Part shown: positions 1 through 64,000 of the stretch, in pieces
How the letters are laid out: each line of letters starts with the position of its first letter
How positions within the stretch are numbered: the first letter of the stretch is position 1
Source: Anaerolineae bacterium
GTDB lineage: Bacteria > Chloroflexota > Anaerolineae > Anaerolineales > Anaerolineaceae
Direction: 5' to 3'
DNA length: 64,000 nt
NCBI GenBank assembly: GCA_013178295.1
Contig: JABLWW010000008.1
Span: forward strand, 1 to 64,000
Translations under genes and position numbers: made by a program
Notes under the pieces: generated by a model
What the model was told of the DNA's origin: nothing
Database searches by the model: none
The model's input: only the letters and a program-made list of their open reading frames with translations

Positions 1-137
1 TTATTTGTCTTGTTGTGCCAGAAATGGTCGCTGCCTCTCAAGGAGTGGCGCTTGATCATCACTGACGCTTTGTCTGCTTTCACTACCATTGTTCAGCCAT
101 CTGTCCCAACTCATGTCTGAATTTCAAGAATGTAATG

Positions 138-166
138 TTGACAAAATACATTATGTATTATATATT
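138..166 (+). promoter_or_regulatory. Sigma70-type promoter of the liv operon
   Basis: TTGACA (138-143), a 17-nt spacer and TATATT (161-166) lie about 115 nt upstream of the binding-protein start. The spacer contains a perfect 7-1-7 inverted repeat (145-159, arms AATACAT/ATGTATT). A protein bound there would block RNA polymerase. The GntR/FCD regulator at 6315 is a possible ligand, but that is inference. The rest of 1-281 shows no gene. Confidence 0.6.
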
Positions 167-281
167 GAGTATAATATATTTTATGCGCGGCGTGACCATT
201 TGTCATGTGTGCAAGACGTTCAAACTCACCCCCATTGTGTGATAAAATCCATATTCATTTTTTAAAGAAAAGGAGAGTGTT

Positions 282-1445
282 ATGAAGATTAAGTTGTATT
301 TGAGTTTGCTGGTCGTTATTATGTTGCTGGGCAGTGTTTTGACTGCCTGCGCTCCGTCTCAACCCCAGACAATCAAGATTGGGCATCTGGTGGCTTTAAC
401 CGGTCCCAGCGCAACCTGGGGACAGTCGGAAGCCAATGCTGTTACGATGGCTGTTGAGAAGATCAACAGCGAGGGCGGAATCAATGGCAAGAAGATAGAA
501 ATCATTGCCTACGATTCCCGCGCCGATAAGTTGGAGGCGGTCAATGTTGTCAAGCGCATGGTTGAGCAGGACAAAGTCGTGGCGATTATTGGCCCCGGAC
601 AGTCCGGCGTTGCCAATGCTGTGCGCGAAGTCAACAACTCTGCCAAAGTGCCCTTGATTGCTACGACTGCCACCAATCCAAAGGTGACTGTGGCGGATGA
701 TGGCTCGGTTGTGCCCTATACCTTCCGTGTCTGCTTTATTGATCCTTTTCAGGGAACGGTGGCTGGACAGTTTGCCATTGCCGATTTGGGCGCCAAGACT
801 GCCGCGATTCTGTATGATGTAGGCGATGAATACTCCCAGTTCCTGGGGCAGTATTTCGTTGAAGCATTTGAAAAGAAGGGCGGCAAGATTGTGGCGAACG
901 AAGCATTCCGCTCTGGCGAGTTGGACTTCCGTGCCCAGTTGGGCAAGATCAAAGATGCCAACCCGGATGTCATCTTCATCCCCACTATGCAGAAAGAAGC
1001 CGCGTTAGCTGCCAAGCAGGCGCGCGACCTTGGCATTACTGCGACGTTGATGGGCGGCGATGGCTGGGGTTCCCCAGACATCTTTGAGCTTTCTGGCGGC
1101 GCAATTGAAGGCGGCTATTTTGTCAATATTACTGCTATGGAAGACCCCGCTATTCAGGGTTTCCTGGCAGATTATCGCGCCAAATACAATGCTGACCCTG
1201 TCATGCCCAATCCTGTGCTTGGCTATGATGCTGCTCTTTGGCTGGCAAATGCCCTCAAATCCACCGGTGGTGAAGGCGGCGAGAAGCTCAAAGCAGCCCT
1301 TGAAGCCACAAAAGATTTGCAGGTGCTGACTGGCAAACTCACCATTGACCCGGCTACGCATAATCCGTTGAACAAACCGGCAGTCATTCAGCAGTGCAAG
1401 GATGGTAAGTTTGTCTATGTCAAGACGTTTGTTACCACAGACTAA
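282..1445 (+). CDS. livK: ABC transporter substrate-binding lipoprotein (LivK-like)
   Basis: Binding component of a branched-chain-amino-acid-type ABC importer (387 aa). A lipoprotein signal peptide ends in the lipobox LTAC, with Cys about residue 23. The mature part is a Leu/Ile/Val-binding-protein type I fold (IKIGHLVALTGPSA near the start, then INGKKIEIIAYDSRAD), typical in length for the family. Start: ATG preceded by an AAAGGAGAG Shine-Dalgarno. It heads the livKH(MG)F operon. The substrate cannot be read from sequence. Because the next operons encode PLP- and cobalamin-type amino acid enzymes, a non-standard amino acid or diamino acid is as likely as Leu/Ile/Val. Confidence 0.9.
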   Translation: MKIKLYLSLLVVIMLLGSVLTACAPSQPQTIKIGHLVALTGPSATWGQSEANAVTMAVEKINSEGGINGKKIEIIAYDSRADKLEAVNVVKRMVEQDKVVAIIGPGQSGVANAVREVNNSAKVPLIATTATNPKVTVADDGSVVPYTFRVCFIDPFQGTVAGQFAIADLGAKTAAILYDVGDEYSQFLGQYFVEAFEKKGGKIVANEAFRSGELDFRAQLGKIKDANPDVIFIPTMQKEAALAAKQARDLGITATLMGGDGWGSPDIFELSGGAIEGGYFVNITAMEDPAIQGFLADYRAKYNADPVMPNPVLGYDAALWLANALKSTGGEGGEKLKAALEATKDLQVLTGKLTIDPATHNPLNKPAVIQQCKDGKFVYVKTFVTTD

Positions 1446-1465
1446 TTTTTAGAGTTGCACGTATG

Positions 1466-1498
1466 AGAGGATCAGGGTTATCTCATCCCTGATCCTCT
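1466..1498 (+). terminator. Hairpin between binding-protein and permease genes
   Basis: A perfect 12-bp stem (AGAGGATCAGGG at 1466-1477 with 1487-1498) and a 9-nt loop sit 20 nt after the livK stop. Only a short T stretch follows, so it is more likely a processing/stabilising or leaky-termination element, giving excess binding protein over permease, than a full terminator. The other two binding-protein genes in the window have the same arrangement. Confidence 0.65.
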
Positions 1499-1573
1499 TT
1501 GGTGTGTACGAATGTCTGAAAAAGGTTTTAACACAGAGTTTATGACATCTGTCATAAATAGATGGAGGTTGCG

Positions 1574-2464
1574 TTGATCTTCCAAACCATTATTACTGGG
1601 CTTTCAATTGGCAGTATCTATGCGCTGATGGCGGTCGGCTATTCGTTGGTGTTTTCAGTGCTTAACTTTTCCAATTTTGCACATGGCGCGGTCATTACAT
1701 TAGGGGCTTACATTGCCTGGGCTTTGATGGTTTCTGTATTCAAAATGTCTTTTTTCCCCGCTTTGCTGTTATCTATGCTTGGTGCTGGTATCATTGCTTT
1801 TTTTGTCGAACGCATTGCGTACAGCACATTGCGGCATCGCCGCGCCCCATCGTTGTTTTTGATGATTAGTGCAATGGGTGTGGCAATCGCTTTGCAGAAT
1901 GTGCTGTATGCGACTGTAGGCGCCAACTTGTATGCCCTCCCACCGATTTTCACTCAGGATACTTTTAGCATTGGTGCCGCGACGATCAGCCGTATGGATA
2001 TTTTTGCCTTTGTCTTTTCGGTCATTGCGATTGCACTATTGACCATTGTGCTCAACTATACTAAAGTGGGTACAGCTATCCGCGCCGCTTCGTATGACTC
2101 TGAGATGGTTTCGGTATTAGGCGTTAACCTTGATGTGCTTGTAGCGGTGCTTTTCTTGCTGGCAGGCAGTTTGGGAGGCATGGCTGGGGTGTTTATGGGG
2201 ATAAAGTATATGGTATACCCCAGCATGGGCTGGATTACCAATAAAGCCTACATTGGCGCGGTGATAGGTGGGCTGGGCAGTCTGCCAGGTGCGATTGTGG
2301 GCGGTATTCTGCTGGGTTTGCTTGAATCCCTTGTCTCGGTAACAGTGATTGGCTCAGTGCACCTTTCCACTTTTCGTGATGTGTTTAGCTTTGGTATCCT
2401 GGTTTTGTTGCTTGTCTTTCGCCCCACGGGTCTGTTCGGTCGCCACGTGGAAGAGAAACTCTAG
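1574..2464 (+). CDS. livH: Branched-chain amino acid ABC transporter permease LivH
   Basis: Inner-membrane permease of the Liv-type importer, about 296 aa and polytopic. It has the LivH hallmark near the N-terminus (GLSIGSIYALMAVGYSLVFS) and a GALIGGLGSLPGA-like EAA region near the C-terminus (AVIGGLGSLPGAIVGGI). Start choice: an ATG at 1562 has no ribosome-binding site, while TTG at 1574 is preceded by GGAGG (1564-1568) at a 5-nt spacing and gives the usual short N-terminus (MIFQTIITGLSIG). The upstream ATG is therefore probably part of the ribosome-binding region. The next gene follows after 12 nt. Confidence 0.9.
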   Translation: MIFQTIITGLSIGSIYALMAVGYSLVFSVLNFSNFAHGAVITLGAYIAWALMVSVFKMSFFPALLLSMLGAGIIAFFVERIAYSTLRHRRAPSLFLMISAMGVAIALQNVLYATVGANLYALPPIFTQDTFSIGAATISRMDIFAFVFSVIAIALLTIVLNYTKVGTAIRAASYDSEMVSVLGVNLDVLVAVLFLLAGSLGGMAGVFMGIKYMVYPSMGWITNKAYIGAVIGGLGSLPGAIVGGILLGLLESLVSVTVIGSVHLSTFRDVFSFGILVLLLVFRPTGLFGRHVEEKL

Positions 2465-2476
2465 GAGGCTGTTGAC

Positions 2477-4438
2477 ATGCAATACGCACAAGCAATCTTT
2501 ACCAATGCTGCAATTTATGTCATTGCCGCCTTGGGGCTGGCGATTTTTACGGGTCACACAGGCTTATTCAGTCTTGGACATGCCGCTTTTATGGCTGTTG
2601 GGGGCTACGCGGCTGCTATCCTGACGTACTTTTTGGGCTGGTCGCTCATCCCTGCACTAGCGGTGGGTGTGGTGGCGGCTGTGCTGGTAAGTTTGGTGAT
2701 TGGTTATCCGACACTGCGCGCCAAACTGCGTTCGGACTATTTTGCTATTGCCACGCTGGGTTTTGGCGAGGCTGTGAAAGTGCTCTTGGAGAACCTGCAA
2801 CTCACGCAGGCTTCGCGCGGTTTGCCTGGTATTGAAAAGCTGGCTGGCCCTCTCAATACGGCGGTGTTTCTGATAATTACGGTTGTTCTATGTCGTAATT
2901 TTCTTAACAGCACATACGGACGCAAAATCATTGCCATTGGGCAAGACCCCGTCGCAGCTGAGATGATCGGCATTAAGCTGCTTCCCAACCAAGTGCTTTC
3001 GCTGGCAATCAGCGCAGCATTTTCAGGGCTTTCGGGAGGTCTATTAGCCCATTACATCACCTTTATTCAGCCCGCCATTTTCAGCATGGATCTCTCAAGT
3101 TTGCTGACAGCTGGCGTTGTGGCGGGTGGTATGGGTAGCCTGACGGGTCCCATTGTGGCAATTGCCTTATTTATTGTCATTCCTGAATTGTTCCGTGGGC
3201 TAGCATTGTGGCGTTTGGTACTTTATGGTGTGGTTCTGGTGATCATTATCAACTTTCGCCCTAAAGGGCTTTTTGGTTACGAAGAGTTGAATTTTGATAA
3301 TTTGCCCAAGCTGTTCACAATTATTGGTTTAACCATTGGTTTGACCATTGCTGCCAGTCTGGCGAAAATGTTCTCTGCTACGTTAGGAAGAGTCCCGGCC
3401 ATTTTGATTGCAGCGCTGGTTGCTTTGGCGCTAACCGTTGCTTTAGGCTATTTGGGAAAACTGCTTGCCAAATGGCTACGATCGCCTTTTGGCAGTTTCG
3501 GGCAGATGTTGGGGAGCGGTTACAACCATATCGTACAGACTTTGCAGGATAAGGCGGTGTGTTTCCGTAACCGCGATTTGCCCAAATTGAGAGAACTGAT
3601 GAACATGGTAGTTGAACCGTCGCGGATGGTCTCCGCTCAAAACTCACGCAAAGAGCCCGTGCTGAGCATCAAAAGTCTAAGCAAACGTTTTGGCGGCGTG
3701 GTGGCGGTGGATGAATTTGATTTGGATGTTTATGAGGGTGAACTGGTTGGGTTGATTGGGCCAAACGGCTCGGGGAAAACCACAGTATTTAACCTCATTA
3801 GCGGTTACTATCCTGTAAGCGGCGGCACAATTACTTACCGCGGAGAGGATCTGACCAAAAAAGCTCCCACAGCAATTGTTTTGGGCGGTATTTCGCGTAC
3901 GTTTCAGAACATTCGTCTGTTTTCAAGTATGACGGTGCTGCAAAATGTCACCACAGCTCTGCATGATGCCAGCAACTACAGCTTACTTGAGGCTTTTGTG
4001 CAATGGCCGTGGACAGTGCGCGCAACGGAAGAGCGGTTGAAAGAAACGGCGATGGAGCTGCTGAAACTGGTCGAGCTAGAAGAGTATGCTGACCGGGTTG
4101 CCAATACGCTCCCCTATGGTTTACAGCGTAAGCTGGAAATTGCCCGCGCGCTGGCGCTGCGCCCCAGACTTTTGATGTTGGATGAGCCTGCGGCAGGTAT
4201 GAACCCTCAGGAATCTCAAGAGTTGGTCGAGTTGATACGCCGCATCCATGTCGCAAAGGACTTAACCATTCTGTTGATTGAGCATCACATGGATGTGGTG
4301 ATGAATCTATGTCAGCGCATTGCGGTCATTAATTTTGGCAAGAAGATTGCAGAGGGCGCTCCAGAACAGATTCAAAACGACCCGCTGGTTTTGGAGGCTT
4401 ATCTGGGAGAGAAGGTGGAAGATGTTGTTGCGAGTTGA
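2477..4438 (+). CDS. Fused LivM permease - LivG ATPase
   Basis: A single 653-aa ORF joins two usually separate Liv subunits. Residues 1 to about 275 are a LivM-like permease (GHTGLFSLGHAAFMAVGGYAA; GGMGSLTGPIVA; INFRPKGLFG). Residues about 275-340 add two more hydrophobic segments and a basic linker. Residues about 392-653 are a LivG-type ATPase with Walker A GPNGSGKTT, an atypical signature (LPYGLQRKLE in place of YGQQRRLE), Walker B LLMLDEPAAGM and the switch His (LLIEHHMDVV). AGGAGG precedes the ATG. The last 17 nt overlap livF. There is no stop or frameshift sign between the halves, so the fusion looks real. Confidence 0.9.
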   Translation: MQYAQAIFTNAAIYVIAALGLAIFTGHTGLFSLGHAAFMAVGGYAAAILTYFLGWSLIPALAVGVVAAVLVSLVIGYPTLRAKLRSDYFAIATLGFGEAVKVLLENLQLTQASRGLPGIEKLAGPLNTAVFLIITVVLCRNFLNSTYGRKIIAIGQDPVAAEMIGIKLLPNQVLSLAISAAFSGLSGGLLAHYITFIQPAIFSMDLSSLLTAGVVAGGMGSLTGPIVAIALFIVIPELFRGLALWRLVLYGVVLVIIINFRPKGLFGYEELNFDNLPKLFTIIGLTIGLTIAASLAKMFSATLGRVPAILIAALVALALTVALGYLGKLLAKWLRSPFGSFGQMLGSGYNHIVQTLQDKAVCFRNRDLPKLRELMNMVVEPSRMVSAQNSRKEPVLSIKSLSKRFGGVVAVDEFDLDVYEGELVGLIGPNGSGKTTVFNLISGYYPVSGGTITYRGEDLTKKAPTAIVLGGISRTFQNIRLFSSMTVLQNVTTALHDASNYSLLEAFVQWPWTVRATEERLKETAMELLKLVELEEYADRVANTLPYGLQRKLEIARALALRPRLLMLDEPAAGMNPQESQELVELIRRIHVAKDLTILLIEHHMDVVMNLCQRIAVINFGKKIAEGAPEQIQNDPLVLEAYLGEKVEDVVAS

Positions 4439-5171
4439 AGATTTAAATGTATACTATGGCGAAGCTGTGCATGCGCTGCGCAACGTCAGCTTTGAAGTGC
4501 AAGAAGGGGAGATTTTGTCAATTATCGGCGCAAACGGCGCAGGCAAGTCGACGCTGATGTGGACGCTGATTGGGCAATTGAAGCCGCGCTCCGGAAAAAT
4601 CACTTTTCGCGGCGAGGTCATGAAGCCCGTGCCTCATGCAGTTGTATCGGCCGGAATGGCGCTGGTGCCTGAGCGCCGCCGTTTGTTTCCCAATCTGACG
4701 GTGCGCGAAAATCTGATGATGGGCGCTTATTTGCGCGGTGATCGCGGTGCTGTTCAAAAAGATCTTGAATATATCTTCTCGCTCTTTCCTATTTTGAAGG
4801 AAAGACTCAACCAGTATGCCGGTACGCTTTCGGGTGGTCAGCAGCAGATGGTGGCGACCGCGCGTGGTTTGATGTCTCGTCCCAAGCTGCTCCTGATGGA
4901 CGAACCTTCGCTGGGCTTGGCACCCATTTTGGTAAATCAGATTTTTGAAACAATACAAGAGATTTCGCGGCAGGGAACAACCATTTTGTTAGTGGAGCAG
5001 AATGCAAAGAAGTCTCTTGCCATTGCTCACCGCGCTTATGTGCTTGAGGTTGGCTGTATCGTGCGTACTGGTACTGGTCAGGAGCTGTTGAATGACCCGG
5101 CGGTGCAGGCAGCTTATCTGGGTGTGAGCCAGCATAAAGAAGTGATTTTGGAGGGTAAAGAACCATGTTAA
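4422..5171 (+). CDS. livF: Branched-chain amino acid ABC transporter ATPase LivF
   Basis: Second ATPase of the Liv importer, 249 aa, the usual size. It has Walker A GANGAGKST, signature LSGGQQQM, Walker B LLLMDEPSLGLAP and the D-loop/H-loop LVEQNAKKSL. The start is taken at ATG 4422, which gives the normal LivF N-terminus (MLLRVEDLNVYYG). A longer frame runs back into livM-livG but has no homology there. It overlaps the fusion gene by 17 nt and the next gene by 7 nt, so translation is probably coupled. Confidence 0.92.
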   Translation: MLLRVEDLNVYYGEAVHALRNVSFEVQEGEILSIIGANGAGKSTLMWTLIGQLKPRSGKITFRGEVMKPVPHAVVSAGMALVPERRRLFPNLTVRENLMMGAYLRGDRGAVQKDLEYIFSLFPILKERLNQYAGTLSGGQQQMVATARGLMSRPKLLLMDEPSLGLAPILVNQIFETIQEISRQGTTILLVEQNAKKSLAIAHRAYVLEVGCIVRTGTGQELLNDPAVQAAYLGVSQHKEVILEGKEPC

Positions 5172-6142
5172 CGGAGCATTTACCCCGTGTGCCATTGGGT
5201 TTTTTCCCGACTCCTATTCATGAATTGCCGCGCCTGAGCAAGTTGTTGGGCGGCCCGCGTTTGTTGATTAAGCGCGATGATCAGACCGGGTTGGCAACTG
5301 GCGGCAATAAGACCCGTAAACTGGAGTTTAGCGTGGCGGAGGCGTTGCGGCAGGGGGCAGATACACTAATTACTTTAGGGGCGGTGCAGTCGAATCATTG
5401 CCGCCAAACGGCTGCCGCTGCTGCCCGCTATGGGTTGCGTTGTATTATAGTGATACGCGGACATGCACCTTCGCTGATAACGGGCAACTTGCTCCTGGAC
5501 TATTTGCTGGGGGCAGAAGTGGTCTTTGCTGGTGATGCCACGCGTGAAGAGGTGGCGGAAAGAGTAGTCGAAGAGCAGCGCGCGGCTGGCCATCATCCGT
5601 TTTTTATCCCTCTGGGCGCTTCTGATGCGGTGGGCGCGGTTGGCTTTGTCGCGGCAATGGAAGAGCTGGCATCTCAGATAGAGGAACAAAAGCTCAGAAT
5701 TGATCGCATCGTTTTAGGTAGCAGTTCTGCCGGTACCCAGGCAGGGATGTGTGTAGGTGCAAAAGCTCTTGGCATTCCTGCACAGATCGCTGCGATTGCC
5801 ATTGATAGCACCCAAGCTGAGCTTCAGGAGGAGGTTGCTCAGATAGCAAATGCCACAATCGCCCGTTTGGGCATAGAAATGACCTTTTCGCCGCAGGAAG
5901 TAGTCGTTTTTGATGGCTATTTGGGCGGCGGGTACTCTATTATGGGAGAGCCGGAACGCGAAGCGATCACATTGTTAGCCCGCCATGAGGGCATTTTGCT
6001 TGATCCAGTTTATACTGGGCGTGCGATGGCTGGCTTAATTGATCTCATTCGCAAAGGAGAGTTTGGCAGTTCAGAGACGATACTCTTCTGGCATACAGGT
6101 GGGGCAGCCGCGCTGTATGCGTATGCGGGTCAATTGCTTTAA
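5165..6142 (+). CDS. D-cysteine desulfhydrase / ACC-deaminase family PLP enzyme
   Basis: Fold-type-II PLP enzyme, 325 aa, resembling DcyD and L-cysteate sulfo-lyase. Lys49 in the GGNKTRKLEF motif is the expected Schiff-base lysine. GAVQSNHCRQTAA and the C-terminal LDPVYTGRAMAGLIDL and LFWHTGGAAAL motifs are also family hallmarks. These enzymes beta-eliminate or deaminate small, often D- or sulfonated, amino acids. The ATG overlaps the livF stop, so it is the last gene of the transporter operon and probably acts on the imported compound or an early intermediate. The exact substrate is not deducible. Confidence 0.85.
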   Translation: MLTEHLPRVPLGFFPTPIHELPRLSKLLGGPRLLIKRDDQTGLATGGNKTRKLEFSVAEALRQGADTLITLGAVQSNHCRQTAAAAARYGLRCIIVIRGHAPSLITGNLLLDYLLGAEVVFAGDATREEVAERVVEEQRAAGHHPFFIPLGASDAVGAVGFVAAMEELASQIEEQKLRIDRIVLGSSSAGTQAGMCVGAKALGIPAQIAAIAIDSTQAELQEEVAQIANATIARLGIEMTFSPQEVVVFDGYLGGGYSIMGEPEREAITLLARHEGILLDPVYTGRAMAGLIDLIRKGEFGSSETILFWHTGGAAALYAYAGQLL

Positions 6143-6314
6143 CGTTGGGCACGGGAGATAGTACAGAGTGGATTGAGAGAAGTTTATCGGTTGAGAAAAA
6201 TCTTTGAGCGTTTTGTTATTTGGCTTCTGTTATGATGTACAATGTGTGTATAACGAGCAAATGAAATATCAGCCGGTAAGAGTTCATCTAGTGATTGCCT
6301 GACAGGATAATGAC

Positions 6315-7013
6315 ATGGTAGCTTCCCTTTCTCCAATTTCGACCCCGGTTTCGCGTGAGCAACAAGCCTATGAGCGCATTAAAGAAGCGATACTTACTTT
6401 CAGACTGAAGCCTGGTCAGAGCCTGGTGGAGAATGAACTTGCGGGTCAGTTAGGCATCAGTAAAACGCCAGTGCGAGATGCCTTGCTACGCCTGGAGAGA
6501 GAGGGGCTGGTCAATCGAGCCTTATATAAAGGGGCATCTGTGGCGGAATTGAACCAGCGGAAAATGGAAGAGATTTTTGAGATTCGCGCTGCACTGGAGG
6601 GGCTGGCAGTCTATCTAGCAACACCCCTAATCACAGCAGAAGAAACAAAAGAAGCCCAGAAATTGATTGATGCCCAGGCTGCTGCGCTGGCAGCCGGTGA
6701 TGTACGTGAAGCCTCGCGGGTTAATCGGCTGTTTCACGAGCTGGTTATTTGCAAAACTCCCAATCAGTGGTTAAAAGATATTCTGGCTAATTTGGAAGAT
6801 CATTTGCGGCGTTATCGCATGATATCCAGCTTCCAGGGGGATCGGATGGATAAATCCATCAAGGAGCATCAGCTTGTTCTGGATGCCATACGGCGCGGCG
6901 ACGCGGAGGGCGCTGAGAAAGCTATGCGTGAACATTTGATGAGTGTGTTGAACGACCTGGTTCAATTGCATGACTTTGATGAAATTATCAAACGCATTGC
7001 CGAAGAGGGGTGA
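6315..7013 (+). CDS. GntR family transcriptional regulator (FCD/FadR type)
   Basis: A 232-aa repressor-type regulator. An N-terminal winged helix-turn-helix (residues about 14-80, AYERIKEAILTFRLKPGQSL, then LGISKTPVRDALLRLEREGL) is followed by a helical FCD ligand domain (about 90-220) with family acid and His residues (EIRAALEG, FHELV, EHQLVLDAI). It sits between the transporter operon and the PLP/aminomutase operon, each of which has its own promoter, so it is the likely local regulator of both. A TATGAT box occurs upstream around 6231, but no convincing -35 was found. Confidence 0.88.
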   Translation: MVASLSPISTPVSREQQAYERIKEAILTFRLKPGQSLVENELAGQLGISKTPVRDALLRLEREGLVNRALYKGASVAELNQRKMEEIFEIRAALEGLAVYLATPLITAEETKEAQKLIDAQAAALAAGDVREASRVNRLFHELVICKTPNQWLKDILANLEDHLRRYRMISSFQGDRMDKSIKEHQLVLDAIRRGDAEGAEKAMREHLMSVLNDLVQLHDFDEIIKRIAEEG

Positions 7014-7185
7014 AGCAACGCCGAGATAAAACGATCTTGCAGGGCGTTTGAGAAAGGTCAGTTGTTCTATTTTGGGAAGGTGTTTGAGAACAGCCATATC
7101 GCTTTGGTTGTAAAGAATGTAAATATCGCATAATGTGTTTGTGAGTGAGGCGGTTGTGATTTTGTTGATTTCGGAGCAATCGCAT

Positions 7186-7214
7186 TTGACAAAACACCAA
7201 TAGTTTGTTATGAT
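7186..7214 (+). promoter_or_regulatory. Promoter of the PLP/aminomutase operon
   Basis: TTGACA (7186-7191), exactly 17 nt, then TATGAT (7209-7214), 46 nt upstream of the 7260 start. The -10 region runs into three overlapping copies of a TATGATA unit (7209 to about 7229), a possible operator for the neighbouring GntR protein. AAGGAGTG precedes the ATG. Confidence 0.7.
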
Positions 7215-7259
7215 ATATGATATATGATAAGAGATATCTAATCAACAAGGAGTGGTGTC

Positions 7260-8729
7260 ATGCCCAACAAATTCAAGTTTAAATACCAGTTGTATAAACA
7301 TCTTCAGGCGAATGCTCAGGCAATCTATGCCGAAGTGCGTCAGATTGCTGAGGATATTGGAATTACGGGGGATTTGAAAGGTAACCTGGGGCTCACAGGG
7401 GCTGTTTCGGGCTGTCATGGCTTATTAACGCGTGAAGTAGAAGAAGCGATGCGGGATGTCTCTCGTAAGGTCATTCATGGGATGACGCTGGATGAGAAAG
7501 TGCGCGAAATTGTCAAGGAATATTATGGCGATGAATATGATGCGGCTTTAACCAATACTTGCGAAGCCGCTTTGCACATTTGTTACGAAACGCTGTGCAT
7601 GCCGCCTTCCACTGGGCGGGGTGATCGCTATCGCGGGCGTTATATTGCCCCCTATGAGCGCCACATGCATCATCAGGGCGGTTATGGCCGTCCCTTCCCA
7701 CCGCGCTATAAGGAAGTCAATGCTGAACGGGGTGAAGCAGCGGGTGAGTATGGCGTGCAGGGGAAAAGAGTGGATAACCTGGATACCATTTTTGTCAAAC
7801 CGGTGGGCGCCACCTATGACTGTCATGGAATTAAGTACAACCCTATTCCCAATATGCTGCACGTGGATAGCAAGAAAACCGTTGCATATATGGCGGAGGT
7901 GGCTGCCCGTCACGCTGATACACTGGTCGGTTTTGCTTCTCTCGGATATGACACGCCCGGCTATGGGTATGGTGAGAAAGATCGCGAGGGGACGCCGCTG
8001 TTGCAGACAGGCATGGCAAAGCTGGCGGCTACGTATGATGTCCCCTATATCGTGGACAATGCCTGGGGCGTACCGTTTATTGGGGCGGATATTCGCAAAC
8101 TGGGGTGTGATGTCATCATGTACTCGATGGATAAAGCTTCTGGAGCACCAACCTCAGGGTTGATTATTGGGAAAGAAGAGGCGATGGTGCTGGTGCGTCG
8201 GGGTCTGGGTATCCACGGAGCGCGCTATGGCACCCTTGCATCGCATGGAAAGGCAGCCTATGTGGGTTATGATCCTGGCAAGGAAGCGCTGGCGGGCGCC
8301 ATTGCGGCAATGAAGATTTTGAAAGACCGTCCGCAGATTGCCCTGTCAGCCCTGGACGATTTGTATAAGATTGTGATGGAAGAGTTCGAAGCCATGCCTA
8401 AAGCACTCAAAAACGGGTGGTCTATTTACAAATCGGTCAACTGTCTGGCAGTGGAATTGAACTATGCAGATAGCTGGAAAAATGGGGAAATGGGGCTGCC
8501 TATTTTCTCCATTGAGGATATGTACGCTGGAAGTAATATTATACAGAACTGCATGTCCCAGATGGGTATGGTGCCGACCATCGGTTATGACGCCAATATC
8601 ATGGTTTCAAATGGCGTTGGCAATCTAGATGACGAGGGGCGTTTGTTGGAAAGACCGACCCGCCTGGCTGTGCGTGCCATGTTTAAATCACTTGAAGTCA
8701 TTGCTCGCTATGCCGGGTTGCTAGGGTGA
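7260..8729 (+). CDS. PLP-dependent enzyme, fold type I, unknown substrate
   Basis: 489 aa, no exact family recognised. The layout is that of an aspartate-aminotransferase-fold enzyme. A Gly/Cys/His-rich N-terminal stretch (GLTGAVSGCHGLL) is followed by a cofactor-pocket-like PYIVDNAWGVPF with its Asp, and the candidate Schiff-base lysine Lys292 in SMDKASGAPTSG. Unusual is a Tyr/Arg/His-rich insert around residues 118-150 (RGRYIAPYERHMHHQGGYGRP). It is the first gene of the operon that continues into the aminomutase-like genes, so it probably acts upstream or downstream of that step on an amino acid. It could be a lyase, an aminotransferase or a racemase; I cannot choose. Confidence 0.7.
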   Translation: MPNKFKFKYQLYKHLQANAQAIYAEVRQIAEDIGITGDLKGNLGLTGAVSGCHGLLTREVEEAMRDVSRKVIHGMTLDEKVREIVKEYYGDEYDAALTNTCEAALHICYETLCMPPSTGRGDRYRGRYIAPYERHMHHQGGYGRPFPPRYKEVNAERGEAAGEYGVQGKRVDNLDTIFVKPVGATYDCHGIKYNPIPNMLHVDSKKTVAYMAEVAARHADTLVGFASLGYDTPGYGYGEKDREGTPLLQTGMAKLAATYDVPYIVDNAWGVPFIGADIRKLGCDVIMYSMDKASGAPTSGLIIGKEEAMVLVRRGLGIHGARYGTLASHGKAAYVGYDPGKEALAGAIAAMKILKDRPQIALSALDDLYKIVMEEFEAMPKALKNGWSIYKSVNCLAVELNYADSWKNGEMGLPIFSIEDMYAGSNIIQNCMSQMGMVPTIGYDANIMVSNGVGNLDDEGRLLERPTRLAVRAMFKSLEVIARYAGLLG

Positions 8730-8757
8730 TAGTATATCCGTTGTGAGAAAGATAGGT

Positions 8758-8803
8758 CGCAGGGATTGCAAAGAACATCATGTCTCTTTTGTCTTTCCCT
8801 GCG
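8758..8803 (+). terminator. Long-loop hairpin inside the aminomutase operon
   Basis: An 8-bp stem (CGCAGGGA 8758-8765 with TCCCTGCG 8796-8803) surrounds a 30-nt loop and is followed by a T-rich run (TCTTTGTTTTTG). It lies between the PLP-enzyme gene and the 79-aa gene and could be a weak terminator or attenuator that sets the ratio of the two parts of the operon. Confidence 0.45.
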
Positions 8804-8829
8804 TCTTTGTTTTTGAATAGAGGATAGCC

Positions 8830-9069
8830 ATGATGCAAAAAGCTCTTGATCGTGTGGTTGATGCGCTGGATGTTGAGACCTTTCTCTACGCTGCGGATGA
8901 GGAAGAAGCTAGGTCTCTGGCGGAACAGCTGGCAGCGGAGCTTAACTTGCCACATGGGGACGTTGTTTTCTTGGAGTACAAGGGCTTTGGCGCCAGAGTG
9001 CGTATTCGCAGTTATATCCATCACCCTGGCGACCGCTATCGCTGGCTTGAGAGGGGTTCTTCCAAATGA
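8830..9069 (+). CDS. Small protein resembling the dimerisation domain of B12 aminomutases
   Basis: 79 aa. The segment around DALDVETFLYAADEEEARSL and the following LPHGDVVFLEY...GARVRIRSYI resembles, by my memory of the sequences, the alpha/beta dimerisation domain that precedes the Rossmann B12 domain in lysine 5,6-aminomutase beta subunit and in OraE. Here it is a free-standing protein. Its stop overlaps the start of the 612-aa gene (ATGA), which implies coupled translation and roughly equal amounts, as expected of two parts of one enzyme. The ATG is at 8830 after ATAGAGGATAGCC. The family call is by pattern only. Confidence 0.6.
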   Translation: MMQKALDRVVDALDVETFLYAADEEEARSLAEQLAAELNLPHGDVVFLEYKGFGARVRIRSYIHHPGDRYRWLERGSSK

Positions 9070-10904
9070 AAAAAGTTCTTCTTGCTCCTCTTGACCCTGT
9101 TCATGATAATGCTGTCAAACTGCTCAAACGCAAGTTGAGTGAAGCCGGTTATGATGCCATTGCCATGCGCCCCGGCACCACCAGCGAAGAGGTGATTGAG
9201 AAAGCGCTAGAGGAACGCCCGATTGCCATCCTCGTCAGCCGCACGCTGGGTTATAAGGTTGCTGAGACGCTGGGGCGGCTGGTTGACCTGGCAGAAGCTT
9301 CTGGTTTGCGTGAGATGACCCGCTTAGGTGTAGGGGGAATGGCGATTACCAAAGAGACCGGCGGCGAGCTGGGTTTTGATGCTTGTTTTACTGGCGAGCT
9401 AAATATGACGGAGGTGCTTGCCTTTCTGGAAGGAAAACCGGTTGGTCTGCAAACTGCAGGAAACGCAGTTGCCGAAAGGCAAAAGCCGAATATTGTGCAG
9501 GGTTTCACCTATGCATTTAAGGATAAAGAAATCGAAACTTTACTGGATGGCATTGTTGACCAGATTTTGGAGTGGGTGAAGGGAAAGACCTCGCCTGGTA
9601 TCGAAAGAGCAAAGCTGCGTGCCGAGATGCTGGCAGAGGGCATTTCACTGCGCAGCCCGGCAAAGGTCTCTTTGACGCAGCAGCGCTTGCGCGAGCAGTA
9701 TCTTGCGCTTTGTGATGATACCATCCGGGCTTTTTACCTGACAGATAAACTGCCCGCCGGGGTGCGCTGGCTTGCCGCCGCTGAAATTGAGGCAATGGAG
9801 AATCTTCTTGGCTCTGCTAAGGCGCGCTACAGCCCACTCCGTCATGTGGGCGAAAAGCCCCTCTTTTTCTCTCAATATGGCACAGGCTGCCCGGTGATGG
9901 ATGTTATGCACATCAAGGTAGCTGAAGCATGGGGGGTAGATGGGGTTTTGCACTTTGATCCTTCCTGGGGCGCACAATGCGAGGGTTTGTTGGAGGGGTA
10001 TCTCTCGCATGAGCACGACGGCACAATCCTGACCCTGGAAAACCTCAAGTTTATCCGTCATGCGCAGGAGCCAGCCACACTTTGGAATGTGCGCGGGCAT
10101 CGCGGGTTGAACACGCCGGAAACGCAGGTGCTGGGCCATGCTGCCGGAGCAGACCTTTTTAAGATTAATATTCCTTATGGCAGCACGGCGGGGGGCACTG
10201 ACCCGCAACGGCTGACGGTGGATGGTGTCTATTCGCTGCGTTTGGCGGCTGAGTATGGCATCCCGTTTGATATTCCCGGCAATGATGAGTTGAGCGGGGT
10301 GCCGCCTTTTAAGACTTTTGCTGGTATTTTGATCATGGTGGCGCTGGGTTTGAAGCTCGGCGCAAAGCCCATTCCTAAACCCCTGTTGTGCTACTCGCCC
10401 TATATGACCATTTATGGCAGGATGGATGACAACATGATTGACATGAATATTGCCAAGCTGATGGTGTGGCGGGAGATTGTGGACGCGCCTGTCTGGCCCG
10501 GAGAGCCAGTTGGTTTTATGACGCATTCACCCGAACGGGTGCAGTCTTCCATGATGACCGCTGTGCATGCTGCGCTGGCGAGCAGTATGGGGGTTGATGC
10601 AGTAACAATCGCCTCTTCAGACGAAGCTTACTCAAAGGGGCCTATTTCGGCTGCGGCGCGGGTGGATACACTGCGTGCTGTCAGGGATGCTTTGCGCTTT
10701 CAGGGAAGCGTCCAATTGACACCCACTCCACGAGCGTTGACGCTGGCAGATGAAATCCACGATGGGATATGTGAGGTACTAAAAACCGTTGCCGAACGTG
10801 GGGATTTTGTTGCTTCGATTTGCGAAGGGCTGCTGGGCAATGAGGAAGATGGGTTGTATCCTGGGCGGATAGGTGCAGGTACAGTATCAGGTGGGCGCTT
10901 GTGA
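9066..10904 (+). CDS. Cobalamin/PLP aminomutase-like protein, B12 domain fused before the barrel
   Basis: 612 aa. Residues 1 to about 130 resemble the Rossmann B12 domain of KamE/OraE: a degenerate DxHxxG (LDPVHDNA, His13 kept, the last Gly replaced by Ala), IAILVSRT, LVDLAEASGLRE and LGVGGMAIT. Residues about 240-612 resemble the OraE TIM barrel, including the end LYPGRIGAGTVSGG, close to the YPERNGDG...IGAGTV region of OraE. The order B12-barrel is the reverse of OraE (barrel-dimer-B12). The PLP lysine, 11 residues after the His in OraE and KamE, has only near matches here (Lys21, Lys23). Likely role: adenosylcobalamin- and PLP-dependent 1,2-amino shift on a diamino acid. Substrate unknown. 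Confidence 0.7.
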   Translation: MKKVLLAPLDPVHDNAVKLLKRKLSEAGYDAIAMRPGTTSEEVIEKALEERPIAILVSRTLGYKVAETLGRLVDLAEASGLREMTRLGVGGMAITKETGGELGFDACFTGELNMTEVLAFLEGKPVGLQTAGNAVAERQKPNIVQGFTYAFKDKEIETLLDGIVDQILEWVKGKTSPGIERAKLRAEMLAEGISLRSPAKVSLTQQRLREQYLALCDDTIRAFYLTDKLPAGVRWLAAAEIEAMENLLGSAKARYSPLRHVGEKPLFFSQYGTGCPVMDVMHIKVAEAWGVDGVLHFDPSWGAQCEGLLEGYLSHEHDGTILTLENLKFIRHAQEPATLWNVRGHRGLNTPETQVLGHAAGADLFKINIPYGSTAGGTDPQRLTVDGVYSLRLAAEYGIPFDIPGNDELSGVPPFKTFAGILIMVALGLKLGAKPIPKPLLCYSPYMTIYGRMDDNMIDMNIAKLMVWREIVDAPVWPGEPVGFMTHSPERVQSSMMTAVHAALASSMGVDAVTIASSDEAYSKGPISAAARVDTLRAVRDALRFQGSVQLTPTPRALTLADEIHDGICEVLKTVAERGDFVASICEGLLGNEEDGLYPGRIGAGTVSGGRL

Positions 10905-11992
10905 AAACGGTCGGATTTGCAGGTACGGCAAAAAACACCGGGAAGACAACCACCGCCCTGCATGTCCTTCAGGCTGGCAAAGAGGCTGGGCTGCGTTTGG
11001 CGCTGACCAGCATCGGGTATGATGGCGAGAACCGCGACAATGTGACTGGTCTGCCCAAGCCGCGCTATACCCTGCAACCCGGGATGTTGGTGGCTACTGG
11101 ATCAACCTGTCTGCGTTCGAGCACTGCAATTGTTCGGGCTATTGAGGAAACCCCCATTCACACCATTTTTGGACAGGTTGTGGTGGGAGAAGTAACGTAT
11201 CCCGGCACAGTTTTGCTGGCAGGCCCTAACCGCAGTTCGGACCTGCAACATGTCTTTGATATCTTTACCTCGTTGGGATGCAATCTTGCCCTGGTGGATG
11301 GGGCGCTAAACCGCCTGGTGCCAATGACGTGTGTAGATGGGCTGGTGCTGTCCACCGGGGCGGCGTTTGATCAGCGCATATCTCATGTGGTTGAACACGC
11401 TGGCGCCTTGCTGCGCCTGTTGCGTATGCCAGTTATCCGAGATGAGGTGCCTGTTAATAGCGGGCTGTGGGTGGAGTTTAAAGATCAGACATCATGTGTT
11501 TTAGGGTATGGGTCTCTGATCGGAAAAAACCTGCTCGATACCCTTTTGCGCACCCTGATTGCACCTGTCAAGAAAATTTATATTCCCGGTGCCTGCGATC
11601 CGCATCTTTTGAAGCTGTTGATTGACCAAAAAGCAGATTTGTTGCGCGGTGCGCTGATGCTGTTTCGCAGTCCCCTGCATCTGGTTGCCAGTGGCGACCC
11701 GTTGCTCTGGAAGGAGATATTCCCTTTGCTTGAGGCCACAGATATTCAGCCGAGCAGTTTGCAAACCCCACAGGTTTTTTTTATGACAGTAAACCCGTTT
11801 TACCCGCGCTATCTTGATCGAAACGGGATGTATGAGGCGGCTTATGTGGATAAACGGGAACTGCTCGCGGCTGCGTGCAACCGCATTTCTGAAATCCCAG
11901 TTCTAGATATTTTTCAGCCGCCATTTCCGGATGTTATTTCCTTGATCAATTATTTTGCGGAGTTGCCAGATGTCACCAGATCCTTATGTTGA
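10901..11992 (+). CDS. P-loop protein, possible aminomutase reactivase
   Basis: 363 aa, GTG start inside the preceding stop (GTGA overlap). The N-terminus carries a Walker A loop (GTAKNTGKTTTALHVL, residues about 8-23), and ALVDGALNRLVPM looks like a Walker-B/switch region. Glutamate, ornithine and lysine aminomutases usually travel with ATPases that exchange inactivated cobalamin. Position directly behind the aminomutase gene suggests that role, similar to the KamB-type reactivase subunit of lysine fermenters. The assignment rests on context, the P-loop and size. A cobalamin or amino acid kinase is not excluded. Confidence 0.6.
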   Translation: MKTVGFAGTAKNTGKTTTALHVLQAGKEAGLRLALTSIGYDGENRDNVTGLPKPRYTLQPGMLVATGSTCLRSSTAIVRAIEETPIHTIFGQVVVGEVTYPGTVLLAGPNRSSDLQHVFDIFTSLGCNLALVDGALNRLVPMTCVDGLVLSTGAAFDQRISHVVEHAGALLRLLRMPVIRDEVPVNSGLWVEFKDQTSCVLGYGSLIGKNLLDTLLRTLIAPVKKIYIPGACDPHLLKLLIDQKADLLRGALMLFRSPLHLVASGDPLLWKEIFPLLEATDIQPSSLQTPQVFFMTVNPFYPRYLDRNGMYEAAYVDKRELLAAACNRISEIPVLDIFQPPFPDVISLINYFAELPDVTRSLC

Positions 11993-12437
11993 TAAGCTGC
12001 TGGATCAGGATTTGCCCTGCAAGGATAAATTGCCTGTCAGGGCAAAGGTCAGTTGTGTGCTGCATGCCAGGTCGGCTGCGCGCGGCTTGGAGCTGTGCCC
12101 TTTTCCTTCGCGTGCAGTGCTCAAGCACGAAATCCATGAACTAATTTTGACCACCGAGGATGCTGCACCTGGGAAGACAGTTAATAACATCTCGTATCTG
12201 TGTTTTTTTGAGCTTTTGCAAAGCGGGATGCTTTGGGTGGGAGATCGGGTTGAGGTAAATGGCAAATTGATCGGTTATCTGGCGGGGTACGATTTTTCGC
12301 ACCTGCCGAATCACATGAATATGATTGTCCAGGTAAAAGGTGACCTGCGCACTGGCTATGAATTGGGTCTGAAGCCCGATGATGAAATTGTCTTTGTCTT
12401 TGTGCATGGAAAAAGGAACTGGCAGACTATTATTTAA
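11970..12437 (+). CDS. Hypothetical protein of the aminomutase operon
   Basis: 155 aa, family not recognised. Start taken at ATG 11970 (MSPDPYVDKLLDQ), which has GGAG at 11959-11962. A TTG 15 nt earlier is open but less likely. It overlaps the end of the P-loop gene by 23 nt. The protein is soluble, with a conserved-looking centre (TVNNISYLCFFELLQSGML, then GDRVEVNGKLIGYLAGYDFS) and a hydrophobic beta-rich C-terminus. There is no signal peptide. Its embedded position suggests an accessory or second reactivase subunit, or a small-molecule-binding factor for the pathway; this is inference only. Confidence 0.6.
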   Translation: MSPDPYVDKLLDQDLPCKDKLPVRAKVSCVLHARSAARGLELCPFPSRAVLKHEIHELILTTEDAAPGKTVNNISYLCFFELLQSGMLWVGDRVEVNGKLIGYLAGYDFSHLPNHMNMIVQVKGDLRTGYELGLKPDDEIVFVFVHGKRNWQTII

Positions 12438-12461
12438 TTCTATCATCTCAAGGAGGCTGGT

Positions 12462-13376
12462 ATGTACCAAAAGAAATTAAAGGTGGTTGTTATAGGATAT
12501 GGGCATATTGGGTCTTTTGCTGCCCGTGCGGTTTTGCTGGCGCCCGACATGGAGCTTTGCGGTGTGGTTGCAACCCCACGTAGCCTGGAGAAGGTTCGCC
12601 AGGCGTTGCCGCAGGTGCCGGTAACTACCGATGTGTTTGCCTTGCCCGAAAAACCCGAGGCGGCTATTCTTGCCGTACCGACCCGCACGGTTGAGGAATT
12701 GGCGCCGAAGCTTCTAGAAGCAGGCATTCATACAGTGGACTGCTTTGATATGCACGGTGACCCATTCCTTCATTTGCGTGAAAGCCTGCAAGCTGCAGCG
12801 GTCAAGGGCAAGGTAGCGGCGATTATGGGGAGCGGTGTTGATCCTGGCGTCAGCACCATTGTACGTGCGTTGTTTGAGATTTGGGCACCGACGGGAATGA
12901 GCTATGTCAGCTATGGACCAGGCATGAGCATGGGGCACACGGTGGCGGCGAAGTCCTATGATGGAGTTAAAGATGCACTTTCCATCACGCGTCCCGGTGA
13001 CCCTGGCTGCCATAAGCGCGATCTGTACCTCGTGCTACAGCCAGGCGCTGATAGGGCGGCGGTTAAGTCGGCGATTCTGGCAGACCCATATTTTTCGCAT
13101 GATGATGTGCGCGTCTTTTTTGTGGATGATGTAACCCCAATGGTAGATATGGGACACCGTATCCATATCTTCCGTAAAGGCGGGTCAAGCGGGGTGGATA
13201 ATCAGATTTTAACATTTGAGACCACGTTTCACAATCCGGCTTCGACTGCTCAGGTGATGGCGGCATCGGCGCGCGCCTGCACGCGGCTTGCACCTGGAGC
13301 ATATACGATGTTTGAGGTGCCTCCCATTGCCTTTCTCGCTGGCGATACAGAAACCTTGATAAAGCGGATCGCTTAA
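12462..13376 (+). CDS. meso-diaminopimelate dehydrogenase-like amino acid dehydrogenase
   Basis: 304 aa NAD(P)-dependent oxidoreductase. An N-terminal Rossmann fold (VVIGYGHIGSFAARA) is followed by the Ddh core: TVDCFDMHGDP, GSGVDPGVS (the family has GWDPG, so Trp is Val), YGPGMSMGHTVAAK (compare WGxGxSQGHSDA), HKRDLYLVL and the C-terminal ARACTRLAPGAYTMFEVPP. Length and motif order match Corynebacterium Ddh. The position of a substrate-binding His in Ddh appears to be Asn here (GVDNQILTF). I infer an altered substrate, probably the diamino acid made by the aminomutase, as 2,4-diaminopentanoate dehydrogenase does in ornithine fermentation. AAGGAGG precedes the ATG. Confidence 0.75.
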   Translation: MYQKKLKVVVIGYGHIGSFAARAVLLAPDMELCGVVATPRSLEKVRQALPQVPVTTDVFALPEKPEAAILAVPTRTVEELAPKLLEAGIHTVDCFDMHGDPFLHLRESLQAAAVKGKVAAIMGSGVDPGVSTIVRALFEIWAPTGMSYVSYGPGMSMGHTVAAKSYDGVKDALSITRPGDPGCHKRDLYLVLQPGADRAAVKSAILADPYFSHDDVRVFFVDDVTPMVDMGHRIHIFRKGGSSGVDNQILTFETTFHNPASTAQVMAASARACTRLAPGAYTMFEVPPIAFLAGDTETLIKRIA

Positions 13377-13421
13377 GTTAAACTTGCTGGTTGTTTGGAG
13401 ATATCTTCGCAGAAGGATTGT

Positions 13422-14843
13422 GTGGAAAACGCTGAACACACATCGGCGCCCTTTTTTGCCCGCAAGTGGTGGGTTTTGCTTTCGGTTGGCATTGGCACGT
13501 TTATGTCCGCTCTGGATGGGAGCGTGGTCAATGCCAACCTGCCGGTGATCACTGCATATTTTGACAGTACAGTAGCAGTCATCGAATGGGTGGTGGTTGT
13601 TTATCTCCTGGTTGTCAGCGGTCTGTTGCTTTCATTTGGTAGGCTGGGGGATTTGCGTGGGCACAAACGGGTCTATATTACAGGATACGTTATTTTCATT
13701 TTTTCCTCTGCCCTATGCGGGCTTTCACCCAGCCCTGAGGCATTGATTATCTTTCGCGGTATGCAGGCAATTGGCGCGGCGATGCTTTTTGCCAATTCGC
13801 CCGCCATACTGACGGGGAATTTTCCCCCCACTCAGCGCGGGCAGGCTCTGGGTATGCAGGCAACGCTGACGTATCTGGGGCTTACGGTTGGTCCTTCACT
13901 GGGTGGCTGGCTGGCACATCTGTTTGGCTGGCGGGCGATTTTTTATATCAACGTGCCGGTTGGAATTTTTGGATTGCTTGCCTGTCTTCGTTTTATCCCT
14001 GACGACCGCGATCACGCTATCAACGAAACGTTTGATTGGAAAGGCGCACTGGTTTTCACTGCCGGGCTGGTTACGTTGCTTTTTGCGCTTAATCAGGGAC
14101 ATGCCTGGGGTTGGGCTTCGCCGCGCATCATACTTTTGGTTTTGTCGTCGCTTTTCCTGTTGGCATTTTTCATCTGGATAGAGCAACATACTCCTGCGCC
14201 AATGCTCGATTTAGGTTTGTTTCGCCGTTCCGATTTCTCTTCATCTGTTGCCGCGGCGTTGCTGAACTATGTGTGTTTGTACAGCATTGCGTTTTTACTC
14301 CCCTTTTATCTGATTCAGGGCCGTCAGCTTTCGCCTGCCCAGGCAGGTTTGATTTTGACTGCCCAGCCAGCGGTGATGATGGTTGTGGCGCCTATCAGTG
14401 GGACCCTTTCTGACCGTATCCCTGCTCGTCCGCTGGCAACAGCTGGTATGTTGATTTTGGCCGTAGGGCTATGGCTACTTGCACTTCTTGAAGCCGGTTC
14501 CCCCATCCAGCAAGTTGCGCTCTCACTGGCAGTTTGCGGGTTGGGCATAGGGCTTTTTGTCTCGCCGAACAATAACACCTTGCTGGGAGCTGCACCCCGC
14601 GCCCGGCAGGGTATTGCTTCTGGGATTCTGGCAATGGCGCGCAACATGGGCATGGTTCTGGGGGTTGGGTTGGCAGGGGCAATCTTCACCTCAGTACTAG
14701 CCCGTTATCCGGCGTACCAGGCAGAGCAGGCGCTCTTTCCAGCAATTCACTGGGGGTTTGTCGTGGCAGCTGGGCTGGCCGTATTTGGTGCTGTAATTTC
14801 TCTCATACGATGGGGTGCTGCCTCAGAAAAAACCCGCGCATAG
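13422..14843 (+). CDS. MFS transporter, DHA2 (EmrB/QacA) family
   Basis: About 473 aa, predicted 14 transmembrane helices, proton-coupled exporter type. Motifs: SALDGSVVNANLPVI in helix 1, GRLGDLRGHKRVYITG (motif A, loop 2-3) and LGPSLGGWL-like motif C (TVGPSLGGWLAHLFGWR). Start: GTG at 13422 with AGAAGGA at 13411-13417; a TTG at 13395 in the same frame has no good site. It follows the dehydrogenase by 45 nt and may be the last gene of the catabolic operon, exporting an end product or toxic analogue, or may be unrelated. Confidence 0.85.
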   Translation: MENAEHTSAPFFARKWWVLLSVGIGTFMSALDGSVVNANLPVITAYFDSTVAVIEWVVVVYLLVVSGLLLSFGRLGDLRGHKRVYITGYVIFIFSSALCGLSPSPEALIIFRGMQAIGAAMLFANSPAILTGNFPPTQRGQALGMQATLTYLGLTVGPSLGGWLAHLFGWRAIFYINVPVGIFGLLACLRFIPDDRDHAINETFDWKGALVFTAGLVTLLFALNQGHAWGWASPRIILLVLSSLFLLAFFIWIEQHTPAPMLDLGLFRRSDFSSSVAAALLNYVCLYSIAFLLPFYLIQGRQLSPAQAGLILTAQPAVMMVVAPISGTLSDRIPARPLATAGMLILAVGLWLLALLEAGSPIQQVALSLAVCGLGIGLFVSPNNNTLLGAAPRARQGIASGILAMARNMGMVLGVGLAGAIFTSVLARYPAYQAEQALFPAIHWGFVVAAGLAVFGAVISLIRWGAASEKTRA

Positions 14844-14899
14844 CCAGAGAGGGTTGAAAAGGGGGCTTTATCTGAAACCAAAGAGTCGGGAATTCCCTC

Positions 14900-14944
14900 T
14901 TGTCAAAGTCAAAGTCATATTGTATAATATTTATCAGTTGATAA
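14900..14944 (+). promoter_or_regulatory. Peroxiredoxin promoter with palindrome at the transcription start
   Basis: TTGTCA (14900-14905), 17 nt and TATAAT (14923-14928) form a strong promoter. Immediately after the -10, covering the expected start of transcription, is a perfect 6-2-6 inverted repeat (14931-14944, TTATCA/TGATAA), well placed for a repressor. The regulator is unknown; a peroxide or redox sensor would be logical. Confidence 0.7.
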
Positions 14945-14984
14945 TTATTATCCTTAACAACGTATATCTCAGGAGGTTATACCT

Positions 14985-15701
14985 ATGTCTCAAGAAACTG
15001 TCGAAGCTCAAACAACCCGTGTACCCTTGATCGGCGAAACCGCCCCATCCTTTGTGGCTGAAACAACACAGGGTGTGATACACTTTCCAGAAGATTACAA
15101 AGGTAAGTGGGTCATTCTTTTTAGTCATCCGGCGGATTTTACCCCCGTGTGCACTACTGAATTCATGACGTTTGCCAAAATACAACCCGAACTTGAAGCG
15201 CTCAACTGCAAGCTAATCGGTCTTTCAATTGACAGCATTTACAGCCATATTGCCTGGCTGCGTGCTATCAAGGAGAGGCTGGAATACAAGGGTATGAAGA
15301 ACGTGGAGGTCAATTTTCCGGTCATTGCAGATTTGAAGATGGAAGTAGCCAAGAAGTATGGGATGCTTCAGGAAAGCGCTAGTGATACGAAGGCGGTACG
15401 AGCGGTTTTCTTTATTGACCCGGATAGCAAAGTGCGCGCTCTGATCTATTACCCGCTTTCCAATGGTCGCAATTTCGATGAGGTTAAGCGTTTGTTGATT
15501 GCCATGCAGACGGCAGACAAATATGCCATTGCCACGCCAGCAGACTGGCAGCCGGGCGATGATGTCATTGTCCCGCCGCCTGGTTCCTGTGGGGTTGCTA
15601 AGGAACGCATGGAGAGCAAAGACCCGGATGTCAAATGTTATGACTGGTTCTTCTGCTTGAAGAAACTGGAAAAAGAAAAAGTGCCCCCCTATAAAAAGTA
15701 A
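14985..15701 (+). CDS. Peroxiredoxin (Prx6-like, long C-terminus)
   Basis: 238-aa thiol peroxidase of the AhpC/TSA family, Prx6 subgroup, which reduces H2O2 and organic peroxides. The peroxidatic cysteine is Cys56 in DFTPVCTTEF. GLSIDSIYSHIAWLRAIKE and VRAVFFIDPDSKVRALIYYPLSNGR carry the Prx6 pattern with the conserved Arg. The C-terminal arm has three further cysteines (GSCGVA, VKCYDWFFCLKK), like archaeal Prx6-type enzymes that form disulfides between subunits. Strong AGGAGG ribosome site. Monocistronic, ending in a hairpin shared with the convergent gene. Confidence 0.93.
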   Translation: MSQETVEAQTTRVPLIGETAPSFVAETTQGVIHFPEDYKGKWVILFSHPADFTPVCTTEFMTFAKIQPELEALNCKLIGLSIDSIYSHIAWLRAIKERLEYKGMKNVEVNFPVIADLKMEVAKKYGMLQESASDTKAVRAVFFIDPDSKVRALIYYPLSNGRNFDEVKRLLIAMQTADKYAIATPADWQPGDDVIVPPPGSCGVAKERMESKDPDVKCYDWFFCLKKLEKEKVPPYKK

Positions 15702-15730
15702 AAAGCCGTAAATCGCTCGCGATTAATCAC

Positions 15731-15783
15731 AATAACCGACAGGCTGACAAGTGGAGAACTTCTTCTTCTGCCTGTCGGTTATT
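15731..15783. terminator. Bidirectional hairpin between convergent genes
   Basis: A 14-bp perfect stem (AATAACCGACAGGC at 15731-15744 with 15770-15783) and a 25-nt loop lie between the peroxiredoxin gene and the convergent small membrane protein gene. The A/T-rich stem ends serve as short U tracts in both directions. Confidence 0.7.
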
Positions 15784-15809
15784 ATTGCCAGAGAGAAAGT
15801 GGTGAACTG

Positions 15810-16067
15810 CTAAGCCAGAGTCGGCAACAGCCAGCTCAGGTCAAACTCCCAATTGAACTCGCCACCACCCTGTGAGGCAACCCATACCACAATCGCAGCC
15901 ACCACCACAAGACAGCAACAAAGCACCAAAACAACAATCAAAACAATCAACCAGGTCTTTTTCTTGCTTTTGTTTTCAGGCTCGGGCATTGCTTCCAGAG
16001 CCGGGGGAATATTGGGGCTGGCAACGAAGGTTTCTTCTGAGGAACTGGGGGGAATCTCATTAGACAT
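15810..16067 (-). CDS. Small single-pass membrane protein
   Basis: 85 aa, not assigned to a family. A Pro/Ser/Glu-rich N-terminal half (about 34 residues) and KSKKK precede one hydrophobic helix with three adjacent cysteines (LVLCCCLVVVAAIVV). A short Gly/Trp-containing tail (GGGEFNWEFDLSW) follows. Topology would place the basic residues inside. The ATG has AGGAGG at a good spacing. It is 9 nt downstream of the DUF4190-like gene and co-transcribed with it, so both may belong to one membrane complex. Function unknown. Confidence 0.7.
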   Translation of the reverse strand: MSNEIPPSSSEETFVASPNIPPALEAMPEPENKSKKKTWLIVLIVVLVLCCCLVVVAAIVVWVASQGGGEFNWEFDLSWLLPTLA

Positions 16068-16076
16068 AACTGCCTC

Positions 16077-16421
16077 CTAAAATGTGGTGGTAAAGCTGGT
16101 ATTGAAATCGTTCATAAAGGGAATTAAACAAGCTGGCGTCGCCAGCAATCCAGCAAAGAAAAGAATCCCTAGACAGATGCCAATTAGCGAAATGGCAATG
16201 TTAACATATCCCAGTATCAGCCCGATGGTTGCCAGACCATCTCCGCTCACTGTGCCATTTGCCTCGCGGATTTCCTTTTTGGCAATGTGACCAAAAATGA
16301 CAGCCAGCAAACCACCTAATCCGAATACGCCAAGCCATGCCAGTATACCGCAGATCAGACTGACGATTGCCCAGCTGCTGCTTCGGGCAGGTGCTGACTG
16401 GGGGTAATCTACATTGCTCAT
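16077..16421 (-). CDS. DUF4190-type small membrane protein
   Basis: 114 aa with two hydrophobic hairpin segments. The pattern SSWAIVSLICGILAW, GGLLAVIFGHIAKKEIR and GDGLATIGLILGYVNIAI is the DUF4190 signature: two helices around an HxA(K/R)xEI loop. Such proteins are often fused to or next to zinc-ribbon or septum-associated proteins, but the role is unknown. GGAGA precedes the ATG. Confidence 0.8.
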   Translation of the reverse strand: MSNVDYPQSAPARSSSWAIVSLICGILAWLGVFGLGGLLAVIFGHIAKKEIREANGTVSGDGLATIGLILGYVNIAISLIGICLGILFFAGLLATPACLIPFMNDFNTSFTTTF

Positions 16422-16479
16422 TGTGTTTTCTCCTGAAAGTGATCAAAAGAGCGATAATTTTGTTGTGAAAATGCAACTG

Positions 16480-17286
16480 CTAACTGAGAAAACTCTCCCA
16501 GCTGCCTGTGAGCAAAAAGCGCCCCACATCCATGATAGCAATTTGCAATACGGCTGTAGCAAGACCTGCCGTCAGCAAAAACCAGAGTTCTCTGATGGTA
16601 TTATAGCGATTCTCGCGTTTTAAAATCAAGACCCAGATGATAGTATAGATCAATCCCAACACGAGCAGCACATTGGCTGCACTGAGCAGTGACAGGGGAT
16701 ACAGCAACAACGGATTCTGGGAAATCACAGCCAGGTCTATCAACGCTGCAATGCCAAGCAATTCCAACATCTGACGGTATTTGCTGAGCGCAGGCAGGGG
16801 GCTGTATTCTGCCCACACGGTCTGGTTGAAAACCGGGTACAACACTGCGGCGATGCCAATTCCCAGCAGTGTGCCCGTGGTCAGACGCAGAATATTGTTG
16901 GGCTCATAAAGCGAGGGGGCATTGGGAAACAGATGCAGGTAAGAGTTTGTGCCGTCAATGGCAAAAGCCAATAGAAAGATAGCTAACAGAATAGCAATTT
17001 TACGGGGCGGCATTGCGCCGCTCTTTCCCATGCGTAGCTGATAAAGCATTCCCAGTAGCGCTCCCAGGTGCATTCCTGAGCAGCGCGCGCACAGCGGAAG
17101 CTGCCGCTCATCAAGAAAAAAAGAACGCGTGGAAATGCGGTGGCAGACAGCATAACCAATGGCATCTGCTTTGCCCAGCAACCCTGGCGGGGTGTAATAC
17201 AGCCAGGTCAACAGCACCAGTAAGGCCGCCGAGGGAATTGCTAATTTGAGCCATTTGCGCCGTTGTGGTTCGGGTTGTTCGCTCAT
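16480..17286 (-). CDS. DUF2085 membrane protein
   Basis: 268 aa from the chosen ATG at 17286 (MSEQPEPQRRKWL). It has an N-terminal helix, then the DUF2085 core: YAVCHRISTRSFFLDERQLPLCARCSGMHLG with His and Cys pairs typical of a metal- or disulfide-bearing loop, then about six more helices. Function unknown. The open frame extends 57 nt upstream, but that part lacks a ribosome site. The chosen ATG lies 6 nt after a TATAAT box, so the mRNA is probably leaderless. Confidence 0.85.
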   Translation of the reverse strand: MSEQPEPQRRKWLKLAIPSAALLVLLTWLYYTPPGLLGKADAIGYAVCHRISTRSFFLDERQLPLCARCSGMHLGALLGMLYQLRMGKSGAMPPRKIAILLAIFLLAFAIDGTNSYLHLFPNAPSLYEPNNILRLTTGTLLGIGIAAVLYPVFNQTVWAEYSPLPALSKYRQMLELLGIAALIDLAVISQNPLLLYPLSLLSAANVLLVLGLIYTIIWVLILKRENRYNTIRELWFLLTAGLATAVLQIAIMDVGRFLLTGSWESFLS

Positions 17287-17292
17287 GGAGCT

Positions 17293-17322
17293 ATTATACC
17301 CTTGCTTATCGCTATTTTTCCA
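17293..17322 (-). promoter_or_regulatory. Leaderless promoter of the DUF2085 gene
   Basis: On the minus strand TATAAT (17293-17298) ends 6 nt before the ATG, so transcription would begin at or next to the A of the start codon. A weak -35 (TGGAAA, 17317-17322, 18-nt spacer) is present. Confidence 0.5.
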
Positions 17323-17373
17323 TGACGAGATGGATATCCGCACCTGTGCGTTATAATACCCAAGGGAGTTTAG

Positions 17374-18375
17374 TTGCCGATGGATGCCGAAGCGTTGTGT
17401 CCTTCTGACCTGGGGCTGATCCTTTCATATCGTTGCCAGTGTCGTTGTGCCCACTGCATTTATAACTGTGGGCCGGACTGGCGGGACTGGATTGCCGAGC
17501 ATGAGATCACCTTGGCGCTGCGGTCAGCGCTCAACTTTGGCAGCCCTTTCCAGGTGCATATCACCGGCGGCGAGCCGTTTCTGCGTTTTGATCTGCTCAA
17601 ACGAGCGGTTCAGGTGGCTGCCAGGCTGGGGATTCCTGTGTATGTGGAGACCAATGCTGCCTGGTGTGTGAATGAACGGCTGACTGAGCAGCGTTTTTCG
17701 GAACTGTATCGGGAGGGATTGCAGGCGGTACTTATCAGTTGCTCACCTTTTCATGCGGCGCATGTTCCTCTTAAACGCACGCTTTTGGCGATGCGTGTGG
17801 CAAGCGAGGTCTTTGGCGCGACAAGAGTCATGGTTTATCTGCCGGAGTGGTTAAAGATGATATCTACTTTTAGCATAGACCGCCCGGTTTCATTGGAGGA
17901 ATACACACGCACGTATGGCAGGGCGGAAACGGCAGCGCTTTTCTGGCGGCGTTACGGTTTGATCTCCGGCGGGCGCAGCGGCTACCGGCTGGGAGATTTG
18001 GTTGCTGGTCACCCGCCGCAATATTTTTCTTCAGCGGTGTGCCGTTATGAAATCCTGTATGCCCCCCATTCGCATTTTGACCTGTATGGCAATTTCATCC
18101 CTGGCTTCTGCGGCGGGCTTTCGGTTGGCAACTGGCACGATTTGCCCACCTTGAAGGACAACTTCTTAGCGGGGCGGTATTCCACTCTGATCCGCACGTT
18201 GATAGAGGAGGGGCCGTATGGGCTGTATTGTCTGGCTTGCAGCCAATATGGCTATGCCGCGCGCGAAGAAGGATATGTGGGCAAATGTCATTTGTGCGTG
18301 GATGTGCGCCGCCACCTGGTGGAGAAAGGGGATTTTGACGAGCTGAAACCGGCAGAATTCTATGACCACATCTGA
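17374..18375 (+). CDS. Radical SAM protein
   Basis: 333 aa. The 4Fe-4S-SAM motif CxxxCxxC is Cys21-Cys25-Cys28 (YRCQCRCAHC). ITGGEPFLRF is the GGEP motif. The C-terminal part has further cysteines (GLYCLACSQYG, GKCHLCVDVRRHL) that could hold an auxiliary cluster, as in SPASM-like enzymes. The reaction is unknown. No precursor peptide or obvious substrate gene is adjacent, so peptide modification is only one possibility. Start: TTG 17374 with GGGAG 5 nt away, or ATG two codons later. A TATAAT at 17352-17357 provides the promoter -10. Confidence 0.85.
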   Translation: MPMDAEALCPSDLGLILSYRCQCRCAHCIYNCGPDWRDWIAEHEITLALRSALNFGSPFQVHITGGEPFLRFDLLKRAVQVAARLGIPVYVETNAAWCVNERLTEQRFSELYREGLQAVLISCSPFHAAHVPLKRTLLAMRVASEVFGATRVMVYLPEWLKMISTFSIDRPVSLEEYTRTYGRAETAALFWRRYGLISGGRSGYRLGDLVAGHPPQYFSSAVCRYEILYAPHSHFDLYGNFIPGFCGGLSVGNWHDLPTLKDNFLAGRYSTLIRTLIEEGPYGLYCLACSQYGYAAREEGYVGKCHLCVDVRRHLVEKGDFDELKPAEFYDHI

Positions 18376-18432
18376 TCTTTTGCCGAATTTGGTTCAAGCG
18401 CTCGTGTTTTGAATTTCTCGGTTACAGGAAGG

Positions 18433-19422
18433 TCAGCTGCTTTTGCGGATCACCAAATGCGGCTCGAGGAGGGTGCGCTGCGGCGGCGAAGTGGGGGAAG
18501 TCATCCTTTGTTGCAGCATGGCAAAAGCCAGTTGCCCCATCTCGCGCTTGGGCTGTGCTACGGTGGTGAGCTGGATTTCAGGAAAGGACGCTAGAGGGAT
18601 ATCGTCAAAGCCGACAATTGCCACATCTTGGGGGATGCGCAGTCCGTGTTCTCGCACCGCCTGCATTGCTCCCAAGGCAAACAGATCATTGACCGCAAAT
18701 ACCGCTCTTGGCACATTGCTCTCGGCGATTCTCTCGCACATGATCTGGTAAGCAGTTTGCGAGTGGTAACTGCCTATATACAACAATGGCTCTTCTGAAA
18801 AGTTATATTGTTTCAATGCCTGGATGTACCCGGTGCAGCGCTCTTCGTTGGTCAGCGAATCTTCGAGCGCACCGAGGTATGCGATGGGGTAGTATCCTTT
18901 CTGAATAAGGTGTTCGGTTGCCAGATATCCTCCGCGCACATTGTCAATAGCAATGAAACTGCTATGCAGGTTGTTCTGAGTGTCGCTGACGTATATGACG
19001 GGGATTTGTCCAGTGAGCAGCGTTTCTATTGTTTCAGCGGTTTGTGCGGTAGGGGCGATGATTAACCCTTCCACGCGCTTTTCTGCCAGCAGGCGCACAT
19101 AAAGCAGCTCGCGTTCCTGCTCCCAAGCTGTGTTGCATAGGAAGACGCTATAGCCTGCCTCGTGAGCGGCTTCTTCTACACCGCGCGCCACCTCTGGGTA
19201 GAAAGGGTTGGTAATATCCGGAACGATAAGACCGATGGTAGCAGTGCGTTGTTTGACCAGCCCGCGCGCCAGGTCGTTGCGGCGGTAATGCAGACTCTGC
19301 GCGGTCTCAAGCACCTGCTGGCGTGTTTGCGGATCGACACCGTACTTGTTATTCAGTGCCCGCGAGACGGTGGCATAAGAGATACCGAGTTGGCGGGCAA
19401 TGTCTTTGATGGTAACGGGCAT
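18433..19422 (-). CDS. LacI family transcriptional regulator
   Basis: 329-aa sugar-responsive repressor. The N-terminal HTH ([22 protein letters not shown]) and hinge are followed by a periplasmic-binding-protein-like core ([54 protein letters not shown]). The start is ATG 19422, 6 nt after the stop of the aminotransferase gene; a TTG 15 nt earlier overlaps it. It is the second gene of a two-gene operon whose promoter region carries LacI-type operators, so autoregulation and control of the divergent deacetylase gene are likely. Confidence 0.92.
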
Positions 19423-19427
19423 GTCGG

Positions 19428-20630
19428 TTATCCACAAATCGGTTTGACGATGCGAACAAACTCCTCAGCTTTTTGATGAATTTCCGCTTCTGTGGAAAGC
19501 GGGGTGATACCGAAATCTGCACCCAGACCGGGGTCAATGACGCCCACACTGAGGTTGATGCTGCGCTTTAGGATAGAATCTGTGCGCGGCAGCATATTTT
19601 TGTGGTAGGGTTGCCTCCCATCAGCCGTACGATATTCAAGGAGTTGTTCCATGTTGTGATATACATGCCACCCGCTGTTGAAAACCACTTTGCTGTTAAG
19701 CGCTCGGGCAGCCTGTGCGGCAAGCTCTTCTGTTTCAAACTGAACGGTGAGCAATGTGGCGCATTCTTCAGGGTCATGGATGCGCCGGAAGGTTATGCCT
19801 TCCAGACCGCCTGCCTGAATTGCCTGTTTGAACAGTGCTTTTTTGGCGCGCAGAGTATTTAATATGCGCTCCAGTTTGCGCAGCTGCCCAAGCGCATAAG
19901 CGCCAGTTAATTCATTCATGCGCATATTGAGCCCAATCAGCGTTCGATTGCCGATTTCTACTCCTTTGCGCAGGGGCAAATGCCCCTGGTCGTGAAACGC
20001 AAAGGCTCTTTGATACAGCGTTTGGTCGTTTGTAATCAGCATCCCGCCGTCTCCGGCATTGATAACTTTATAGATATTGAGGGAGAAAGCACCCAGCGCA
20101 CCGATGGTTCCCAGTTTCCTTCCCTGATACCCGCCGCCAAGCGCCTGACAGCAGTCTTCAACGACATGCAGGTTGTATTTTTTTGCCAGCGCCATGATGC
20201 GGGTCATATCGCAGGGGTTGCCCAGCATGTGCACCGGAAGGATGAAGCGGGTGCGCGGGGAGATCTTGTTTTCCGCATCTACCGCATCCATTGTTAAAGA
20301 TTCGTCAATCTCGGTCAAGACGGGCACCCCGCCGACAGCCAGTACTGCGGACATCGAAGCGATGAATGTGTAACCTGGCACCAGAACTTCGTCGCCCGGG
20401 CGGATACCCAGCGCAACCAGCGCAGCCATCAGGGCACTGGTGCCCGAATTGACCGCCACGCAGTACTGCGCGCCGGTGAACCTGGCGAATTCACGTTCCA
20501 GCGTGTACACCTTTTGTTTGAAGTTGGGGTCGTCGTCGCTGCCGTAGCGGCATAGATAACCGCTCTGCATGACCTCCATGACTTCCTGACGCTCTTCGTC
20601 ACCAAAGAAAAATGTTCCCGGACCGGGCAT
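19428..20630 (-). CDS. DegT/DnrJ/EryC1/StrS-type sugar aminotransferase
   Basis: 400-aa fold-type-I PLP enzyme that adds an amino group to a keto-sugar, or a related cyclitol dehydrase/aminotransferase. Landmarks: VNSGTSALMAALVALGIRPGDEVLVPGYTF split along the N-half, HMLGNPCDM, VVEDCCQALG (PLP Asp) and SLNIYKVINAGDGG with the Schiff-base Lys. Start: ATG 20630 with AAGGAGGT; the upstream extension of the frame is discarded. It forms an operon with the lacI-type gene. Role may be in an amino-sugar pathway rather than cell-surface synthesis, given the local regulator. Confidence 0.9.
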   Translation of the reverse strand: MPGPGTFFFGDEERQEVMEVMQSGYLCRYGSDDDPNFKQKVYTLEREFARFTGAQYCVAVNSGTSALMAALVALGIRPGDEVLVPGYTFIASMSAVLAVGGVPVLTEIDESLTMDAVDAENKISPRTRFILPVHMLGNPCDMTRIMALAKKYNLHVVEDCCQALGGGYQGRKLGTIGALGAFSLNIYKVINAGDGGMLITNDQTLYQRAFAFHDQGHLPLRKGVEIGNRTLIGLNMRMNELTGAYALGQLRKLERILNTLRAKKALFKQAIQAGGLEGITFRRIHDPEECATLLTVQFETEELAAQAARALNSKVVFNSGWHVYHNMEQLLEYRTADGRQPYHKNMLPRTDSILKRSINLSVGVIDPGLGADFGITPLSTEAEIHQKAEEFVRIVKPICG

Positions 20631-20680
20631 AGAAACCTCCTTTTTGACATGCTGGCGAAATATAGATAGTTTAATTATAT

Positions 20681-20727
20681 TGTAAACGTTTACGAAAAAC
20701 AAGGTGCAATGATGAAAAACGTTTGCG
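20681..20727. promoter_or_regulatory. LacI-type operators between divergent genes
   Basis: A perfect 12-bp palindrome with central CG (GTAAACGTTTAC, 20682-20693) and a second partial copy (AAACGTTTGCG, 20717-20727) lie upstream of the aminotransferase-lacI operon and before the divergent PIG-L gene. This is the classic LacI/GalR operator shape (central CG, flanking AAA/TTT). The regulator is most simply the adjacent LacI protein. Confidence 0.75.
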
Positions 20728-20799
20728 CAACGCGGCAAGGCGCAGCGTGTGCTATACTTCAGTCAGCCTTGCTTGCTTTTCTTTTAGAAGGGTATACCT

Positions 20800-21525
20800 T
20801 TGCACAATTTGTGTAATGCCCAATGTGTCCTTTGTGTTCAGCCACACTATGACGATAACGATATTGGTGCTGGCGGAACCATTGCCGCGCTCAGTGCGGC
20901 TGGCGTCTCGGTTGTTTATTTGACTGTAACCGATGATCTGGTGGGTGTACTGGATGCCAGCCTTGCGGAGGATGAGGCGCGGCAAAGGCTCAGGGAGGAA
21001 CAGCGAAGGGCAGGCGAGATTATTGGCGTGCAGCAGCATTATTGGCTGGAATATGCGGATGCTGGACCAATAGATTATTATGCGCTTCGTAGAGACATTG
21101 CGGCTTACATCCGTCGGCTGCGCCCGGATTATGTTTTCACCGTTGACCCGTGGCTGCCGTATGAGGCGCATCAGGATCATATTCTGACCGGCAGGGCAGT
21201 GGCTGAGGCAGCAATCCTCTATCATCTGCCGCGTTTTAAAACTCTGCCTGAAGTGGACGCTGCGTATCAGTTGCATGTGTTAAGAGGAGTGGTTTTTTAT
21301 CTCACGCATGCGCCGAATATATTTTATGATATTAGCAGCACAGTGGAAATCAAACATCATGCTTTGCAGACTTACTGCATGCAGTTCACTGATATGGATA
21401 TGAGAGCATTGCTTGAGAAATTGACAAAAACGGAACGGCAATGCGGAGAAAGAGGCGGCGTTGAACGCGCAGAGGCGCTGAAGGTGCTTGACCCTGCGCA
21501 ACTCCACATCCATCTGAATGTTTGA
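20800..21525 (+). CDS. PIG-L family deacetylase
   Basis: 241-aa zinc-dependent N-acetylglucosamine-type deacetylase (LmbE/PIG-L). The first metal motif is PHYDDNDIGAGGT (family: HPDDxxxGxGGT). The third ligand region is YEAHQDHILTG. Substrates in the family include GlcNAc-PI, GlcNAc-inositol and diacetylchitobiose. Start is TTG 20800 with AGAAGGG upstream; no ATG is available at the right place. It is divergent from the sugar aminotransferase/lacI operon and shares the operator region, which hints at joint amino-sugar metabolism. Confidence 0.85.
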   Translation: MHNLCNAQCVLCVQPHYDDNDIGAGGTIAALSAAGVSVVYLTVTDDLVGVLDASLAEDEARQRLREEQRRAGEIIGVQQHYWLEYADAGPIDYYALRRDIAAYIRRLRPDYVFTVDPWLPYEAHQDHILTGRAVAEAAILYHLPRFKTLPEVDAAYQLHVLRGVVFYLTHAPNIFYDISSTVEIKHHALQTYCMQFTDMDMRALLEKLTKTERQCGERGGVERAEALKVLDPAQLHIHLNV

Positions 21526-21572
21526 AAGAATAGAGAAGATCACGAGGCTTGTTTGTCAATGCGAGACGGCGT

Positions 21573-22022
21573 ATGGAAGAAAAACCTGAAGATTCAATTG
21601 TTCTGAAAAGTAGAGAACCTACGCGCATCTGGATCATTATCCTTCTCGCAATTGGGGCCGGCATGGTGATTTTGTTTGGTTTGCGCAGTTTGCATTCCTA
21701 CAGGCGCATTCATGAAGCTGGTGTTCGACCTTTTGCCCTCCATCCCGATCGGCGAAGCCCTCATGTGGCTACGGATGTCGAAGAGCTGCGTCCCTGGATG
21801 ACGGTTCCGCAGGTGGCAAAGATGTATGCTGTTCCGGAGGACTATCTTTTTCAGGTATTGAATATCTCACCTGCGGAAAATCGCCATAAGAGCCTGCAGA
21901 TTATCAACCGGGAAATTAAACCCGGGGTAAAAGGGTACGTGATCGAAAAACTAAAACAGGCAATTTTGCAGTTTCAGCGTGAGCATTCTTTGCCAGAACA
22001 TGCCCCTGCGATAACACCATGA
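21573..22022 (+). CDS. Single-pass membrane protein of unknown function
   Basis: About 149 aa. A short cytoplasmic N-terminus (MEEKPEDSIVLKSREPTR) is followed by one helix (IWIIILLAIGAGMVILFGL) and an outside or periplasm-side domain with LRPWMTVPQVAKMYAVPEDYLF. That piece resembles the short helical repeat found in membrane proteins linked to DUF4405. The start could also be TTG 21549 (8 residues longer). It overlaps dedA by 4 nt (ATGA), so the two are probably co-expressed. Confidence 0.65.
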   Translation: MEEKPEDSIVLKSREPTRIWIIILLAIGAGMVILFGLRSLHSYRRIHEAGVRPFALHPDRRSPHVATDVEELRPWMTVPQVAKMYAVPEDYLFQVLNISPAENRHKSLQIINREIKPGVKGYVIEKLKQAILQFQREHSLPEHAPAITP

Positions 22023-22597
22023 GCGCCCTAACAGAGTTTCTTTTAAGTAACGTTGTTACCTATGGCGCGCCTGTGTTTGGGTTGACACTGCTGGTAGCAG
22101 CAGCAGGCGTCCCGTTGCCGACCACATTTCTTGTTGTAGCGGCTGGCGCATTCAGCCAGCAAGGTATCTTTGATGGTCTTCCTGCTTTTTTGCTGGGATT
22201 GGTGGGGGCGATTCTGGGTGACAGCTTAGATTTTTGGGCGGGGCGTTATGGGCGCCGCTGGGTGCTGCGGCGATTTGGTGGGTTGGTGTCTTGGCATCGG
22301 GCAGAAGTAATTTTTCATCGCCGCGGTGGACTGGCGATTTATCTGACTCGCTTTCTTCTGACTGCATTAGCTCTGCCGATCAACCTGATTGCGGGCACGA
22401 GCGGTTATTCGTTTCCCCGATTTCTCTTATATGATGTTTTTGGGGAGGCAACTTGGCTGATTGTTTATGGAGGGTTGGGATATCTCTTTGGAACGCAATG
22501 GGAACTGGTTAGTGACTTGATCAGCAATTTTGGCGGTCTTGCATTGGGTATTGCAATCTTGGTCGCCGGGGTTTATCTTTGGCATCGAGCGCGTTAG
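22019..22597 (+). CDS. DedA family membrane protein
   Basis: 192-aa integral membrane protein of the DedA/VTT (SNARE-associated) family; several members flip undecaprenyl phosphate or phospholipids. Motifs: GVPLPTTFLVVAAGAF (re-entrant loop), ILGDSLDFWAGRYGRRWVLRRFG, and FLTALALPINLIAGTSGYSFPRFLLYDVFGEATW with the conserved basic/Gly region. Starts in the stop of the preceding gene. Confidence 0.87.
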   Translation: MSALTEFLLSNVVTYGAPVFGLTLLVAAAGVPLPTTFLVVAAGAFSQQGIFDGLPAFLLGLVGAILGDSLDFWAGRYGRRWVLRRFGGLVSWHRAEVIFHRRGGLAIYLTRFLLTALALPINLIAGTSGYSFPRFLLYDVFGEATWLIVYGGLGYLFGTQWELVSDLISNFGGLALGIAILVAGVYLWHRAR

Positions 22598-22638
22598 TAA
22601 ATCTACTCAGACGTGTGCGGATTATCTCTTTGCCGGGT

Positions 22639-22667
22639 TTGACGCTGACGAAGGCATGGACTATACT
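22639..22667 (+). promoter_or_regulatory. Promoter of the zinc-ribbon protein gene
   Basis: TTGACG (22639-22644), 17-nt spacer, TATACT (22662-22667). The leader would be only about 10 nt, just long enough for the GGAGG (22675-22679) that serves the GTG at 22685. Confidence 0.75.
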
Positions 22668-22684
22668 AGAGAGCGGAGGAAAAC

Positions 22685-23533
22685 GTGATCTGTCCTCACT
22701 GCGGCAAGGAACATGCCGGGCGCGCCAGAACCTGCCCAACGACCGGGAAGTTGATTGTCATATCAGCAGAATCCGGCTCTGCGCTTTCTGAACCGTTACA
22801 AGAGGCTGAGCGCAAAGCTGGGATGAAACCGCTCTCAAGGGTGAAACCCTCCGGTGTTGACAAACCGGCATTGCCAATGATGATTACCTGCCCGTGGTGT
22901 GGAGAGCAGCACCCGGCGCGGGCGTTATTCTGCCCAAAAACCAGCAAAGCTTTGCCCGAACCTCCCTTCAGCGGTGTTTCCTTTGAGGCTTCTTCGCCAT
23001 TACCAGCTGAAACTACTCTTGAGCAAGAAGCGGTGGTAGATGCCGTGCTGTCTGAATTGATTGATACACTGCACGGTCAGGCGCAATCGGATGCGCCGGA
23101 AACTCCTGACCTGCTTGCGGCACAGGACGATTCTATTGAGCTTTTGCCTGAAGATGATGGAACAGAGACCGAAACTCCGCTTGCAGTGGCAGGGGGAGAG
23201 GAAATGCAACCTGAGGGGCAGGCTGCTCCTCGTCTGCGTGATGAAGCACCTTTCTCTTACCCGGATATGGATGACTTAGCTACCGCGGCGCGCATCCGCC
23301 TGAATCTGCGCAGCGAACGCGGCTTTTTTTCCCAGCTTCCTCCTTCGATTGCGCGCTGGCTGATATTTCTGATGGTTCTGGTTTTCTTGTTGCTGGTGGC
23401 GCAGGTTTGGAGTATTCTGCGTATCATTGAACTGGAGAATATCGTTCGAGGGAACCAGATGCTGATAGAACGATTCCAGCAGATTCTGACCGAGTTGATG
23501 GTGACGGTGCAGTCTTTGCAAATGTCACCCTGA
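22685..23533 (+). CDS. Double zinc-ribbon, single-pass membrane protein
   Basis: 282 aa, GTG start with GGAGG 5 nt upstream. Two similar zinc-ribbon-like modules occupy the N-terminal 90 residues (ICPHCGKEHAGRARTCPTTGK and TCPWCGEQHPARALFCPKTSK). A long acidic, low-complexity stretch (about 95-200) follows, then one transmembrane helix (WLIFLMVLVFLLLVAQVWSI) and a coiled-coil-like tail. Function unknown; each module has the CPHC...CPxT form common in bacterial membrane-anchored zinc ribbons. Next gene starts 8 nt later. Confidence 0.75.
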   Translation: MICPHCGKEHAGRARTCPTTGKLIVISAESGSALSEPLQEAERKAGMKPLSRVKPSGVDKPALPMMITCPWCGEQHPARALFCPKTSKALPEPPFSGVSFEASSPLPAETTLEQEAVVDAVLSELIDTLHGQAQSDAPETPDLLAAQDDSIELLPEDDGTETETPLAVAGGEEMQPEGQAAPRLRDEAPFSYPDMDDLATAARIRLNLRSERGFFSQLPPSIARWLIFLMVLVFLLLVAQVWSILRIIELENIVRGNQMLIERFQQILTELMVTVQSLQMSP

Positions 23534-23541
23534 ACGCCGGC

Positions 23542-26034
23542 ATGGAGAGCGAAGCCGCACCCGAACAGCCCCTGCGCGGTTCTTTTTTTAGCCTGTTGCT
23601 GGTCTCAGCCTCTGTGCTGGCGTATCAGGTTATCTTGACGCGTCTCTTTTCGGTAGCCCAGTTTTACCACTTTGCTTTTATGGTGGTCAGCCTGGCGCTG
23701 CTGGGGTTCGGCGCCAGTGGCACGCTGTTGACCATTTTTCCGCGACTGGGCAGAAGAAACCCCGACCAAGCGCTGCGCTGGCTTTGCGTCGGGACAGCGG
23801 CGGGCATTCTTGGTTCTTACATATTGGTCAATCGGCTGCCATTCGATTCGTTCAGCATTGCCTGGGATTGGCGGCAGGTTGCCCTGTTGATGGTGCAGTA
23901 TGTTGCACTCTCTATCCCCTTTCTGTTCTGTGGAGCAGCAATCGGGCTTCTTCTGGCGGCATTTCCCCAGCAGGCGCATCGACTGTACGCTGTTAATCTG
24001 CTGGGATCGGCGCTGGGGTGCATTGCGGCTTTGCTGACGCCTTCGCTTGTACAGGGGGAGGGGACGGTAGTGTTGAGTGCGGCGCTGGCTTCGTTTGCGG
24101 GGTTATGGCAACGTGCAATCTCTGCAAGACCGCTGCGTTGGAAGACTTTGGCATCGGCTTTGTGTTCGCTGGTCATATTTGTGGCTTGTATGTTGGCGCT
24201 CTATTTTCAGCTGGCACATCGCCGTCCTCTGCGTTATTTAGAATTGCGTCTTTCACCGTATAAAAGCCTGTCTTACGTTCTTCAGTATCCCGATGCCAGG
24301 GTTATTTCCCAGCGCTGGAATGCATATTCGCGGGTGGATGTGGTCAAAAGCTCTGCCATACGATCGCTGCCTGGTTTGAGCTATCTCTACCCACAACTGC
24401 CGCCGCCTCAGGATGGTTTGACCATTGATGGGGATGACCTCACCCCGATTGTTCAACTGGGTGCTGATCTGGGGTTCAGCGCGCATATGCCTTCGGCAGT
24501 GGTATACCAGTTGCGCCCCGCTGCAAACGTTCTAGTGCTGGATGGTCGCGGTGGATTGGAGGTTTTGATTGCGCTGGCGCAGGGAGCGCAACACGTGGTT
24601 GCAGTAGAGGATAACCCGCTGGTGGTCGAAGCCGCAGCGCACATTTATCATGCCCCTGGCGTACGCGCATTCTTGGAGAGCGGGCGCGGTTACCTAAGCC
24701 GCGGCGGTGAGACATTTGATGTTATTGTCTTTGCGCTGACCAGCAGTTATCACCCTGTGCGTTCGGGGGCTTACAGCCTGGCAGAGGATTACCGCTATAC
24801 GGTTGAGGCTTTCGAATCGGCACTATCACGCCTCTCGCCGGATGGAGTGCTGGTTGTTACCCGTTGGCTGCAGGTTCCGCCCAGCGAAGAGTTGCGCGCT
24901 TTTGCTGTGGCTGTTACCGCTTTGCGAAATATGGGCATGAATGCAGCGCAACAAGTTGTGGCGTTGCGCAGTTTTAACACTGCCACGCTGCTGATTAAGC
25001 GGCAACCTTTCTCACAAGAGGAGGTGGCGACTGTACGAAGGTTTGCTGAGCAACGCGCGTTTGATATGATCTACGCGCCGGGCATCTTGGCAGAGGAAAC
25101 AAACCGCCAGAATGTTTTGCAGGAACCGATGTATTATGAGGCGTTCAGCGGGCTTTTGACCGCTCCGCAGCCTGCTAGCTGGTATCAGCAATACCCGTAT
25201 GATGTGCGTCCGCCAACAGATGACCATCCGTTCTTTGGGCACTTCTTTAAGTGGTCGCAAACGCCCCAGGTGCTGGCAGAGTTTGGAAAAACCTGGCAGC
25301 CGTTTGGCGGAGCGGGATATTTTATTCCGTTGTTGCTGCTGGCGGTGGCGTTGCTTTTATCGGCTGTGATGATTTTTGCCCCTTTGCTGGTGTTGCGCAG
25401 AGAGGCGCAATCGGTTTTTTGGCTCACCCGCAGCTGGCTTGGGTGGCAATTTGGGGGATATTTTGCCCTGATTGGACTGGGCTATTTGCTGGTGGAGATT
25501 CCTCTGATACAATCCTTCATCCTTTTTCTGGGGCGCCCGGTATATGCCATGTCGGCAGTTTTGTTTTCGCTATTGTTGTTCTCAGCGCTGGGCAGCCGTT
25601 TCAGCGCCCGCATCTCTGTCAGTTATGTGGGTTTTCTGGCTTTGCTGCTGGCTGTCTTTCCTTTGTTGCTGCGCGGGCTGTTTGGCTTCGCTTTGGGTTT
25701 TGCACTGCCATTGCGGCTGGTTCTTACACTGTTGGTCATTGCTCCACTGGGGGTGTTAATGGGCAGCATGTTCCCGCGCGGTATCGCCCTGGTGGAGAGA
25801 CACGCCCGGGATTGGGTGGCGTGGATGTGGGCAATTAACGGTGCTGCCTCGGTGGTTTCTTCTGTTCTGGCCGCGTTGCTGGCAATCAGTTTTGGCTATC
25901 GGGCGGTTTTATTGATCGGTGCTGTTTGCTATCTGCTTGCATGGTGGATCATCAGGGGGATTTTGTTTTCTGTGAAAGCACTCCCGAACCCGTCAATGGA
26001 ACAAAAGCCACCCCGCCCTGATTATACCCTTTGA
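23542..26034 (+). CDS. Membrane-embedded spermidine-synthase-like protein
   Basis: 830 aa. N-terminal helices (about residues 12-230, LAYQVILTRLFSVAQFYHF) and C-terminal helices (about 590-810) flank a soluble domain with the SAM/polyamine-synthase-like fold (VLVLDGRGGLEVLIALA, VVAVEDNPLVVEAA, DVIVFALTSSYHPVRSGAYS, LAEDYRYTVEAF). Such fused proteins occur widely in environmental bacteria; the polyamine activity is not proven and the glycine loop is partly degenerate. The 3' end overlaps the convergent methyltransferase gene by 83 nt. No strong ribosome site; probably coupled to the upstream gene. Confidence 0.8.
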   Translation: MESEAAPEQPLRGSFFSLLLVSASVLAYQVILTRLFSVAQFYHFAFMVVSLALLGFGASGTLLTIFPRLGRRNPDQALRWLCVGTAAGILGSYILVNRLPFDSFSIAWDWRQVALLMVQYVALSIPFLFCGAAIGLLLAAFPQQAHRLYAVNLLGSALGCIAALLTPSLVQGEGTVVLSAALASFAGLWQRAISARPLRWKTLASALCSLVIFVACMLALYFQLAHRRPLRYLELRLSPYKSLSYVLQYPDARVISQRWNAYSRVDVVKSSAIRSLPGLSYLYPQLPPPQDGLTIDGDDLTPIVQLGADLGFSAHMPSAVVYQLRPAANVLVLDGRGGLEVLIALAQGAQHVVAVEDNPLVVEAAAHIYHAPGVRAFLESGRGYLSRGGETFDVIVFALTSSYHPVRSGAYSLAEDYRYTVEAFESALSRLSPDGVLVVTRWLQVPPSEELRAFAVAVTALRNMGMNAAQQVVALRSFNTATLLIKRQPFSQEEVATVRRFAEQRAFDMIYAPGILAEETNRQNVLQEPMYYEAFSGLLTAPQPASWYQQYPYDVRPPTDDHPFFGHFFKWSQTPQVLAEFGKTWQPFGGAGYFIPLLLLAVALLLSAVMIFAPLLVLRREAQSVFWLTRSWLGWQFGGYFALIGLGYLLVEIPLIQSFILFLGRPVYAMSAVLFSLLLFSALGSRFSARISVSYVGFLALLLAVFPLLLRGLFGFALGFALPLRLVLTLLVIAPLGVLMGSMFPRGIALVERHARDWVAWMWAINGAASVVSSVLAALLAISFGYRAVLLIGAVCYLLAWWIIRGILFSVKALPNPSMEQKPPRPDYTL

Positions 26035-26740
26035 CGCTCTCATCTGCCTCTTTCACAAACAGCCACAGCGACTGATATCCTCCCGGCGGTCCAATCGGTA
26101 TGACCAGTTTTCCGCCAATCTTGAGCTGCTGCACCAAGGGCTGCGGCAAATGGTCCGGCGCGGCGGTAACAATGATGGCATCGTACGGGGCGTATTCTTC
26201 CCAGCCGTAATAGCCGTCACCTTGTTTGAGTTTTACGCTGTCATATCCCAGCCGCTTTAACCGCTGCGCTGCCTCTTCTGCAAGCTCTGGAATAATTTCA
26301 ATGCTGTACACACCAATGTTGCCCATTTCAGCCAGGATGGCAGCCTGATATCCGGATCCGGTGCCGATCTCCAATACCTTATCACCTGGTTGAATTTCCA
26401 CCAGTTCTGTCATCCAGGCGACAATATAAGGCTGCGAGATGGTTTGCCCATAGCCGATGGGCAAAGGATGGTCGTTGTATGCCATGGGCAGCTTATCCTT
26501 GGGGACAAATTGATGGCGCGGCACACTGCGCATTGCTTGCAGAACGGCTTCGTCTTTGACGCCGCGCGAGACAATGGTCATATCCACCATCATGTTGCGC
26601 AAACGGGTAAAGTTTTCCTCCTCCTCAGCGGTGAAATATTCGCTGGTCATTGTGATCTCTGGGGTGGCTTTTGGCGGAGCACAGGCAGCGAAGAAGAGAA
26701 GGCAGATTGGCATACCAATTTGCAGAAAGTTGATTTTCAT
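25952..26740 (-). CDS. Protein-L-isoaspartate O-methyltransferase, lipoprotein form
   Basis: 262 aa. The catalytic part is a clear PCMT: VPRHQFVPKDKLPMAYNDHPLPIGYGQTISQPYIV in pieces, LEIGTGSGYQAAILAEMG (SAM loop) and YDAIIVTAAPDHLPQPLVQQL. Unusually it begins with a lipoprotein signal (MKINFLQIGMPICLLFFAAC). Start ATG 26740 lies 6 nt after TATACT, so the transcript is probably leaderless. An export signal on a SAM-dependent enzyme raises the question of its cofactor source. Confidence 0.88.
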   Translation of the reverse strand: MKINFLQIGMPICLLFFAACAPPKATPEITMTSEYFTAEEEENFTRLRNMMVDMTIVSRGVKDEAVLQAMRSVPRHQFVPKDKLPMAYNDHPLPIGYGQTISQPYIVAWMTELVEIQPGDKVLEIGTGSGYQAAILAEMGNIGVYSIEIIPELAEEAAQRLKRLGYDSVKLKQGDGYYGWEEYAPYDAIIVTAAPDHLPQPLVQQLKIGGKLVIPIGPPGGYQSLWLFVKEADESVKGYNQGGVAFVPLTGSGVLSQKTKSP

Positions 26741-26746
26741 GATCTC

Positions 26747-26775
26747 AGTATAAAATAGCAGCACGCGATTTTCAA
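26747..26775 (-). promoter_or_regulatory. Leaderless promoter of the PCMT-like gene
   Basis: Minus strand: TTGAAA (26770-26775), exact 17-nt spacer, TATACT (26747-26752), then 6 nt to the ATG. No Shine-Dalgarno is possible, so transcription starts at the start codon. Confidence 0.7.
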
Positions 26776-26814
26776 TAAGCATAATTATTTGTGGGCTGGT
26801 CACTCTTGTATGAT

Positions 26815-27987
26815 ATGATAAGATTCATCTTGAGACCTTTTCATTTTCTTCGTTGGGTGAGATTTGTTCTCTTTGCACTGCTTTGCTGGTTGTTTTCAGC
26901 CTGCAGTGGATCTGTCGCGTTACCCTCCACCCCCACGCCGGGAATAACGATTGTTGTACCTTGGACGGCTACGCCAAGAGCAACAGCAACTTCTACACTG
27001 TCTCCCTTGGGACACACAGAGGCTGTTAACCCCTTAACTGGACTGCCAGTGGAGAATGCGCTGATGCTTGCGCGCCGCCCGGTTTTGGTCAAGGTGGAGA
27101 ATCTCCCCCGTGAACATCGCCCGCAATTTGGCTTGACCCTGGCGGATATTGTCTATGAGTACCATACCGAAGAGGGCAGCACCCGTTTTGCTGCCCTCTT
27201 TTACGGAAACAACGCTGAAAAGGTGGGCCCGATCCGCTCGGCGCGGTTTTTTGATGTTCGTCTGATTCAGATGTACAAACCCATTTTTGTCTTTGGCAGT
27301 GCCTACCGTGATCTGCTCAAACACCTGTTTGAACAAGATTTCAAAGATCGTCTTGTGCTGGAGGGTCCCAATACCGCCCCAGCCCTGTACCGCTATGAAC
27401 CGCAGGGGAAGAATTTGCTGCTGCTAAACATGAATGAACTTCAGACTGTGATTGATCGTTACGGTATTGATAATCACCCGCCGGAGCTGGACGGGATGCA
27501 TTTTGCTTCCATTGTCGATGCGCCGGGAGAGCCTGCCAGCCGGGTCTATGTGCGCTACTCGGCGGCAATTTATAACCGCTGGGACTATGACCCTGCCAGC
27601 GGGCGGTATCTGCGTTTTGTGGATGAGGGGAATGCTGCGACACCGCAGAAAGAGACATACGTTCAGCTCAGCGACCGCTTAACCGACGAGCCGGTGGCAG
27701 CGGATAATGTGGTGATGATCCTGGCGGAAAACTTTGTTGTTACGCCAGGGGTGTTTGATATTCTCCTGACAGGGAAAGGAGAAGCCTATATTGCCCGCGA
27801 TGGGCGCATGTACAGGGTTTTTTGGGTGCGTGAGGAAGACGATGATGTCTTGACCCTGGTGCGTGAGGATGGAACATATTTCCCTTTCAAACCCGGACAG
27901 ACCTGGTTTGAGGTGATGAGTATCCCCACAGGTGTGCAGCAGCAAGAGGACGCTTGGCGTTTTACCTTCACTATGCCAGAGGAATGA
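26815..27987 (+). CDS. DUF3048 (YerB-like) lipoprotein
   Basis: About 390 aa. Lipoprotein signal (LLCWLFSAC) and a Pro/Thr linker (PSTPTPGITIV) precede a DUF3048 N domain (NPLTGLPVEN, RRPVLVKVENLPREHRPQFGL, DIVYEYHTEEGSTRFAALFY, GPIRSARFFD) and a C domain (GQTWFEVMSIPTGV). Family members are cell-wall-associated and of unknown function. ATG 26815 is preferred because it gives a compact signal peptide. GTG 26791 is also open, 5 nt after a CATAAT box. Confidence 0.85.
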   Translation: MIRFILRPFHFLRWVRFVLFALLCWLFSACSGSVALPSTPTPGITIVVPWTATPRATATSTLSPLGHTEAVNPLTGLPVENALMLARRPVLVKVENLPREHRPQFGLTLADIVYEYHTEEGSTRFAALFYGNNAEKVGPIRSARFFDVRLIQMYKPIFVFGSAYRDLLKHLFEQDFKDRLVLEGPNTAPALYRYEPQGKNLLLLNMNELQTVIDRYGIDNHPPELDGMHFASIVDAPGEPASRVYVRYSAAIYNRWDYDPASGRYLRFVDEGNAATPQKETYVQLSDRLTDEPVAADNVVMILAENFVVTPGVFDILLTGKGEAYIARDGRMYRVFWVREEDDDVLTLVREDGTYFPFKPGQTWFEVMSIPTGVQQQEDAWRFTFTMPEE

Positions 27988-28037
27988 TGGGGGCTGTTTC
28001 AAGATGGTTGTTGGAAAAGTGTTAGAATTGCCGGTAT

Positions 28038-30107
28038 ATGATAGCGCACATTAAACACGTCAGATTCCCGGCTTGGACGGTGCCCATTGGGCTGTTTCTT
28101 CTCGCGCTGGTTAGTTTTGGTCTGCTGATTCCCCAGCTAGGTTTTTACTGGGATGATTGGTCAAAGATTCTGGTCAGCCGCATCTGGGGGCTAGAGGGCT
28201 ACTGGAGTTATTATGCCGAAGACCGCCCGCTCTCTGCATGGACGCATATCCTGCTGACGCCTGTTCTGGGCAATACACCGCTTGCATGGCATGTTTTCGT
28301 GCTGTTGCTGCGCTGGCTGAGCGCCTGCGGGATGTGGTGGTGTTTGCGCCAGCTGTGGCCCAGGGCGCAGCGTGAAGCAGCTTTTGCCGCTTTTCTATTC
28401 CTGGTGTATCCGGTTTTCAAGCAACAGGCTGCTGCGGTAACTTTCCATCAGCAGTGGATGCAGTATGTGCTGTTTTTTGTTTCTATGGGCGCTATGATGC
28501 GGGCATATCGTTGCGCTCACCGCTTTTACCTGTGGACGGTAGTTGCGCTGGCGGCTTTGCTGTTGCAGCTTTCGATTACCGAGTATTTTGTGGGTGTTGA
28601 GTTAATCCGTCCACTGGTGATATGGGTGATGCTCGCCGCAAATGCTCCTTCTTTGCGCCGCCGTTTGTTGACGACGTTCAAGATATACCTGCCCTATTTG
28701 CTGGTGCTGGTTGTCTATGTGGTCTGGCGTCTGTTTTTTATTCAGCTTTCTGGGGAAGACCCTTACCGTGCCAATACCCTGTATGCTTTCTTTGAAAGCC
28801 CCCTGGCGACGCTGGTTGATTTGCTTAAGGTCGTTGTTGTCGATTCTTTTTACGTGTTGGTTGCCAGCTGGGCAGATGCTCTGAATATTGGTTTATCCAA
28901 TTTGATACCCCGCTTTGTTTTTCTTGCCTGGGGCATTGGTCTTGTGTGTGCGCTGCTTGTGTTTGTATATTTATTCAGACTGGATGACGCTTCAGCGGTT
29001 GATAATGGGGAAAACACTGTTGGCTGGGTTTATGAAGCGATGCTGGTTGGGCTGCTGGCGGCGCTTTTTGGCTGTATTCCTGCCTGGATCACCGGGCGCA
29101 GAGTGGTAGAAGACTTTCACGCCAATCGTTATGCGTTGCCAGCCATGTTTGGTGGCAGCCTGCTGACCGTTGCACTCCTGGGATGGTTTTGCCGCCGCAA
29201 GTTGCAGAAGGCGATCGTTCTGGCAGCGCTGATTGGACTGGCAGTAATTCTCCATCTGCGCGTTGCGGATGAATATCGCCAAATCTGGAAGAACCAGCTT
29301 GATTTTTACTGGCAGCTTTACTGGCGCGCGCCCTATATTGAGCCGCAAACGGCGATCTTTTCGGATGACGAGTTGTTCCCCAATCAGGGGCGTTTCTCAA
29401 CTTCGGCAGCGATCAATCTTCTTTACCCCCAGCCCGAAAGGCGTCCTCAGCTTCTTGCTTACTGGCATTTTGGGCTGCGCCCAAAATTAACCTATGCTGC
29501 CAAAAACCCTTTTGATATCCCTTTGTATACACAGTTTCGCTCGCTAGTTTTTGAGGGAACAACGTCAAGCGCGCTCTTGGTGCATTTTGACCCTCAACGT
29601 ACAGACTGTCTGTGGCTGCTTGATCCCAGGCGTGATATAGACGACCCAGATATATCCTCGTTGACTCGCGAACTGCTGCAGCTATCAAAATTAGAACGCA
29701 TTCGAGGTCAGCCAGTTTCAACCCAATACCCACCGCCCGATTTGTTTGGCAACCGAAGTATACAAAGCTGGTGCTATTACTACCAAAAAGCTGAATTGGC
29801 GCGCCAGTTTGGTGCGTGGGAACAGATAGCAGAATTGGCTGACCATGTCAGAAGCCAAGGCTACCGTCCTGATGATGGACGCTACAAGCCGCCCCATGAG
29901 TGGCTACCTTTCATTGAAGGGTATGCCCGTGTTGGGCGTTGGGAAGACGCAGAGGAACTGACGTTGGCGTCAGCTTACGTGGAAGTTCTAAAATACGCGC
30001 CTCGTTTTTGCACGCATTGGAACAGGCTTTTGCAAGATACTCCTTCCAGTGCAGCGCGCCAGGAAGCTACCCAACGTGTCTTTTCTGAATTACAGTGCGT
30101 GCCATAG
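28038..30107 (+). CDS. Polytopic membrane protein, glycosyltransferase-like
   Basis: 689 aa. About 10-12 helices occupy residues 10-400. The first loop has an acidic pair (YWDDWSKILVSR), the pattern of GT-C membrane glycosyltransferases in which a luminal/extracellular DD or DxD binds metal and lipid sugar. The last 290 residues are soluble and carry no motif I recognise. No Shine-Dalgarno; a TAGAAT lies 9 nt before the ATG. A GT-C role is an inference from topology and the DD motif. Confidence 0.65.
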   Translation: MIAHIKHVRFPAWTVPIGLFLLALVSFGLLIPQLGFYWDDWSKILVSRIWGLEGYWSYYAEDRPLSAWTHILLTPVLGNTPLAWHVFVLLLRWLSACGMWWCLRQLWPRAQREAAFAAFLFLVYPVFKQQAAAVTFHQQWMQYVLFFVSMGAMMRAYRCAHRFYLWTVVALAALLLQLSITEYFVGVELIRPLVIWVMLAANAPSLRRRLLTTFKIYLPYLLVLVVYVVWRLFFIQLSGEDPYRANTLYAFFESPLATLVDLLKVVVVDSFYVLVASWADALNIGLSNLIPRFVFLAWGIGLVCALLVFVYLFRLDDASAVDNGENTVGWVYEAMLVGLLAALFGCIPAWITGRRVVEDFHANRYALPAMFGGSLLTVALLGWFCRRKLQKAIVLAALIGLAVILHLRVADEYRQIWKNQLDFYWQLYWRAPYIEPQTAIFSDDELFPNQGRFSTSAAINLLYPQPERRPQLLAYWHFGLRPKLTYAAKNPFDIPLYTQFRSLVFEGTTSSALLVHFDPQRTDCLWLLDPRRDIDDPDISSLTRELLQLSKLERIRGQPVSTQYPPPDLFGNRSIQSWCYYYQKAELARQFGAWEQIAELADHVRSQGYRPDDGRYKPPHEWLPFIEGYARVGRWEDAEELTLASAYVEVLKYAPRFCTHWNRLLQDTPSSAARQEATQRVFSELQCVP

Positions 30108-30191
30108 GCAATATTGCTTTGCGGCAAGAAGCGTTCACACTTGTGGTGGGTGAATCTGGTGTGAGACCGGCTTGTTCTATGATGCCAGTAT

Positions 30192-31139
30192 CTAAGGGGA
30201 GTTTGTTGATATGCGGCGTACCAGCACCTGAGGGAGAATATCGTGGACGTCCCTTTGCCGAATTTCGGCAGTGCCCTCGGTGAGAACAGCGGCGGCGCTG
30301 ACAGCGGCTGCCCAGCGCAGGGCTTGCTGCCAGTCTTCACCCAGTGAACGCCTCCAGGCAAGCGCAGCGGAGGCGGCATCACCAGCACCGGCGGCGTTGA
30401 CCGCCTGTTGTGGTGGGGCGGCGGCGTGGATGCTTTCTTCTGAGGTAAATGCCAGGATGCCGTCCACGCCGCAGGTGATGACCAGAGCAGGCAGGTCAAA
30501 CTGGCGTCGGGCGGATTGCGCCTGAGTGACCAGTTCCTCAAGACTGGAAGCACGCGTGCCAAACGCCTCGCTGAACTCGTCGCGGTTCATTTTGAGAATA
30601 TCGGGACGGGCTGGCAGCGCCGAGCGGATACCGTGCGTGGAAGAATCGATCAGGATTGGGACAGAGACGCTGTGGGCATGGTGGGTGAGGGTGGCAAAGA
30701 AGTCATCGGGCATATTGGCAGGCAGCGAACCGGCGCAGATAACCCAATCTGCCAGCGGCACGTTGCGGTCGAAGGCATCCAGCAGTTGCTGCCAGTGCGA
30801 TGGGGCAATCTCAAGAGCGCCAGTGATGAGATGGGAATGGCGGTTGTGACGTGTTTCCACAATCACGTGGGCGGTGCGCGTCTCGCCATTCACCCAGATG
30901 GGGAGTGTGGCGGCGCCGTAGGTGTGGACAAGATCAATCAGATCGGCGCCGGTTTTGCCCGCTACAAAACACAGCCCACTGGTGGCGACGCCCATCTGGC
31001 TGAGAACGATGGAGGAATCCAGCCCTTTGCCACCCACGCATGTCAGCACGCGGTTGGTGCGCATGGGCAAGCCAGGTGTCCATTCGTCAATGAAGATGAC
31101 TTTGTCGAGAGCGGTGTGCAGGGTTACAGTGAGGATCAT
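30192..31139 (-). CDS. PfkB family sugar kinase (1-phosphofructokinase/LacC type)
   Basis: 315 aa ATP-dependent kinase for a sugar or sugar phosphate. Motifs: CVGGKGLDSSIVLSQMG (glycine-rich sugar site), ADWVICAGSLPANMPDDF, LKMNRDEFSEAF and the catalytic AAGAGDAASAAL with its Asp. The LacC/FruK subgroup phosphorylates tagatose-6-P or fructose-1-P. Start ATG 31139 overlaps the aldolase stop (ATGA), and the pair suggests kinase plus aldolase acting on one sugar acid or deoxysugar. Confidence 0.87.
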   Translation of the reverse strand: MILTVTLHTALDKVIFIDEWTPGLPMRTNRVLTCVGGKGLDSSIVLSQMGVATSGLCFVAGKTGADLIDLVHTYGAATLPIWVNGETRTAHVIVETRHNRHSHLITGALEIAPSHWQQLLDAFDRNVPLADWVICAGSLPANMPDDFFATLTHHAHSVSVPILIDSSTHGIRSALPARPDILKMNRDEFSEAFGTRASSLEELVTQAQSARRQFDLPALVITCGVDGILAFTSEESIHAAAPPQQAVNAAGAGDAASAALAWRRSLGEDWQQALRWAAAVSAAAVLTEGTAEIRQRDVHDILPQVLVRRISTNSP

Positions 31140-31735
31140 AGGGGAGGGATAGTCTGCCCTGCCAGGATGCACCAGGCGTTGGTGTCAATGCGTTCGAGGG
31201 CGTCGAGCACGGTTTCGAGTTCGACACCAGCCAGGATGATGCCATGCTGTGGCATGAGTAGGGCGGCGGCGCTGGACTGCATACGTTCCTCCTGCCCCTG
31301 CAGCTTTGCGACAATGCTATCGGCTTGCTGCTGGGAATAGTTGGGGGCGTGGTCAATAAAGCCGATCACCCCGTATTTTTGTGTGCCGCGCAGCACGGGG
31401 TGGATGGGCTTTTCAAAGGCGCAGAAGGGGAGGACGTGACGCGGGTGGGCGTGAATGACAGCGCGCACGAAGGGATAAGCGCGGTAGATTGCCAGGTGAG
31501 AAAGCCCCTCGCGGGTGAAACGTGGATGGTTGACCAGGTCATCGCCGTATAACGGCCCGATAACGATGTCCTCGGGGCGCAGATTCCAGTGATGGCGGGT
31601 ACCAGCATAGCGCGGTGAGCAGTAGAGGACATCTTCATGGCGCACAGTGATGTTGCCGCCCGCCAGGTCTGTCAGGTGGCGTTCAAACATCAGTCTTCCG
31701 GCGCGTACGATGCGTTCAGCAATGTCTTGGGACAT
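31136..31735 (-). CDS. Class II aldolase/adducin family protein (FucA-like)
   Basis: 199 aa zinc-dependent aldolase of the L-fuculose-1-phosphate / L-ribulose-5-phosphate epimerase family. Landmarks: LAGGNITVRHEDVLYCSPRYAG (phosphate loop), VRAVIHAHPRHVLPFC with the two zinc His, and the third region around QHGIILAG. Length typical (about 200-215). AAGGAG precedes the ATG. With the adjacent kinase it probably splits a phosphorylated sugar to DHAP or pyruvate-type products plus an aldehyde. Confidence 0.87.
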   Translation of the reverse strand: MSQDIAERIVRAGRLMFERHLTDLAGGNITVRHEDVLYCSPRYAGTRHHWNLRPEDIVIGPLYGDDLVNHPRFTREGLSHLAIYRAYPFVRAVIHAHPRHVLPFCAFEKPIHPVLRGTQKYGVIGFIDHAPNYSQQQADSIVAKLQGQEERMQSSAAALLMPQHGIILAGVELETVLDALERIDTNAWCILAGQTIPPL

Positions 31736-31866
31736 AGCATCTCCTTGTTGTGATGGATGGATACATTTTAATAATATTTGCAGGTTCTTGCCAGTAACAG
31801 ATTCTCTGCCGGTCTATGATCGCTGTGGCAACAGACAGAGGATTCTTGTTGCCCAGGCGGCGCTTT

Positions 31867-32868
31867 TTAGTGGCAGTCACCAGCACCCTGGTCGCGGAAT
31901 GTTCCACCCTCTGCGGGGATAAATTCCCATGTATAACTTTGCGGGTGGAGGCTAAAAAGAATGATTCCAAAACTGCTGCTATCGCGTATTTCACTGTTTG
32001 GCTGTGGTTGCGAGAATCCAACCAGGTATGCGCCGCCAGTACCGACAACAAACTGGCGAATGCCTTTTTGGGGGTCGGGGTTGCCCTCTGCATCTTGAGG
32101 GGCAAAGCGTTCATAATGGTGTTCATGACCGTTGACGACGATCTCCACCCCATGGTCGTACAAGGTTCGCCAAATGGGCGCCAGCCGTCCGTCGTTACCT
32201 GCAAAGCCAGAGCTCCAGCGCGGATGATGCCAGTACGCCAGTGTGCAGGCTGTTGGGTGCGCTTCCAGGTCGGATTGCAGCCAGGCGAGCTGTGGCGAAT
32301 TGATTCCGCAGCCACCAGCCCAGTCGCAGTTGCTGTTAAGCGCAATGATATGCCATGCACCCAGATCAAAACTGTAATATCCTTTGCCGGACTCTCCAGC
32401 TGCGCCGCCAAAAAAGGCGTAATACCCCATGTCATTGCCATCTTTTAGATCATGATTGCCTGGGCTGGGGCGCAGACGATCGAGAAATTTTCCCCACGAT
32501 GGCGCAAAGCATTTTTGGTATTGGAGCAGCGTTCCGTCTTCGTTGGAGTTGTCGCCGCTGGTGAAGATGATTGCTGTGGGGAAATTAGCCAGCAATTGCG
32601 CTGTCTGTTCGTCACCGTCGTGCCCGCAAATGCTGATATCACCTGCTCCAGCCAGGAGGGCTGGTGTGGGTGTGGAGGTGATAACAGGTGTAGGTGAGAG
32701 CGTTGCTGTGGGGGTATGGGTCGGGGAGCGCGTTGCCGTCACCGTCAGAATAGGAGGAGTGGGGGAGGAGGTCGGCAGCTGCGGGGGTTGTTTTCCTATT
32801 GAGCGACAGGCAAAAGATAAAAACAGGAGGAGTAATACCATAAGGAATGAGCGGAAACGCTTCGGCAT
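31867..32868 (-). CDS. Metallophosphoesterase lipoprotein
   Basis: 333 aa. Signal peptide with lipobox (FLSFAC) and a Pro/Thr-rich linker (about residues 28-68, repeated TPT) precede a calcineurin-like phosphoesterase domain: AGAGDISICGHDGDE, FTSGDNSNEDG, PSPGNHDLK (GNHD), ALNSNCDW and VNGHEHHYERF. It resembles purple acid/alkaline phosphatase-like surface enzymes. Start ATG 32868 lies 6 nt after TATAAT (32875-32880), so it is probably leaderless. Confidence 0.88.
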   Translation of the reverse strand: MPKRFRSFLMVLLLLFLSFACRSIGKQPPQLPTSSPTPPILTVTATRSPTHTPTATLSPTPVITSTPTPALLAGAGDISICGHDGDEQTAQLLANFPTAIIFTSGDNSNEDGTLLQYQKCFAPSWGKFLDRLRPSPGNHDLKDGNDMGYYAFFGGAAGESGKGYYSFDLGAWHIIALNSNCDWAGGCGINSPQLAWLQSDLEAHPTACTLAYWHHPRWSSGFAGNDGRLAPIWRTLYDHGVEIVVNGHEHHYERFAPQDAEGNPDPQKGIRQFVVGTGGAYLVGFSQPQPNSEIRDSSSFGIILFSLHPQSYTWEFIPAEGGTFRDQGAGDCH

Positions 32869-32874
32869 GAGCTT

Positions 32875-32918
32875 ATTATAGTATGGTTCAGCGCCCGCGA
32901 ATTTTGCGGTGATATAAT
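32875..32918. promoter_or_regulatory. Back-to-back leaderless -10 boxes
   Basis: In a 57-nt divergent gap each gene has a TATAAT right before its start: minus strand 32875-32880 (6 nt to ATG) and plus strand 32913-32918 (7 nt to ATG). Neither gene has a Shine-Dalgarno site or a good -35. Confidence 0.6.
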
Positions 32919-32925
32919 TGCCGTT

Positions 32926-34059
32926 ATGGGAGAGAACACCATAACGCTGGATGCGCAGCGGCAGCAGAAAGCTAAACAGTACGCGCGCATCAGCCGCCGT
33001 CTTTTGCTCGTTGATCTGGCGATAACCGGCGTGTATACACTTGCATGGTTGTTATTTGGCTGGTCGGCAGGTTTAAGGGATGTCCTGTTGACATTTACCG
33101 GCAGCTCATGGCTGCTGGTTGCGGGTTTTGCGGTTGTTTTTGGCGGGGTGTATTCTCTTATCAATCTGCCGCTGGCGTATTATGAGGGTTTTGTGCTTCC
33201 CCATCGCTTTGGGCAATCTACGCAGACGGTCAGGGGCTGGGTTGTTGATCAGATCAAAGGGGCGGTTGTAACAGGGCTGCTTGGCGTTTTGCTGCTGGAA
33301 ATCATTTATGCGGTTTTGCGCGTTGTCCCGCAGACCTGGTGGTTGTGGGCTGGTTTTGCTCTCTTGTTTTTCAATGTGGTTCTAACGAGCCTGGCGCCGA
33401 TTTTGCTTTTTCCCCTTTTTAATAAATTTGTCCCCTTGGGGGATGAGCGCAAGGAATTGTCGGAGCGTCTTATCGCATTGGCAGAGCGCGCCGGGACACG
33501 TGTCGAGGGAGTGTATATGTTCGATATGAGCCGCCGCACCCGCTCGGCGAATGCGGCGCTTACCGGTTTGGGCAGGACGCGGCGGATTATTCTGGGGGAT
33601 ACTTTGCTCAATGAGTTCACCGTTGAAGAGATTGAAACGATCATGGCGCATGAGCTTGGTCATCAGGTCAATCGTGATATTCCGCTGGGGATAGCGGTGG
33701 GGAGCGTTCTCACGCTGGGTGGTTTATATCTTGCCTCATTGGGTTTGCGCTGGGGGGTGACATATTTTGGCTTTGAATCGCTTGCCGATGTGGCTGCCAT
33801 CCCCATTTTTGTTCTTGTCATGGGGCTGTACGCTCTGATTACCACGCCTCTCAGCAATACCTATTCGCGCTGGCGCGAGAGGATGGCAGACCGCTATGCG
33901 TTGCGGTTGACGGGCAATGGAAAAGCCTATGCTGCAGCGTTAACCCGTCTTGCCAATCAGAACCTGGCGGAGGTTGACCCCGAACTTTGGGTCGAGTTTC
34001 TGCTGCATTCCCACCCGGCGCTTCACCGGCGCATTGCCATGGCGCAAGAGGGAGGATAA
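32926..34059 (+). CDS. M48 family zinc metalloprotease
   Basis: 377 aa membrane protease of the Ste24/HtpX clan. Four to five helices in the N-terminal half; zinc motif IMAHELGHQVNRDI (HExxH), third ligand in the RMADRYALRLTG region (Glu/Asp helix), preceded by the typical NAALTGLGRTRRIILGDTLL. It probably degrades or processes membrane proteins. Likely leaderless start. The next gene begins 3 nt downstream. Confidence 0.9.
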   Translation: MGENTITLDAQRQQKAKQYARISRRLLLVDLAITGVYTLAWLLFGWSAGLRDVLLTFTGSSWLLVAGFAVVFGGVYSLINLPLAYYEGFVLPHRFGQSTQTVRGWVVDQIKGAVVTGLLGVLLLEIIYAVLRVVPQTWWLWAGFALLFFNVVLTSLAPILLFPLFNKFVPLGDERKELSERLIALAERAGTRVEGVYMFDMSRRTRSANAALTGLGRTRRIILGDTLLNEFTVEEIETIMAHELGHQVNRDIPLGIAVGSVLTLGGLYLASLGLRWGVTYFGFESLADVAAIPIFVLVMGLYALITTPLSNTYSRWRERMADRYALRLTGNGKAYAAALTRLANQNLAEVDPELWVEFLLHSHPALHRRIAMAQEGG

Positions 34060-34062
34060 GTC

Positions 34063-35178
34063 GTGCGCATTGCTTATGTAGCTTTGCATCTGGGGAGAAT
34101 GTATATCCATTCTGGCGTGGGCATTAAGATCCGAACCCAGATGAGGCTCTGGCAGGAGATGGGGCACGAGACATGCCTGTTTTTGCACACGCCGGATATT
34201 TCCGAACTAGACTGGGGAAGCCAACCGATTGCGCTGTTTACCTATCGCCAGCAGGCGAATGTGTTGGCGCGCGAACTCTCGCGCAGCGCGGCGTTGGGGG
34301 ACTTAATCCGACATCTTCAGGTGTATCGTCCGGATATCATCTATTTGCGTTATGGCTTGTTTGCATATCCGCTTCAGGCAATGTATCAGATTGCGCCTGT
34401 GGCTGTTGAGATTAACACCGATGATGTGGCAGAATACCGCACGCGCGGGATGATGTTTTATCACATCAACCGGCTGACGCGCAGACTGATTTTGCAACCT
34501 GCCAAAGCTTTGATGCCGGTCAGTCATGAGATCGCGCGTTTGCCGGAGAACAGCAGGTACACGAAACCGCAGATTATCCTCTCCAATGGGATTGATTTGC
34601 GGGAGTTCGCGCCCCTTTCAGCACCGTGCAATCCTGTGCCGGTTTTGGCTTTTGTCGGTTCTCCTGGGCGCAGCTGGCATGGCGTGGATAAACTCCCTCC
34701 GCTGGCGGCGCAGTTTCCCGAACTGCGCTTTGAAATCGTTGGCTATCGCAAAGAGGAATTTTTGGATGCGCCTCCAAATATGAGGTGGCATGGCTATTTG
34801 CCCCCTGACAAGGTGCGGCAGGTGCTGGCGCATTGTGATGTTGCTTTTGGCACGCTGGCGCTTCACCGCAAAAACATGCAGGAGGCTTCCAGTCTCAAGG
34901 TGCGCGAGGCGCTGGCATACGGGCTACCGGTCATTCTCGGATATGACGATACGGATTTTATAGGCTCAGAATTTGATTTTCTTCTCCGCTTGCCCAATAC
35001 TGAGAACAATGTCCTCGACCATGCGGAAGAGATACGCGAATTTGCCTACCGAATGCGCGGCGTGCGTGTGGAGCGAGAAGCGATTGCTAAACGGATTGAT
35101 CAGGCAGAGAAAGAAGCAGAACGCCTTCGCTTTTTTGAGAAGCTGCTTTCTTCTGCATCAAAGCAGGTGGGAAAATAA
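34063..35178 (+). CDS. Glycosyltransferase (GT4-like)
   Basis: 371 aa, GTG start with GGAGG 7 nt upstream, inside the end of the protease gene. GT-B-type features: an N-terminal Rossmann start (RIAYVALHLGRMYIHSGVGI), a middle PSHEIAR-like region (LMPVSHEIARLPE, LSNGIDLREF) and a C-terminal donor-site segment (EASSLKVREALAYGLPVILG) with the E-x7-E-like pattern. Donor and acceptor unknown. The last 21 nt overlap the convergent Nudix gene. Confidence 0.82.
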   Translation: MRIAYVALHLGRMYIHSGVGIKIRTQMRLWQEMGHETCLFLHTPDISELDWGSQPIALFTYRQQANVLARELSRSAALGDLIRHLQVYRPDIIYLRYGLFAYPLQAMYQIAPVAVEINTDDVAEYRTRGMMFYHINRLTRRLILQPAKALMPVSHEIARLPENSRYTKPQIILSNGIDLREFAPLSAPCNPVPVLAFVGSPGRSWHGVDKLPPLAAQFPELRFEIVGYRKEEFLDAPPNMRWHGYLPPDKVRQVLAHCDVAFGTLALHRKNMQEASSLKVREALAYGLPVILGYDDTDFIGSEFDFLLRLPNTENNVLDHAEEIREFAYRMRGVRVEREAIAKRIDQAEKEAERLRFFEKLLSSASKQVGK

Positions 35179-35622
35179 TTTCCAAATCCGCTCTGTGTTC
35201 TCCCTGATCAGCGTTTCCTGCTCACGCCATAACATGGGCGGGAGCGCGTCCAACGCAAACCAGGCGCTGATATAATCGTGATGACTGTCGCTTGGCAGTG
35301 CGCCGGTTTGTGTGGTTGTAAATAAAAAATAGTGCGTGGTAATCCAGCGATTTTTCTGAAAGTTGAGGCGCGCATAGCTACCCAGCGGGCAGATGAGAGT
35401 GAGATCAAAAATGCCAGCCTCTTCGGCAATTTCACGTCTGGCAGCTTCCTCCAAACTTTCGCCTTTCTCCACACCGCCCTTTGGCAGCCAGTAGTGCGAA
35501 AAGCCGTTCTCGCGCACAAGAATGATATAGGGTTTTCCATCCCAGCGGATTACAATGCCGCCGGATGAGGTGCGCTCTTGCACCCCAACCGGTTTCTGAT
35601 ACCAGCTGTCATCCACAATCAT
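35158..35622 (-). CDS. Nudix hydrolase
   Basis: 154 aa. Complete Nudix box GGVEKGESLEEAARREIAEEAG (catalytic REIAEEAG), following GFSHYWLPKG. These enzymes cleave nucleoside diphosphates linked to X (Ap4A, NDP-sugars, oxidised dNTPs); the substrate is not evident. Start ATG 35622 lies in the stop of the GNAT-like gene (ATGA), so the two are translationally coupled. The long upstream extension of the frame is out-of-family. Confidence 0.9.
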   Translation of the reverse strand: MIVDDSWYQKPVGVQERTSSGGIVIRWDGKPYIILVRENGFSHYWLPKGGVEKGESLEEAARREIAEEAGIFDLTLICPLGSYARLNFQKNRWITTHYFLFTTTQTGALPSDSHHDYISAWFALDALPPMLWREQETLIRENTERIWKLFSHLL

Positions 35623-36746
35623 ATCAACTTCCGGTACACCCGGTGATTGCGGTATTCCTTGCCGCCAAGATTGACCAGTTCTTTGCGCATCTGTGTGGCT
35701 GTCTCTGCAACCTGCGGCATATCCACATAATCGAATTTGTATTTCTTGATAGTCTTTTCGACCTCGGTGTACATCAACGCTGTGCTGCCCAAGCCCTGAT
35801 ATTCGGGCAGAACACCCATGCCATTGAAGGTGACCCACTTGGCGCGCTGGCGTTCCAGCAGCAGGTCTACGATTGCCCAGGGGGTGATTCTGCCGCGCAT
35901 CCGTTGCAGCGCTGGGGTAATATCGGCAAATGCCATAAGGAATCCCACCACTTCATTGTTGCGGGCAATCACTTTCATCAGATGTGGGTCTGCGATGGTC
36001 AGCAGGTCGCTCACCAACTGGTCAATTTCACGGTCTGAGATGGGGTAGTACTCCCAATTGTTGATAAAAGTCTTGTTGTAGGCTTCTCCAATACGGCGCG
36101 CCCACTTTTTGAGGTCGCCTCTATTCTGCAGGTTGATCACCTCAAATGATTTTCTTTGCTTAACACGCTCTGCCACACGGTGAACCTTTTCCGGGAGTGA
36201 CAGGTTCTCTTTGGTCAACATGCAGGATACAAAATCAACCTCTTTCTCAAACCCCAGAGTTTCCAACAGGCGGCTGTAATATGGGTAGTTATAGGGCACC
36301 ATGGTCATCATGGCGCGGTGTTCAAAGCCCTCGATCAGAATTCCATAGCCATCAAAAGCGCCAAAGCCTTTGGTGCCAACCACCTTATTAAGCTTGCGCT
36401 GGTGTGCCCAGTCGAAAACGCGCTCAAAAAGGCTATTGGCGGCTTCCTGGTCATCATTACACTCAAAAAGCGAGAAAAATGCGGTTCTGGAGTCATGAAC
36501 GCGGTTATAGGGCTTATTTTCCATGACCGCAATGCGCCCAACCACCTCGCCGTTGCGGCGGGCAAGAAAGAAGGTGGCATCAGAATGTTCATATAGTGGG
36601 TGCTGTTTTGGATTGAGCATCTTCTTGACATCGCCAATGATGGGTGGCACCCACTGAGGGCAGTTTGCATACAGCTTAAATGGATAATTAACAAACTCGT
36701 TGACCTGCGGTTTGGAAGTTGTATCCAATTCAATAACATTAAGCAT
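35619..36746 (-). CDS. GNAT-like acyltransferase family protein
   Basis: 375 aa of a conserved bacterial family often annotated as N-acetyltransferase. Features: FVNYPFKLYANCPQWVPP near the start, DATFFLARRNGEVVGRIAV, KVVGTKGFGAFDGYGILIEGFEH, and late GNAT-like EYQGLGSTALMYTEVEKTI (acetyl-CoA loop). The N-terminal 'phospholipid-like' part is typical. Start ATG 36746 with AGAGGTG. It is in an operon with the Nudix and DegV genes. Confidence 0.8.
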   Translation of the reverse strand: MLNVIELDTTSKPQVNEFVNYPFKLYANCPQWVPPIIGDVKKMLNPKQHPLYEHSDATFFLARRNGEVVGRIAVMENKPYNRVHDSRTAFFSLFECNDDQEAANSLFERVFDWAHQRKLNKVVGTKGFGAFDGYGILIEGFEHRAMMTMVPYNYPYYSRLLETLGFEKEVDFVSCMLTKENLSLPEKVHRVAERVKQRKSFEVINLQNRGDLKKWARRIGEAYNKTFINNWEYYPISDREIDQLVSDLLTIADPHLMKVIARNNEVVGFLMAFADITPALQRMRGRITPWAIVDLLLERQRAKWVTFNGMGVLPEYQGLGSTALMYTEVEKTIKKYKFDYVDMPQVAETATQMRKELVNLGGKEYRNHRVYRKLI

Positions 36747-36757
36747 GATGGCACCTC

Positions 36758-37612
36758 TTATTCGTATAAAAAGGCTAAGCCCAGGCCTGCCGGGCCGGTG
36801 TGGGTGGCAAGAACCGGGCTGACATACGTGCAAAAAGAGGACTGGATGTTGAATCTGCGCAATCTCTGCACTGCCTGATCCAAAAAAGCCTGTGCCTCAA
36901 CCGGTGTGTTTGCATGGACCACTGCCAAGTTGATCGAACGTGCCTGTTCAACGCGCTTTTCCAGTAGATCAATCACCCTATTTAACCCTTTTCTGAGAGA
37001 ACGGGTACGGTCAACGGCGTCAATGATGCCATTGCGCGTTTCAAGAATGGGGTGTATGTTGAGCAGCGCGCCAAGAAAAGCAGCCGCGCCGCCAATTCTC
37101 CCGCCGCGGCGCAGATACTCCAGTGTCTCAAGAACAAAGAAGATGCCTGCGCGTTCGCGTGCCTGTTCCACCAGCGTTTTGCAGGCAAGCAATGAGTCGC
37201 CGCGCAGGGCAGCCTCGGCAGCGGTTAACACCTGCATACCAAGCGCGATGGAAGAGGTGAGCGAATCGACCACTTCGATCGGCGCGCCAGCCAGCATGCC
37301 TTTGGCTTGCAGCGCAGCGTTGATGGTGCCCGACAGCCGCGATGAAATGTGAACGCTTAGTATCTCGTAACCTTTTTCCAGCAGCTGGGAATATAACGCT
37401 TTGAATTTTTCTGGCGAGGGCTGCGAAGTGGTTGGCAGGGTTTTCCCACTACGCAGACGGGCGTAAAACTCAACGGGGTTGATGTCCACCCCGTCCTGGA
37501 ACGTTACCCCATCCCAGACGATTTGCAGGGGTATCTTGAAAATTGGCTTGCCTGCGGCGATTTCCTCAGGAATATCGGCGGTGCTGTCGGTGACGACGGC
37601 AATTTTGGACAT
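36758..37612 (-). CDS. DegV family fatty-acid-binding protein
   Basis: 284 aa. Starts KIAVVTDSTADIPEE, the DegV hallmark; then PLQIVWDGVTFQDGVDI, LPTTSQPSPEKF, ILSVHISSRLSGTINAA and GRIGGAAAFLGALLNIHPIL. DegV/FakB proteins hold an acyl chain and present it to the kinase FakA; no fakA is next to it. Start is 7 nt after the upstream gene stop, no clear ribosome site. Confidence 0.9.
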   Translation of the reverse strand: MSKIAVVTDSTADIPEEIAAGKPIFKIPLQIVWDGVTFQDGVDINPVEFYARLRSGKTLPTTSQPSPEKFKALYSQLLEKGYEILSVHISSRLSGTINAALQAKGMLAGAPIEVVDSLTSSIALGMQVLTAAEAALRGDSLLACKTLVEQARERAGIFFVLETLEYLRRGGRIGGAAAFLGALLNIHPILETRNGIIDAVDRTRSLRKGLNRVIDLLEKRVEQARSINLAVVHANTPVEAQAFLDQAVQRLRRFNIQSSFCTYVSPVLATHTGPAGLGLAFLYE

Positions 37613-37619
37613 GTTCGCG

Positions 37620-38702
37620 CTATGGTTTGACGTTGAAATGATTACTCAATACATGGGTGATGTAATTTTCCCAGAGAGTGATAGTATCCCAGTAGCTGTA
37701 GTCATGTGTTGAGAAGGTCTGCACGATGACCCTGCCCTCGTCGCATACGGTGATGATGCCGTACCGGCTGGGGTCATTTGAGATCAGTCCGCCCGCAAAA
37801 CGTGATCTGCTGCCTGGGTAAAGGTTCATCAGGTCGCCGACATCACCCATCCAGTACACGGTCGGACGCACCGGGATGTTGATGCGGTTGGGATAGAAGA
37901 ACAACGGTTCGTTTTGGGCAAAGTTGTAGAATAGAAATTGTTCTGGTTTGTAATCTTCACTGCGGTACCAATTCTTTTCGACGCGGATGCCGCAGTAGTC
38001 CATAATGAAGGAGGCGCCGGTGTTGTAGTCCTCGTCCAGGTTCCATGCCTCAACAATCAGGGCGGTTTTTTGCTTTAAGAAGGGGATGGTTAAGGTGATC
38101 AGGTTGGTGTTAAATGACCTTCGGCTTTCGTTTGCAATGATGATCAAATCCCAGGGCGTGCCGTCTTTCAGGAATCTTTCAAAAGTAGCCACTCTTTCAT
38201 GCGCGTTGACCACTTTGCCGCCGGTGATGCCCATATATTCGATAACACGGTCAATGCGTCCAACCAGCTCTGTCTCCCCGCCGTCAGCCACATCTTCAAA
38301 AATGAGAATATTGGCGGTCTTAATGCGCGATTGCATATCCTGTGTCTTGGCAACCGGGTCTTTGGTTGCCATGCCCGGCAGAGCGGTTGGGAAGACCATT
38401 TCCGGCGTGGGGGTATCTGTCATGGTGGGGATGGGGGTATCGGTGGGGGTAGGCGTATCGGTAAGGGTCGGTTCAGGGGTAGCTGTTTGCGTGGCGGTTG
38501 GTGTTTCCGTTTCTGTGGGCGTGGAGGATGGCTGGGTAGGGCTGGCTTCTTGTGCTTTGGCATCTAGAGTCTGCTGAGCGGCGGCGTTCACGGTTTGCTG
38601 GATCAATGCAGCATCCGGTGTGGGGCTAGGAAACAAAGCACAGGCGTTGAAGAACAGCAGCGATAATATCAGTGCAACGTACATAAGGGGTCTAATTCTC
38701 AT
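37620..38702 (-). CDS. Lipoprotein with Pro/Thr linker and unknown extracellular domain
   Basis: 360 aa. Lipobox (LLFFNAC), then an 85-residue region dominated by TPT/TDTPTP repeats, then a domain of about 245 aa that I cannot assign. It has an alternating alpha/beta pattern (TANILIFEDVADGG, PWDLIIIANESRR, KTALIVEAWNLDED, YGIITVCDEGRVIVQTFSTHDY) that recalls class-I glutamine-amidotransferase/ThuA-like folds. Start ATG 38702 with GAGGTGAT; the frame upstream is discarded. Confidence 0.72.
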   Translation of the reverse strand: MRIRPLMYVALILSLLFFNACALFPSPTPDAALIQQTVNAAAQQTLDAKAQEASPTQPSSTPTETETPTATQTATPEPTLTDTPTPTDTPIPTMTDTPTPEMVFPTALPGMATKDPVAKTQDMQSRIKTANILIFEDVADGGETELVGRIDRVIEYMGITGGKVVNAHERVATFERFLKDGTPWDLIIIANESRRSFNTNLITLTIPFLKQKTALIVEAWNLDEDYNTGASFIMDYCGIRVEKNWYRSEDYKPEQFLFYNFAQNEPLFFYPNRINIPVRPTVYWMGDVGDLMNLYPGSRSRFAGGLISNDPSRYGIITVCDEGRVIVQTFSTHDYSYWDTITLWENYITHVLSNHFNVKP

Positions 38703-38895
38703 AAGATCACCTCGCCCAGGGGTTATGCGCAAAAGTGTAAAAAATATTTTAATATTGTACACCAAAACAGAAACAGAAAAGCAATGGGGTAGTTGGCAAT
38801 TTTTTGCGGAGAAGGCGAGGCTTTTTTCCCTTTGTCAGACGGGGCGTGGTTATTTGATATAATGACAAAAATGGCAAGAAAATTTGGAGGATGTA

Positions 38896-39156
38896 ATGAC
38901 CAGTCGTTTATCTGCTGAGGAGCGAGAGTTATTAAAGCTAATTGAGCGTCTGCCAGTCGCACCCGAAAAGAAAAATCAGTGGACACAAAATGTGAACGAA
39001 AATGGCTTGACAGAGGGTCTGGCAGAGGAATTGCGCAAGGCACTTTTGGTAGCAGAAGGTGAAAAGGATAACCCTTTGCTGCGCAGACGGTATACCAGCC
39101 AGCTGCTTCAAATCGTTCAGCGCTGGAGGCTTTCGCGTCAGACAAACAAACGCTGA
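38896..39156 (+). CDS. Small hypothetical protein
   Basis: 86 aa, highly charged and probably all-helical (LSAEERELLKLIERLP, then LAEELRKALLVAEGEKDN). Start ATG 38896 with GGAGG (38886-38890); the TTG 12 nt earlier is part of the ribosome site. A TATAAT lies at about 38859. Convergent with the PAP2 gene. No family recognised. Confidence 0.65.
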   Translation: MTSRLSAEERELLKLIERLPVAPEKKNQWTQNVNENGLTEGLAEELRKALLVAEGEKDNPLLRRRYTSQLLQIVQRWRLSRQTNKR

Positions 39157-39167
39157 TGCGCGCGTTT

Positions 39168-39794
39168 TCAGCGGAACAAAAGCGGAATGTTGGCGATGAT
39201 GGTCGGATGCAGCGCTACGGCTACCCAGCCGGAGATTAGCCCGATGATCATTCCAACAAGGATATCAGAAAGGTAATGCACGCCCAGTGCAACCCGCGAA
39301 AGGCAAACCAGCGGCGCCCAGAGGATGAGCAGCCAACCAAACCATGCAGGGGCGAGGGCGGCGCTGATTACTGCCAGCAGACAGGCGCGCGCTGCGTGCC
39401 CGGAGGGGAACGAATGCGGGTCCGTGTTGCGGTAGATGGCGCCCCACTCGCCAGGCGGGCGACTGCGGCGCACCATGAATTTGATAGCCAGCACCAGGAC
39501 AGCTTCGGCAGTCAGGCTGATTGCCATGAAGGCGGCCAAGTTGTGCCACAATGTGCTGCCAAAAAGCCACACCAGGATCAGCCCGATTAACCAGAACCAC
39601 GAATCGCCCGAGTGCGCCAGGAACACAGCCAGCGTCCATGTCGGACGGTTCTGGCGTGCAATGCGCAGGCGCTGGGAGAGTCTTTCGTCAAATTCTGTGA
39701 GGACAGTGATGAAGTGATACACAGATGTTTTAGACCATGCCAGCCTGTTGTGATTGACAACCCGTAAAAACTGGGCGTATAATAACGTATCCAT
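39168..39794 (-). CDS. PAP2 family phosphatase
   Basis: 208 aa membrane phosphatase, acting on undecaprenyl pyrophosphate or phosphatidic acid type lipids. The three motifs are KFMVRRSRPPGE, FPSGHAARA and SRVALGVHYLSDI. Five to six helices. No Shine-Dalgarno at ATG 39794. Its first codons overlap the strong promoter of the divergent ABC operon. Confidence 0.9.
   Translation of the reverse strand: MDTLLYAQFLRVVNHNRLAWSKTSVYHFITVLTEFDERLSQRLRIARQNRPTWTLAVFLAHSGDSWFWLIGLILVWLFGSTLWHNLAAFMAISLTAEAVLVLAIKFMVRRSRPPGEWGAIYRNTDPHSFPSGHAARACLLAVISAALAPAWFGWLLILWAPLVCLSRVALGVHYLSDILVGMIIGLISGWVAVALHPTIIANIPLLFR
39754..39783 (+). promoter_or_regulatory. Strong promoter of the first peptide-type ABC operon
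   Basis: TTGACA (39754-39759), 18 nt, TATAAT (39778-39783): both boxes perfect. It is embedded in the 5' end of the divergent PAP2 gene. The leader is about 120 nt and contains AAGGAGGTGAT (39826-39836), fully complementary to the 16S rRNA 3' end but not followed by a start at normal spacing. This motif is also half of a small hairpin (39817-39834). Confidence 0.75.
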
Positions 39795-39912
39795 TACATT
39801 TTCGCAAGGCAGAGACCACCTGATGAAGGAGGTGATTTAGAAAAGGCATTTGCAGCAAAAAACGTGTATTTTCAAAAAATCCATCATTTCTTTGAGAAGG
39901 AGAAGAAAGAAA

Positions 39913-41646
39913 ATGAAACACAGATTTACGTTTGTATTGTTTACGGCTGTTGTGCTGTTTAGCATGATGTTGGCGTCCTGCCAGCCACCGGCACCAGCGA
40001 CGGAGGCGCCCGCTGCTCCGCCCACCGAAGCACCGGCTGCCCCTCCCACTGAGGCACCGGCTGCCCCCCCCACTGAGGCACCGGCTGCTCCCGCTTATGA
40101 ACCAATGGTTGTCTCCGCTGAAAATTGTGATTATGGTGGCGAGTTCAAATCCATTGAGGCGCTGGATGAGCATACGGTGAAGTTCACTCTCTGCTATCCT
40201 GACCCGGCTTTCCCATCAAAGGTGGCTTTCTCGGTCTTTTCAATTCAGGATAAAGATTACCTGGATGCTAACCAGGGTGACTCTGTCAAAATGAGCGATC
40301 AGCCCAATGGCACTGGTCCGTACAAAGTTACCGAGTGGAAACGCGGCGACAGCATCACCTTTGAAGCATATCCCGATTACTGGGGTGAAAAAGCCAAGAC
40401 AAAAACTTTGATCTTCCGCTGGTCCGCCGAAGCAGCCCAGCGCTTTCTTGAATTGCAGTCTGGCACGGCGGATGGTATTGATAACCCCGCTACAGAGGAC
40501 TGGGAAGCCATTGAGAGTGATGCCAATCTCAAACTGTATCCCCGTGATGGGATGAACATCTTCTACATCGGATTCAACCACGATTTGGATCCTTTCAAAG
40601 ATGAGAAGGTACGTCAGGCATTTGCCATGGCGATTGACCGCCAGCGTATTGTGGATCAGTATTATCCCAAGGGTTCCACAGTAGCTGTCAACTTTGTCCC
40701 GCCTGCGTTGGTGCCTGGCGCCAGCCCGGATGTTCCCTGGTATGATTATGACCCGCAAAAAGCCAAAGCCATGCTGGAAGAAGCCGGTTTTGATTTCAAT
40801 CAGGAAATCGAACTCTCATACCGCAATGTCGTGCGTGCCTATTTGCCCAACCCGGTGGTAGTTGGTCAGGAAATTCAGGCGCAACTGGCTGAAATCGGGG
40901 TTAAAGTCAAACTGAACGAAATGGAATCCACAACCTTCCTGGATGCCACTGCTGCAGGCGAGAAGCCTTTCTACCTGCTTGGCTGGAATGCTGATTACCC
41001 AGATGCCTCTAACTTCTTTGACTATCACTTTGCTGCAGAGACCAACCTCCAATTTGGTACTCTGTTTGAGGATATTGTCAAGGAAATTCGCGCTGGTGGG
41101 CAAACCGCCGACCCAGACGAGCGTCAGATGCACTACACCAAGGTCAATGAACTGCTCAAGGAGCACGTGCCGATGATCCCCGTCGCGCATGGCGGATCGG
41201 GGACAGCCTTCAAAGCCAGTGTTAAGGGCGCACATTCCAGCCCGCTGGGCAATGAGCGTTTCTCCGTCATGGAAACTGGTACAGACCAGCTGGTCTGGGT
41301 GCAAAATGGCGAACCGGCTGCGCTGTGGTGTTCGGATGAAACCGATGGCGAGAGTCTGCGTGCCTGTGAACAGGTGTATGAGCCACTGCTGAGCTTTGTC
41401 GTAGGCGGTGCCGAGGTTGAACCTGCGCTGGCGGAAACGTACGAATCCAACGAAGATTTGACCGAGTGGACTTTCACCCTGCGCAAGGATGTGAAGTTCC
41501 ATAATGGCGCAACGCTGGATGCCAATGATGTGGTGGCTACCTATGCTTCCTTGTGGGATGCCTCTAGCCCCAACCATGTTGGCCGCACGGGCAACTTCGA
41601 GTACTTCACGGCGTTCTTTGGCACGTTTATCAACGCCCCGAAGTAA
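39913..41646 (+). CDS. Circularly permuted peptide-type ABC substrate-binding lipoprotein
   Basis: 577 aa, SBP family 5 (oligopeptide/nickel type). Lipobox MLASC, then four copies of an EAPAAPPT-type linker. The module order is unusual. The usual middle of the family (GEFKSIEALDEHTVKFTL, GTGPYKVTEW, VRQAFAMAIDR, FYLLGWNADYPD) comes first. The usual N-terminal module (ACEQVYEPLLSF, VEPALAETYE, TEWTFTLRKDVKFHNG, LDANDVV) comes last, about residues 472-577. The protein at 48848 has the normal order. ATG 39913 has AAGGAG 10 nt upstream; TTG 39850 would give a longer signal. Only permeases follow, no ATPase. Confidence 0.88.
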   Translation: MKHRFTFVLFTAVVLFSMMLASCQPPAPATEAPAAPPTEAPAAPPTEAPAAPPTEAPAAPAYEPMVVSAENCDYGGEFKSIEALDEHTVKFTLCYPDPAFPSKVAFSVFSIQDKDYLDANQGDSVKMSDQPNGTGPYKVTEWKRGDSITFEAYPDYWGEKAKTKTLIFRWSAEAAQRFLELQSGTADGIDNPATEDWEAIESDANLKLYPRDGMNIFYIGFNHDLDPFKDEKVRQAFAMAIDRQRIVDQYYPKGSTVAVNFVPPALVPGASPDVPWYDYDPQKAKAMLEEAGFDFNQEIELSYRNVVRAYLPNPVVVGQEIQAQLAEIGVKVKLNEMESTTFLDATAAGEKPFYLLGWNADYPDASNFFDYHFAAETNLQFGTLFEDIVKEIRAGGQTADPDERQMHYTKVNELLKEHVPMIPVAHGGSGTAFKASVKGAHSSPLGNERFSVMETGTDQLVWVQNGEPAALWCSDETDGESLRACEQVYEPLLSFVVGGAEVEPALAETYESNEDLTEWTFTLRKDVKFHNGATLDANDVVATYASLWDASSPNHVGRTGNFEYFTAFFGTFINAPK

Positions 41647-41662
41647 AACTGATGACCTGCCT

Positions 41663-41692
41663 ATGGGTGCCCTGGAGATTAAGGGCACCCAT
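41663..41692 (+). terminator. Hairpin between binding-protein and permease genes
   Basis: Perfect 11-bp stem (ATGGGTGCCCT 41663-41673 with 41682-41692), 8-nt loop, 16 nt after the stop. No T run, so a processing or mRNA-stability element is more likely than termination. Confidence 0.65.
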
Positions 41693-41706
41693 CCATTCAA
41701 AAAGGA

Positions 41707-41757
41707 CGGGTCTATGGGTGTGGGAAGTGGTATAATTTCCCCGCTGGCATAGACCCG
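41707..41757 (+). other. Second inverted repeat upstream of the permease
   Basis: CGGGTCTATG (41707-41716) pairs with 41748-41757 around a 31-nt loop that itself contains a GGGAA/TTCCC stem and a TATAAT (41731-41736). It may be an RNA structure or a regulated internal promoter for the permease genes. Confidence 0.45.
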
Positions 41758-41788
41758 CCCCACTTTTTGTTAATGATAGTTGTGTGAG

Positions 41789-42865
41789 ATGCTGCAATTT
41801 TTAGCCCGCCGTCTTATCTTGCTTCTTCCGGTCATGATCGGCATTTTGCTGGTCACATTTCTGATTGTGCGTTTGATCCCCGGCGACCCATGCAAAGCCA
41901 TGTTGGGTGAAAGAGCCACCCAGGCAAAGTGCGAGGCATTCAAAGAGCGCTATGGGTTGAATGACAATGTGGCTGTCCAGTTTGTTCGTTACATTGCCAA
42001 CATGGCGACAGGTGATTTTGGCACGTCAATCCGCTTTACCCGCCCGGTGGTGGATATTGTGGCGGAGCGTTTGCCTATGACCATTGAACTGACAATTGGC
42101 GCCATGATCTTCTCGACGATTGTGGGGATATTGTTGGGTCTGCTCTCGGCGCTTAAACGCAACAGTATTGTGGATACAGCGACAATGATCCTGGCAAACA
42201 TGGGTATTTCCATGCCGGTTTTCTGGCTGGGGCTGATGCTGGCGTATGTTTTCGCTTTGCTGCTAAAAGATACACCGTTCACCTTGCCCCCCTCGGCGCG
42301 GTTCACCGCTGGGATTGGGTTAGAATCGTTGATCAAGTTTTGGAATCTTAAGGATGTAACGGGTGTCAAGAAGTTCTTGATTGACTTTCTTTCCAATCTG
42401 GCGCTGACCAACGCGTTGATTACGGGTAACTGGAAGGCATACTGGGACGGGGTGAAGCATCTGATCCTTCCTTCGCTGGCGGTTGGCACCATCCCGATGG
42501 CAGTCATTGCCCGCATGACGCGTTCCAGTCTGCTTGAAGTTCTCGGGCTGGATTATGTGCGTACTGCGCGGGCAAAGGGTTTGGTGGAACGTCTGGTGAT
42601 TTCGCGCCATGCTATGCGCAATGCAATGATACCCATTGTAACGATCATTGGCATTGAGACGGGCAGTTTGCTCTCTGGGGCAGTGCTGACAGAGACAGTC
42701 TTTTCTCTCCCCGGTGTGGGTACCATGCTGGTGCAATCAATTCTGGCGCGCGATTATCCGGTGGTACAAGGGTTTACTCTGGTCATTGCAATTATTTTTG
42801 TGGTGGTCAATTTGGTGGTTGATCTTTCGTATGCCTATCTAGACCCACGCATACGACTTGAATAA
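41789..42865 (+). CDS. Peptide/nickel-type ABC permease (DppB-like)
   Basis: 358 aa inner-membrane permease. Starts FLARRLILLLPVMIGILLVTFLIVRLIPGDP in pieces, as DppB does; ERYGLNDNVAVQFVRYI; and the EAA loop GLDYVRTARAKGLVERLV. Six helices, with an insert around residues 155-230. Start ATG 41789; a TTG 9 nt before is less likely. Followed after 22 nt by the DppC-like partner. Confidence 0.92.
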   Translation: MLQFLARRLILLLPVMIGILLVTFLIVRLIPGDPCKAMLGERATQAKCEAFKERYGLNDNVAVQFVRYIANMATGDFGTSIRFTRPVVDIVAERLPMTIELTIGAMIFSTIVGILLGLLSALKRNSIVDTATMILANMGISMPVFWLGLMLAYVFALLLKDTPFTLPPSARFTAGIGLESLIKFWNLKDVTGVKKFLIDFLSNLALTNALITGNWKAYWDGVKHLILPSLAVGTIPMAVIARMTRSSLLEVLGLDYVRTARAKGLVERLVISRHAMRNAMIPIVTIIGIETGSLLSGAVLTETVFSLPGVGTMLVQSILARDYPVVQGFTLVIAIIFVVVNLVVDLSYAYLDPRIRLE

Positions 42866-42887
42866 ATGCGGAATGGAATGAACATCA

Positions 42888-43823
42888 ATGGCGCAAACAG
42901 GCGTGATTTCCCAAAAAGCTGAAGCGATCTACGAACGTCAATCTCCCGCGCGTGAAGCATTGCGGCGTTTGCTGCGGCATCGCTCTGCCCAGGTCGGAAT
43001 GGCGTTGCTGGGATTGTTGATTTTTGTGGCAATTTTTGCCGAACAGATTTCACCCTACGACCCAACAAAAATTATCAAAGAATCCAAACGGCGCACGCCA
43101 CCCTGCATTCATCTGTTGGGATGCCCAAAGGATCAACCGCAGCATATCTTTGGACTGGACAGCAACACGCGCGATCTGTTTTCGCGGGTTGTCTTTGGCT
43201 CCAGGCTTTCTTTACAGGTGGGCATTGCTTCAATAGGTTTTGCTATTCTGGTGGGGGGTGTCATCGGCGCTGTCTCTGGTTATGTTGGGGGCTGGACAGA
43301 TAACATCATCATGCGCATTATGGATGTGCTCATGGCATTCCCCAGCATGTTGCTGGCGATAGCGATTGTTACCGTGCTTGGCACGGGGCTGATTAATGCG
43401 CTACTGGCAATCGGCATTGTGTCGATTCCTCGATATGCACGTCTGATACGCGCTACGATCTTATCAGTCAAAGAAATGGAATTTGTGCAGGCGTCGCGCG
43501 CCTTGGGGGCTTCGCCTTTGCGTCTTCTTGTCGTGCGTATTCTACCCAATGCATTCACTCCGCTCATCGTTCAGGGTACCTTGGGCATTGCCACTGCCAT
43601 CATCGACGCGGCTGCCCTGTCGTTTCTTGGTCTGGGGGCAGAGCCGCCTCGTCCAGAATGGGGCCTGATGATGGGCGAGGAGAAAAACAGTGTTTTTAAT
43701 GCTCCGCATCTGCTTATTTTTCCTGGTTTGGCAATTACCATGACGGTACTTTCCTTTAATCTTTTGGGTGATGGGCTGCGCGATGCGCTTGATCCGCGCT
43801 TGCGCGGCGGTTCAGCAAGTTAA
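42888..43823 (+). CDS. Peptide/nickel-type ABC permease (DppC-like)
   Basis: 311 aa, partner permease. N-terminal cytoplasmic segment, RHRSAQVGMALLGLLIF first helix, an extended loop with two cysteines (TPPCIHLLGCPKD), then FGLDSNTRDLFSRVVFGSRLSLQVG and the EAA region VQASRALGASPLRLLVVRILPN. The Cys pair in the first external loop is unusual and could form a disulfide. It ends the operon; no ATPase genes are present here. Confidence 0.92.
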   Translation: MAQTGVISQKAEAIYERQSPAREALRRLLRHRSAQVGMALLGLLIFVAIFAEQISPYDPTKIIKESKRRTPPCIHLLGCPKDQPQHIFGLDSNTRDLFSRVVFGSRLSLQVGIASIGFAILVGGVIGAVSGYVGGWTDNIIMRIMDVLMAFPSMLLAIAIVTVLGTGLINALLAIGIVSIPRYARLIRATILSVKEMEFVQASRALGASPLRLLVVRILPNAFTPLIVQGTLGIATAIIDAAALSFLGLGAEPPRPEWGLMMGEEKNSVFNAPHLLIFPGLAITMTVLSFNLLGDGLRDALDPRLRGGSAS

Positions 43824-43940
43824 TGTATTTTTGAGAGAAAAAGCTGTGCTTTTCCCGTTTTGAGAGAGCGGGTGAGAAAGCCAGTCTTGCCGCGCCGCCG
43901 TTGTTTCTGGGGTTTGTGATATATTAAAAGGGGTGTGCTG

Positions 43941-46900
43941 ATGCGGAACATTTCATCTGGCTTGCGGTTGGTTGTCCTTTGGTTGCTGCTGACGCTTGCC
44001 TGTCAGGTGTCAGATGTGCAGAAACTGATGGTACCCGTCACGGGCAGAGAGGGTTCTATTGAGCCTGTGCAGCCAATGTCCTCTCCGCTGCCCTTGCAGC
44101 CCACTGCGTTGCTCTCCCCTCAAATTGACTCTGCTCACCCCCCATCCCCGCAGCCCGCCAGTGCAGTATTGCATGTTTTGGAGCGCCTGCCTGAGCCGTC
44201 GGCGCAGGGCGTCAGCCCGCTCTCGCCGGTGGCAGTGCACTTTGACCGCCCTGTTGTAAGCTCAGAGCAGGCGCCTTTTAAGATCACCCCGGAAATTCAA
44301 GGGGACGGAGGTTGGGTCAACCCATACACATTTGTCTTTTATCCCATGCAGCCACTTGCCGGGCAGTCCACTTTTACGGTAACGCTCAATTCTGGGCTTG
44401 GCGCGGTGGATGGCAGCCGCCTGGCGCAGGATGAGCCATTGGAATGGACGTTCACCACATCGAAAGCGGGCGTGGATGAGATTATTCCCCAACCTCAGAC
44501 GGTTATCCCGCCGAACAGTACGTTTGAGATTTCCTTTTCCCATCCGATGGATATTCAGAGTGTTGCCGAGAACTTTCAATTGATGAATCAGGATGCGGGG
44601 ATACCCGTGGCTGGCAAGATTACCTGGGATGGCTTGCTCACCAAGCTGACCTTTGTGCCAGATGAGCTTTTGCCCCGCGGTGCGAATTATTCGCTGGTGA
44701 TCGCCGCCCAAACGCGTACGCTGGCTGGAGAGCCGCTGGGCGAAGACATGATCGCAACGTATGTTGTTTGCCCTGCACTTAGCATACAAAGCGTTGATAT
44801 TGACCCTACCGCGGGGCTGGCACTGAGCAACGGCTCTGGCAGCTTTGTCATTCGCTTTAACAACCCGGTGGCAGATCAGGATTTTGCCTCCCTGATCGGT
44901 TTTGACCCGCCGGTAGAAAAGGTTAATTTTCGTCTTTCTGACGACGCTCAAGTGCTTCAGGTCTCGGCAGATTTGCGTGCCAATACGCAGTATACCTTGA
45001 GCGTATCGCCTTCTTTGCAGGATATCTGGCATCAGCCCCTTGCGGCAGAGTCGCCCGCTGCATTCTCTTTCTTCACCGCCGCGTCAGTTCCTTCCCTTAC
45101 TGTGCCGCGACTGGAGAATACTTCGCCCTTGCTGTTTGTTTTGCCCAGCCAACCTGTCCTCCCGGTGATGGCGCAGAGTCTGCAAGCGATAGAGATTGCC
45201 TCGCTACCACTGCGGCTGCGCGATTTTGTGCTCCTGGCGAAATCGGCTGATCAACTCTTGGATTACAACCCAGTGATTGCAGACGTTTTGCGGCAACCTT
45301 TGCAACTTTCTGCTGAGCGCCCGCAAATGGTGGATGTGCGCCTTTCCCCCGCTTACATTCGGTTGCCGTCCGGTTTGTACTATTATCGTCTGCTTGGCAT
45401 TCCCGCTGACGGTATCTCGAAGGCGCAACCCATTCCTTTTCTGGTTGTTTCCAGCCGAATCCATCTGACGATAAAACGTTCATTTGAAGGTGTGCTGGTT
45501 TGGGCAGTTAATCTTGAAAATAATAAACCGGTATCTAAAGGGGAACTGGTCATCTATGACAGTGATTTTGTTCAGGTGGCTTCCTGTCAGACGGATCGCG
45601 AAGGTCTGTGCCAGGCAGTTTTTTCAAAACCGGTTGACAGGGATTCTCCAGTTTATGTGGTGATGGGAGAGCCCGGCAGCCCGTATTTTGCTATGGCGAC
45701 GGACGCGTGGGCGTCTCCGCCAAATGGGATTGAGTCGCTTCCCCAACTTGAAGGACAAAGGTTGTTTGCTTACCTGTATACCGATCGGCAATCGTATTTG
45801 CCCGGGGAGCGTGTGCATGTCAAGGCGGTGGTGCGCTTGCTGGAGAATGGGCGTTATCGTTTGCCGGATGCTCAATCGGCAATGCTGACCATTAAGCCTG
45901 TTGCTGATAAAGCGGGCGCTCAGCCTGACAACCCAGTTGCAACTCTTCCCATCCCGTTATCGTCTCTTGGCACGGCTTCGACTTTTTACGATGTGCCTGC
46001 CGATTTGCTACCTGGGGTGTATTGTCTGAGCGTGCAAGGGTCAGGCGAACAGAGTTGTTTTCGGGTGTTGGAATACAGGGGGCGGGCTGCCGAAATTACG
46101 CTGGCTGCGCTTAAAACAGAATTGCAGCCCGGTGACAACTTGCGGGTGAATGGTTCTTTTCAATACAGTTCTGGTATTCCTGTCGCGCTGCTGCCATATC
46201 GCTGGCGTTTGTATGCTTATCCGCTGACCTTTGATTTACCGGAGGGGTTTGTGGCGGGCATTCAGCAGCCAAGCTGGATGGAACGCCCGGCGGAGAGCGC
46301 AGGCGAAGTCATTGCGCAAGGCGTTGGCAGAAGCGATGGGCGCGGCAATATCATGATAGATGTTTCCGCTGATGAGCTTGCGCAAAAACTAACATTTTCG
46401 ATGAGGCGGCGGTTGGTAGTTGAGGTATCGGCAGGAGAGGGGGCAACTCCCCTTTGTGTCAGACAAGCCAGCGTTGTCTTACACCCCTCAGCATTCTATA
46501 TTGCCCTGCGCCCGGATCGTTGGGTTGTGGAAAGCGGAGCAGAGCTTGGTCTTGCCGTTCAGACCATAGACTGGCGCAAGGCGGTTTCTCCTGCACATCT
46601 GTTGAGCGCCACACTTGAAAAGGTGAGCTGGACGACTCAAGCAGATGTGGGTTCACCAAAGTCTCCGCAGGCGCAGTATCAGCTGATCAGCACAGTGGAT
46701 TTTGGGACTGATGAAGAAGGACAGGCACGTCTGGCGTTTCGTATGGCAGAAGCGGGAATGTACCGCCTTTTGGTCAGCGGTGAGGGGGCAGCGTCTTCAA
46801 TTTTTATTTGGGTAAATGGCAGGACGGGCGTCTCTCTGCCATATTTGCCTGGCAAGCGCCTACCGTTGTTTGTTCAGAAAACCAGTTTTCGGGCAGGCGA

Positions 46901-47636
46901 GGAGGCGTATTTGTTTATCCCCAATGCTTTCCACGCCTCTCTGGCGCTGATCACGGTAGAGCGCCAGCAGCTCCAGCGCCAGCCAAGGGTCGTTGCGGTG
47001 AGCGGCACAGGTTTGGAGTATCCGATAAAACTTTCTGCTGATGATGCACCAAACGTGTTTGTGTCTGTAGTTATGATAGGTGTTTCCCCTGGGGGTAAAG
47101 CCGATATGCGATATGGGCATGTGGCTTTGAATGTGCAGCCGACATCAGAAGAGTTGCATGTGGCGGCTATTTATTCGCCAAAGCAGCCTCTCCCAGGTCA
47201 GGATATCGCCATGGCGCTGCGGGTTACTGATTCTGCCAGTTTGCCTGTGCAGGCAGAGCTTTCTGTGGCAGTGGTTGAGAAACATGCGCTGTTTGCAGGC
47301 TGTTGGCAAACCCAGCCTATGCAAGAAGCGTTTTACGCAACTCAGCCGCGTGGCATTGTTACAGCGATACCCCTATTCGCCGAATCAAGCTACCAGCCGC
47401 AAGTCGTGCCGGATGCCGCTACAGATGAAAGCAACCGCGCATCTACTTTGTGTCCTGTGGGATACGGCGGTATGGTTTACTGGAATGCCTCTTTGTTTAC
47501 TGATGCCAACGGAGTGGCAACGCTGGCATTTTCTTTGCCACAGCAGTGGACTGAATGGACGGTTGACATCCGCGCGGTTGATGCGGACACCCGTGTGGGG
47601 GAAACAAGGATAGCGTTGAGCCCCTTGGGGCAATGA
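43941..47636 (+). CDS. Alpha-2-macroglobulin-like lipoprotein lacking the thioester half
   Basis: 1231 aa. Lipobox (LLTLAC) and a Pro/Ser linker precede Ig-like Big_5 repeats (VSPLSPVAVHFDRPV; FEISFSHPMDIQSV; GSFVIRFNNPVAD), an MG2-type domain (about residue 607, FAYLYTDRQSYLPGERVHVKAVV) and an A2M-type segment at the very end (WNASLFTDANGVATLAFSL, WTEWTVDIRA). It stops about where family members continue into the thioester/complement and receptor domains (YfhM is about 1650 aa or longer). It may be a natural short form or a 3'-truncated gene. ATG 43941 has AAGGGG. Confidence 0.8.
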   Translation: MRNISSGLRLVVLWLLLTLACQVSDVQKLMVPVTGREGSIEPVQPMSSPLPLQPTALLSPQIDSAHPPSPQPASAVLHVLERLPEPSAQGVSPLSPVAVHFDRPVVSSEQAPFKITPEIQGDGGWVNPYTFVFYPMQPLAGQSTFTVTLNSGLGAVDGSRLAQDEPLEWTFTTSKAGVDEIIPQPQTVIPPNSTFEISFSHPMDIQSVAENFQLMNQDAGIPVAGKITWDGLLTKLTFVPDELLPRGANYSLVIAAQTRTLAGEPLGEDMIATYVVCPALSIQSVDIDPTAGLALSNGSGSFVIRFNNPVADQDFASLIGFDPPVEKVNFRLSDDAQVLQVSADLRANTQYTLSVSPSLQDIWHQPLAAESPAAFSFFTAASVPSLTVPRLENTSPLLFVLPSQPVLPVMAQSLQAIEIASLPLRLRDFVLLAKSADQLLDYNPVIADVLRQPLQLSAERPQMVDVRLSPAYIRLPSGLYYYRLLGIPADGISKAQPIPFLVVSSRIHLTIKRSFEGVLVWAVNLENNKPVSKGELVIYDSDFVQVASCQTDREGLCQAVFSKPVDRDSPVYVVMGEPGSPYFAMATDAWASPPNGIESLPQLEGQRLFAYLYTDRQSYLPGERVHVKAVVRLLENGRYRLPDAQSAMLTIKPVADKAGAQPDNPVATLPIPLSSLGTASTFYDVPADLLPGVYCLSVQGSGEQSCFRVLEYRGRAAEITLAALKTELQPGDNLRVNGSFQYSSGIPVALLPYRWRLYAYPLTFDLPEGFVAGIQQPSWMERPAESAGEVIAQGVGRSDGRGNIMIDVSADELAQKLTFSMRRRLVVEVSAGEGATPLCVRQASVVLHPSAFYIALRPDRWVVESGAELGLAVQTIDWRKAVSPAHLLSATLEKVSWTTQADVGSPKSPQAQYQLISTVDFGTDEEGQARLAFRMAEAGMYRLLVSGEGAASSIFIWVNGRTGVSLPYLPGKRLPLFVQKTSFRAGEEAYLFIPNAFHASLALITVERQQLQRQPRVVAVSGTGLEYPIKLSADDAPNVFVSVVMIGVSPGGKADMRYGHVALNVQPTSEELHVAAIYSPKQPLPGQDIAMALRVTDSASLPVQAELSVAVVEKHALFAGCWQTQPMQEAFYATQPRGIVTAIPLFAESSYQPQVVPDAATDESNRASTLCPVGYGGMVYWNASLFTDANGVATLAFSLPQQWTEWTVDIRAVDADTRVGETRIALSPLGQ

Positions 47637-47651
47637 CCATTTCCGTCAGCT

Positions 47652-48179
47652 TTATCGCTTTTTGTCTTGCAGCGTTTCTATTTTGCGCTCGATTTCTTCT
47701 ACCTGACGTAACAGTGCCGCGATCTGGCTCTGACTGGCGGCTTGCAATGCTGCGTCATCTGCTTTTGTTGGGGTTCGAAAACGCTTGTCCAGAAGGTGCT
47801 TTGTGAGAAGGTCGCTGTCCGCTTTGCTCAGCTTGCCCTCTCTTACCAAAACGTCTATGCGGTAGCGGATTTCATTCTCGACGTGCTGAGCGGGATCGAG
47901 AAAAGCGTAGATCGAATCGCGCAGGCTGTTGAGCGTATTGCCGCCAGTGCGGATCAGACGCGTCAATATTGCTGCTGGAAGCAGACCGCCGATACGCCTT
48001 TCCTGCTCAAAGATGATTTGTGCCAGGGTAATCGCAGTCAGGTCGGCGCCGCTACTATGGTCAATCACCTTGATTTCTTTGCCCTGCTGGATCAGGTCTC
48101 CGATTTCATCCAGCGTGATATACTGACGTGCCTCGGTGTCGTATAGCTTACGGTTGGAATACCGTTTAATGACCGTCAT
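47652..48179 (-). CDS. PhaR-like polyhydroxyalkanoate regulator
   Basis: 175 aa. The N-terminal 60 residues are the PHA-accumulation regulator DNA-binding domain (VIKRYSNRKLYDTEARQYI, TLDEIGDLIQQGKEIKVID). The rest is helical and charged. PhaR represses phasin and PHA genes and binds the granule. Start ATG 48179 overlaps the stop of the phasin-like gene (ATGA). No PHA synthase or depolymerase lies in the window. Confidence 0.85.
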   Translation of the reverse strand: MTVIKRYSNRKLYDTEARQYITLDEIGDLIQQGKEIKVIDHSSGADLTAITLAQIIFEQERRIGGLLPAAILTRLIRTGGNTLNSLRDSIYAFLDPAQHVENEIRYRIDVLVREGKLSKADSDLLTKHLLDKRFRTPTKADDAALQAASQSQIAALLRQVEEIERKIETLQDKKR

Positions 48180-48544
48180 TCACTTTTCTTGGCGATGAGG
48201 TCATCAATCTTTTTGTTGAGCTCATTCAGGCGCGCAGCCAGCGCTTCAATATCGGCTTTGGTGGCTGCTGAGGGATGCTTTTTCTCGCGCTCGGCGCGTT
48301 TTTCCTCTTCTAGTTTTTCGCGGCGGTCAAGTACCTCTTTAACCAACCGGCGAGCATCCTTCTCGGCTATTTCGCCGCGCTCGGCTAATTTTGAAACGAA
48401 GCTGTCTACTTCGTCCTGTGCAATTGCGGCTGCACCGACGGCTGCCAGCAGTACTTTGCGTGAGATTTCGTACAGGTTTGAGGCGATGGTTTGTTTCTTC
48501 TCTTCGCTTTCTTCTTCCACTTTTTCTTCAACCTTTTTGTTCAT
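48176..48544 (-). CDS. Phasin-like (PhaF/PhaI type) helical protein
   Basis: 122 aa, almost entirely charged helix (KKVEEKVEEESEEKKQ; SNLYEISRKVLLAAVGAAAIAQDEVDSFVSKLAERGE; DIEALAARLNELNKKIDDLIAKK coiled coil). The pattern fits poly-granule-associated proteins (PhaF/PhaI) and, less specifically, other long-helix proteins. Start ATG 48544 with GGAGG. Coupled to phaR-like. Confidence 0.75.
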   Translation of the reverse strand: MNKKVEEKVEEESEEKKQTIASNLYEISRKVLLAAVGAAAIAQDEVDSFVSKLAERGEIAEKDARRLVKEVLDRREKLEEEKRAEREKKHPSAATKADIEALAARLNELNKKIDDLIAKKSE

Positions 48545-48669
48545 TATCTGCCTCCGTAAGATGAGCATAAGTGTCTCTGTAATTAAAATTTGCTTGAGCA
48601 TACACCTATTTTATAACGCAGCGCGTCATGTGTCAAGAGAAACGCGTTTTTAAAATTTTGCCTTTTAGG

Positions 48670-48699
48670 TTGCAAAAACATAGAAGTTTATAGTAGAAT
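48670..48699 (+). promoter_or_regulatory. Promoter of the second peptide-type ABC operon
   Basis: TTGCAA (48670-48675), 18 nt, TAGAAT (48694-48699), about 145 nt upstream of the ATG. The intergenic space 48602-48847 otherwise shows only a strong AAGGAGG ribosome site. Confidence 0.5.
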
Positions 48700-48847
48700 G
48701 TATTTCAGTGGTGATGTACGATAATCGGGCAGTTGCGTTGCGTCTCATCTATTGAAAAATAAATTTCCCTTCTTGCAGTAATACTTGTCCTTTCTAAAAC
48801 CGTGTCCACAACGGTAATATTATCTTTCAATAAGGAGGAAGAACGAT

Positions 48848-50545
48848 ATGAAATGCTATCGGCTGTTTGTTGTGGTTGTCCTGGCGCTAATGTTAGGTGT
48901 AAGCCTTTTTGGGTGTGCGCCTGCCCCAAAACCTACAGAAGCGCCTGCTGTTGAGTCGCCAGCTGCCCCGGCTGAACCGGCTGCCCCAGCTGAACCGGCG
49001 GCTGCACCGACAGAAGCTCCGCCGCCTGCACCTGCCGCAGAGGAATTGCCGGTATTGGTGATGGCAATGAACCTGGACGATGTGGTTACACTGGATCCCG
49101 GCTGGGCGGGTGAGACGACCAACCTGATGGTGCATATTAACACCTATGATACACTGGTGGATATCCGACCTCAGGACCTGACCAAAAAGGTGCCGCGCCT
49201 GGCTGAATCCTGGGAGATTTCGGAAGACAGCATGGTATACACCTTCAAGCTTAAACCAGATATCAAGTTTGCTTCAGGAAATCCGGTTACGGCGGAGGAT
49301 GTGCGCTTCTCGTGGATGCGTTTGATTAACCTCAAAGGGGCACCTTCGTTCAACCTTGAACTGGTGGACAAGATTGAAGTGGTGGATCCGCTGACGGTCA
49401 AGGTAACCATGAAAGAACCCAACCCCTCCTTCCTGGCGAGTGCGGCAAACCCAAGCCTGGGCATTCAGGACAGCAAAGTGGTCAAGGAGCATGGCGGCAC
49501 CGATGCAGCGGATGCAGATCAGACCGACAAAGCTAAAGAATGGCTGGATCAGAATTCCGCTGGCAGTGGCCCGTTTATCCTTACCAGCTGGGCGCCAAAG
49601 TCGGAACTGGTCTTTGAAGCCAACATGAACTATTGGAAGGGCGCTCCGAAGGTCAGCAAGGTCATTATCAAGCATGTTGAGGATCCCACGACCAAGTTGC
49701 AGATGTTGGAAACAGGCGAGGTGGACATCATTGACACGCTGGATTATGACCTGGTGGAGCAGGCAAAGGCGAATCCTGACCTGGTGGTGGATATTGGTCA
49801 AACGCTGGATCAGAATTATCTTGCCATGACCTCAAAATGTGACACTGAAATTGGCCCAGAGACCGCCAAATATGTTTGCGATAAACGCATGCGCAAGGCG
49901 ATTGCTTATGCTATTGATTATGAAGGATTGATCAAGTCGGTGCTGAATGGGTATGGTGTGCGCGCCCCAAGCATCATTCCGCTGGGTGTGCTGGGTGTTG
50001 ACCCCAACAAAGTCTGGGGACGCGATGTTGAAAAGTCCAAAGCCCTGCTCAAAGAGATGGGACTTGAAGGTGGTGTGAAGATTGATCTGTACTATGCTTC
50101 CAACCCCACCCGCGATACGATTGCTGCCAAGATTAAAAGCGACCTGGCTGAAGTGGGGATTGATGTAACCCTCAACCCAATGGAGCAGAGCGTGTATCTG
50201 ACCGAAATGCGTGCGCAAAAACTGCCCACTGCCTTTGGCGGCTGGACACCGGACTATCTTGACCCGACTATGTGGACGGATTACTTCGCTTTCCCCGATC
50301 GCGGTATTGCACGCCGTATGTGGTTTGATAACGCTGAGGCGCAAGAACTGGCGCGGCAAATCCAGGTTTTGCCAGACGGCGACGAGCGCGCCAAAGCCAT
50401 CAGCGATTTGCAGGATATCCTCATTGAGGAAATGCCCTATACCATGCTCTATCAAACACAGCGCGTGGTTGCCCACCGGGCAGAGTTGAAGGGATATGCC
50501 TATCATCCTGTCTGGTTCTTTGATTTCTTTGAATTGAGTAAATAG
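48848..50545 (+). CDS. Peptide-type ABC substrate-binding lipoprotein
   Basis: 565 aa, SBP family 5, normal module order. Lipobox (SLFGC), a Pro/Ala/Glu-rich linker (about residues 22-60, repeats of APAEPA), then VTLDPGWAGE, VYTFKLKPDIKFASG, VTAEDVRFSWMRL, GSGPFILTSWAPKSELVFEAN, RKAIAYAIDYEGLI, AFGGWTPDYLDPTMWT. Typical length. Captures a peptide or similar solute for the two downstream permeases; substrate unknown. Confidence 0.93.
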   Translation: MKCYRLFVVVVLALMLGVSLFGCAPAPKPTEAPAVESPAAPAEPAAPAEPAAAPTEAPPPAPAAEELPVLVMAMNLDDVVTLDPGWAGETTNLMVHINTYDTLVDIRPQDLTKKVPRLAESWEISEDSMVYTFKLKPDIKFASGNPVTAEDVRFSWMRLINLKGAPSFNLELVDKIEVVDPLTVKVTMKEPNPSFLASAANPSLGIQDSKVVKEHGGTDAADADQTDKAKEWLDQNSAGSGPFILTSWAPKSELVFEANMNYWKGAPKVSKVIIKHVEDPTTKLQMLETGEVDIIDTLDYDLVEQAKANPDLVVDIGQTLDQNYLAMTSKCDTEIGPETAKYVCDKRMRKAIAYAIDYEGLIKSVLNGYGVRAPSIIPLGVLGVDPNKVWGRDVEKSKALLKEMGLEGGVKIDLYYASNPTRDTIAAKIKSDLAEVGIDVTLNPMEQSVYLTEMRAQKLPTAFGGWTPDYLDPTMWTDYFAFPDRGIARRMWFDNAEAQELARQIQVLPDGDERAKAISDLQDILIEEMPYTMLYQTQRVVAHRAELKGYAYHPVWFFDFFELSK

Positions 50546-50579
50546 CTTTTCGCTGAACTGGCTCAAACCGAGACTTTTG

Positions 50580-50617
50580 CCCTTCCCGTTCCCCGTCTGT
50601 ATGGGGAGCGGGAAGGG
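50580..50617 (+). terminator. Strong hairpin between binding-protein and permease genes
   Basis: A 15-bp GC-rich stem (50580-50594 with 50603-50617, one G-U pair) and an 8-nt loop lie 34 nt after the binding-protein stop. No T tract follows. Same position and loop size as at the other ABC operons here. Confidence 0.7.
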
Positions 50618-50676
50618 AGGGGCTGTGTGCACGTGGTTTTTGCTGATTTTCAAATCTTATCGTGTGATTGTAGAAA

Positions 50677-51696
50677 ATGAGCTTTCTGACCCATCTTGCC
50701 CGCCGTCTGCTTCTCATGATTCCGATGTTGATCGGAATCACACTCTTGCTTTTCATCGTTACCCGCATTGTGCCCGTCAATCCTTTGTCGGTTATCCTCA
50801 CCGAAAAGTCAATGGATAACCCCGAGGTTGTTCAGGCAGCGATCAATCGCTGGGGATTGGATAAGCCGTTGCCAGAGCAGTATTGGATTTACTTAAAAAA
50901 TCTGGCTCAAGGCGAGCTGGGGACGTCTTTCAAGACGAAAAATCCTGTTGCGCAGGATTTGCGAAAATTTCTTCCAGCGACCATCGAGCTGGCAATCGGT
51001 TCGTTTATCTTTGCCCTTTTATTGGGGCTTCCGCTAGGCATTCTTTCTGCTATCAAATCCAACAGTTTTGTGGATCACTTCACGCGCCTGATTTCGCTGT
51101 TGGGCGCATCCATGCCGCCGTTCTGGTCGGGTTTGATCCTTCTTTTTGCGCTTTATTACAAACTGAAGTGGTTTCCTGGCCCGGGACGGATTGATGCGCG
51201 CATTGGCTCCCCCCCGACGGTTACTGGTCTGTTTTTGATTGATTCACTGGTAGCGGGCAACATGAATCAGTTTTGGAGCGCGCTGTCGCATCTCGTTCTG
51301 CCTTCCATTGTGCTGGGATGGTTCAGCCTGGCATTGATTGCGCGCATTACCCGCTCCTCCCTGCTGGAAGTTTTGGGGTTGGATTATATCCGCACCGCAC
51401 GCGCCAAAGGGATGAAAGAGTGGTTTGTGATTATGCGTCATGCATTGCGCAATGCGTTGATTCCTCTGGTAACGGTGCTTGGGCTGGCTTTTGCCGGGCT
51501 GATGAGCGGCGCGATTATGACTGAGACCATCTTTGCCTGGCCCGGCATCGGACGTTATGCTGTGGAGTCATCAGCTAACCTGGACTATCCTTCGATTATG
51601 GGTGTTACCCTATTGATTGCTGTGATTTATATGATGGTCAATTTGCTGGTGGATTTGATGTATGCGGTAATTGACCCGCGTATACGCGAGGCCTGA
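50677..51696 (+). CDS. Peptide/nickel-type ABC permease (DppB-like)
   Basis: 339 aa. Begins SFLTHLARRLLLMIPMLIGI, then RWGLDKPLPEQYWIYLKNL, EAA loop GLDYIRTARAKGMKEWFVIMRHALRNA, and MTETIFAWPGIGRYAVES. Six helices. Paralogue of the 41789 permease. Forms a pair with the next gene. Confidence 0.93.
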   Translation: MSFLTHLARRLLLMIPMLIGITLLLFIVTRIVPVNPLSVILTEKSMDNPEVVQAAINRWGLDKPLPEQYWIYLKNLAQGELGTSFKTKNPVAQDLRKFLPATIELAIGSFIFALLLGLPLGILSAIKSNSFVDHFTRLISLLGASMPPFWSGLILLFALYYKLKWFPGPGRIDARIGSPPTVTGLFLIDSLVAGNMNQFWSALSHLVLPSIVLGWFSLALIARITRSSLLEVLGLDYIRTARAKGMKEWFVIMRHALRNALIPLVTVLGLAFAGLMSGAIMTETIFAWPGIGRYAVESSANLDYPSIMGVTLLIAVIYMMVNLLVDLMYAVIDPRIREA

Positions 51697-51711
51697 TTGT
51701 GGGTGTTGGTG

Positions 51712-52593
51712 ATGGGAAAAAAGACAAATAACACTGTCTCTCTGGCACGGTCAGAAGCCCCATGGGTACGGCGCTGGCGCTCTCTGTTGCATAACCCGAT
51801 GGCAATGATTGGTCTGGCGATTATCCTGTTTTGGGCGCTGGTCGCACTTTTTGCCGACCGCATTGCGCCCTTTGACCCGCTGGAACAAAAAATTGATCAG
51901 CGTTTGGCGGCTCCTTCGGCGGAACACTTCTTTGGGACAGATGAATTGGGCAGGGATGTGTTCAGCCGTGTGGTGTACGGGGCGCGGATTTCTCTGCCGA
52001 TTGGTTTGATTGTGATTGTGTTTGCCATGGTGGTAGGGTCGCTGATTGGCGCTTCGGCGGGCTACATTGGTGGGGTTTATGATTTGCTGATCATGCGCCT
52101 GGCGGATATTACCCTGGCATTTCCCTCGATTGTTCTGGCGCTAGCGATCGCCGCTGTTCTTGGCCCAGGGTTAACCAATGCTTTAATCGCTATGATTCTT
52201 GTCTGGTGGCCTGAGTATGCCCGTCTAATGCGTGGTCAGGTGTTGAGCGTAAAGAATAACGAGTATGTTACTGCGGCTGTTGTTCTGGGGGTTCCAAACT
52301 GGCGTATTCTTATGCGCCATATTCTTCCCAACACCTTTGGACCGATTCTGGTCAAGGCGTCACTGGATGCAGGCAGCGCCATATTGAATATTGCTGCGTT
52401 AAGCTTCATTGGGTTGGGCGCCGTGCCGCCTACGCCAGAATGGGGGGCAATGATTTCAACCGGGCGGTATAAATTTTATAACTGGTGGATGACTACTTTT
52501 CCCGGTCTTGCAATGCTTTCGGTTGTTTTGGGTTACAACTTTTTTGGCGATGGTGTGCGCGATGCATTTGACCCGCGTACGACCTCCCGTTAA
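51712..52593 (+). CDS. Peptide/nickel-type ABC permease (DppC-like)
   Basis: 293 aa. RSLLHNPMAMIGLAIILFWALVALFADRIAPFDP, FFGTDELGRDVFSRVVYGARISLPIG and VTAAVVLGVPNWRILMRHILPN (EAA) identify it. Start ATG 51712; TTG 51697 adjoins the previous stop and is the alternative. No ATPase genes follow, so both peptide-type transporters rely on ATPases elsewhere. Confidence 0.92.
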   Translation: MGKKTNNTVSLARSEAPWVRRWRSLLHNPMAMIGLAIILFWALVALFADRIAPFDPLEQKIDQRLAAPSAEHFFGTDELGRDVFSRVVYGARISLPIGLIVIVFAMVVGSLIGASAGYIGGVYDLLIMRLADITLAFPSIVLALAIAAVLGPGLTNALIAMILVWWPEYARLMRGQVLSVKNNEYVTAAVVLGVPNWRILMRHILPNTFGPILVKASLDAGSAILNIAALSFIGLGAVPPTPEWGAMISTGRYKFYNWWMTTFPGLAMLSVVLGYNFFGDGVRDAFDPRTTSR

Positions 52594-52641
52594 GTTTCGG
52601 CGTTTCTTCATTCCGATGCGGGGCATCCTCAGGGGCAGGTT

Positions 52642-53760
52642 TTAGTCGCGAGTATACACACGCGGTACGCGCAGACTGATGTTGGAAACAACATCCACTT
52701 CGCCAATTTTCCAACGGTTTGCCAGGTCTTCAAGGTCAATAGTAGCTTTGCCCTGAGATCCGATAATCACTGCTTCTGTTCCCATCGGATAAATCTTTGG
52801 CAGCCGCACCATAGCCATATCCATGCACATTTTCCCCACCACAGGCACCTTTTTACCGTCAATGATAACTTCGTTGCCTGGAAGACGGCGGAACCCGTCA
52901 GAGTAACCAATGGGGAGAACACCAATAATTTCCTCGTTGCTTGTAACGTAGGCATGTCCGTAGCCAACCCCGCAGCCCATTGGGATCATCTTGCAAGAGG
53001 CGAGATGTGCTTTCCAGCTCAATACGCGCCGCAGCTCTTTTGGGATGGGCGCGGTGTTACGCGGGGCAATTCCCAGCAGGGCACACCCTGACCTGACCAA
53101 GTTGAAGCGCGTCGCCGGGGCATAAATCGCCCCGGATGACCCGGCGAGGTGTATCCAGCGGGGTCGGATGCCGTTTTCTGACAGTGCTTGAACGACGTTT
53201 GAAAAGAGAACAGTTTGATGTTCAGTTTCTGGAAAATCGCCTTCATCAACCATTGCCAGATGGCTGTAGATGCCGTCAATTTCAATCTTGCCTTTTTCCA
53301 GTGCAAAACGCGCCAGGCTTAAAACCTCATCTGCATATACACCCAGCCTCCCCAAGCCTGTATCTACTTTGAGGTGTACCTTAAGAGGCTTTCCAATGGC
53401 TTTGGTGCGTTGAGCGTAGATGTTAGCGATTTCAAAGCTATACATGCTGAGGGTGATGTCATTGGCAATGGCAGCGTCAACCTCTTCGGGCATTGTCAGC
53501 CCAAAGACCAGGATGGGGGCGGTGATGCCTGCCTCACGCAGTGTCTGCGCTTCGGCATAGCGTGCCACTGCCAGCCACTCCGCTCCTGCCTGAAGCAAAG
53601 TTTTGCCAACCTCAACGCTGCCAAACCCATAAGCGTTGGCTTTGATAACTCCCATAAGCGGAGTGCGGGTCAACTCGATGAAGTAATGTGTATTGGCTTC
53701 GATTGCCGAGAGATTAATTTCAAGCCATGTCGGATATGAGGATGTATTCACCTTTGTCAC
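52642..53760 (-). CDS. alr: Alanine racemase
   Basis: 372 aa PLP enzyme that interconverts L- and D-alanine for peptidoglycan. Fold III barrel: MGVIKANAYGFGSVEVGK with the Schiff-base Lys, HLKVDTGLGRLGV, YSHLAMVDEGDFPETEHQ, GCGVGYGHAYVT with the catalytic Tyr, and GKMCMDMAMVRL. Start is GTG 53760, giving MTKVNTSSYPTWLEIN; a TATAAT lies 26 nt upstream. Divergent from the C39-like gene. Confidence 0.95.
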   Translation of the reverse strand: MTKVNTSSYPTWLEINLSAIEANTHYFIELTRTPLMGVIKANAYGFGSVEVGKTLLQAGAEWLAVARYAEAQTLREAGITAPILVFGLTMPEEVDAAIANDITLSMYSFEIANIYAQRTKAIGKPLKVHLKVDTGLGRLGVYADEVLSLARFALEKGKIEIDGIYSHLAMVDEGDFPETEHQTVLFSNVVQALSENGIRPRWIHLAGSSGAIYAPATRFNLVRSGCALLGIAPRNTAPIPKELRRVLSWKAHLASCKMIPMGCGVGYGHAYVTSNEEIIGVLPIGYSDGFRRLPGNEVIIDGKKVPVVGKMCMDMAMVRLPKIYPMGTEAVIIGSQGKATIDLEDLANRWKIGEVDVVSNISLRVPRVYTRD

Positions 53761-53826
53761 CTGCCCAGATAAATCTTGACGTTTGTATTATACTGTATCA
53801 TTGCAGAACGTATACTGGAAAAACCA

Positions 53827-54498
53827 ATGAATCACATTAAGCGTTTTCGGCTTTCATACGCGGTGCCATACTATGCACAGATTGCATCCCCAGATTTGGC
53901 AACACGGATTTTTGTGGAAGGTCTTGATCCCGCCCTGGATCCGCGCTGGGCAGAGACTGGCGCGGAAACTCCTCAGGAATATGCATACTGGGTTGAACGC
54001 GCCTGCGGGATCGCCTGCCTTAAGATGTGTGTGGAAGCTCTAGGTGGCAGTAAGCGTCCACTGATGGAGTGGATTAGGCAGGCACTGGCTATTGGTGGCT
54101 ATCTGATTGGCGAAGATGCCAATGGGGAGCGCCGAGAAATTGGCTGGGTACACCAAAGCCTTGCAGAATTGATACAGCGCGAGGGGTTTTATGCACGGCC
54201 GCGGCAAGTTTTGATAGACCAAATGCCCGCATATATCCGTGAGGGGATGATGATCATTGCGTCAGTGTCTTATGAAGTAGGGGATGCTTTACCGGTAACC
54301 AAAAAAGGCGGGCATTTAGTGGTGGTCATTGGCGCTGATTGCTGGGATGGCGAAGTTGAAGCACTGATGATCCATAACCCGTCGGGGCGCAGAACCGAGT
54401 TGCAGGCAAATGCTCTGATCCCTGCAGCGCGCTTTGCACAGGGATACACACAACGGGCAATTGTGGTTGGAAAGACAGCGCCAGATGTTATGAATTGA
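53827..54498 (+). CDS. C39-like cysteine peptidase family protein
   Basis: 223 aa. Papain-like layout of C39/C39_2: PYYAQIASPD at the start, catalytic-site ERACGIACLKMCVEAL (Cys), and KKGGHLVVVIGADCWDG with the catalytic His, followed by IHNPSGRR (Asn/Asp). No signal peptide. Could cleave a Gly-type leader or act on peptides or wall fragments. Start ATG 53827, weak ribosome site; TATACT at 53811-53816. Confidence 0.75.
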   Translation: MNHIKRFRLSYAVPYYAQIASPDLATRIFVEGLDPALDPRWAETGAETPQEYAYWVERACGIACLKMCVEALGGSKRPLMEWIRQALAIGGYLIGEDANGERREIGWVHQSLAELIQREGFYARPRQVLIDQMPAYIREGMMIIASVSYEVGDALPVTKKGGHLVVVIGADCWDGEVEALMIHNPSGRRTELQANALIPAARFAQGYTQRAIVVGKTAPDVMN

Positions 54499-54574
54499 TC
54501 TGCTCTTTGGCATGGTGGAGCAAGGATGAAAAGCAGGTTGTGACACATTTTAACGAAATTTTTCTGGTTTGTTT

Positions 54575-54602
54575 TTGTCCATGTTGAATTTTGGGGTATA
54601 AT
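54575..54602 (+). promoter_or_regulatory. Promoter of the roadblock/V4R operon
   Basis: TTGTCC (54575-54580), 16-nt spacer, TATAAT (54597-54602), about 42 nt before the TTG start, which has AAGGAG (54631-54636). Confidence 0.65.
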
Positions 54603-54643
54603 AACTCTACCGGTTTTTGATTCCATCAATAAGGAGTGCAGCC

Positions 54644-55015
54644 TTGACGAAATCACGCACGCAACTGATGGTTGAGCGATTGAGGGAGTTTCAAGCCTCT
54701 TCGCCGGATGTGGAGGCTTCGGCGGTGGTCAGTGTGGATGGCTTGACGATCGCGTCTGCGCTCCCTCAAGGAGTAGAAGAGGATCGGGTGTCGGCAATGT
54801 CGGCCGCCATGCTTTCGCTGGGGGAGCGGATTGCTGGTGAGCTTGGGCGAGGTTCGCTTGAACAGGTGTACATCAAGGGTGAAAAAGGATATGTGGTTTT
54901 GATGTCCGTTGGGGAAGAGGCAGTGTTAACCGCTCTTGCCAGAGAACAGGCAAAACTGGGGTTGATTTTCCTGGATATGCGGAGAGCGGCTGAGGACCTG
55001 GTAAAGTTGATCTGA
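54644..55015 (+). CDS. Roadblock/LC7 domain protein
   Basis: 123 aa. Start TTG 54644 (AAGGAG 7 nt upstream). The single domain has the roadblock pattern: VEASAVVSVDGLTIASALP, VSAMSAAMLSLGERIAGEL, GYVVLMSVGEEAVLTALAR. Bacterial roadblock proteins form dimers and modulate small GTPases or sensor modules. It is followed after 7 nt by a V4R protein, a pairing common in Chloroflexi and archaea. Confidence 0.85.
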   Translation: MTKSRTQLMVERLREFQASSPDVEASAVVSVDGLTIASALPQGVEEDRVSAMSAAMLSLGERIAGELGRGSLEQVYIKGEKGYVVLMSVGEEAVLTALAREQAKLGLIFLDMRRAAEDLVKLI

Positions 55016-55022
55016 TCGAAAA

Positions 55023-55655
55023 ATGGAAATCATACCTAAAAGCGGATTGTATTATCCCAATAAAGCAGCGCGCATTGCGTTGATGACCCTGGAAGAAGTC
55101 ATGGGGAAGAATGGCTTAAACGCCATTCTTACGCTGGCAAACCTGCCCAATTTAATTGACAATTACCCCCCTGATAATCTTGAACGCCAGTTTGATTTTG
55201 CCGATTTTTCGATGATTAACGGCGCTCTTGAGACAATGTATGGACCACGCGGAGGGCGCGGATTGGCTTTGCGCGCTGGGCGGGCTACATTCAAAGACGT
55301 GCTGCGCAATTTTGGCGCTCTCTCTGGGGTTGGCGATCTGGCTTTCAAAGTACTTCCTCTGCATACCAAAATGCGGCTGGGACTGGCAGCGGAAGCCAAA
55401 ATTTTCAGCCAGATCAGCGATCAGCTTTCTACAGTGGAAGAGAAAGATGATCACTTTGTTTATACAATTCACAAGTGCCCGGTTTGCTGGGGGCGCAAGA
55501 CAGACAAACCGGCCTGCAATATCGCTACGGGGTTACTGCTCGAAAGCATGAAGTGGGTTTCGGGTGGGAATGAGTTCAAGGTAGTGCAAGTTGCCGCAAA
55601 GTCCTCTGGGGATGCAACCTGTGATTTTCAGGTTTATAAGGAGCCTATCTCATAA
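55023..55655 (+). CDS. V4R (4-vinyl reductase-like) domain protein
   Basis: 210 aa. The C-terminal part carries the V4R cysteines and fold: HKCPVCWGRKTDKPACNIATGLLLESMKW, then GGNEFKVVQVAAKSSGDATCDFQVY. The N-terminal half is helical with GRGLALRAGRATFKDVL. The domain binds small hydrophobic ligands or a metal and often serves as a sensor. No ribosome site, probably coupled to the roadblock gene. Confidence 0.85.
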   Translation: MEIIPKSGLYYPNKAARIALMTLEEVMGKNGLNAILTLANLPNLIDNYPPDNLERQFDFADFSMINGALETMYGPRGGRGLALRAGRATFKDVLRNFGALSGVGDLAFKVLPLHTKMRLGLAAEAKIFSQISDQLSTVEEKDDHFVYTIHKCPVCWGRKTDKPACNIATGLLLESMKWVSGGNEFKVVQVAAKSSGDATCDFQVYKEPIS

Positions 55656-55712
55656 TCTTCCGCTTCCTGCTTTTTATCGGAAGACCCATATATTAACTTC
55701 AAAGAGGTGTCA

Positions 55713-56450
55713 TTGAAAGTTACGGTTGTTATTCCTACGTATAACGAGGCAGAGAATATTACCAAGATCGCCCCGGCTTTGTTTGATTTAAACATTCCTG
55801 AGTTTACTCTTCTAATTGTGGATGATAATAGCCCGGATGGTACAGGGGAAATTGGCGAGGAGCTTGGACGTAAAATGGATGGGCGCGTTCAGGTGCTGCA
55901 CCGGCCTGGGAAGATGGGTTTGGGAACAGCCTATATTCAGGGGTTTAACTATGCAATGCAGCAGGGGGCTGAGGCAATTGGGCAAATGGATGCAGATTTT
56001 TCGCACCAGCCGCAGAAGGTGCTTGAGTTGTTGGAGACATTACAGCAGTGCGATATGGCGCTGGGTTCCCGTTATGTTGCTGGCGGCGCGCTGGATGAAC
56101 GTTGGCCTGTGTGGCGCAAGGCGCTTTCTGCATGGGGAAATTTCTATGCTCGAACGATTTTAGGGCTACCTTTAAGAGATGTGACCGGGGGTTTTCGCAT
56201 GTGGCGGCGTAGCACATTGGAGGCGATGCCGTTGCATCGTGTGCGCTCAAATGGGTATAACTTCCAGGTCGAAATGGCGTATATTGCCCACCGCTTGGGG
56301 TTCAAGATACGGGAAATCCCCATTTATTTTGCCGACCGGCGCTGGGGTAAGTCCAAGATGAATTTTCGCATCCAGGTGGAGGCCGCCATTCGCGTTTGGC
56401 AGCTGCTGTGGCTGTATCGTGACTTAACGCGCAGCAGGGTATCAGGGTAA
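55713..56450 (+). CDS. GT2 glycosyltransferase (dolichol-phosphate-mannose-synthase type)
   Basis: 245 aa. VTVVIPTYNEAENI, LLIVDDNSPDGTGE (metal DxD-like DDNSPDGT), GKMGLGTAYIQGFNYAM and QMDADFSHQP are the DPM1 signature; FRMWRRSTLEAM and YFADRRWGKSKM follow. It transfers a sugar to a polyprenyl phosphate on the cytoplasmic face. Start TTG 55713 preferred because AGAGGT precedes it at good spacing; GTG 55707 is possible. Confidence 0.9.
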   Translation: MKVTVVIPTYNEAENITKIAPALFDLNIPEFTLLIVDDNSPDGTGEIGEELGRKMDGRVQVLHRPGKMGLGTAYIQGFNYAMQQGAEAIGQMDADFSHQPQKVLELLETLQQCDMALGSRYVAGGALDERWPVWRKALSAWGNFYARTILGLPLRDVTGGFRMWRRSTLEAMPLHRVRSNGYNFQVEMAYIAHRLGFKIREIPIYFADRRWGKSKMNFRIQVEAAIRVWQLLWLYRDLTRSRVSG

Positions 56451-56482
56451 GTATCCTGGCGCGCTGACGCTGCGGGCAGTTT

Positions 56483-57307
56483 TCAAAGTTTTGACACCAG
56501 TTTGTCCCACTCTGATAGACTCAACGTCTCAGCCCGGCGCTGTGGGTCAATTCCTGCCTGTTCCAACAGGGCGGCAGCCATTTGGTTGGTGATCTGCAAC
56601 CCGGCAGCCAGCGCATTGCGCAGCGTTTTGCGCTTTTGTCCAAAGCCGGCTTTTGCCAGTTTAAAAAATGTATCCAGATGTTCGCAGGGGATCAGCGGCT
56701 GCGGATGCAAATCTACCCGCACAACAACCGAATCAACTTTGGGCGGTGGATAAAATGCACCAGCTGGTATGCGCAGCATGGCATGAGGTTTTCCATATAC
56801 CTGCACGCTCAGTGCCAGCAGGTTCATCTTGCCTGGCTGCGCGCAAATCCGAGCGGCGACTTCTTTTTGTACTGTCAGCACCAAACGGGAGGGCTTATTA
56901 TCTGACTCCAATAGATGGCGTATCACCGCTGAGGTGATATAGTAGGGGATATTAGCCACCACCAGGTAGCCTGGTTCCGCAATCAGGGTTGCCGGGTCGA
57001 CTTTTAAGATATCTGCATGGATGACTTCCACGTTCTCGAACTCTGCCAGCACCTCTTCCAATATAGGAATAAATCTCCCATCTATTTCCACAGCTTTCAC
57101 CCGCTTGGCATGCTGGCACAGGTAGCGCGTTAAACTGCCCAGACCAGGGCCAATCTCGAGGACGGTTGCCTTTGGAGGGATTTCTGCTAACCTGACAATT
57201 TTCTCTAGCGCAGTGGAGTCCATGAGAAAGTTCTGCCCGAGGCTTTTCTTGGGTTTCTGGGCGTACTTTTTGAGCAGGCGGTGAATATCAAGCGGGGGCA
57301 GATTCAT
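56483..57307 (-). CDS. rsmA: 16S rRNA dimethyladenosine transferase RsmA (KsgA)
   Basis: 274 aa. SAM-dependent methylation of two adjacent adenosines in helix 45 of 16S rRNA. Motifs: KKSLGQNFLMDSTALEKIV, VLEIGPGLGSLTRYL, VKAVEIDGRFIPIL and VVANIPYYITSAVIRHLLE (catalytic NIPY). Start overlaps the stop of the 3D-domain gene (ATGA), so it is translated as a coupled pair. Confidence 0.96.
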   Translation of the reverse strand: MNLPPLDIHRLLKKYAQKPKKSLGQNFLMDSTALEKIVRLAEIPPKATVLEIGPGLGSLTRYLCQHAKRVKAVEIDGRFIPILEEVLAEFENVEVIHADILKVDPATLIAEPGYLVVANIPYYITSAVIRHLLESDNKPSRLVLTVQKEVAARICAQPGKMNLLALSVQVYGKPHAMLRIPAGAFYPPPKVDSVVVRVDLHPQPLIPCEHLDTFFKLAKAGFGQKRKTLRNALAAGLQITNQMAAALLEQAGIDPQRRAETLSLSEWDKLVSKL

Positions 57308-58686
57308 GGCAAAATGTATGGAATGGCTGCTGGTACGGGCGTCAGAAAGTACATGGTGACGTTTGAGTGCCAGGACACAAAATCCTCGTCACTAAAACCC
57401 AGATCGATCCATTGCTTGCCGGGGATCCCTCCACCGGTGTCGGCAATTACCGCCAGCCCATAACCAGGGATATACACCTGTTGCCCAGCCATCAGTCTGA
57501 ACCAGGCAGGGGTTACCCCTACAACACCTTTTTTGACTGGCAGCCCGCTGGCGGTTCCGTAGTGACATTTGGAAGTTCCTGATCGGCAAGGGGAATACGA
57601 CGTAGCATATACGGTGATTGCCCGCCAGTATTGAAACACTCCATCGGGGGTGGCAATTTCCTGGATATTCACCTGGGTGCCGTAACCGATTTTTTGATTC
57701 ACAGGCGGCACGGCGATCCATTCATCTTCAACCAGTTGTTGCGTTTCCACATCATCTTCATAGCGCGTCCGCACCTTTTTCACCTTTAGCCCTTGCCGTC
57801 CCGTTTCGATGACTTTTCTCTGGTCAAGCGGCAGGCTGGCGTCAGCAATGTACTCGTTTTCAAAGGGGAGCACTTCCTGTTCGAGAACAAAAGTCTCGCT
57901 AACGCGTATGACGCGGATTTCACCGCTTTCGGGCAGGGGTTGATCCTCGGCAGGGATGCTGTAATCGCTGCCCTGTAGTGTCATGCCAGCTATTGCCAGT
58001 GCTTCTCCCACGCTGTCAGATGCCGCACGAGTGAGGACCGTTCCTGCTGGGGTCTGTATGGATAGCGTTTGGGCACGCCGGATGAGCACCTGTTGTGAAG
58101 GGTCTGGTTTTTGGTTAAGCGGGACATTGGTGCTGTCAGCGGCCGAGAGTCTGACGCCCGTCGCCCAGAGCGCTTCGCCCACACTGCTGGCAGAGGTGTG
58201 AATTGTGGTCGAAGAAGTGCCTTGTTGTAATCTCAGCGCAGTTGCCGGAATGTATTGCAGCGCCAGCGTGGGAGAAAATGGCAGTGGCTGATCCAGACGG
58301 ATGTCCTGGCCGTTCCAGAGAATGCGGTCTGCAGGATATAAGCGGACGCCAGCTTGAAACAGCAGGTTGGCAGGTAAACGTTGTGTGCTGAAGAACGAAG
58401 GCTGAAGCCCTTGCGGTGTCCAGATGCTGACCTGCGCCGCATGGTCAAGCCGGATGACGGCATTCCATTCCGGCAGATGGCTACGTGGGGGAAACAGTGC
58501 ATCGTTGTTGCTAATCTCTATCCCCGCCGAGCGCAATATACCGTTGACAGTCAAGGCACGGGTTTGAACGGTCAACGGGTAGCCATCCAGGTAAATGGTT
58601 ACCGGGCGCATAAGCCCCAGAAAAACCAGAGACAACCCCAAAAGAACTAAGCCGAGGGCAAGAAAATAACCCGATTTCTTATCCAT
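57304..58686 (-). CDS. DUF348-G5-3D domain protein (YabE-like)
   Basis: 460 aa. N-terminal membrane helix (FLALGLVLLGLSLVFLGL), three DUF348 repeats (RALTVNGILRSAGI; SASSVGEALWATGV; ASDSVGEALAIAGM), a G5 domain (FENEYIADASLPLDQRKVIE, TRYEDDVETQQLVEDEWI) and a C-terminal 3D barrel (YATSYSPCRSGTSKCHYGTASG; DTGGGIPGKQWIDLGF, the DxGxxI...D motif). This is a peptidoglycan-active or spore/resuscitation-type wall protein. ATG 58686 preferred; no strong ribosome site. Confidence 0.88.
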   Translation of the reverse strand: MDKKSGYFLALGLVLLGLSLVFLGLMRPVTIYLDGYPLTVQTRALTVNGILRSAGIEISNNDALFPPRSHLPEWNAVIRLDHAAQVSIWTPQGLQPSFFSTQRLPANLLFQAGVRLYPADRILWNGQDIRLDQPLPFSPTLALQYIPATALRLQQGTSSTTIHTSASSVGEALWATGVRLSAADSTNVPLNQKPDPSQQVLIRRAQTLSIQTPAGTVLTRAASDSVGEALAIAGMTLQGSDYSIPAEDQPLPESGEIRVIRVSETFVLEQEVLPFENEYIADASLPLDQRKVIETGRQGLKVKKVRTRYEDDVETQQLVEDEWIAVPPVNQKIGYGTQVNIQEIATPDGVFQYWRAITVYATSYSPCRSGTSKCHYGTASGLPVKKGVVGVTPAWFRLMAGQQVYIPGYGLAVIADTGGGIPGKQWIDLGFSDEDFVSWHSNVTMYFLTPVPAAIPYILP

Positions 58687-58745
58687 CCGGGTTGATTGTA
58701 TCAGATAATGCGAGGATGAAGAAGCAGGGGCATGCACAAGGCGGC

Positions 58746-58774
58746 TTGACGGAGCTATTTAGATGGGGTAAGAT
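58746..58774 (+). promoter_or_regulatory. Leaderless promoter of the first TPR gene
   Basis: TTGACG (58746-58751), exact 17-nt spacer, TAAGAT (58769-58774), then 6 nt to ATG 58781. Transcription should begin at the start codon. Confidence 0.75.
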
Positions 58775-58780
58775 GCAGGT

Positions 58781-60061
58781 ATGTACTTAAAAGGCAGTAA
58801 ATGGTCAATGATGCGCCGCAGAAAGCGCTCGAATCCATGGCGGATCATCGTTCTGGCGCTTCTGGTTGTGGCAGCGTTGTATTTTAACCAGGTTGTTGTA
58901 CCTGCGACGCCTCCATTATTTGTTCCAACGCCCACACCAACCCGCTCGCCCGAATCTTTTATCACCGACGCGGAAAACTTGCTCAAAGAGGGCAAGACGC
59001 AGCAAGCCATTCAAGCGTATGAACTGGCAATTCAGGCGAATCCTAAAAACGGCACGCTCTTTCTCACCCTGGCGCGCTTGCAGATGAGTCTGGGTAAATA
59101 TCAAGAAGCACTGACCAACGCTGAAAATGCTTTGTTGCTCAACCCGAACAACTCGATGGCGCATGCTGTGCGCGGTTATGCGCTGGGGCTTCAGGAAGAA
59201 TATTTGAATGCCGTTGCCGCGCTCAAACGGGCTATTGAGCTTGAACCCAACAATGCCATTGCGTATGCGTATTATGCTGAGGTGCTTGCACTCCAGGCGC
59301 AGGCTGGTTTGGGTGATCTTGGCACCATGGACAAAGCCATTGACGCTTCACGTAAAGCGATGGAGCTTGACCCTACCGCTTTGGAAACACACCGCGCGCG
59401 CGGGTTGGTGCTTGAACTGACTGGAAACTATACAGAGGCTGCGCGCGAGTTTGAAGCGGCGATTGCTATCAATCCCAATGTAGCCGATCTTCACCTTGCC
59501 CTGGGGCGCAATTACCGTTATCTTGAACAATACGACCGCGCGGTGGAAGAATTCAACTACTCTAATGCATTGAACCCAGCCGACCCGTTGCCAGATGTGT
59601 ATGCTTCGCGCACGTATGCCACCGTGGGCGAGTTTGCCAAAGCCATTCAGTATGCTCAGCAGGCAGTTAAAGACGAGCCCAGCAACCCTTACTGGCATGG
59701 CAATTTGGGGGTGATGTATGCCCGCAACCTCGAGAACGAAAGTGCGGTGCAAGCTTTGCGGCTGGCGGTGCGCGGTGGCACGGCAGAGGATGGCACGCCG
59801 GTCGAGGGGCTGCCGCTCAATTATGGACGGGTAGCCGAATATTATTCCACCTACGGGCTGGTACTGGCGCGCACAGGTAACTGCCGAGAGGCTATTGAAA
59901 TCTCGCAGGCACTGGCACGCGGGGTGCCCAATGATGAAATTTCTCTTTTCAATGCCCAAGAGATCACCACCATCTGTAAGCAGATGATCGAGAACCCGCC
60001 CACCCCGCCGCCAGAAGCGACAGAAACGCCTCAAGACAATTTAATCACCCCCTCCCCTTGA
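58781..60061 (+). CDS. Membrane-anchored TPR protein
   Basis: 426 aa. Basic N-terminus (MRRRKRSNPWR), one helix (IIVLALLVVAALYFNQVVV), a Pro/Thr segment (TPTPTRSP), then at least seven TPR units (residues about 60-360, with repeated ALxxNPNNxxAH or LxPxN turn positions). Pro-rich tail. A protein-interaction scaffold outside the membrane; partner unknown. Paralogous to the next gene. Confidence 0.85.
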   Translation: MYLKGSKWSMMRRRKRSNPWRIIVLALLVVAALYFNQVVVPATPPLFVPTPTPTRSPESFITDAENLLKEGKTQQAIQAYELAIQANPKNGTLFLTLARLQMSLGKYQEALTNAENALLLNPNNSMAHAVRGYALGLQEEYLNAVAALKRAIELEPNNAIAYAYYAEVLALQAQAGLGDLGTMDKAIDASRKAMELDPTALETHRARGLVLELTGNYTEAAREFEAAIAINPNVADLHLALGRNYRYLEQYDRAVEEFNYSNALNPADPLPDVYASRTYATVGEFAKAIQYAQQAVKDEPSNPYWHGNLGVMYARNLENESAVQALRLAVRGGTAEDGTPVEGLPLNYGRVAEYYSTYGLVLARTGNCREAIEISQALARGVPNDEISLFNAQEITTICKQMIENPPTPPPEATETPQDNLITPSP

Positions 60062-60070
60062 TGACTGTAA

Positions 60071-61399
60071 ATGAATCTTAACGGTAAAGAATTCTCTTTT
60101 CGTAAACGCAATTCTTCCAACCCTTATCGTGTTCTGGCTTTGCTGTTTGTGTTGCTTGGCAGCCTGTTTATGTTGCGGGCAATTGAAACCGAGCAAATTG
60201 TTTCCCCTTTTCACCCCACACCTGTTCCTACCCGTAATATCAGTTCTCTCAAGATGCAGGCTGAGGCGCACTTTATGGCAGGCGACCTGGATCAAGCCAT
60301 TGCCGTCTATCAACGCGCGCTGGAAGTGGATCCGAACAATGCCCTTTTGTGGGCAGAATTGTCTCGTATCCAGACATATTCATCGGCATTGCTCACCAGC
60401 GATACGGAGAAGCGCGCCCGCCTGCAAGAGGCACTCCAATCTGCTGATAAAGCAGTAGAGCTGGCACCGGAAGAAAGCACCGTCCATGCCATCCGCGCCT
60501 TTGCCCTCAATTGGAGTGCCAATCCAGCACTGAGCGGAAAGGAAGCAGCGGCGTACATCACCGAGGCAGATCAAGAGGCTGTGCGCGCTTTGCAGCTGGA
60601 TAACCAGAACACGCTGGCGCTGGCATACTATGCTGAAATTTTGAATGATCAGCAAAAATGGCTTCAAGCAGAGCAGTACATACGCCAGGCAGTTGAGAAA
60701 GACCCCACATTGATGGATGTGCATCGAATCAGCGCTTATGTGCAGGAATCGCTTGGCAACTATGGCGGTGCCATCGAAGAGTACAAAAAAGCCATAGCGA
60801 TTACCCCAAACCTGACCATGCTCTATATCAGCATTGGTCTCAATTACCGTGTGCTGAAACAGTTTGAAATGGCGCTGGAATATTTTGCCAAAGCGGCGAA
60901 TATTAATGAACAGCTTGGCATCCGTGACCCTATCCCTTATATTGCCATTGGCAAAACGTATTCCCAAATGGGAGAGTTCTTTATTGCCTCTCGCAATATG
61001 GAAAAAGCATTGCAGTTTAACCCGTACAGCCCAGATGTATACGGGCAGCTGGGTATTGTCTATTTCAAAGCCAAAAATTATGAGGGCTCTATTCTGCCGC
61101 TCAAGTGCGCCACCAAAGGCTGTACAGCTGATGAGACGTGCAGTATTCGCAACTGTGACCCAGCCGTAGACCCTGCTATTGAGATAGAAGGCATGCCGCT
61201 AAGCCCCAATACTGTGGTCTATTACTATACCTATGGTTCTGTGCTGGCTGCATTGCACCGCCCTTATGATGACAAATGCAGTGAGGCTGTCCAGATACTC
61301 GGTGAGGTGCGCGATGGCTTTGGGGGCGATGCGCTGGTGATGAGCATTGTTCAGGAAAGCGAAAACATCTGTGCCGCGTTTGGCATTACCCGCAAGTAA
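60071..61399 (+). CDS. Membrane-anchored TPR protein, paralogue
   Basis: 442 aa. Same plan: RKRNSSNPYRVLALLFVLLGSLF, Pro/Thr link (HPTPVPTR), TPR repeats (EAHFMAGDLDQAIAVYQRALEVDPNN and later). Differs by a Cys-rich insert around residues 350-380 (LKCATKGCTADETCSIRNC) and two further Cys near the C-terminus. Starts 9 nt after the previous stop. The pair looks like a tandem duplication. Confidence 0.85.
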   Translation: MNLNGKEFSFRKRNSSNPYRVLALLFVLLGSLFMLRAIETEQIVSPFHPTPVPTRNISSLKMQAEAHFMAGDLDQAIAVYQRALEVDPNNALLWAELSRIQTYSSALLTSDTEKRARLQEALQSADKAVELAPEESTVHAIRAFALNWSANPALSGKEAAAYITEADQEAVRALQLDNQNTLALAYYAEILNDQQKWLQAEQYIRQAVEKDPTLMDVHRISAYVQESLGNYGGAIEEYKKAIAITPNLTMLYISIGLNYRVLKQFEMALEYFAKAANINEQLGIRDPIPYIAIGKTYSQMGEFFIASRNMEKALQFNPYSPDVYGQLGIVYFKAKNYEGSILPLKCATKGCTADETCSIRNCDPAVDPAIEIEGMPLSPNTVVYYYTYGSVLAALHRPYDDKCSEAVQILGEVRDGFGGDALVMSIVQESENICAAFGITRK

Positions 61400-61441
61400 T
61401 TCACAATACATCAGAAATTTATAAGAATTTGTGTATACCCC

Positions 61442-61506
61442 TTGACTTTGCTTCTAAAGGCGGGTATCATTTGGGTTAGTTAGCACTCATGAATGTGGAG
61501 TGCTAA
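61442..61506 (+). promoter_or_regulatory. groESL promoter with CIRCE element
   Basis: TTGACT (61442-61447), 17 nt, TATCAT (61465-61470). CIRCE operator TTAGCACTC (61480-61488), N9, GAGTGCTAA (61498-61506), perfect match to the HrcA consensus and overlapping the start of transcription. Heat-shock derepression by HrcA is expected. Confidence 0.95.
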
Positions 61507-61551
61507 AATATTGCACAAACCAAACACAATCCTAACAATTTGGAGGAATAT

Positions 61552-61848
61552 ATGGCACTATCACTTAAACCTTTAGGCGCTCGTGTTGTTGTTGACCCGA
61601 TTGAGCAAGAAGAGGTCACCGCTGGCGGCATTGTCCTGCCCGAGACCGCCAAGGAAAAACCGATGAAGGGCAAAGTCATTTCTGTTGGGCCTGGTGACCG
61701 CGATGAGAGCGGGAAGCGCATCCCAATGGATGTCAATGTGGGCGATGTTGTACTGTTCCAAAAGTATGGCGGCACTGAAGTAAAAATCGATGGCAAAAAG
61801 TATCTTATCCTGCGCGAAAGCGATCTGCTCGCAATCGTCAGTGAATAA
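61552..61848 (+). CDS. groS: Co-chaperonin GroES
   Basis: 98 aa, the usual length. Landmarks: [32 protein letters not shown] with the mobile loop, and [33 protein letters not shown]. It caps GroEL. Start ATG 61552 with GGAGG at normal spacing. Confidence 0.97.
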
Positions 61849-61881
61849 TGCTATTTTTAGAATGATAAGGAGTAATTAATT

Positions 61882-63513
61882 ATGGCAGCAAAACAACTCG
61901 TTTTTGCAGAAGATGCACGACGCCGTCTCAAGAACGGTATTGACCTTGTGGCAAATGCTGTAGCCACCACGCTGGGCCCCAAGGGGCGCAACGTAGCCAT
62001 TGATCGCAAGTTTGGCTCCCCTACCATTACCCACGATGGGGTTACCGTTGCAAAAGAAATTGAACTGCAAGACCCCTTTGAGAACATGGGAGCGCAGCTT
62101 CTCAAAGAAGCAGCCACCAAAACCAATGACATCGCCGGTGACGGCACAACTACCTCCACCGTTCTGGCGCATTCCATCGTTACCGAAGGGCTCAAGACTC
62201 TGGCAGCAGGCGCCAATCCGATGCTACTCAAGCGCGGTATCGAAGCTGCTTCCAAAACTGTGGCAGAGGAAATCAAAAAACAAGCTATTAAGATTACGAC
62301 CAAAGAAGAGATTGCCAATGTGGCTACCATCTCGGCGCAAGACCGCGCGATTGGTGATCTGATTGCAGAAGTGATGGACAAAGTTGGAAAAGACGGTGTC
62401 ATCACGGTCGAAGAGTCAAAGGGTCTTGAGTTTGAGCAGGAGTATGTTGAGGGTATGCAGTTTGACCGCGGCTACATTTCGCCCTACTTCATCACCGATC
62501 CTGAGCACATGGAAGCCGTCATCAGCGAGCCCTATATCCTGGTCTATGACAAGAAGATTTCTGCTGCGCAGGACATTGTGCCCGTGCTGGAGAAACTGGT
62601 GCAGATTGGCAAGCGCGATTTGGTGATCATCTGCGAAGATGTGGACGGTGAAGCACTGGCAACCCTGGTGCTGAACAAGCTGCGCGGCATGCTCAACGTG
62701 CTGGCTGTCAAAGCCCCCGGTTTTGGCGATCGCCGCAAAGCCATGCTGCAGGATATTTCGATCCTGACCGGCGCACAGCTTATCTCTGAGGAAACTGGTC
62801 GCAAACTCGAGTCGGTGGCTGTGGCGGACCTTGGCCGCGCCGAAAAGGTTGTCTCCGATAAAGATAACACCACCATCATCGGCGGTAAAGGCGATGAGAA
62901 ACAGATCAAAGGACGCATTGAGCAGATTCGCGTCGAAATCGAAAAAACCACCAGCGATTATGATCGCGAAAAATTGCAGGAACGCCTTGCCAAGCTCTCT
63001 GGTGGTGTGGCAATCATCCGCGTGGGTGCCGCAACCGAGACTGAGCTGAAAGAGAAGAAGCACCGTGTCGAGGATGCCCTCTCCGCTACACGCGCGGCAG
63101 TGGAAGAAGGCATTGTACCAGGCGGCGGTGTTGCGTTGATCAACTGTATGCCTGCCCTGGACAAAATCAAGATGGACTACGATGATGAGCAGATCGGTGT
63201 CAACATTGTGCGCAAAGCGCTTGAAGTGCCCATGCGCAAGATTGCCGAAAATGCAGGCAAGGACGGTTCGGTAATTGTCGAGAACGTCCGCCAGCGCCAG
63301 GAAAAGGAAAAGAAGAGCACCGTTGGTTACAATGTCCTGACTGAAGAATATACCGACATGGTCAAGGGCGGTGTGATTGACCCCGCCAAAGTAACCCGCG
63401 GCGCGCTGGAAAATGCCGCTTCCATCGCAGCCATGATCCTGACGACCGAAGCGCTGATCACTGAGATTCCTGAAAAGGAAAAACCCGCTCCGCCTCCCAT
63501 GCCGGAGTACTAA
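61882..63513 (+). CDS. groL: Chaperonin GroEL
   Basis: 543 aa ATP-dependent folding chamber subunit. [35 protein letters not shown] (nucleotide site), [33 protein letters not shown] and [13 protein letters not shown]. The C-terminus ends in a Pro-rich [13 protein letters not shown] instead of the Gly-Gly-Met repeat, as in several non-proteobacterial GroELs. AAGGAG before ATG. Confidence 0.97.
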
Positions 63514-63525
63514 ATCAGACGTCTT

Positions 63526-63554
63526 TGGGTGGGGCAACAGCCCCACCCATTTTT
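63526..63554 (+). terminator. Rho-independent terminator of groESL
   Basis: Stem TGGGTGGGGC (63526-63535) with GCCCCACCCA (63540-63549), 4-nt loop, then TTTTT. Between groL and a convergent gene. Confidence 0.9.
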
Positions 63555-63564
63555 GTTAACTGCC

Positions 63565-64000
63565 CTATAGTCTTCCAAAAAGTCTGGCAAAAAAGCGGTG
63601 AAAGCTGTGAAAGGAGCGCACCGGCTCCTCATAGAGCAGGATACATTTGCCTGCAACCACGTTTATTCCCAGCTGGTGTGCCAGTGAAACAAGTTGCGGT
63701 GAATCGGCACCCATTTGCAGCCATAGATGGCGAATTCCGGCTTGCCCAACCTGACGCACAACGGCTTCGCCTTTTTGCGGTGGAACGCAGACAACGACTC
63801 CTTCCACTTTTCCCTGTAAAGAAAGCACATCCTTATAACAGGGGTCGCCATTGATCTCGTCCATTTCAGGGTGTACCGCATAAACCTCGTATCCGCGCCC
63901 TTTTAGTTCTTTGTAAATTTCGTTGCCAAACTTTTTCCCGCTTCGCGAGACGCCCACCACTGCCATGCGCCTGCATTTCAAAAATTCCTGAACAGCTTCG
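63565..64000 (-). CDS. CoA-binding domain protein (YccU/COG1832), 5' end cut by the window
   Basis: At least 145 aa. Rossmann CoA-binding domain: MAVVGVSRSGKKFGNEIYKELKGRGYEVYAVHPEMDEINGDPCYKDV in pieces, VEGVVVCVPPQKGEAVV, GIRHLWLQMGA. The frame stays open to the window edge and reads EAVQEFLKCRRMAVVGV, the usual beginning of the family, so the true start is beyond 64000. Function unknown in bacteria; the domain is like that of succinyl-CoA synthetase. Confidence 0.88.
   Translation of the reverse strand, partial: EAVQEFLKCRRMAVVGVSRSGKKFGNEIYKELKGRGYEVYAVHPEMDEINGDPCYKDVLSLQGKVEGVVVCVPPQKGEAVVRQVGQAGIRHLWLQMGADSPQLVSLAHQLGINVVAGKCILLYEEPVRSFHSFHRFFARLFGRL

Follow-up and report, generated by a model that had tools for sequence, protein, structure and literature searches.

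A rearranged aminomutase scaffold in Anaerolineae and other bacteria may carry an adenosylcobalamin isomerase without the canonical PLP site

The closest described systems are lysine 5,6-aminomutase and D-ornithine 4,5-aminomutase. PMC3958899, PMC4256349 and PMC9081730 describe the two enzymes as using B12 and PLP together, with a Rossmann lysine that ties the B12 domain to PLP and is freed on substrate arrival; in both characterised enzymes, according to PMC3958899 and PMC4256349, the PLP lysine lies in the Rossmann domain and not in the barrel. In KamDE (1XRS, 8T0V, 9Q1A), KamE joins a dimer domain to the Rossmann domain, KamD is separate, and KamB serves as reactivase. OraSE (3KOW, 3KP0, 3KP1) has the same four domain types, with OraE running barrel-dimer-Rossmann and OraS separate. 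GlmES shares the AdoCbl barrel fold but works without PLP; it is not known to have a dimer domain or an OraS-like helix, and it relies on another reactivating partner. B12+MutE-like proteins of 541-549 aa from the same bacterial order likewise carry their B12 domain N-terminally on a barrel chain.

The locus described here lies in a 64,000-nucleotide stretch of DNA (the window) and centres on two genes, with the following features:

8830..9069, + strand: 79-aa gene, a stand-alone OAM_dimer-like subunit (beta-alpha-beta-beta)
9066..10904, + strand: 612-aa gene, the catalytic subunit, with a B12 Rossmann domain, an OraS-like helix and a KamD-like TIM barrel
9066..9440, + strand: residues 1-125, Rossmann domain with His13 (predicted cobalt ligand), S58 and G90-G91
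9513..9635, + strand: residues 150-190, helix like OraS and the KamD N terminus (KTSPGIERAKLR), from hhalign and Pfam
9828..10715, + strand: residues 255-550, TIM barrel, from hhalign to KamD, conservation and site mapping
10161..10163, + strand: codon of Lys366, invariant (77/77) and at the end of a barrel strand (DSSP 364-366), a candidate PLP or substrate lysine

Both reading frames are where the earlier note had placed them, with an ATGA overlap at 9066-9069, and the strings that it quoted are present: LDPVHDNA with His13, LVDLAEASGLRE, and IGAGTVSGG close to the C-terminal end. These strings are beyond chance, given that the 612-aa protein recurs at full length and 69-72% identity in seven of 60 relatives' genomes, the window's own genome apart. 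A species-wide collection held 84 confirmed loci, and the counts given below for it rest on the best 80. Those 80 include the records of all seven relatives, and the two sets thus share members. The 79-aa gene lies just upstream of the 612-aa gene in 7/7 relatives. In the collection it takes this place at 79 of 80 loci: tblastn (E 1e-4) found it at 78, and at L078 the tail of the gene shows at a contig edge; L069 was the only one of the 80 loci at which none was seen. Invariance of APLDPVHD and ELGFD[AG][CT]F in the collection is partly built in, as these were its seeds, and the same motif occurs in eight genomes found without them. The gene pair is present in Anaerolineaceae, Bacillota and Verrucomicrobia. 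No match was found in the viral contigs searched, and an even draw of 251 genomes from the phylum (E 1e-25, with a loose first filter) returned the own genome only, no other known carrier being among the genomes listed. A search of the literature by titles and abstract openings, with few subscription journals, found no description of this enzyme.

Conservation was read from two alignments. That of the 612-aa protein has 77 rows, made up of the window protein and the sequences from 76 of the 80 collection loci, without L023 (a near relative of L021), L074 (match past its stop), L095 (broken frame) and L100 (partial). That of the 79-aa protein has 72 rows, 71 of the 80 loci plus the window, without L023, L042, L044, L065, L069, L072, L078, L084 and L094. 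The comparison sets were KamD (n=5), KamE (n=5), OraE (n=5), OraS (n=3), GlmE (n=6, of which L136 is shorter) and B12+MutE-like proteins (n=7, of which L012 is in the wrong frame), and shuffle controls were run for four profile pairs.

The domain architecture, the kinship to aminomutases and the co-occurring genes are all apparent from sequence and fold comparison. All the parts of KamDE have a counterpart here, namely the Rossmann domain, the OraS-like N-terminal helix, the TIM barrel and the dimer domain, and a KamB-like gene adjoins. Their order differs from that of KamDE and of OraSE: the Rossmann domain stands N-terminal on the barrel chain, which runs Rossmann-OraS-like helix-barrel, and the dimer domain is separate. 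The earlier reading of a new architectural class is reasonable, although it had missed the OraS-like helix between Rossmann domain and barrel; the new substrate that it also proposed is conjectural. A KamE-type chain with both dimer and Rossmann domains was not encountered, the dimer-like gene being separate in 79/80 loci.

The 79-aa protein is most likely related to the dimerisation domain of the aminomutases, here forming a chain by itself. Its AF2 model (pLDDT 88.8) has its best fold matches in OraE (3kp1_A 500-587, VIA Z 7.0) and KamE (9q1a_B, 6.8), both with a VIA score below 8; with Foldseek, none of the matches to the model reached 0.001. Pfam OAM_dimer (PF16554) was the commonest match, found in 31 of 72 members at E<=1 (best E 8.7e-5), though not in the window protein itself, for which Pfam and NCBIfam gave no match. 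By hhalign, the family profile matched the dimer domains of OraE (E 5.5e-5) and KamE (1.1e-4), in each case at a level reached by 0/40 column shuffles. A PDB sequence search with the profile gave 19 chance-like matches, KamE and OraE not among them. The separate dimerisation module proposed earlier is supported by the Pfam, profile and fold results together.

For the Rossmann domain of the 612-aa protein, PF02310 is matched by 77/77 members at E<=1 (the window protein at 25.2 bits, below the Pfam cut-off of 32.1), and hhalign gives 99.5% to KamE and 98.7% to OraE; VIA gives Z 19.3 to 1y80. Of the 32 PDB sequence matches of the 612-aa profile at E<=10, the convincing ones are Rossmann domains only. 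A corrinoid-dependent methyl-transfer protein, and not a mutase, would be consistent with matches to the corrinoid models MtgC (69/77) and pyl_corrinoid (63/77); however, the KamE model NF052385 matches 77/77 members with the best E-value among the listed models (the window protein scores 40.7 bits, below the KamE equivalog cut-off of 280), the barrel, OraS-like helix, dimer domain and KamB point to aminomutases, and the selected annotated neighbour clusters include no methyltransferase or corrinoid reductive activator. We consider the methyl-transfer reading very unlikely.

Base-off/His-on cobalamin binding has the motif DxHxxG-SxL-GG. In the family the His and the GG are conserved in 77/77, the S in 62/77 and the Gly of the His motif in 66/77, while the Asp is one residue off, at H-3 (DxxH) and not H-2 (DxH). 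The Gly that had been described as lost is indeed Ala in the window protein, but this is no general loss: Ala occurs in 11/77, namely in the ten rows from Chloroflexota and in L083, from Candidatus Adiutrix. At the Rossmann PLP-lysine position (His+11; KamE Lys144, with Lys in 5/5 KamE controls; Lys629 in OraE) the family has Leu in 76/77 and Met in one. The earlier note had instead looked for this lysine at Lys21 or Lys23, and a canonical PLP aminomutase with its lysine shifted within the Rossmann helix would agree with both lysines being in the window protein. Neither position holds up in the family (K21 in 37/77, K23 in 24/77), and most PLP contacts of the barrel are absent as well, which leaves the shifted-lysine reading barely credible. 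The helix does contain an invariant lysine, K18 at His+5; it is probably structural, because a lysine occupies the same place in methylmalonyl-CoA mutase-type domains.

The remainder of the 612-aa protein is of aminomutase type. In the AF2 model of the whole protein (pLDDT 89.8, pTM 0.86), residues 152-612 superpose on KamD 8t0v_A with a VIA Z of 34.5 (388 residues aligned at rmsd 2.9), ahead of GlmE (27.6; 1CB7, 6H9E) and OraE (27.2). The helix matches OraS by hhalign (82%, E 1.1e-5; 0/40 shuffles), and PF16552 OAM_alpha is matched by 9/77 members. The barrel matches KamD distantly (E 1.1e-6; 0/20 shuffles), with Pfam Lys-AminoMut_A in 10/77 members; a PDB sequence search with the family profile did not find KamD for the barrel, and Pfam and NCBIfam gave no barrel match for the window protein taken singly. 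Since KamD and OraE barrels match each other at E 7.5e-34, as against 1.1e-6 here, the barrel is, on profile comparison, a third, deep branch, KamD and OraE being far closer to each other. The likeness to GlmE is one of fold, with no sequence-profile match (hhalign E 0.11; PF06368 in 2/77 members, best 0.001), which does not place the family with GlmE. In the B12+MutE-like proteins the Rossmann part matches that of the 612-aa protein (hhalign 96.8%) but the barrel does not (0.1%), and Pfam places their barrel weakly with MutE. Profiles and folds thus agree with the fusion of a B12 domain N-terminal to an aminomutase-type barrel put forward in the earlier note; the barrel it called OraE-like is closest to KamD by both VIA and hhalign.

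PLP contacts of KamD and OraE were taken as given in section 4.1 of PMC3958899. KamD R184, S189, S238 and R268, which contact the PLP phosphate and ring nitrogen, are identical in five KamD and five OraE sequences, two of the latter being nearly identical to each other. Three MAFFT modes agree on their counterparts in a combined alignment with 21 of the 77 members: R184 becomes D298, S189 A303, S238 R346 and R268 G/A376. Only the stacking tyrosine is kept among the five (Y263, here Y371), and the counterpart of KamD N299 is Asp/Glu407, a position that is uninformative because OraE has Ala there. As read from these alignments, at 13-21% identity, the PLP-contact residues of KamD and OraE are mostly absent. 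In their place the barrel holds family-specific, basic active-site candidates, D298, R343, H345, R346, K366 and Y371.

Lys366, Arg346, Tyr371, Gly377, Pro380 and Arg382 are each conserved in 77/77, and from this one could build a true PLP and AdoCbl aminomutase that holds PLP differently, as a Schiff base to Lys366, with Arg346 at the pyridine nitrogen and the phosphate on the Gly-rich GGTDPER loop, which would give the KamD barrel a fold-type-III-like geometry. The strand-end position of Lys366, the kept stacking tyrosine and the general kinship to PLP aminomutases agree with it. All three phosphate side chains of KamD and OraE are lost, however, one of them aligned with an invariant Asp, and the PLP lysine of the characterised members, according to PMC3958899 and PMC4256349, is in the Rossmann domain and not on the barrel. 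PLP on Lys366 is possible, but relocated PLP appears rather unlikely overall. Most likely the family has no canonical PLP site and a rebuilt basic active site in an AdoCbl radical isomerase. We lean, with modest confidence, towards the 79-aa and 612-aa proteins forming one AdoCbl-dependent radical isomerase. It would be a third deep branch within the family of lysine 5,6- and ornithine 4,5-aminomutases, one in which a basic pocket replaces the PLP pocket.

The scheme that we infer for this isomerase, from AdoCbl binding and radical chemistry through PLP independence to reactivation and catabolism, would run as follows. The 79-aa chain would be the dimerisation piece of the complex, and the 612-aa chain would take up AdoCbl base-off in its N-terminal Rossmann domain, with His13 as ligand, and close that domain over its own TIM barrel. 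Co-C homolysis in the barrel would yield a 5'-deoxyadenosyl radical and start a 1,2-rearrangement of an amino-acid substrate held directly by R343, H345, R346, K366 and Y371, this basic pocket taking the place of the one that binds PLP in KamD and OraE, with the Rossmann PLP-lysine lock absent. The KamB-like ATPase next door would swap out damaged cobalamin, and the reaction would feed a catabolic module with a fold-type-I PLP enzyme, DUF6917 and an amine-oxidising enzyme. Because the PLP-binding residues common to lysine and ornithine aminomutases are absent, the enzyme may carry out a different reaction, in an unknown pathway of amino-acid breakdown. A third branch lacking the Rossmann lysine and most PLP contacts makes the origin of, and need for, the lysine lock testable; if the scheme is right, PLP and the lock would be separable additions or losses on one fold.

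The genes around the pair are:

282..5171, + strand: Liv-type amino-acid ABC transporter (LivK, LivH, fused LivM-LivG, LivF)
6315..7013, + strand: GntR/FCD regulator, with a homologue in 9/10 Chloroflexota loci
7260..8729, + strand: fold-type-I PLP enzyme, 489 aa, SelA/DgaE-like, module partner
10901..11992, + strand: KamB-like reactivase (P-loop ATPase), 363 aa, with a GTGA overlap with the mutase gene
11955..12437, + strand: DUF6917 protein (PF21891, E 1.3e-39), module partner
12462..13376, + strand: diaminopimelate-dehydrogenase-like amino-acid dehydrogenase (TIGR01921, 208 bits, cut-off 180.6)

The 489-aa PLP enzyme is encoded in exactly the eight of 61 genomes that have the mutase, and the DUF6917 gene in seven of 61, all among those eight; in the collection, the neighbour counts (63/80 loci for the PLP enzyme, 51/80 for DUF6917, and 55/80) are lower bounds from loci that differ in length. 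Against the KamB model NF052386 (cut-off 210 bits) the window protein scores 190, and those of L033 and L055 score 247 and 218. The own genome has no KamE above cut-off, no OraE-sized match to the KamE model and no PF09043 match, and the KamB-like protein therefore has no other obvious client there. As the pair mostly recurs with the KamB-like reactivase, the fold-type-I PLP enzyme and DUF6917, this suggests that they form one catabolic module. The GntR/FCD protein is a probable regulator of the module and the Liv-type transporter, whose genes all score under the curated cut-offs, a possible uptake system. The close co-occurrence with two uncharacterised proteins probably marks an unknown catabolic route in anaerobes and Verrucomicrobia; if true, the pathway would be an undescribed one of amino-acid catabolism using the uncharacterised PLP enzyme and DUF6917. 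The broader claim, of a widespread AdoCbl isomerase on an aminomutase scaffold, PLP-free or with PLP on a barrel lysine, untethered and serving an undescribed catabolic pathway, we regard as evenly poised.

The substrate is probably an amino acid. The diaminopimelate-dehydrogenase-like gene occurs in 7/10 Chloroflexota loci, and lysA adjoins the mutase in 5/10 Verrucomicrobia/UBP4 loci, which would point to diaminopimelate or lysine. That candidate is weakened, since lysA is probably housekeeping: exactly one copy over cut-off was present in 8/8 such genomes checked, five of them with the lysA-mutase neighbourhood. No locus carries both an FAD oxidoreductase and the diaminopimelate-dehydrogenase-like gene, as would suit replacement of the latter by the former, but G026 (the genome of L025) has both at different places, which speaks against a strict replacement. 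A product leading to 2-oxobutyrate/propionyl-CoA is another candidate, and on paper either 2,4-diaminobutyrate or a substrate of glutamate type would agree with it. Ahead of the module at L086 lie prpB-prpC-prpD and a gene for an AceE-like E1; L081 and L085 have this E1 on the upstream side as well, with the L085 contig ending there. RidA-like proteins are encoded at 32/60 loci outside Chloroflexota and Verrucomicrobia/UBP4.

The earlier note had described an aminomutase-like enzyme with split and reordered domains, encoded by two ATGA-coupled open frames. All the strings that it quoted were found in the window, where both frames and their overlap were confirmed:

8830-9069, + strand: 79-aa open frame, its stop overlapping the start of the 612-aa frame as ATGA
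9066-10904, + strand: 612-aa open frame, ATGA overlap with the 79-aa frame
10901-11992, + strand: 363-aa KamB-like open frame, GTGA overlap with the 612-aa frame

The pair is also present in seven genomes of the window genome's own family at 69-72% identity, and the full-length 612-aa protein was found in 8 of 61 genomes (its own and 60 relatives). A species-wide collection, whose scan has a seed bias in that seed motifs partly build in their own invariance, yielded 84 loci with the 612-aa protein. The 80 loci kept, 7 of which are the same records as the seven relatives so that the two sets overlap, come from Chloroflexota, Bacillota (Tepidanaerobacter, Thermovorax, Sporomusa, Lucifera, Fermentithermobacillaceae and one Paenibacillus), Verrucomicrobia and a few others. 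Best-segment identity to the window protein was 46-72%, and the matches span almost all of it; the exceptions are a partial match (L100) and a broken frame in Sporomusa ovata (L095, 10001-11807), where the match length is not a multiple of three and the frame is therefore either broken or misassembled. The 79-aa gene lies upstream in 79/80 loci. Spacing, measured in 75 loci from rule-assigned start codons, ranges in 70 of them from an overlap of no more than 25 bases to a gap of no more than 60; in 22 the overlap is exactly 4 bases. The two proteins thus form one conserved unit. The pair is real and conserved, and no description of this enzyme was found in the literature searched.

The proposed separate dimerisation-like module is supported. 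The 79-aa model (pLDDT 88.8) is a beta-alpha-beta-beta unit whose six best Foldseek matches were chains of KamE (lysine 5,6-aminomutase) and OraE (ornithine 4,5-aminomutase), the best at E 0.012 and none under 0.001. KamE/OraE enzymes also filled the six best VIA rows at Z 6.3-7.0, a Z under 8 being little proof by itself, followed by a Thermus protein and dodecins at Z 5.2 and below. OAM_dimer is the commonest Pfam match of the family (31/72 members), and the profile score against the KamE and OraE dimer domains was reached by 0 of 40 shuffles. Because of these matches and its fixed place beside the mutase, we take the 79-aa protein as a detached dimerisation domain.

The 612-aa AlphaFold2 model, built from a 77-row alignment, had a mean pLDDT of 89.8. 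Residues 1-125 form a cobalamin Rossmann domain (VIA Z 19.3 to 1y80) with a 99.5% match to the KamE profile and a PF02310 match in 77/77 members. Residues ~150-190 match OraS (82%, E 1.1e-5), a score reached by 0/40 shuffles. In the predicted model, residues 152-612 superpose on KamD (VIA Z 34.5, rmsd 2.9 over 388 residues), with lower scores for GlmE (Z 27.6) and OraE (Z 27.2). Profile comparison placed the barrel in the aminomutase family but nearer KamD (E 1.1e-6) than the OraE (4e-4) named earlier, with GlmE at 0.11; reversed targets did not attain the match, nor did 20 column shuffles for KamD. Known pairs match far more strongly (KamE-OraE Rossmann domains, E 2.4e-33), and since the KamD and OraE barrels match at E 7.5e-34, the new barrel branches outside that pair. 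After PF02310, the commonest matches in a scan of the 77 members with 24,736 Pfam models were Lys-AminoMut_A, with 10/77 members and a best E of 0.0016, and OAM_alpha, with 9/77 and 0.011; each is weak by itself, but jointly they are telling. A 541-549-aa family in the same bacterial order (L009, L010, L013, L015, L017, L018) also fuses an N-terminal B12 domain to a barrel, but this one is MutE-like and has no profile match to the 612-aa barrel.

The domain order differs from both known enzymes. KamE is dimer-Rossmann with KamD separate, and OraE is barrel-dimer-Rossmann with OraS separate, whereas here the dimer domain is separate and Rossmann, OraS-like and barrel regions share one chain. 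At another locus (L126, 3248-5851), OraS and OraE occupy one 867-aa open frame, an apparent natural fusion of the ornithine aminomutase subunits.

According to PMC3958899 and PMC4256349, both known enzymes hold PLP in the barrel, tied to a Rossmann lysine; in lysine 5,6-aminomutase, PMC3958899 (section 4.1) describes Arg184, Arg268 and Ser189 at the phosphate, Ser238 at the ring nitrogen, Tyr263 stacking and Asn299 at the phenolic oxygen. R184, S189, S238, Y263 and R268 are identical in 5 KamD and 5 OraE sequences, but in the 21 of 77 members tested they align, in three alignment modes, with Asp, Ala, Arg, Tyr and Gly or Ala. Asn299, which aligns with Asp/Glu407, is uninformative because the OraE set has Ala there. 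Where the known enzymes have the Rossmann lysine, 76/77 members have Leu and one has Met, no column of the 79-aa alignment has Lys in more than ~44% of rows, and neither Lys21 nor Lys23, to which the PLP lysine was thought to have shifted, is conserved. On these grounds the shift can be discarded, and the PLP site of the known enzymes is not recognisable from sequence. The glycine missing from DxHxxG is indeed lost in the window, but in only 11/77 members (10 Chloroflexota rows and one other). D298, R346 and Y371 are invariant over the 77.

PLP is thus either unused or bound anew. Lysines 18, 366, 416 and 464 are kept in at least 95% of members, and Lys366, which ends a barrel strand in the model, is a candidate for re-bound PLP; with most of the known pocket residues replaced, we consider binding there rather unlikely, and somewhat favour an AdoCbl mutase without canonical PLP. 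The enzyme should work as an AdoCbl mutase similar to KamD/OraE, but differences in domain order, in the PLP lysine and in its pocket place it outside the lysine 5,6- and ornithine 4,5-aminomutases. There is a real chance of new chemistry. By homology, His13 would be the lower ligand of base-off AdoCbl, the Rossmann domain would close onto the barrel, and the adenosyl radical would take hydrogen from the barrel-held substrate, probably an amino acid or derivative undergoing a 1,2-rearrangement. Speculatively, in place of the lysine tether, the 79-aa subunit or substrate-induced closure perhaps keeps the open state safe.

Among the 61 genomes, whose relatedness means that co-occurrences are not independent events, the 489-aa fold-I PLP enzyme has precisely the distribution of the mutase (8 genomes), and DUF6917 is found in 7, all carriers. 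The KamB-like protein accompanies all 8 carriers and the DAP-dehydrogenase-like one 7 of them; each also occurs in one more genome, with a stronger, presumably canonical, version there. The PLP enzyme accompanies 63 of the 80 loci, KamB 55 and DUF6917 (PF21891; window 11955-12437; name not found in the literature searched) 51. Of 30 system-bearing genomes, KamE exceeds the cut-off in 6 and an OraE-sized KamE-model match is present in 9 (five of these read as sequences); because 11 have one or both, the system does not just substitute for KamE/OraE. The window genome has neither, so its KamB-like ATPase most simply serves the new enzyme, which it would reactivate. Mutase loci of Bacillota have the same neighbours, and so, apart from KamB, do those of Verrucomicrobia; since no KamB-like match was seen near the latter loci, reactivation there may occur by other means or from elsewhere.

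Among the 60 loci that belong neither to Chloroflexota nor to Verrucomicrobia/UBP4, most of them from Bacillota, GntR (46/60), FAD-oxidoreductase (34/60) and RidA-like (32/60) genes are common. One locus (L086, 848-12105) lines up prpB-prpC-prpD, an AceE-like E1, the PLP enzyme, both mutase genes and lysA, an arrangement that may point to propionyl-CoA as an outlet. In one genome (G026, C18:439513-441998) the PLP enzyme and DAP-dehydrogenase-like genes adjoin ~320 kb from the mutase, and another (G006) has a second PLP-enzyme copy on another contig. Upstream of the module, window 5165-6142 encodes a D-cysteate sulfo-lyase/ACC-deaminase-like PLP protein (CuyA model, 379 bits against a cut-off of 450) with a homologue in only 1/80 loci, and a single 653-aa frame at 2477-4438 joins two parts of a branched-chain amino-acid type ABC transporter, one LivM-like and one LivG-like.
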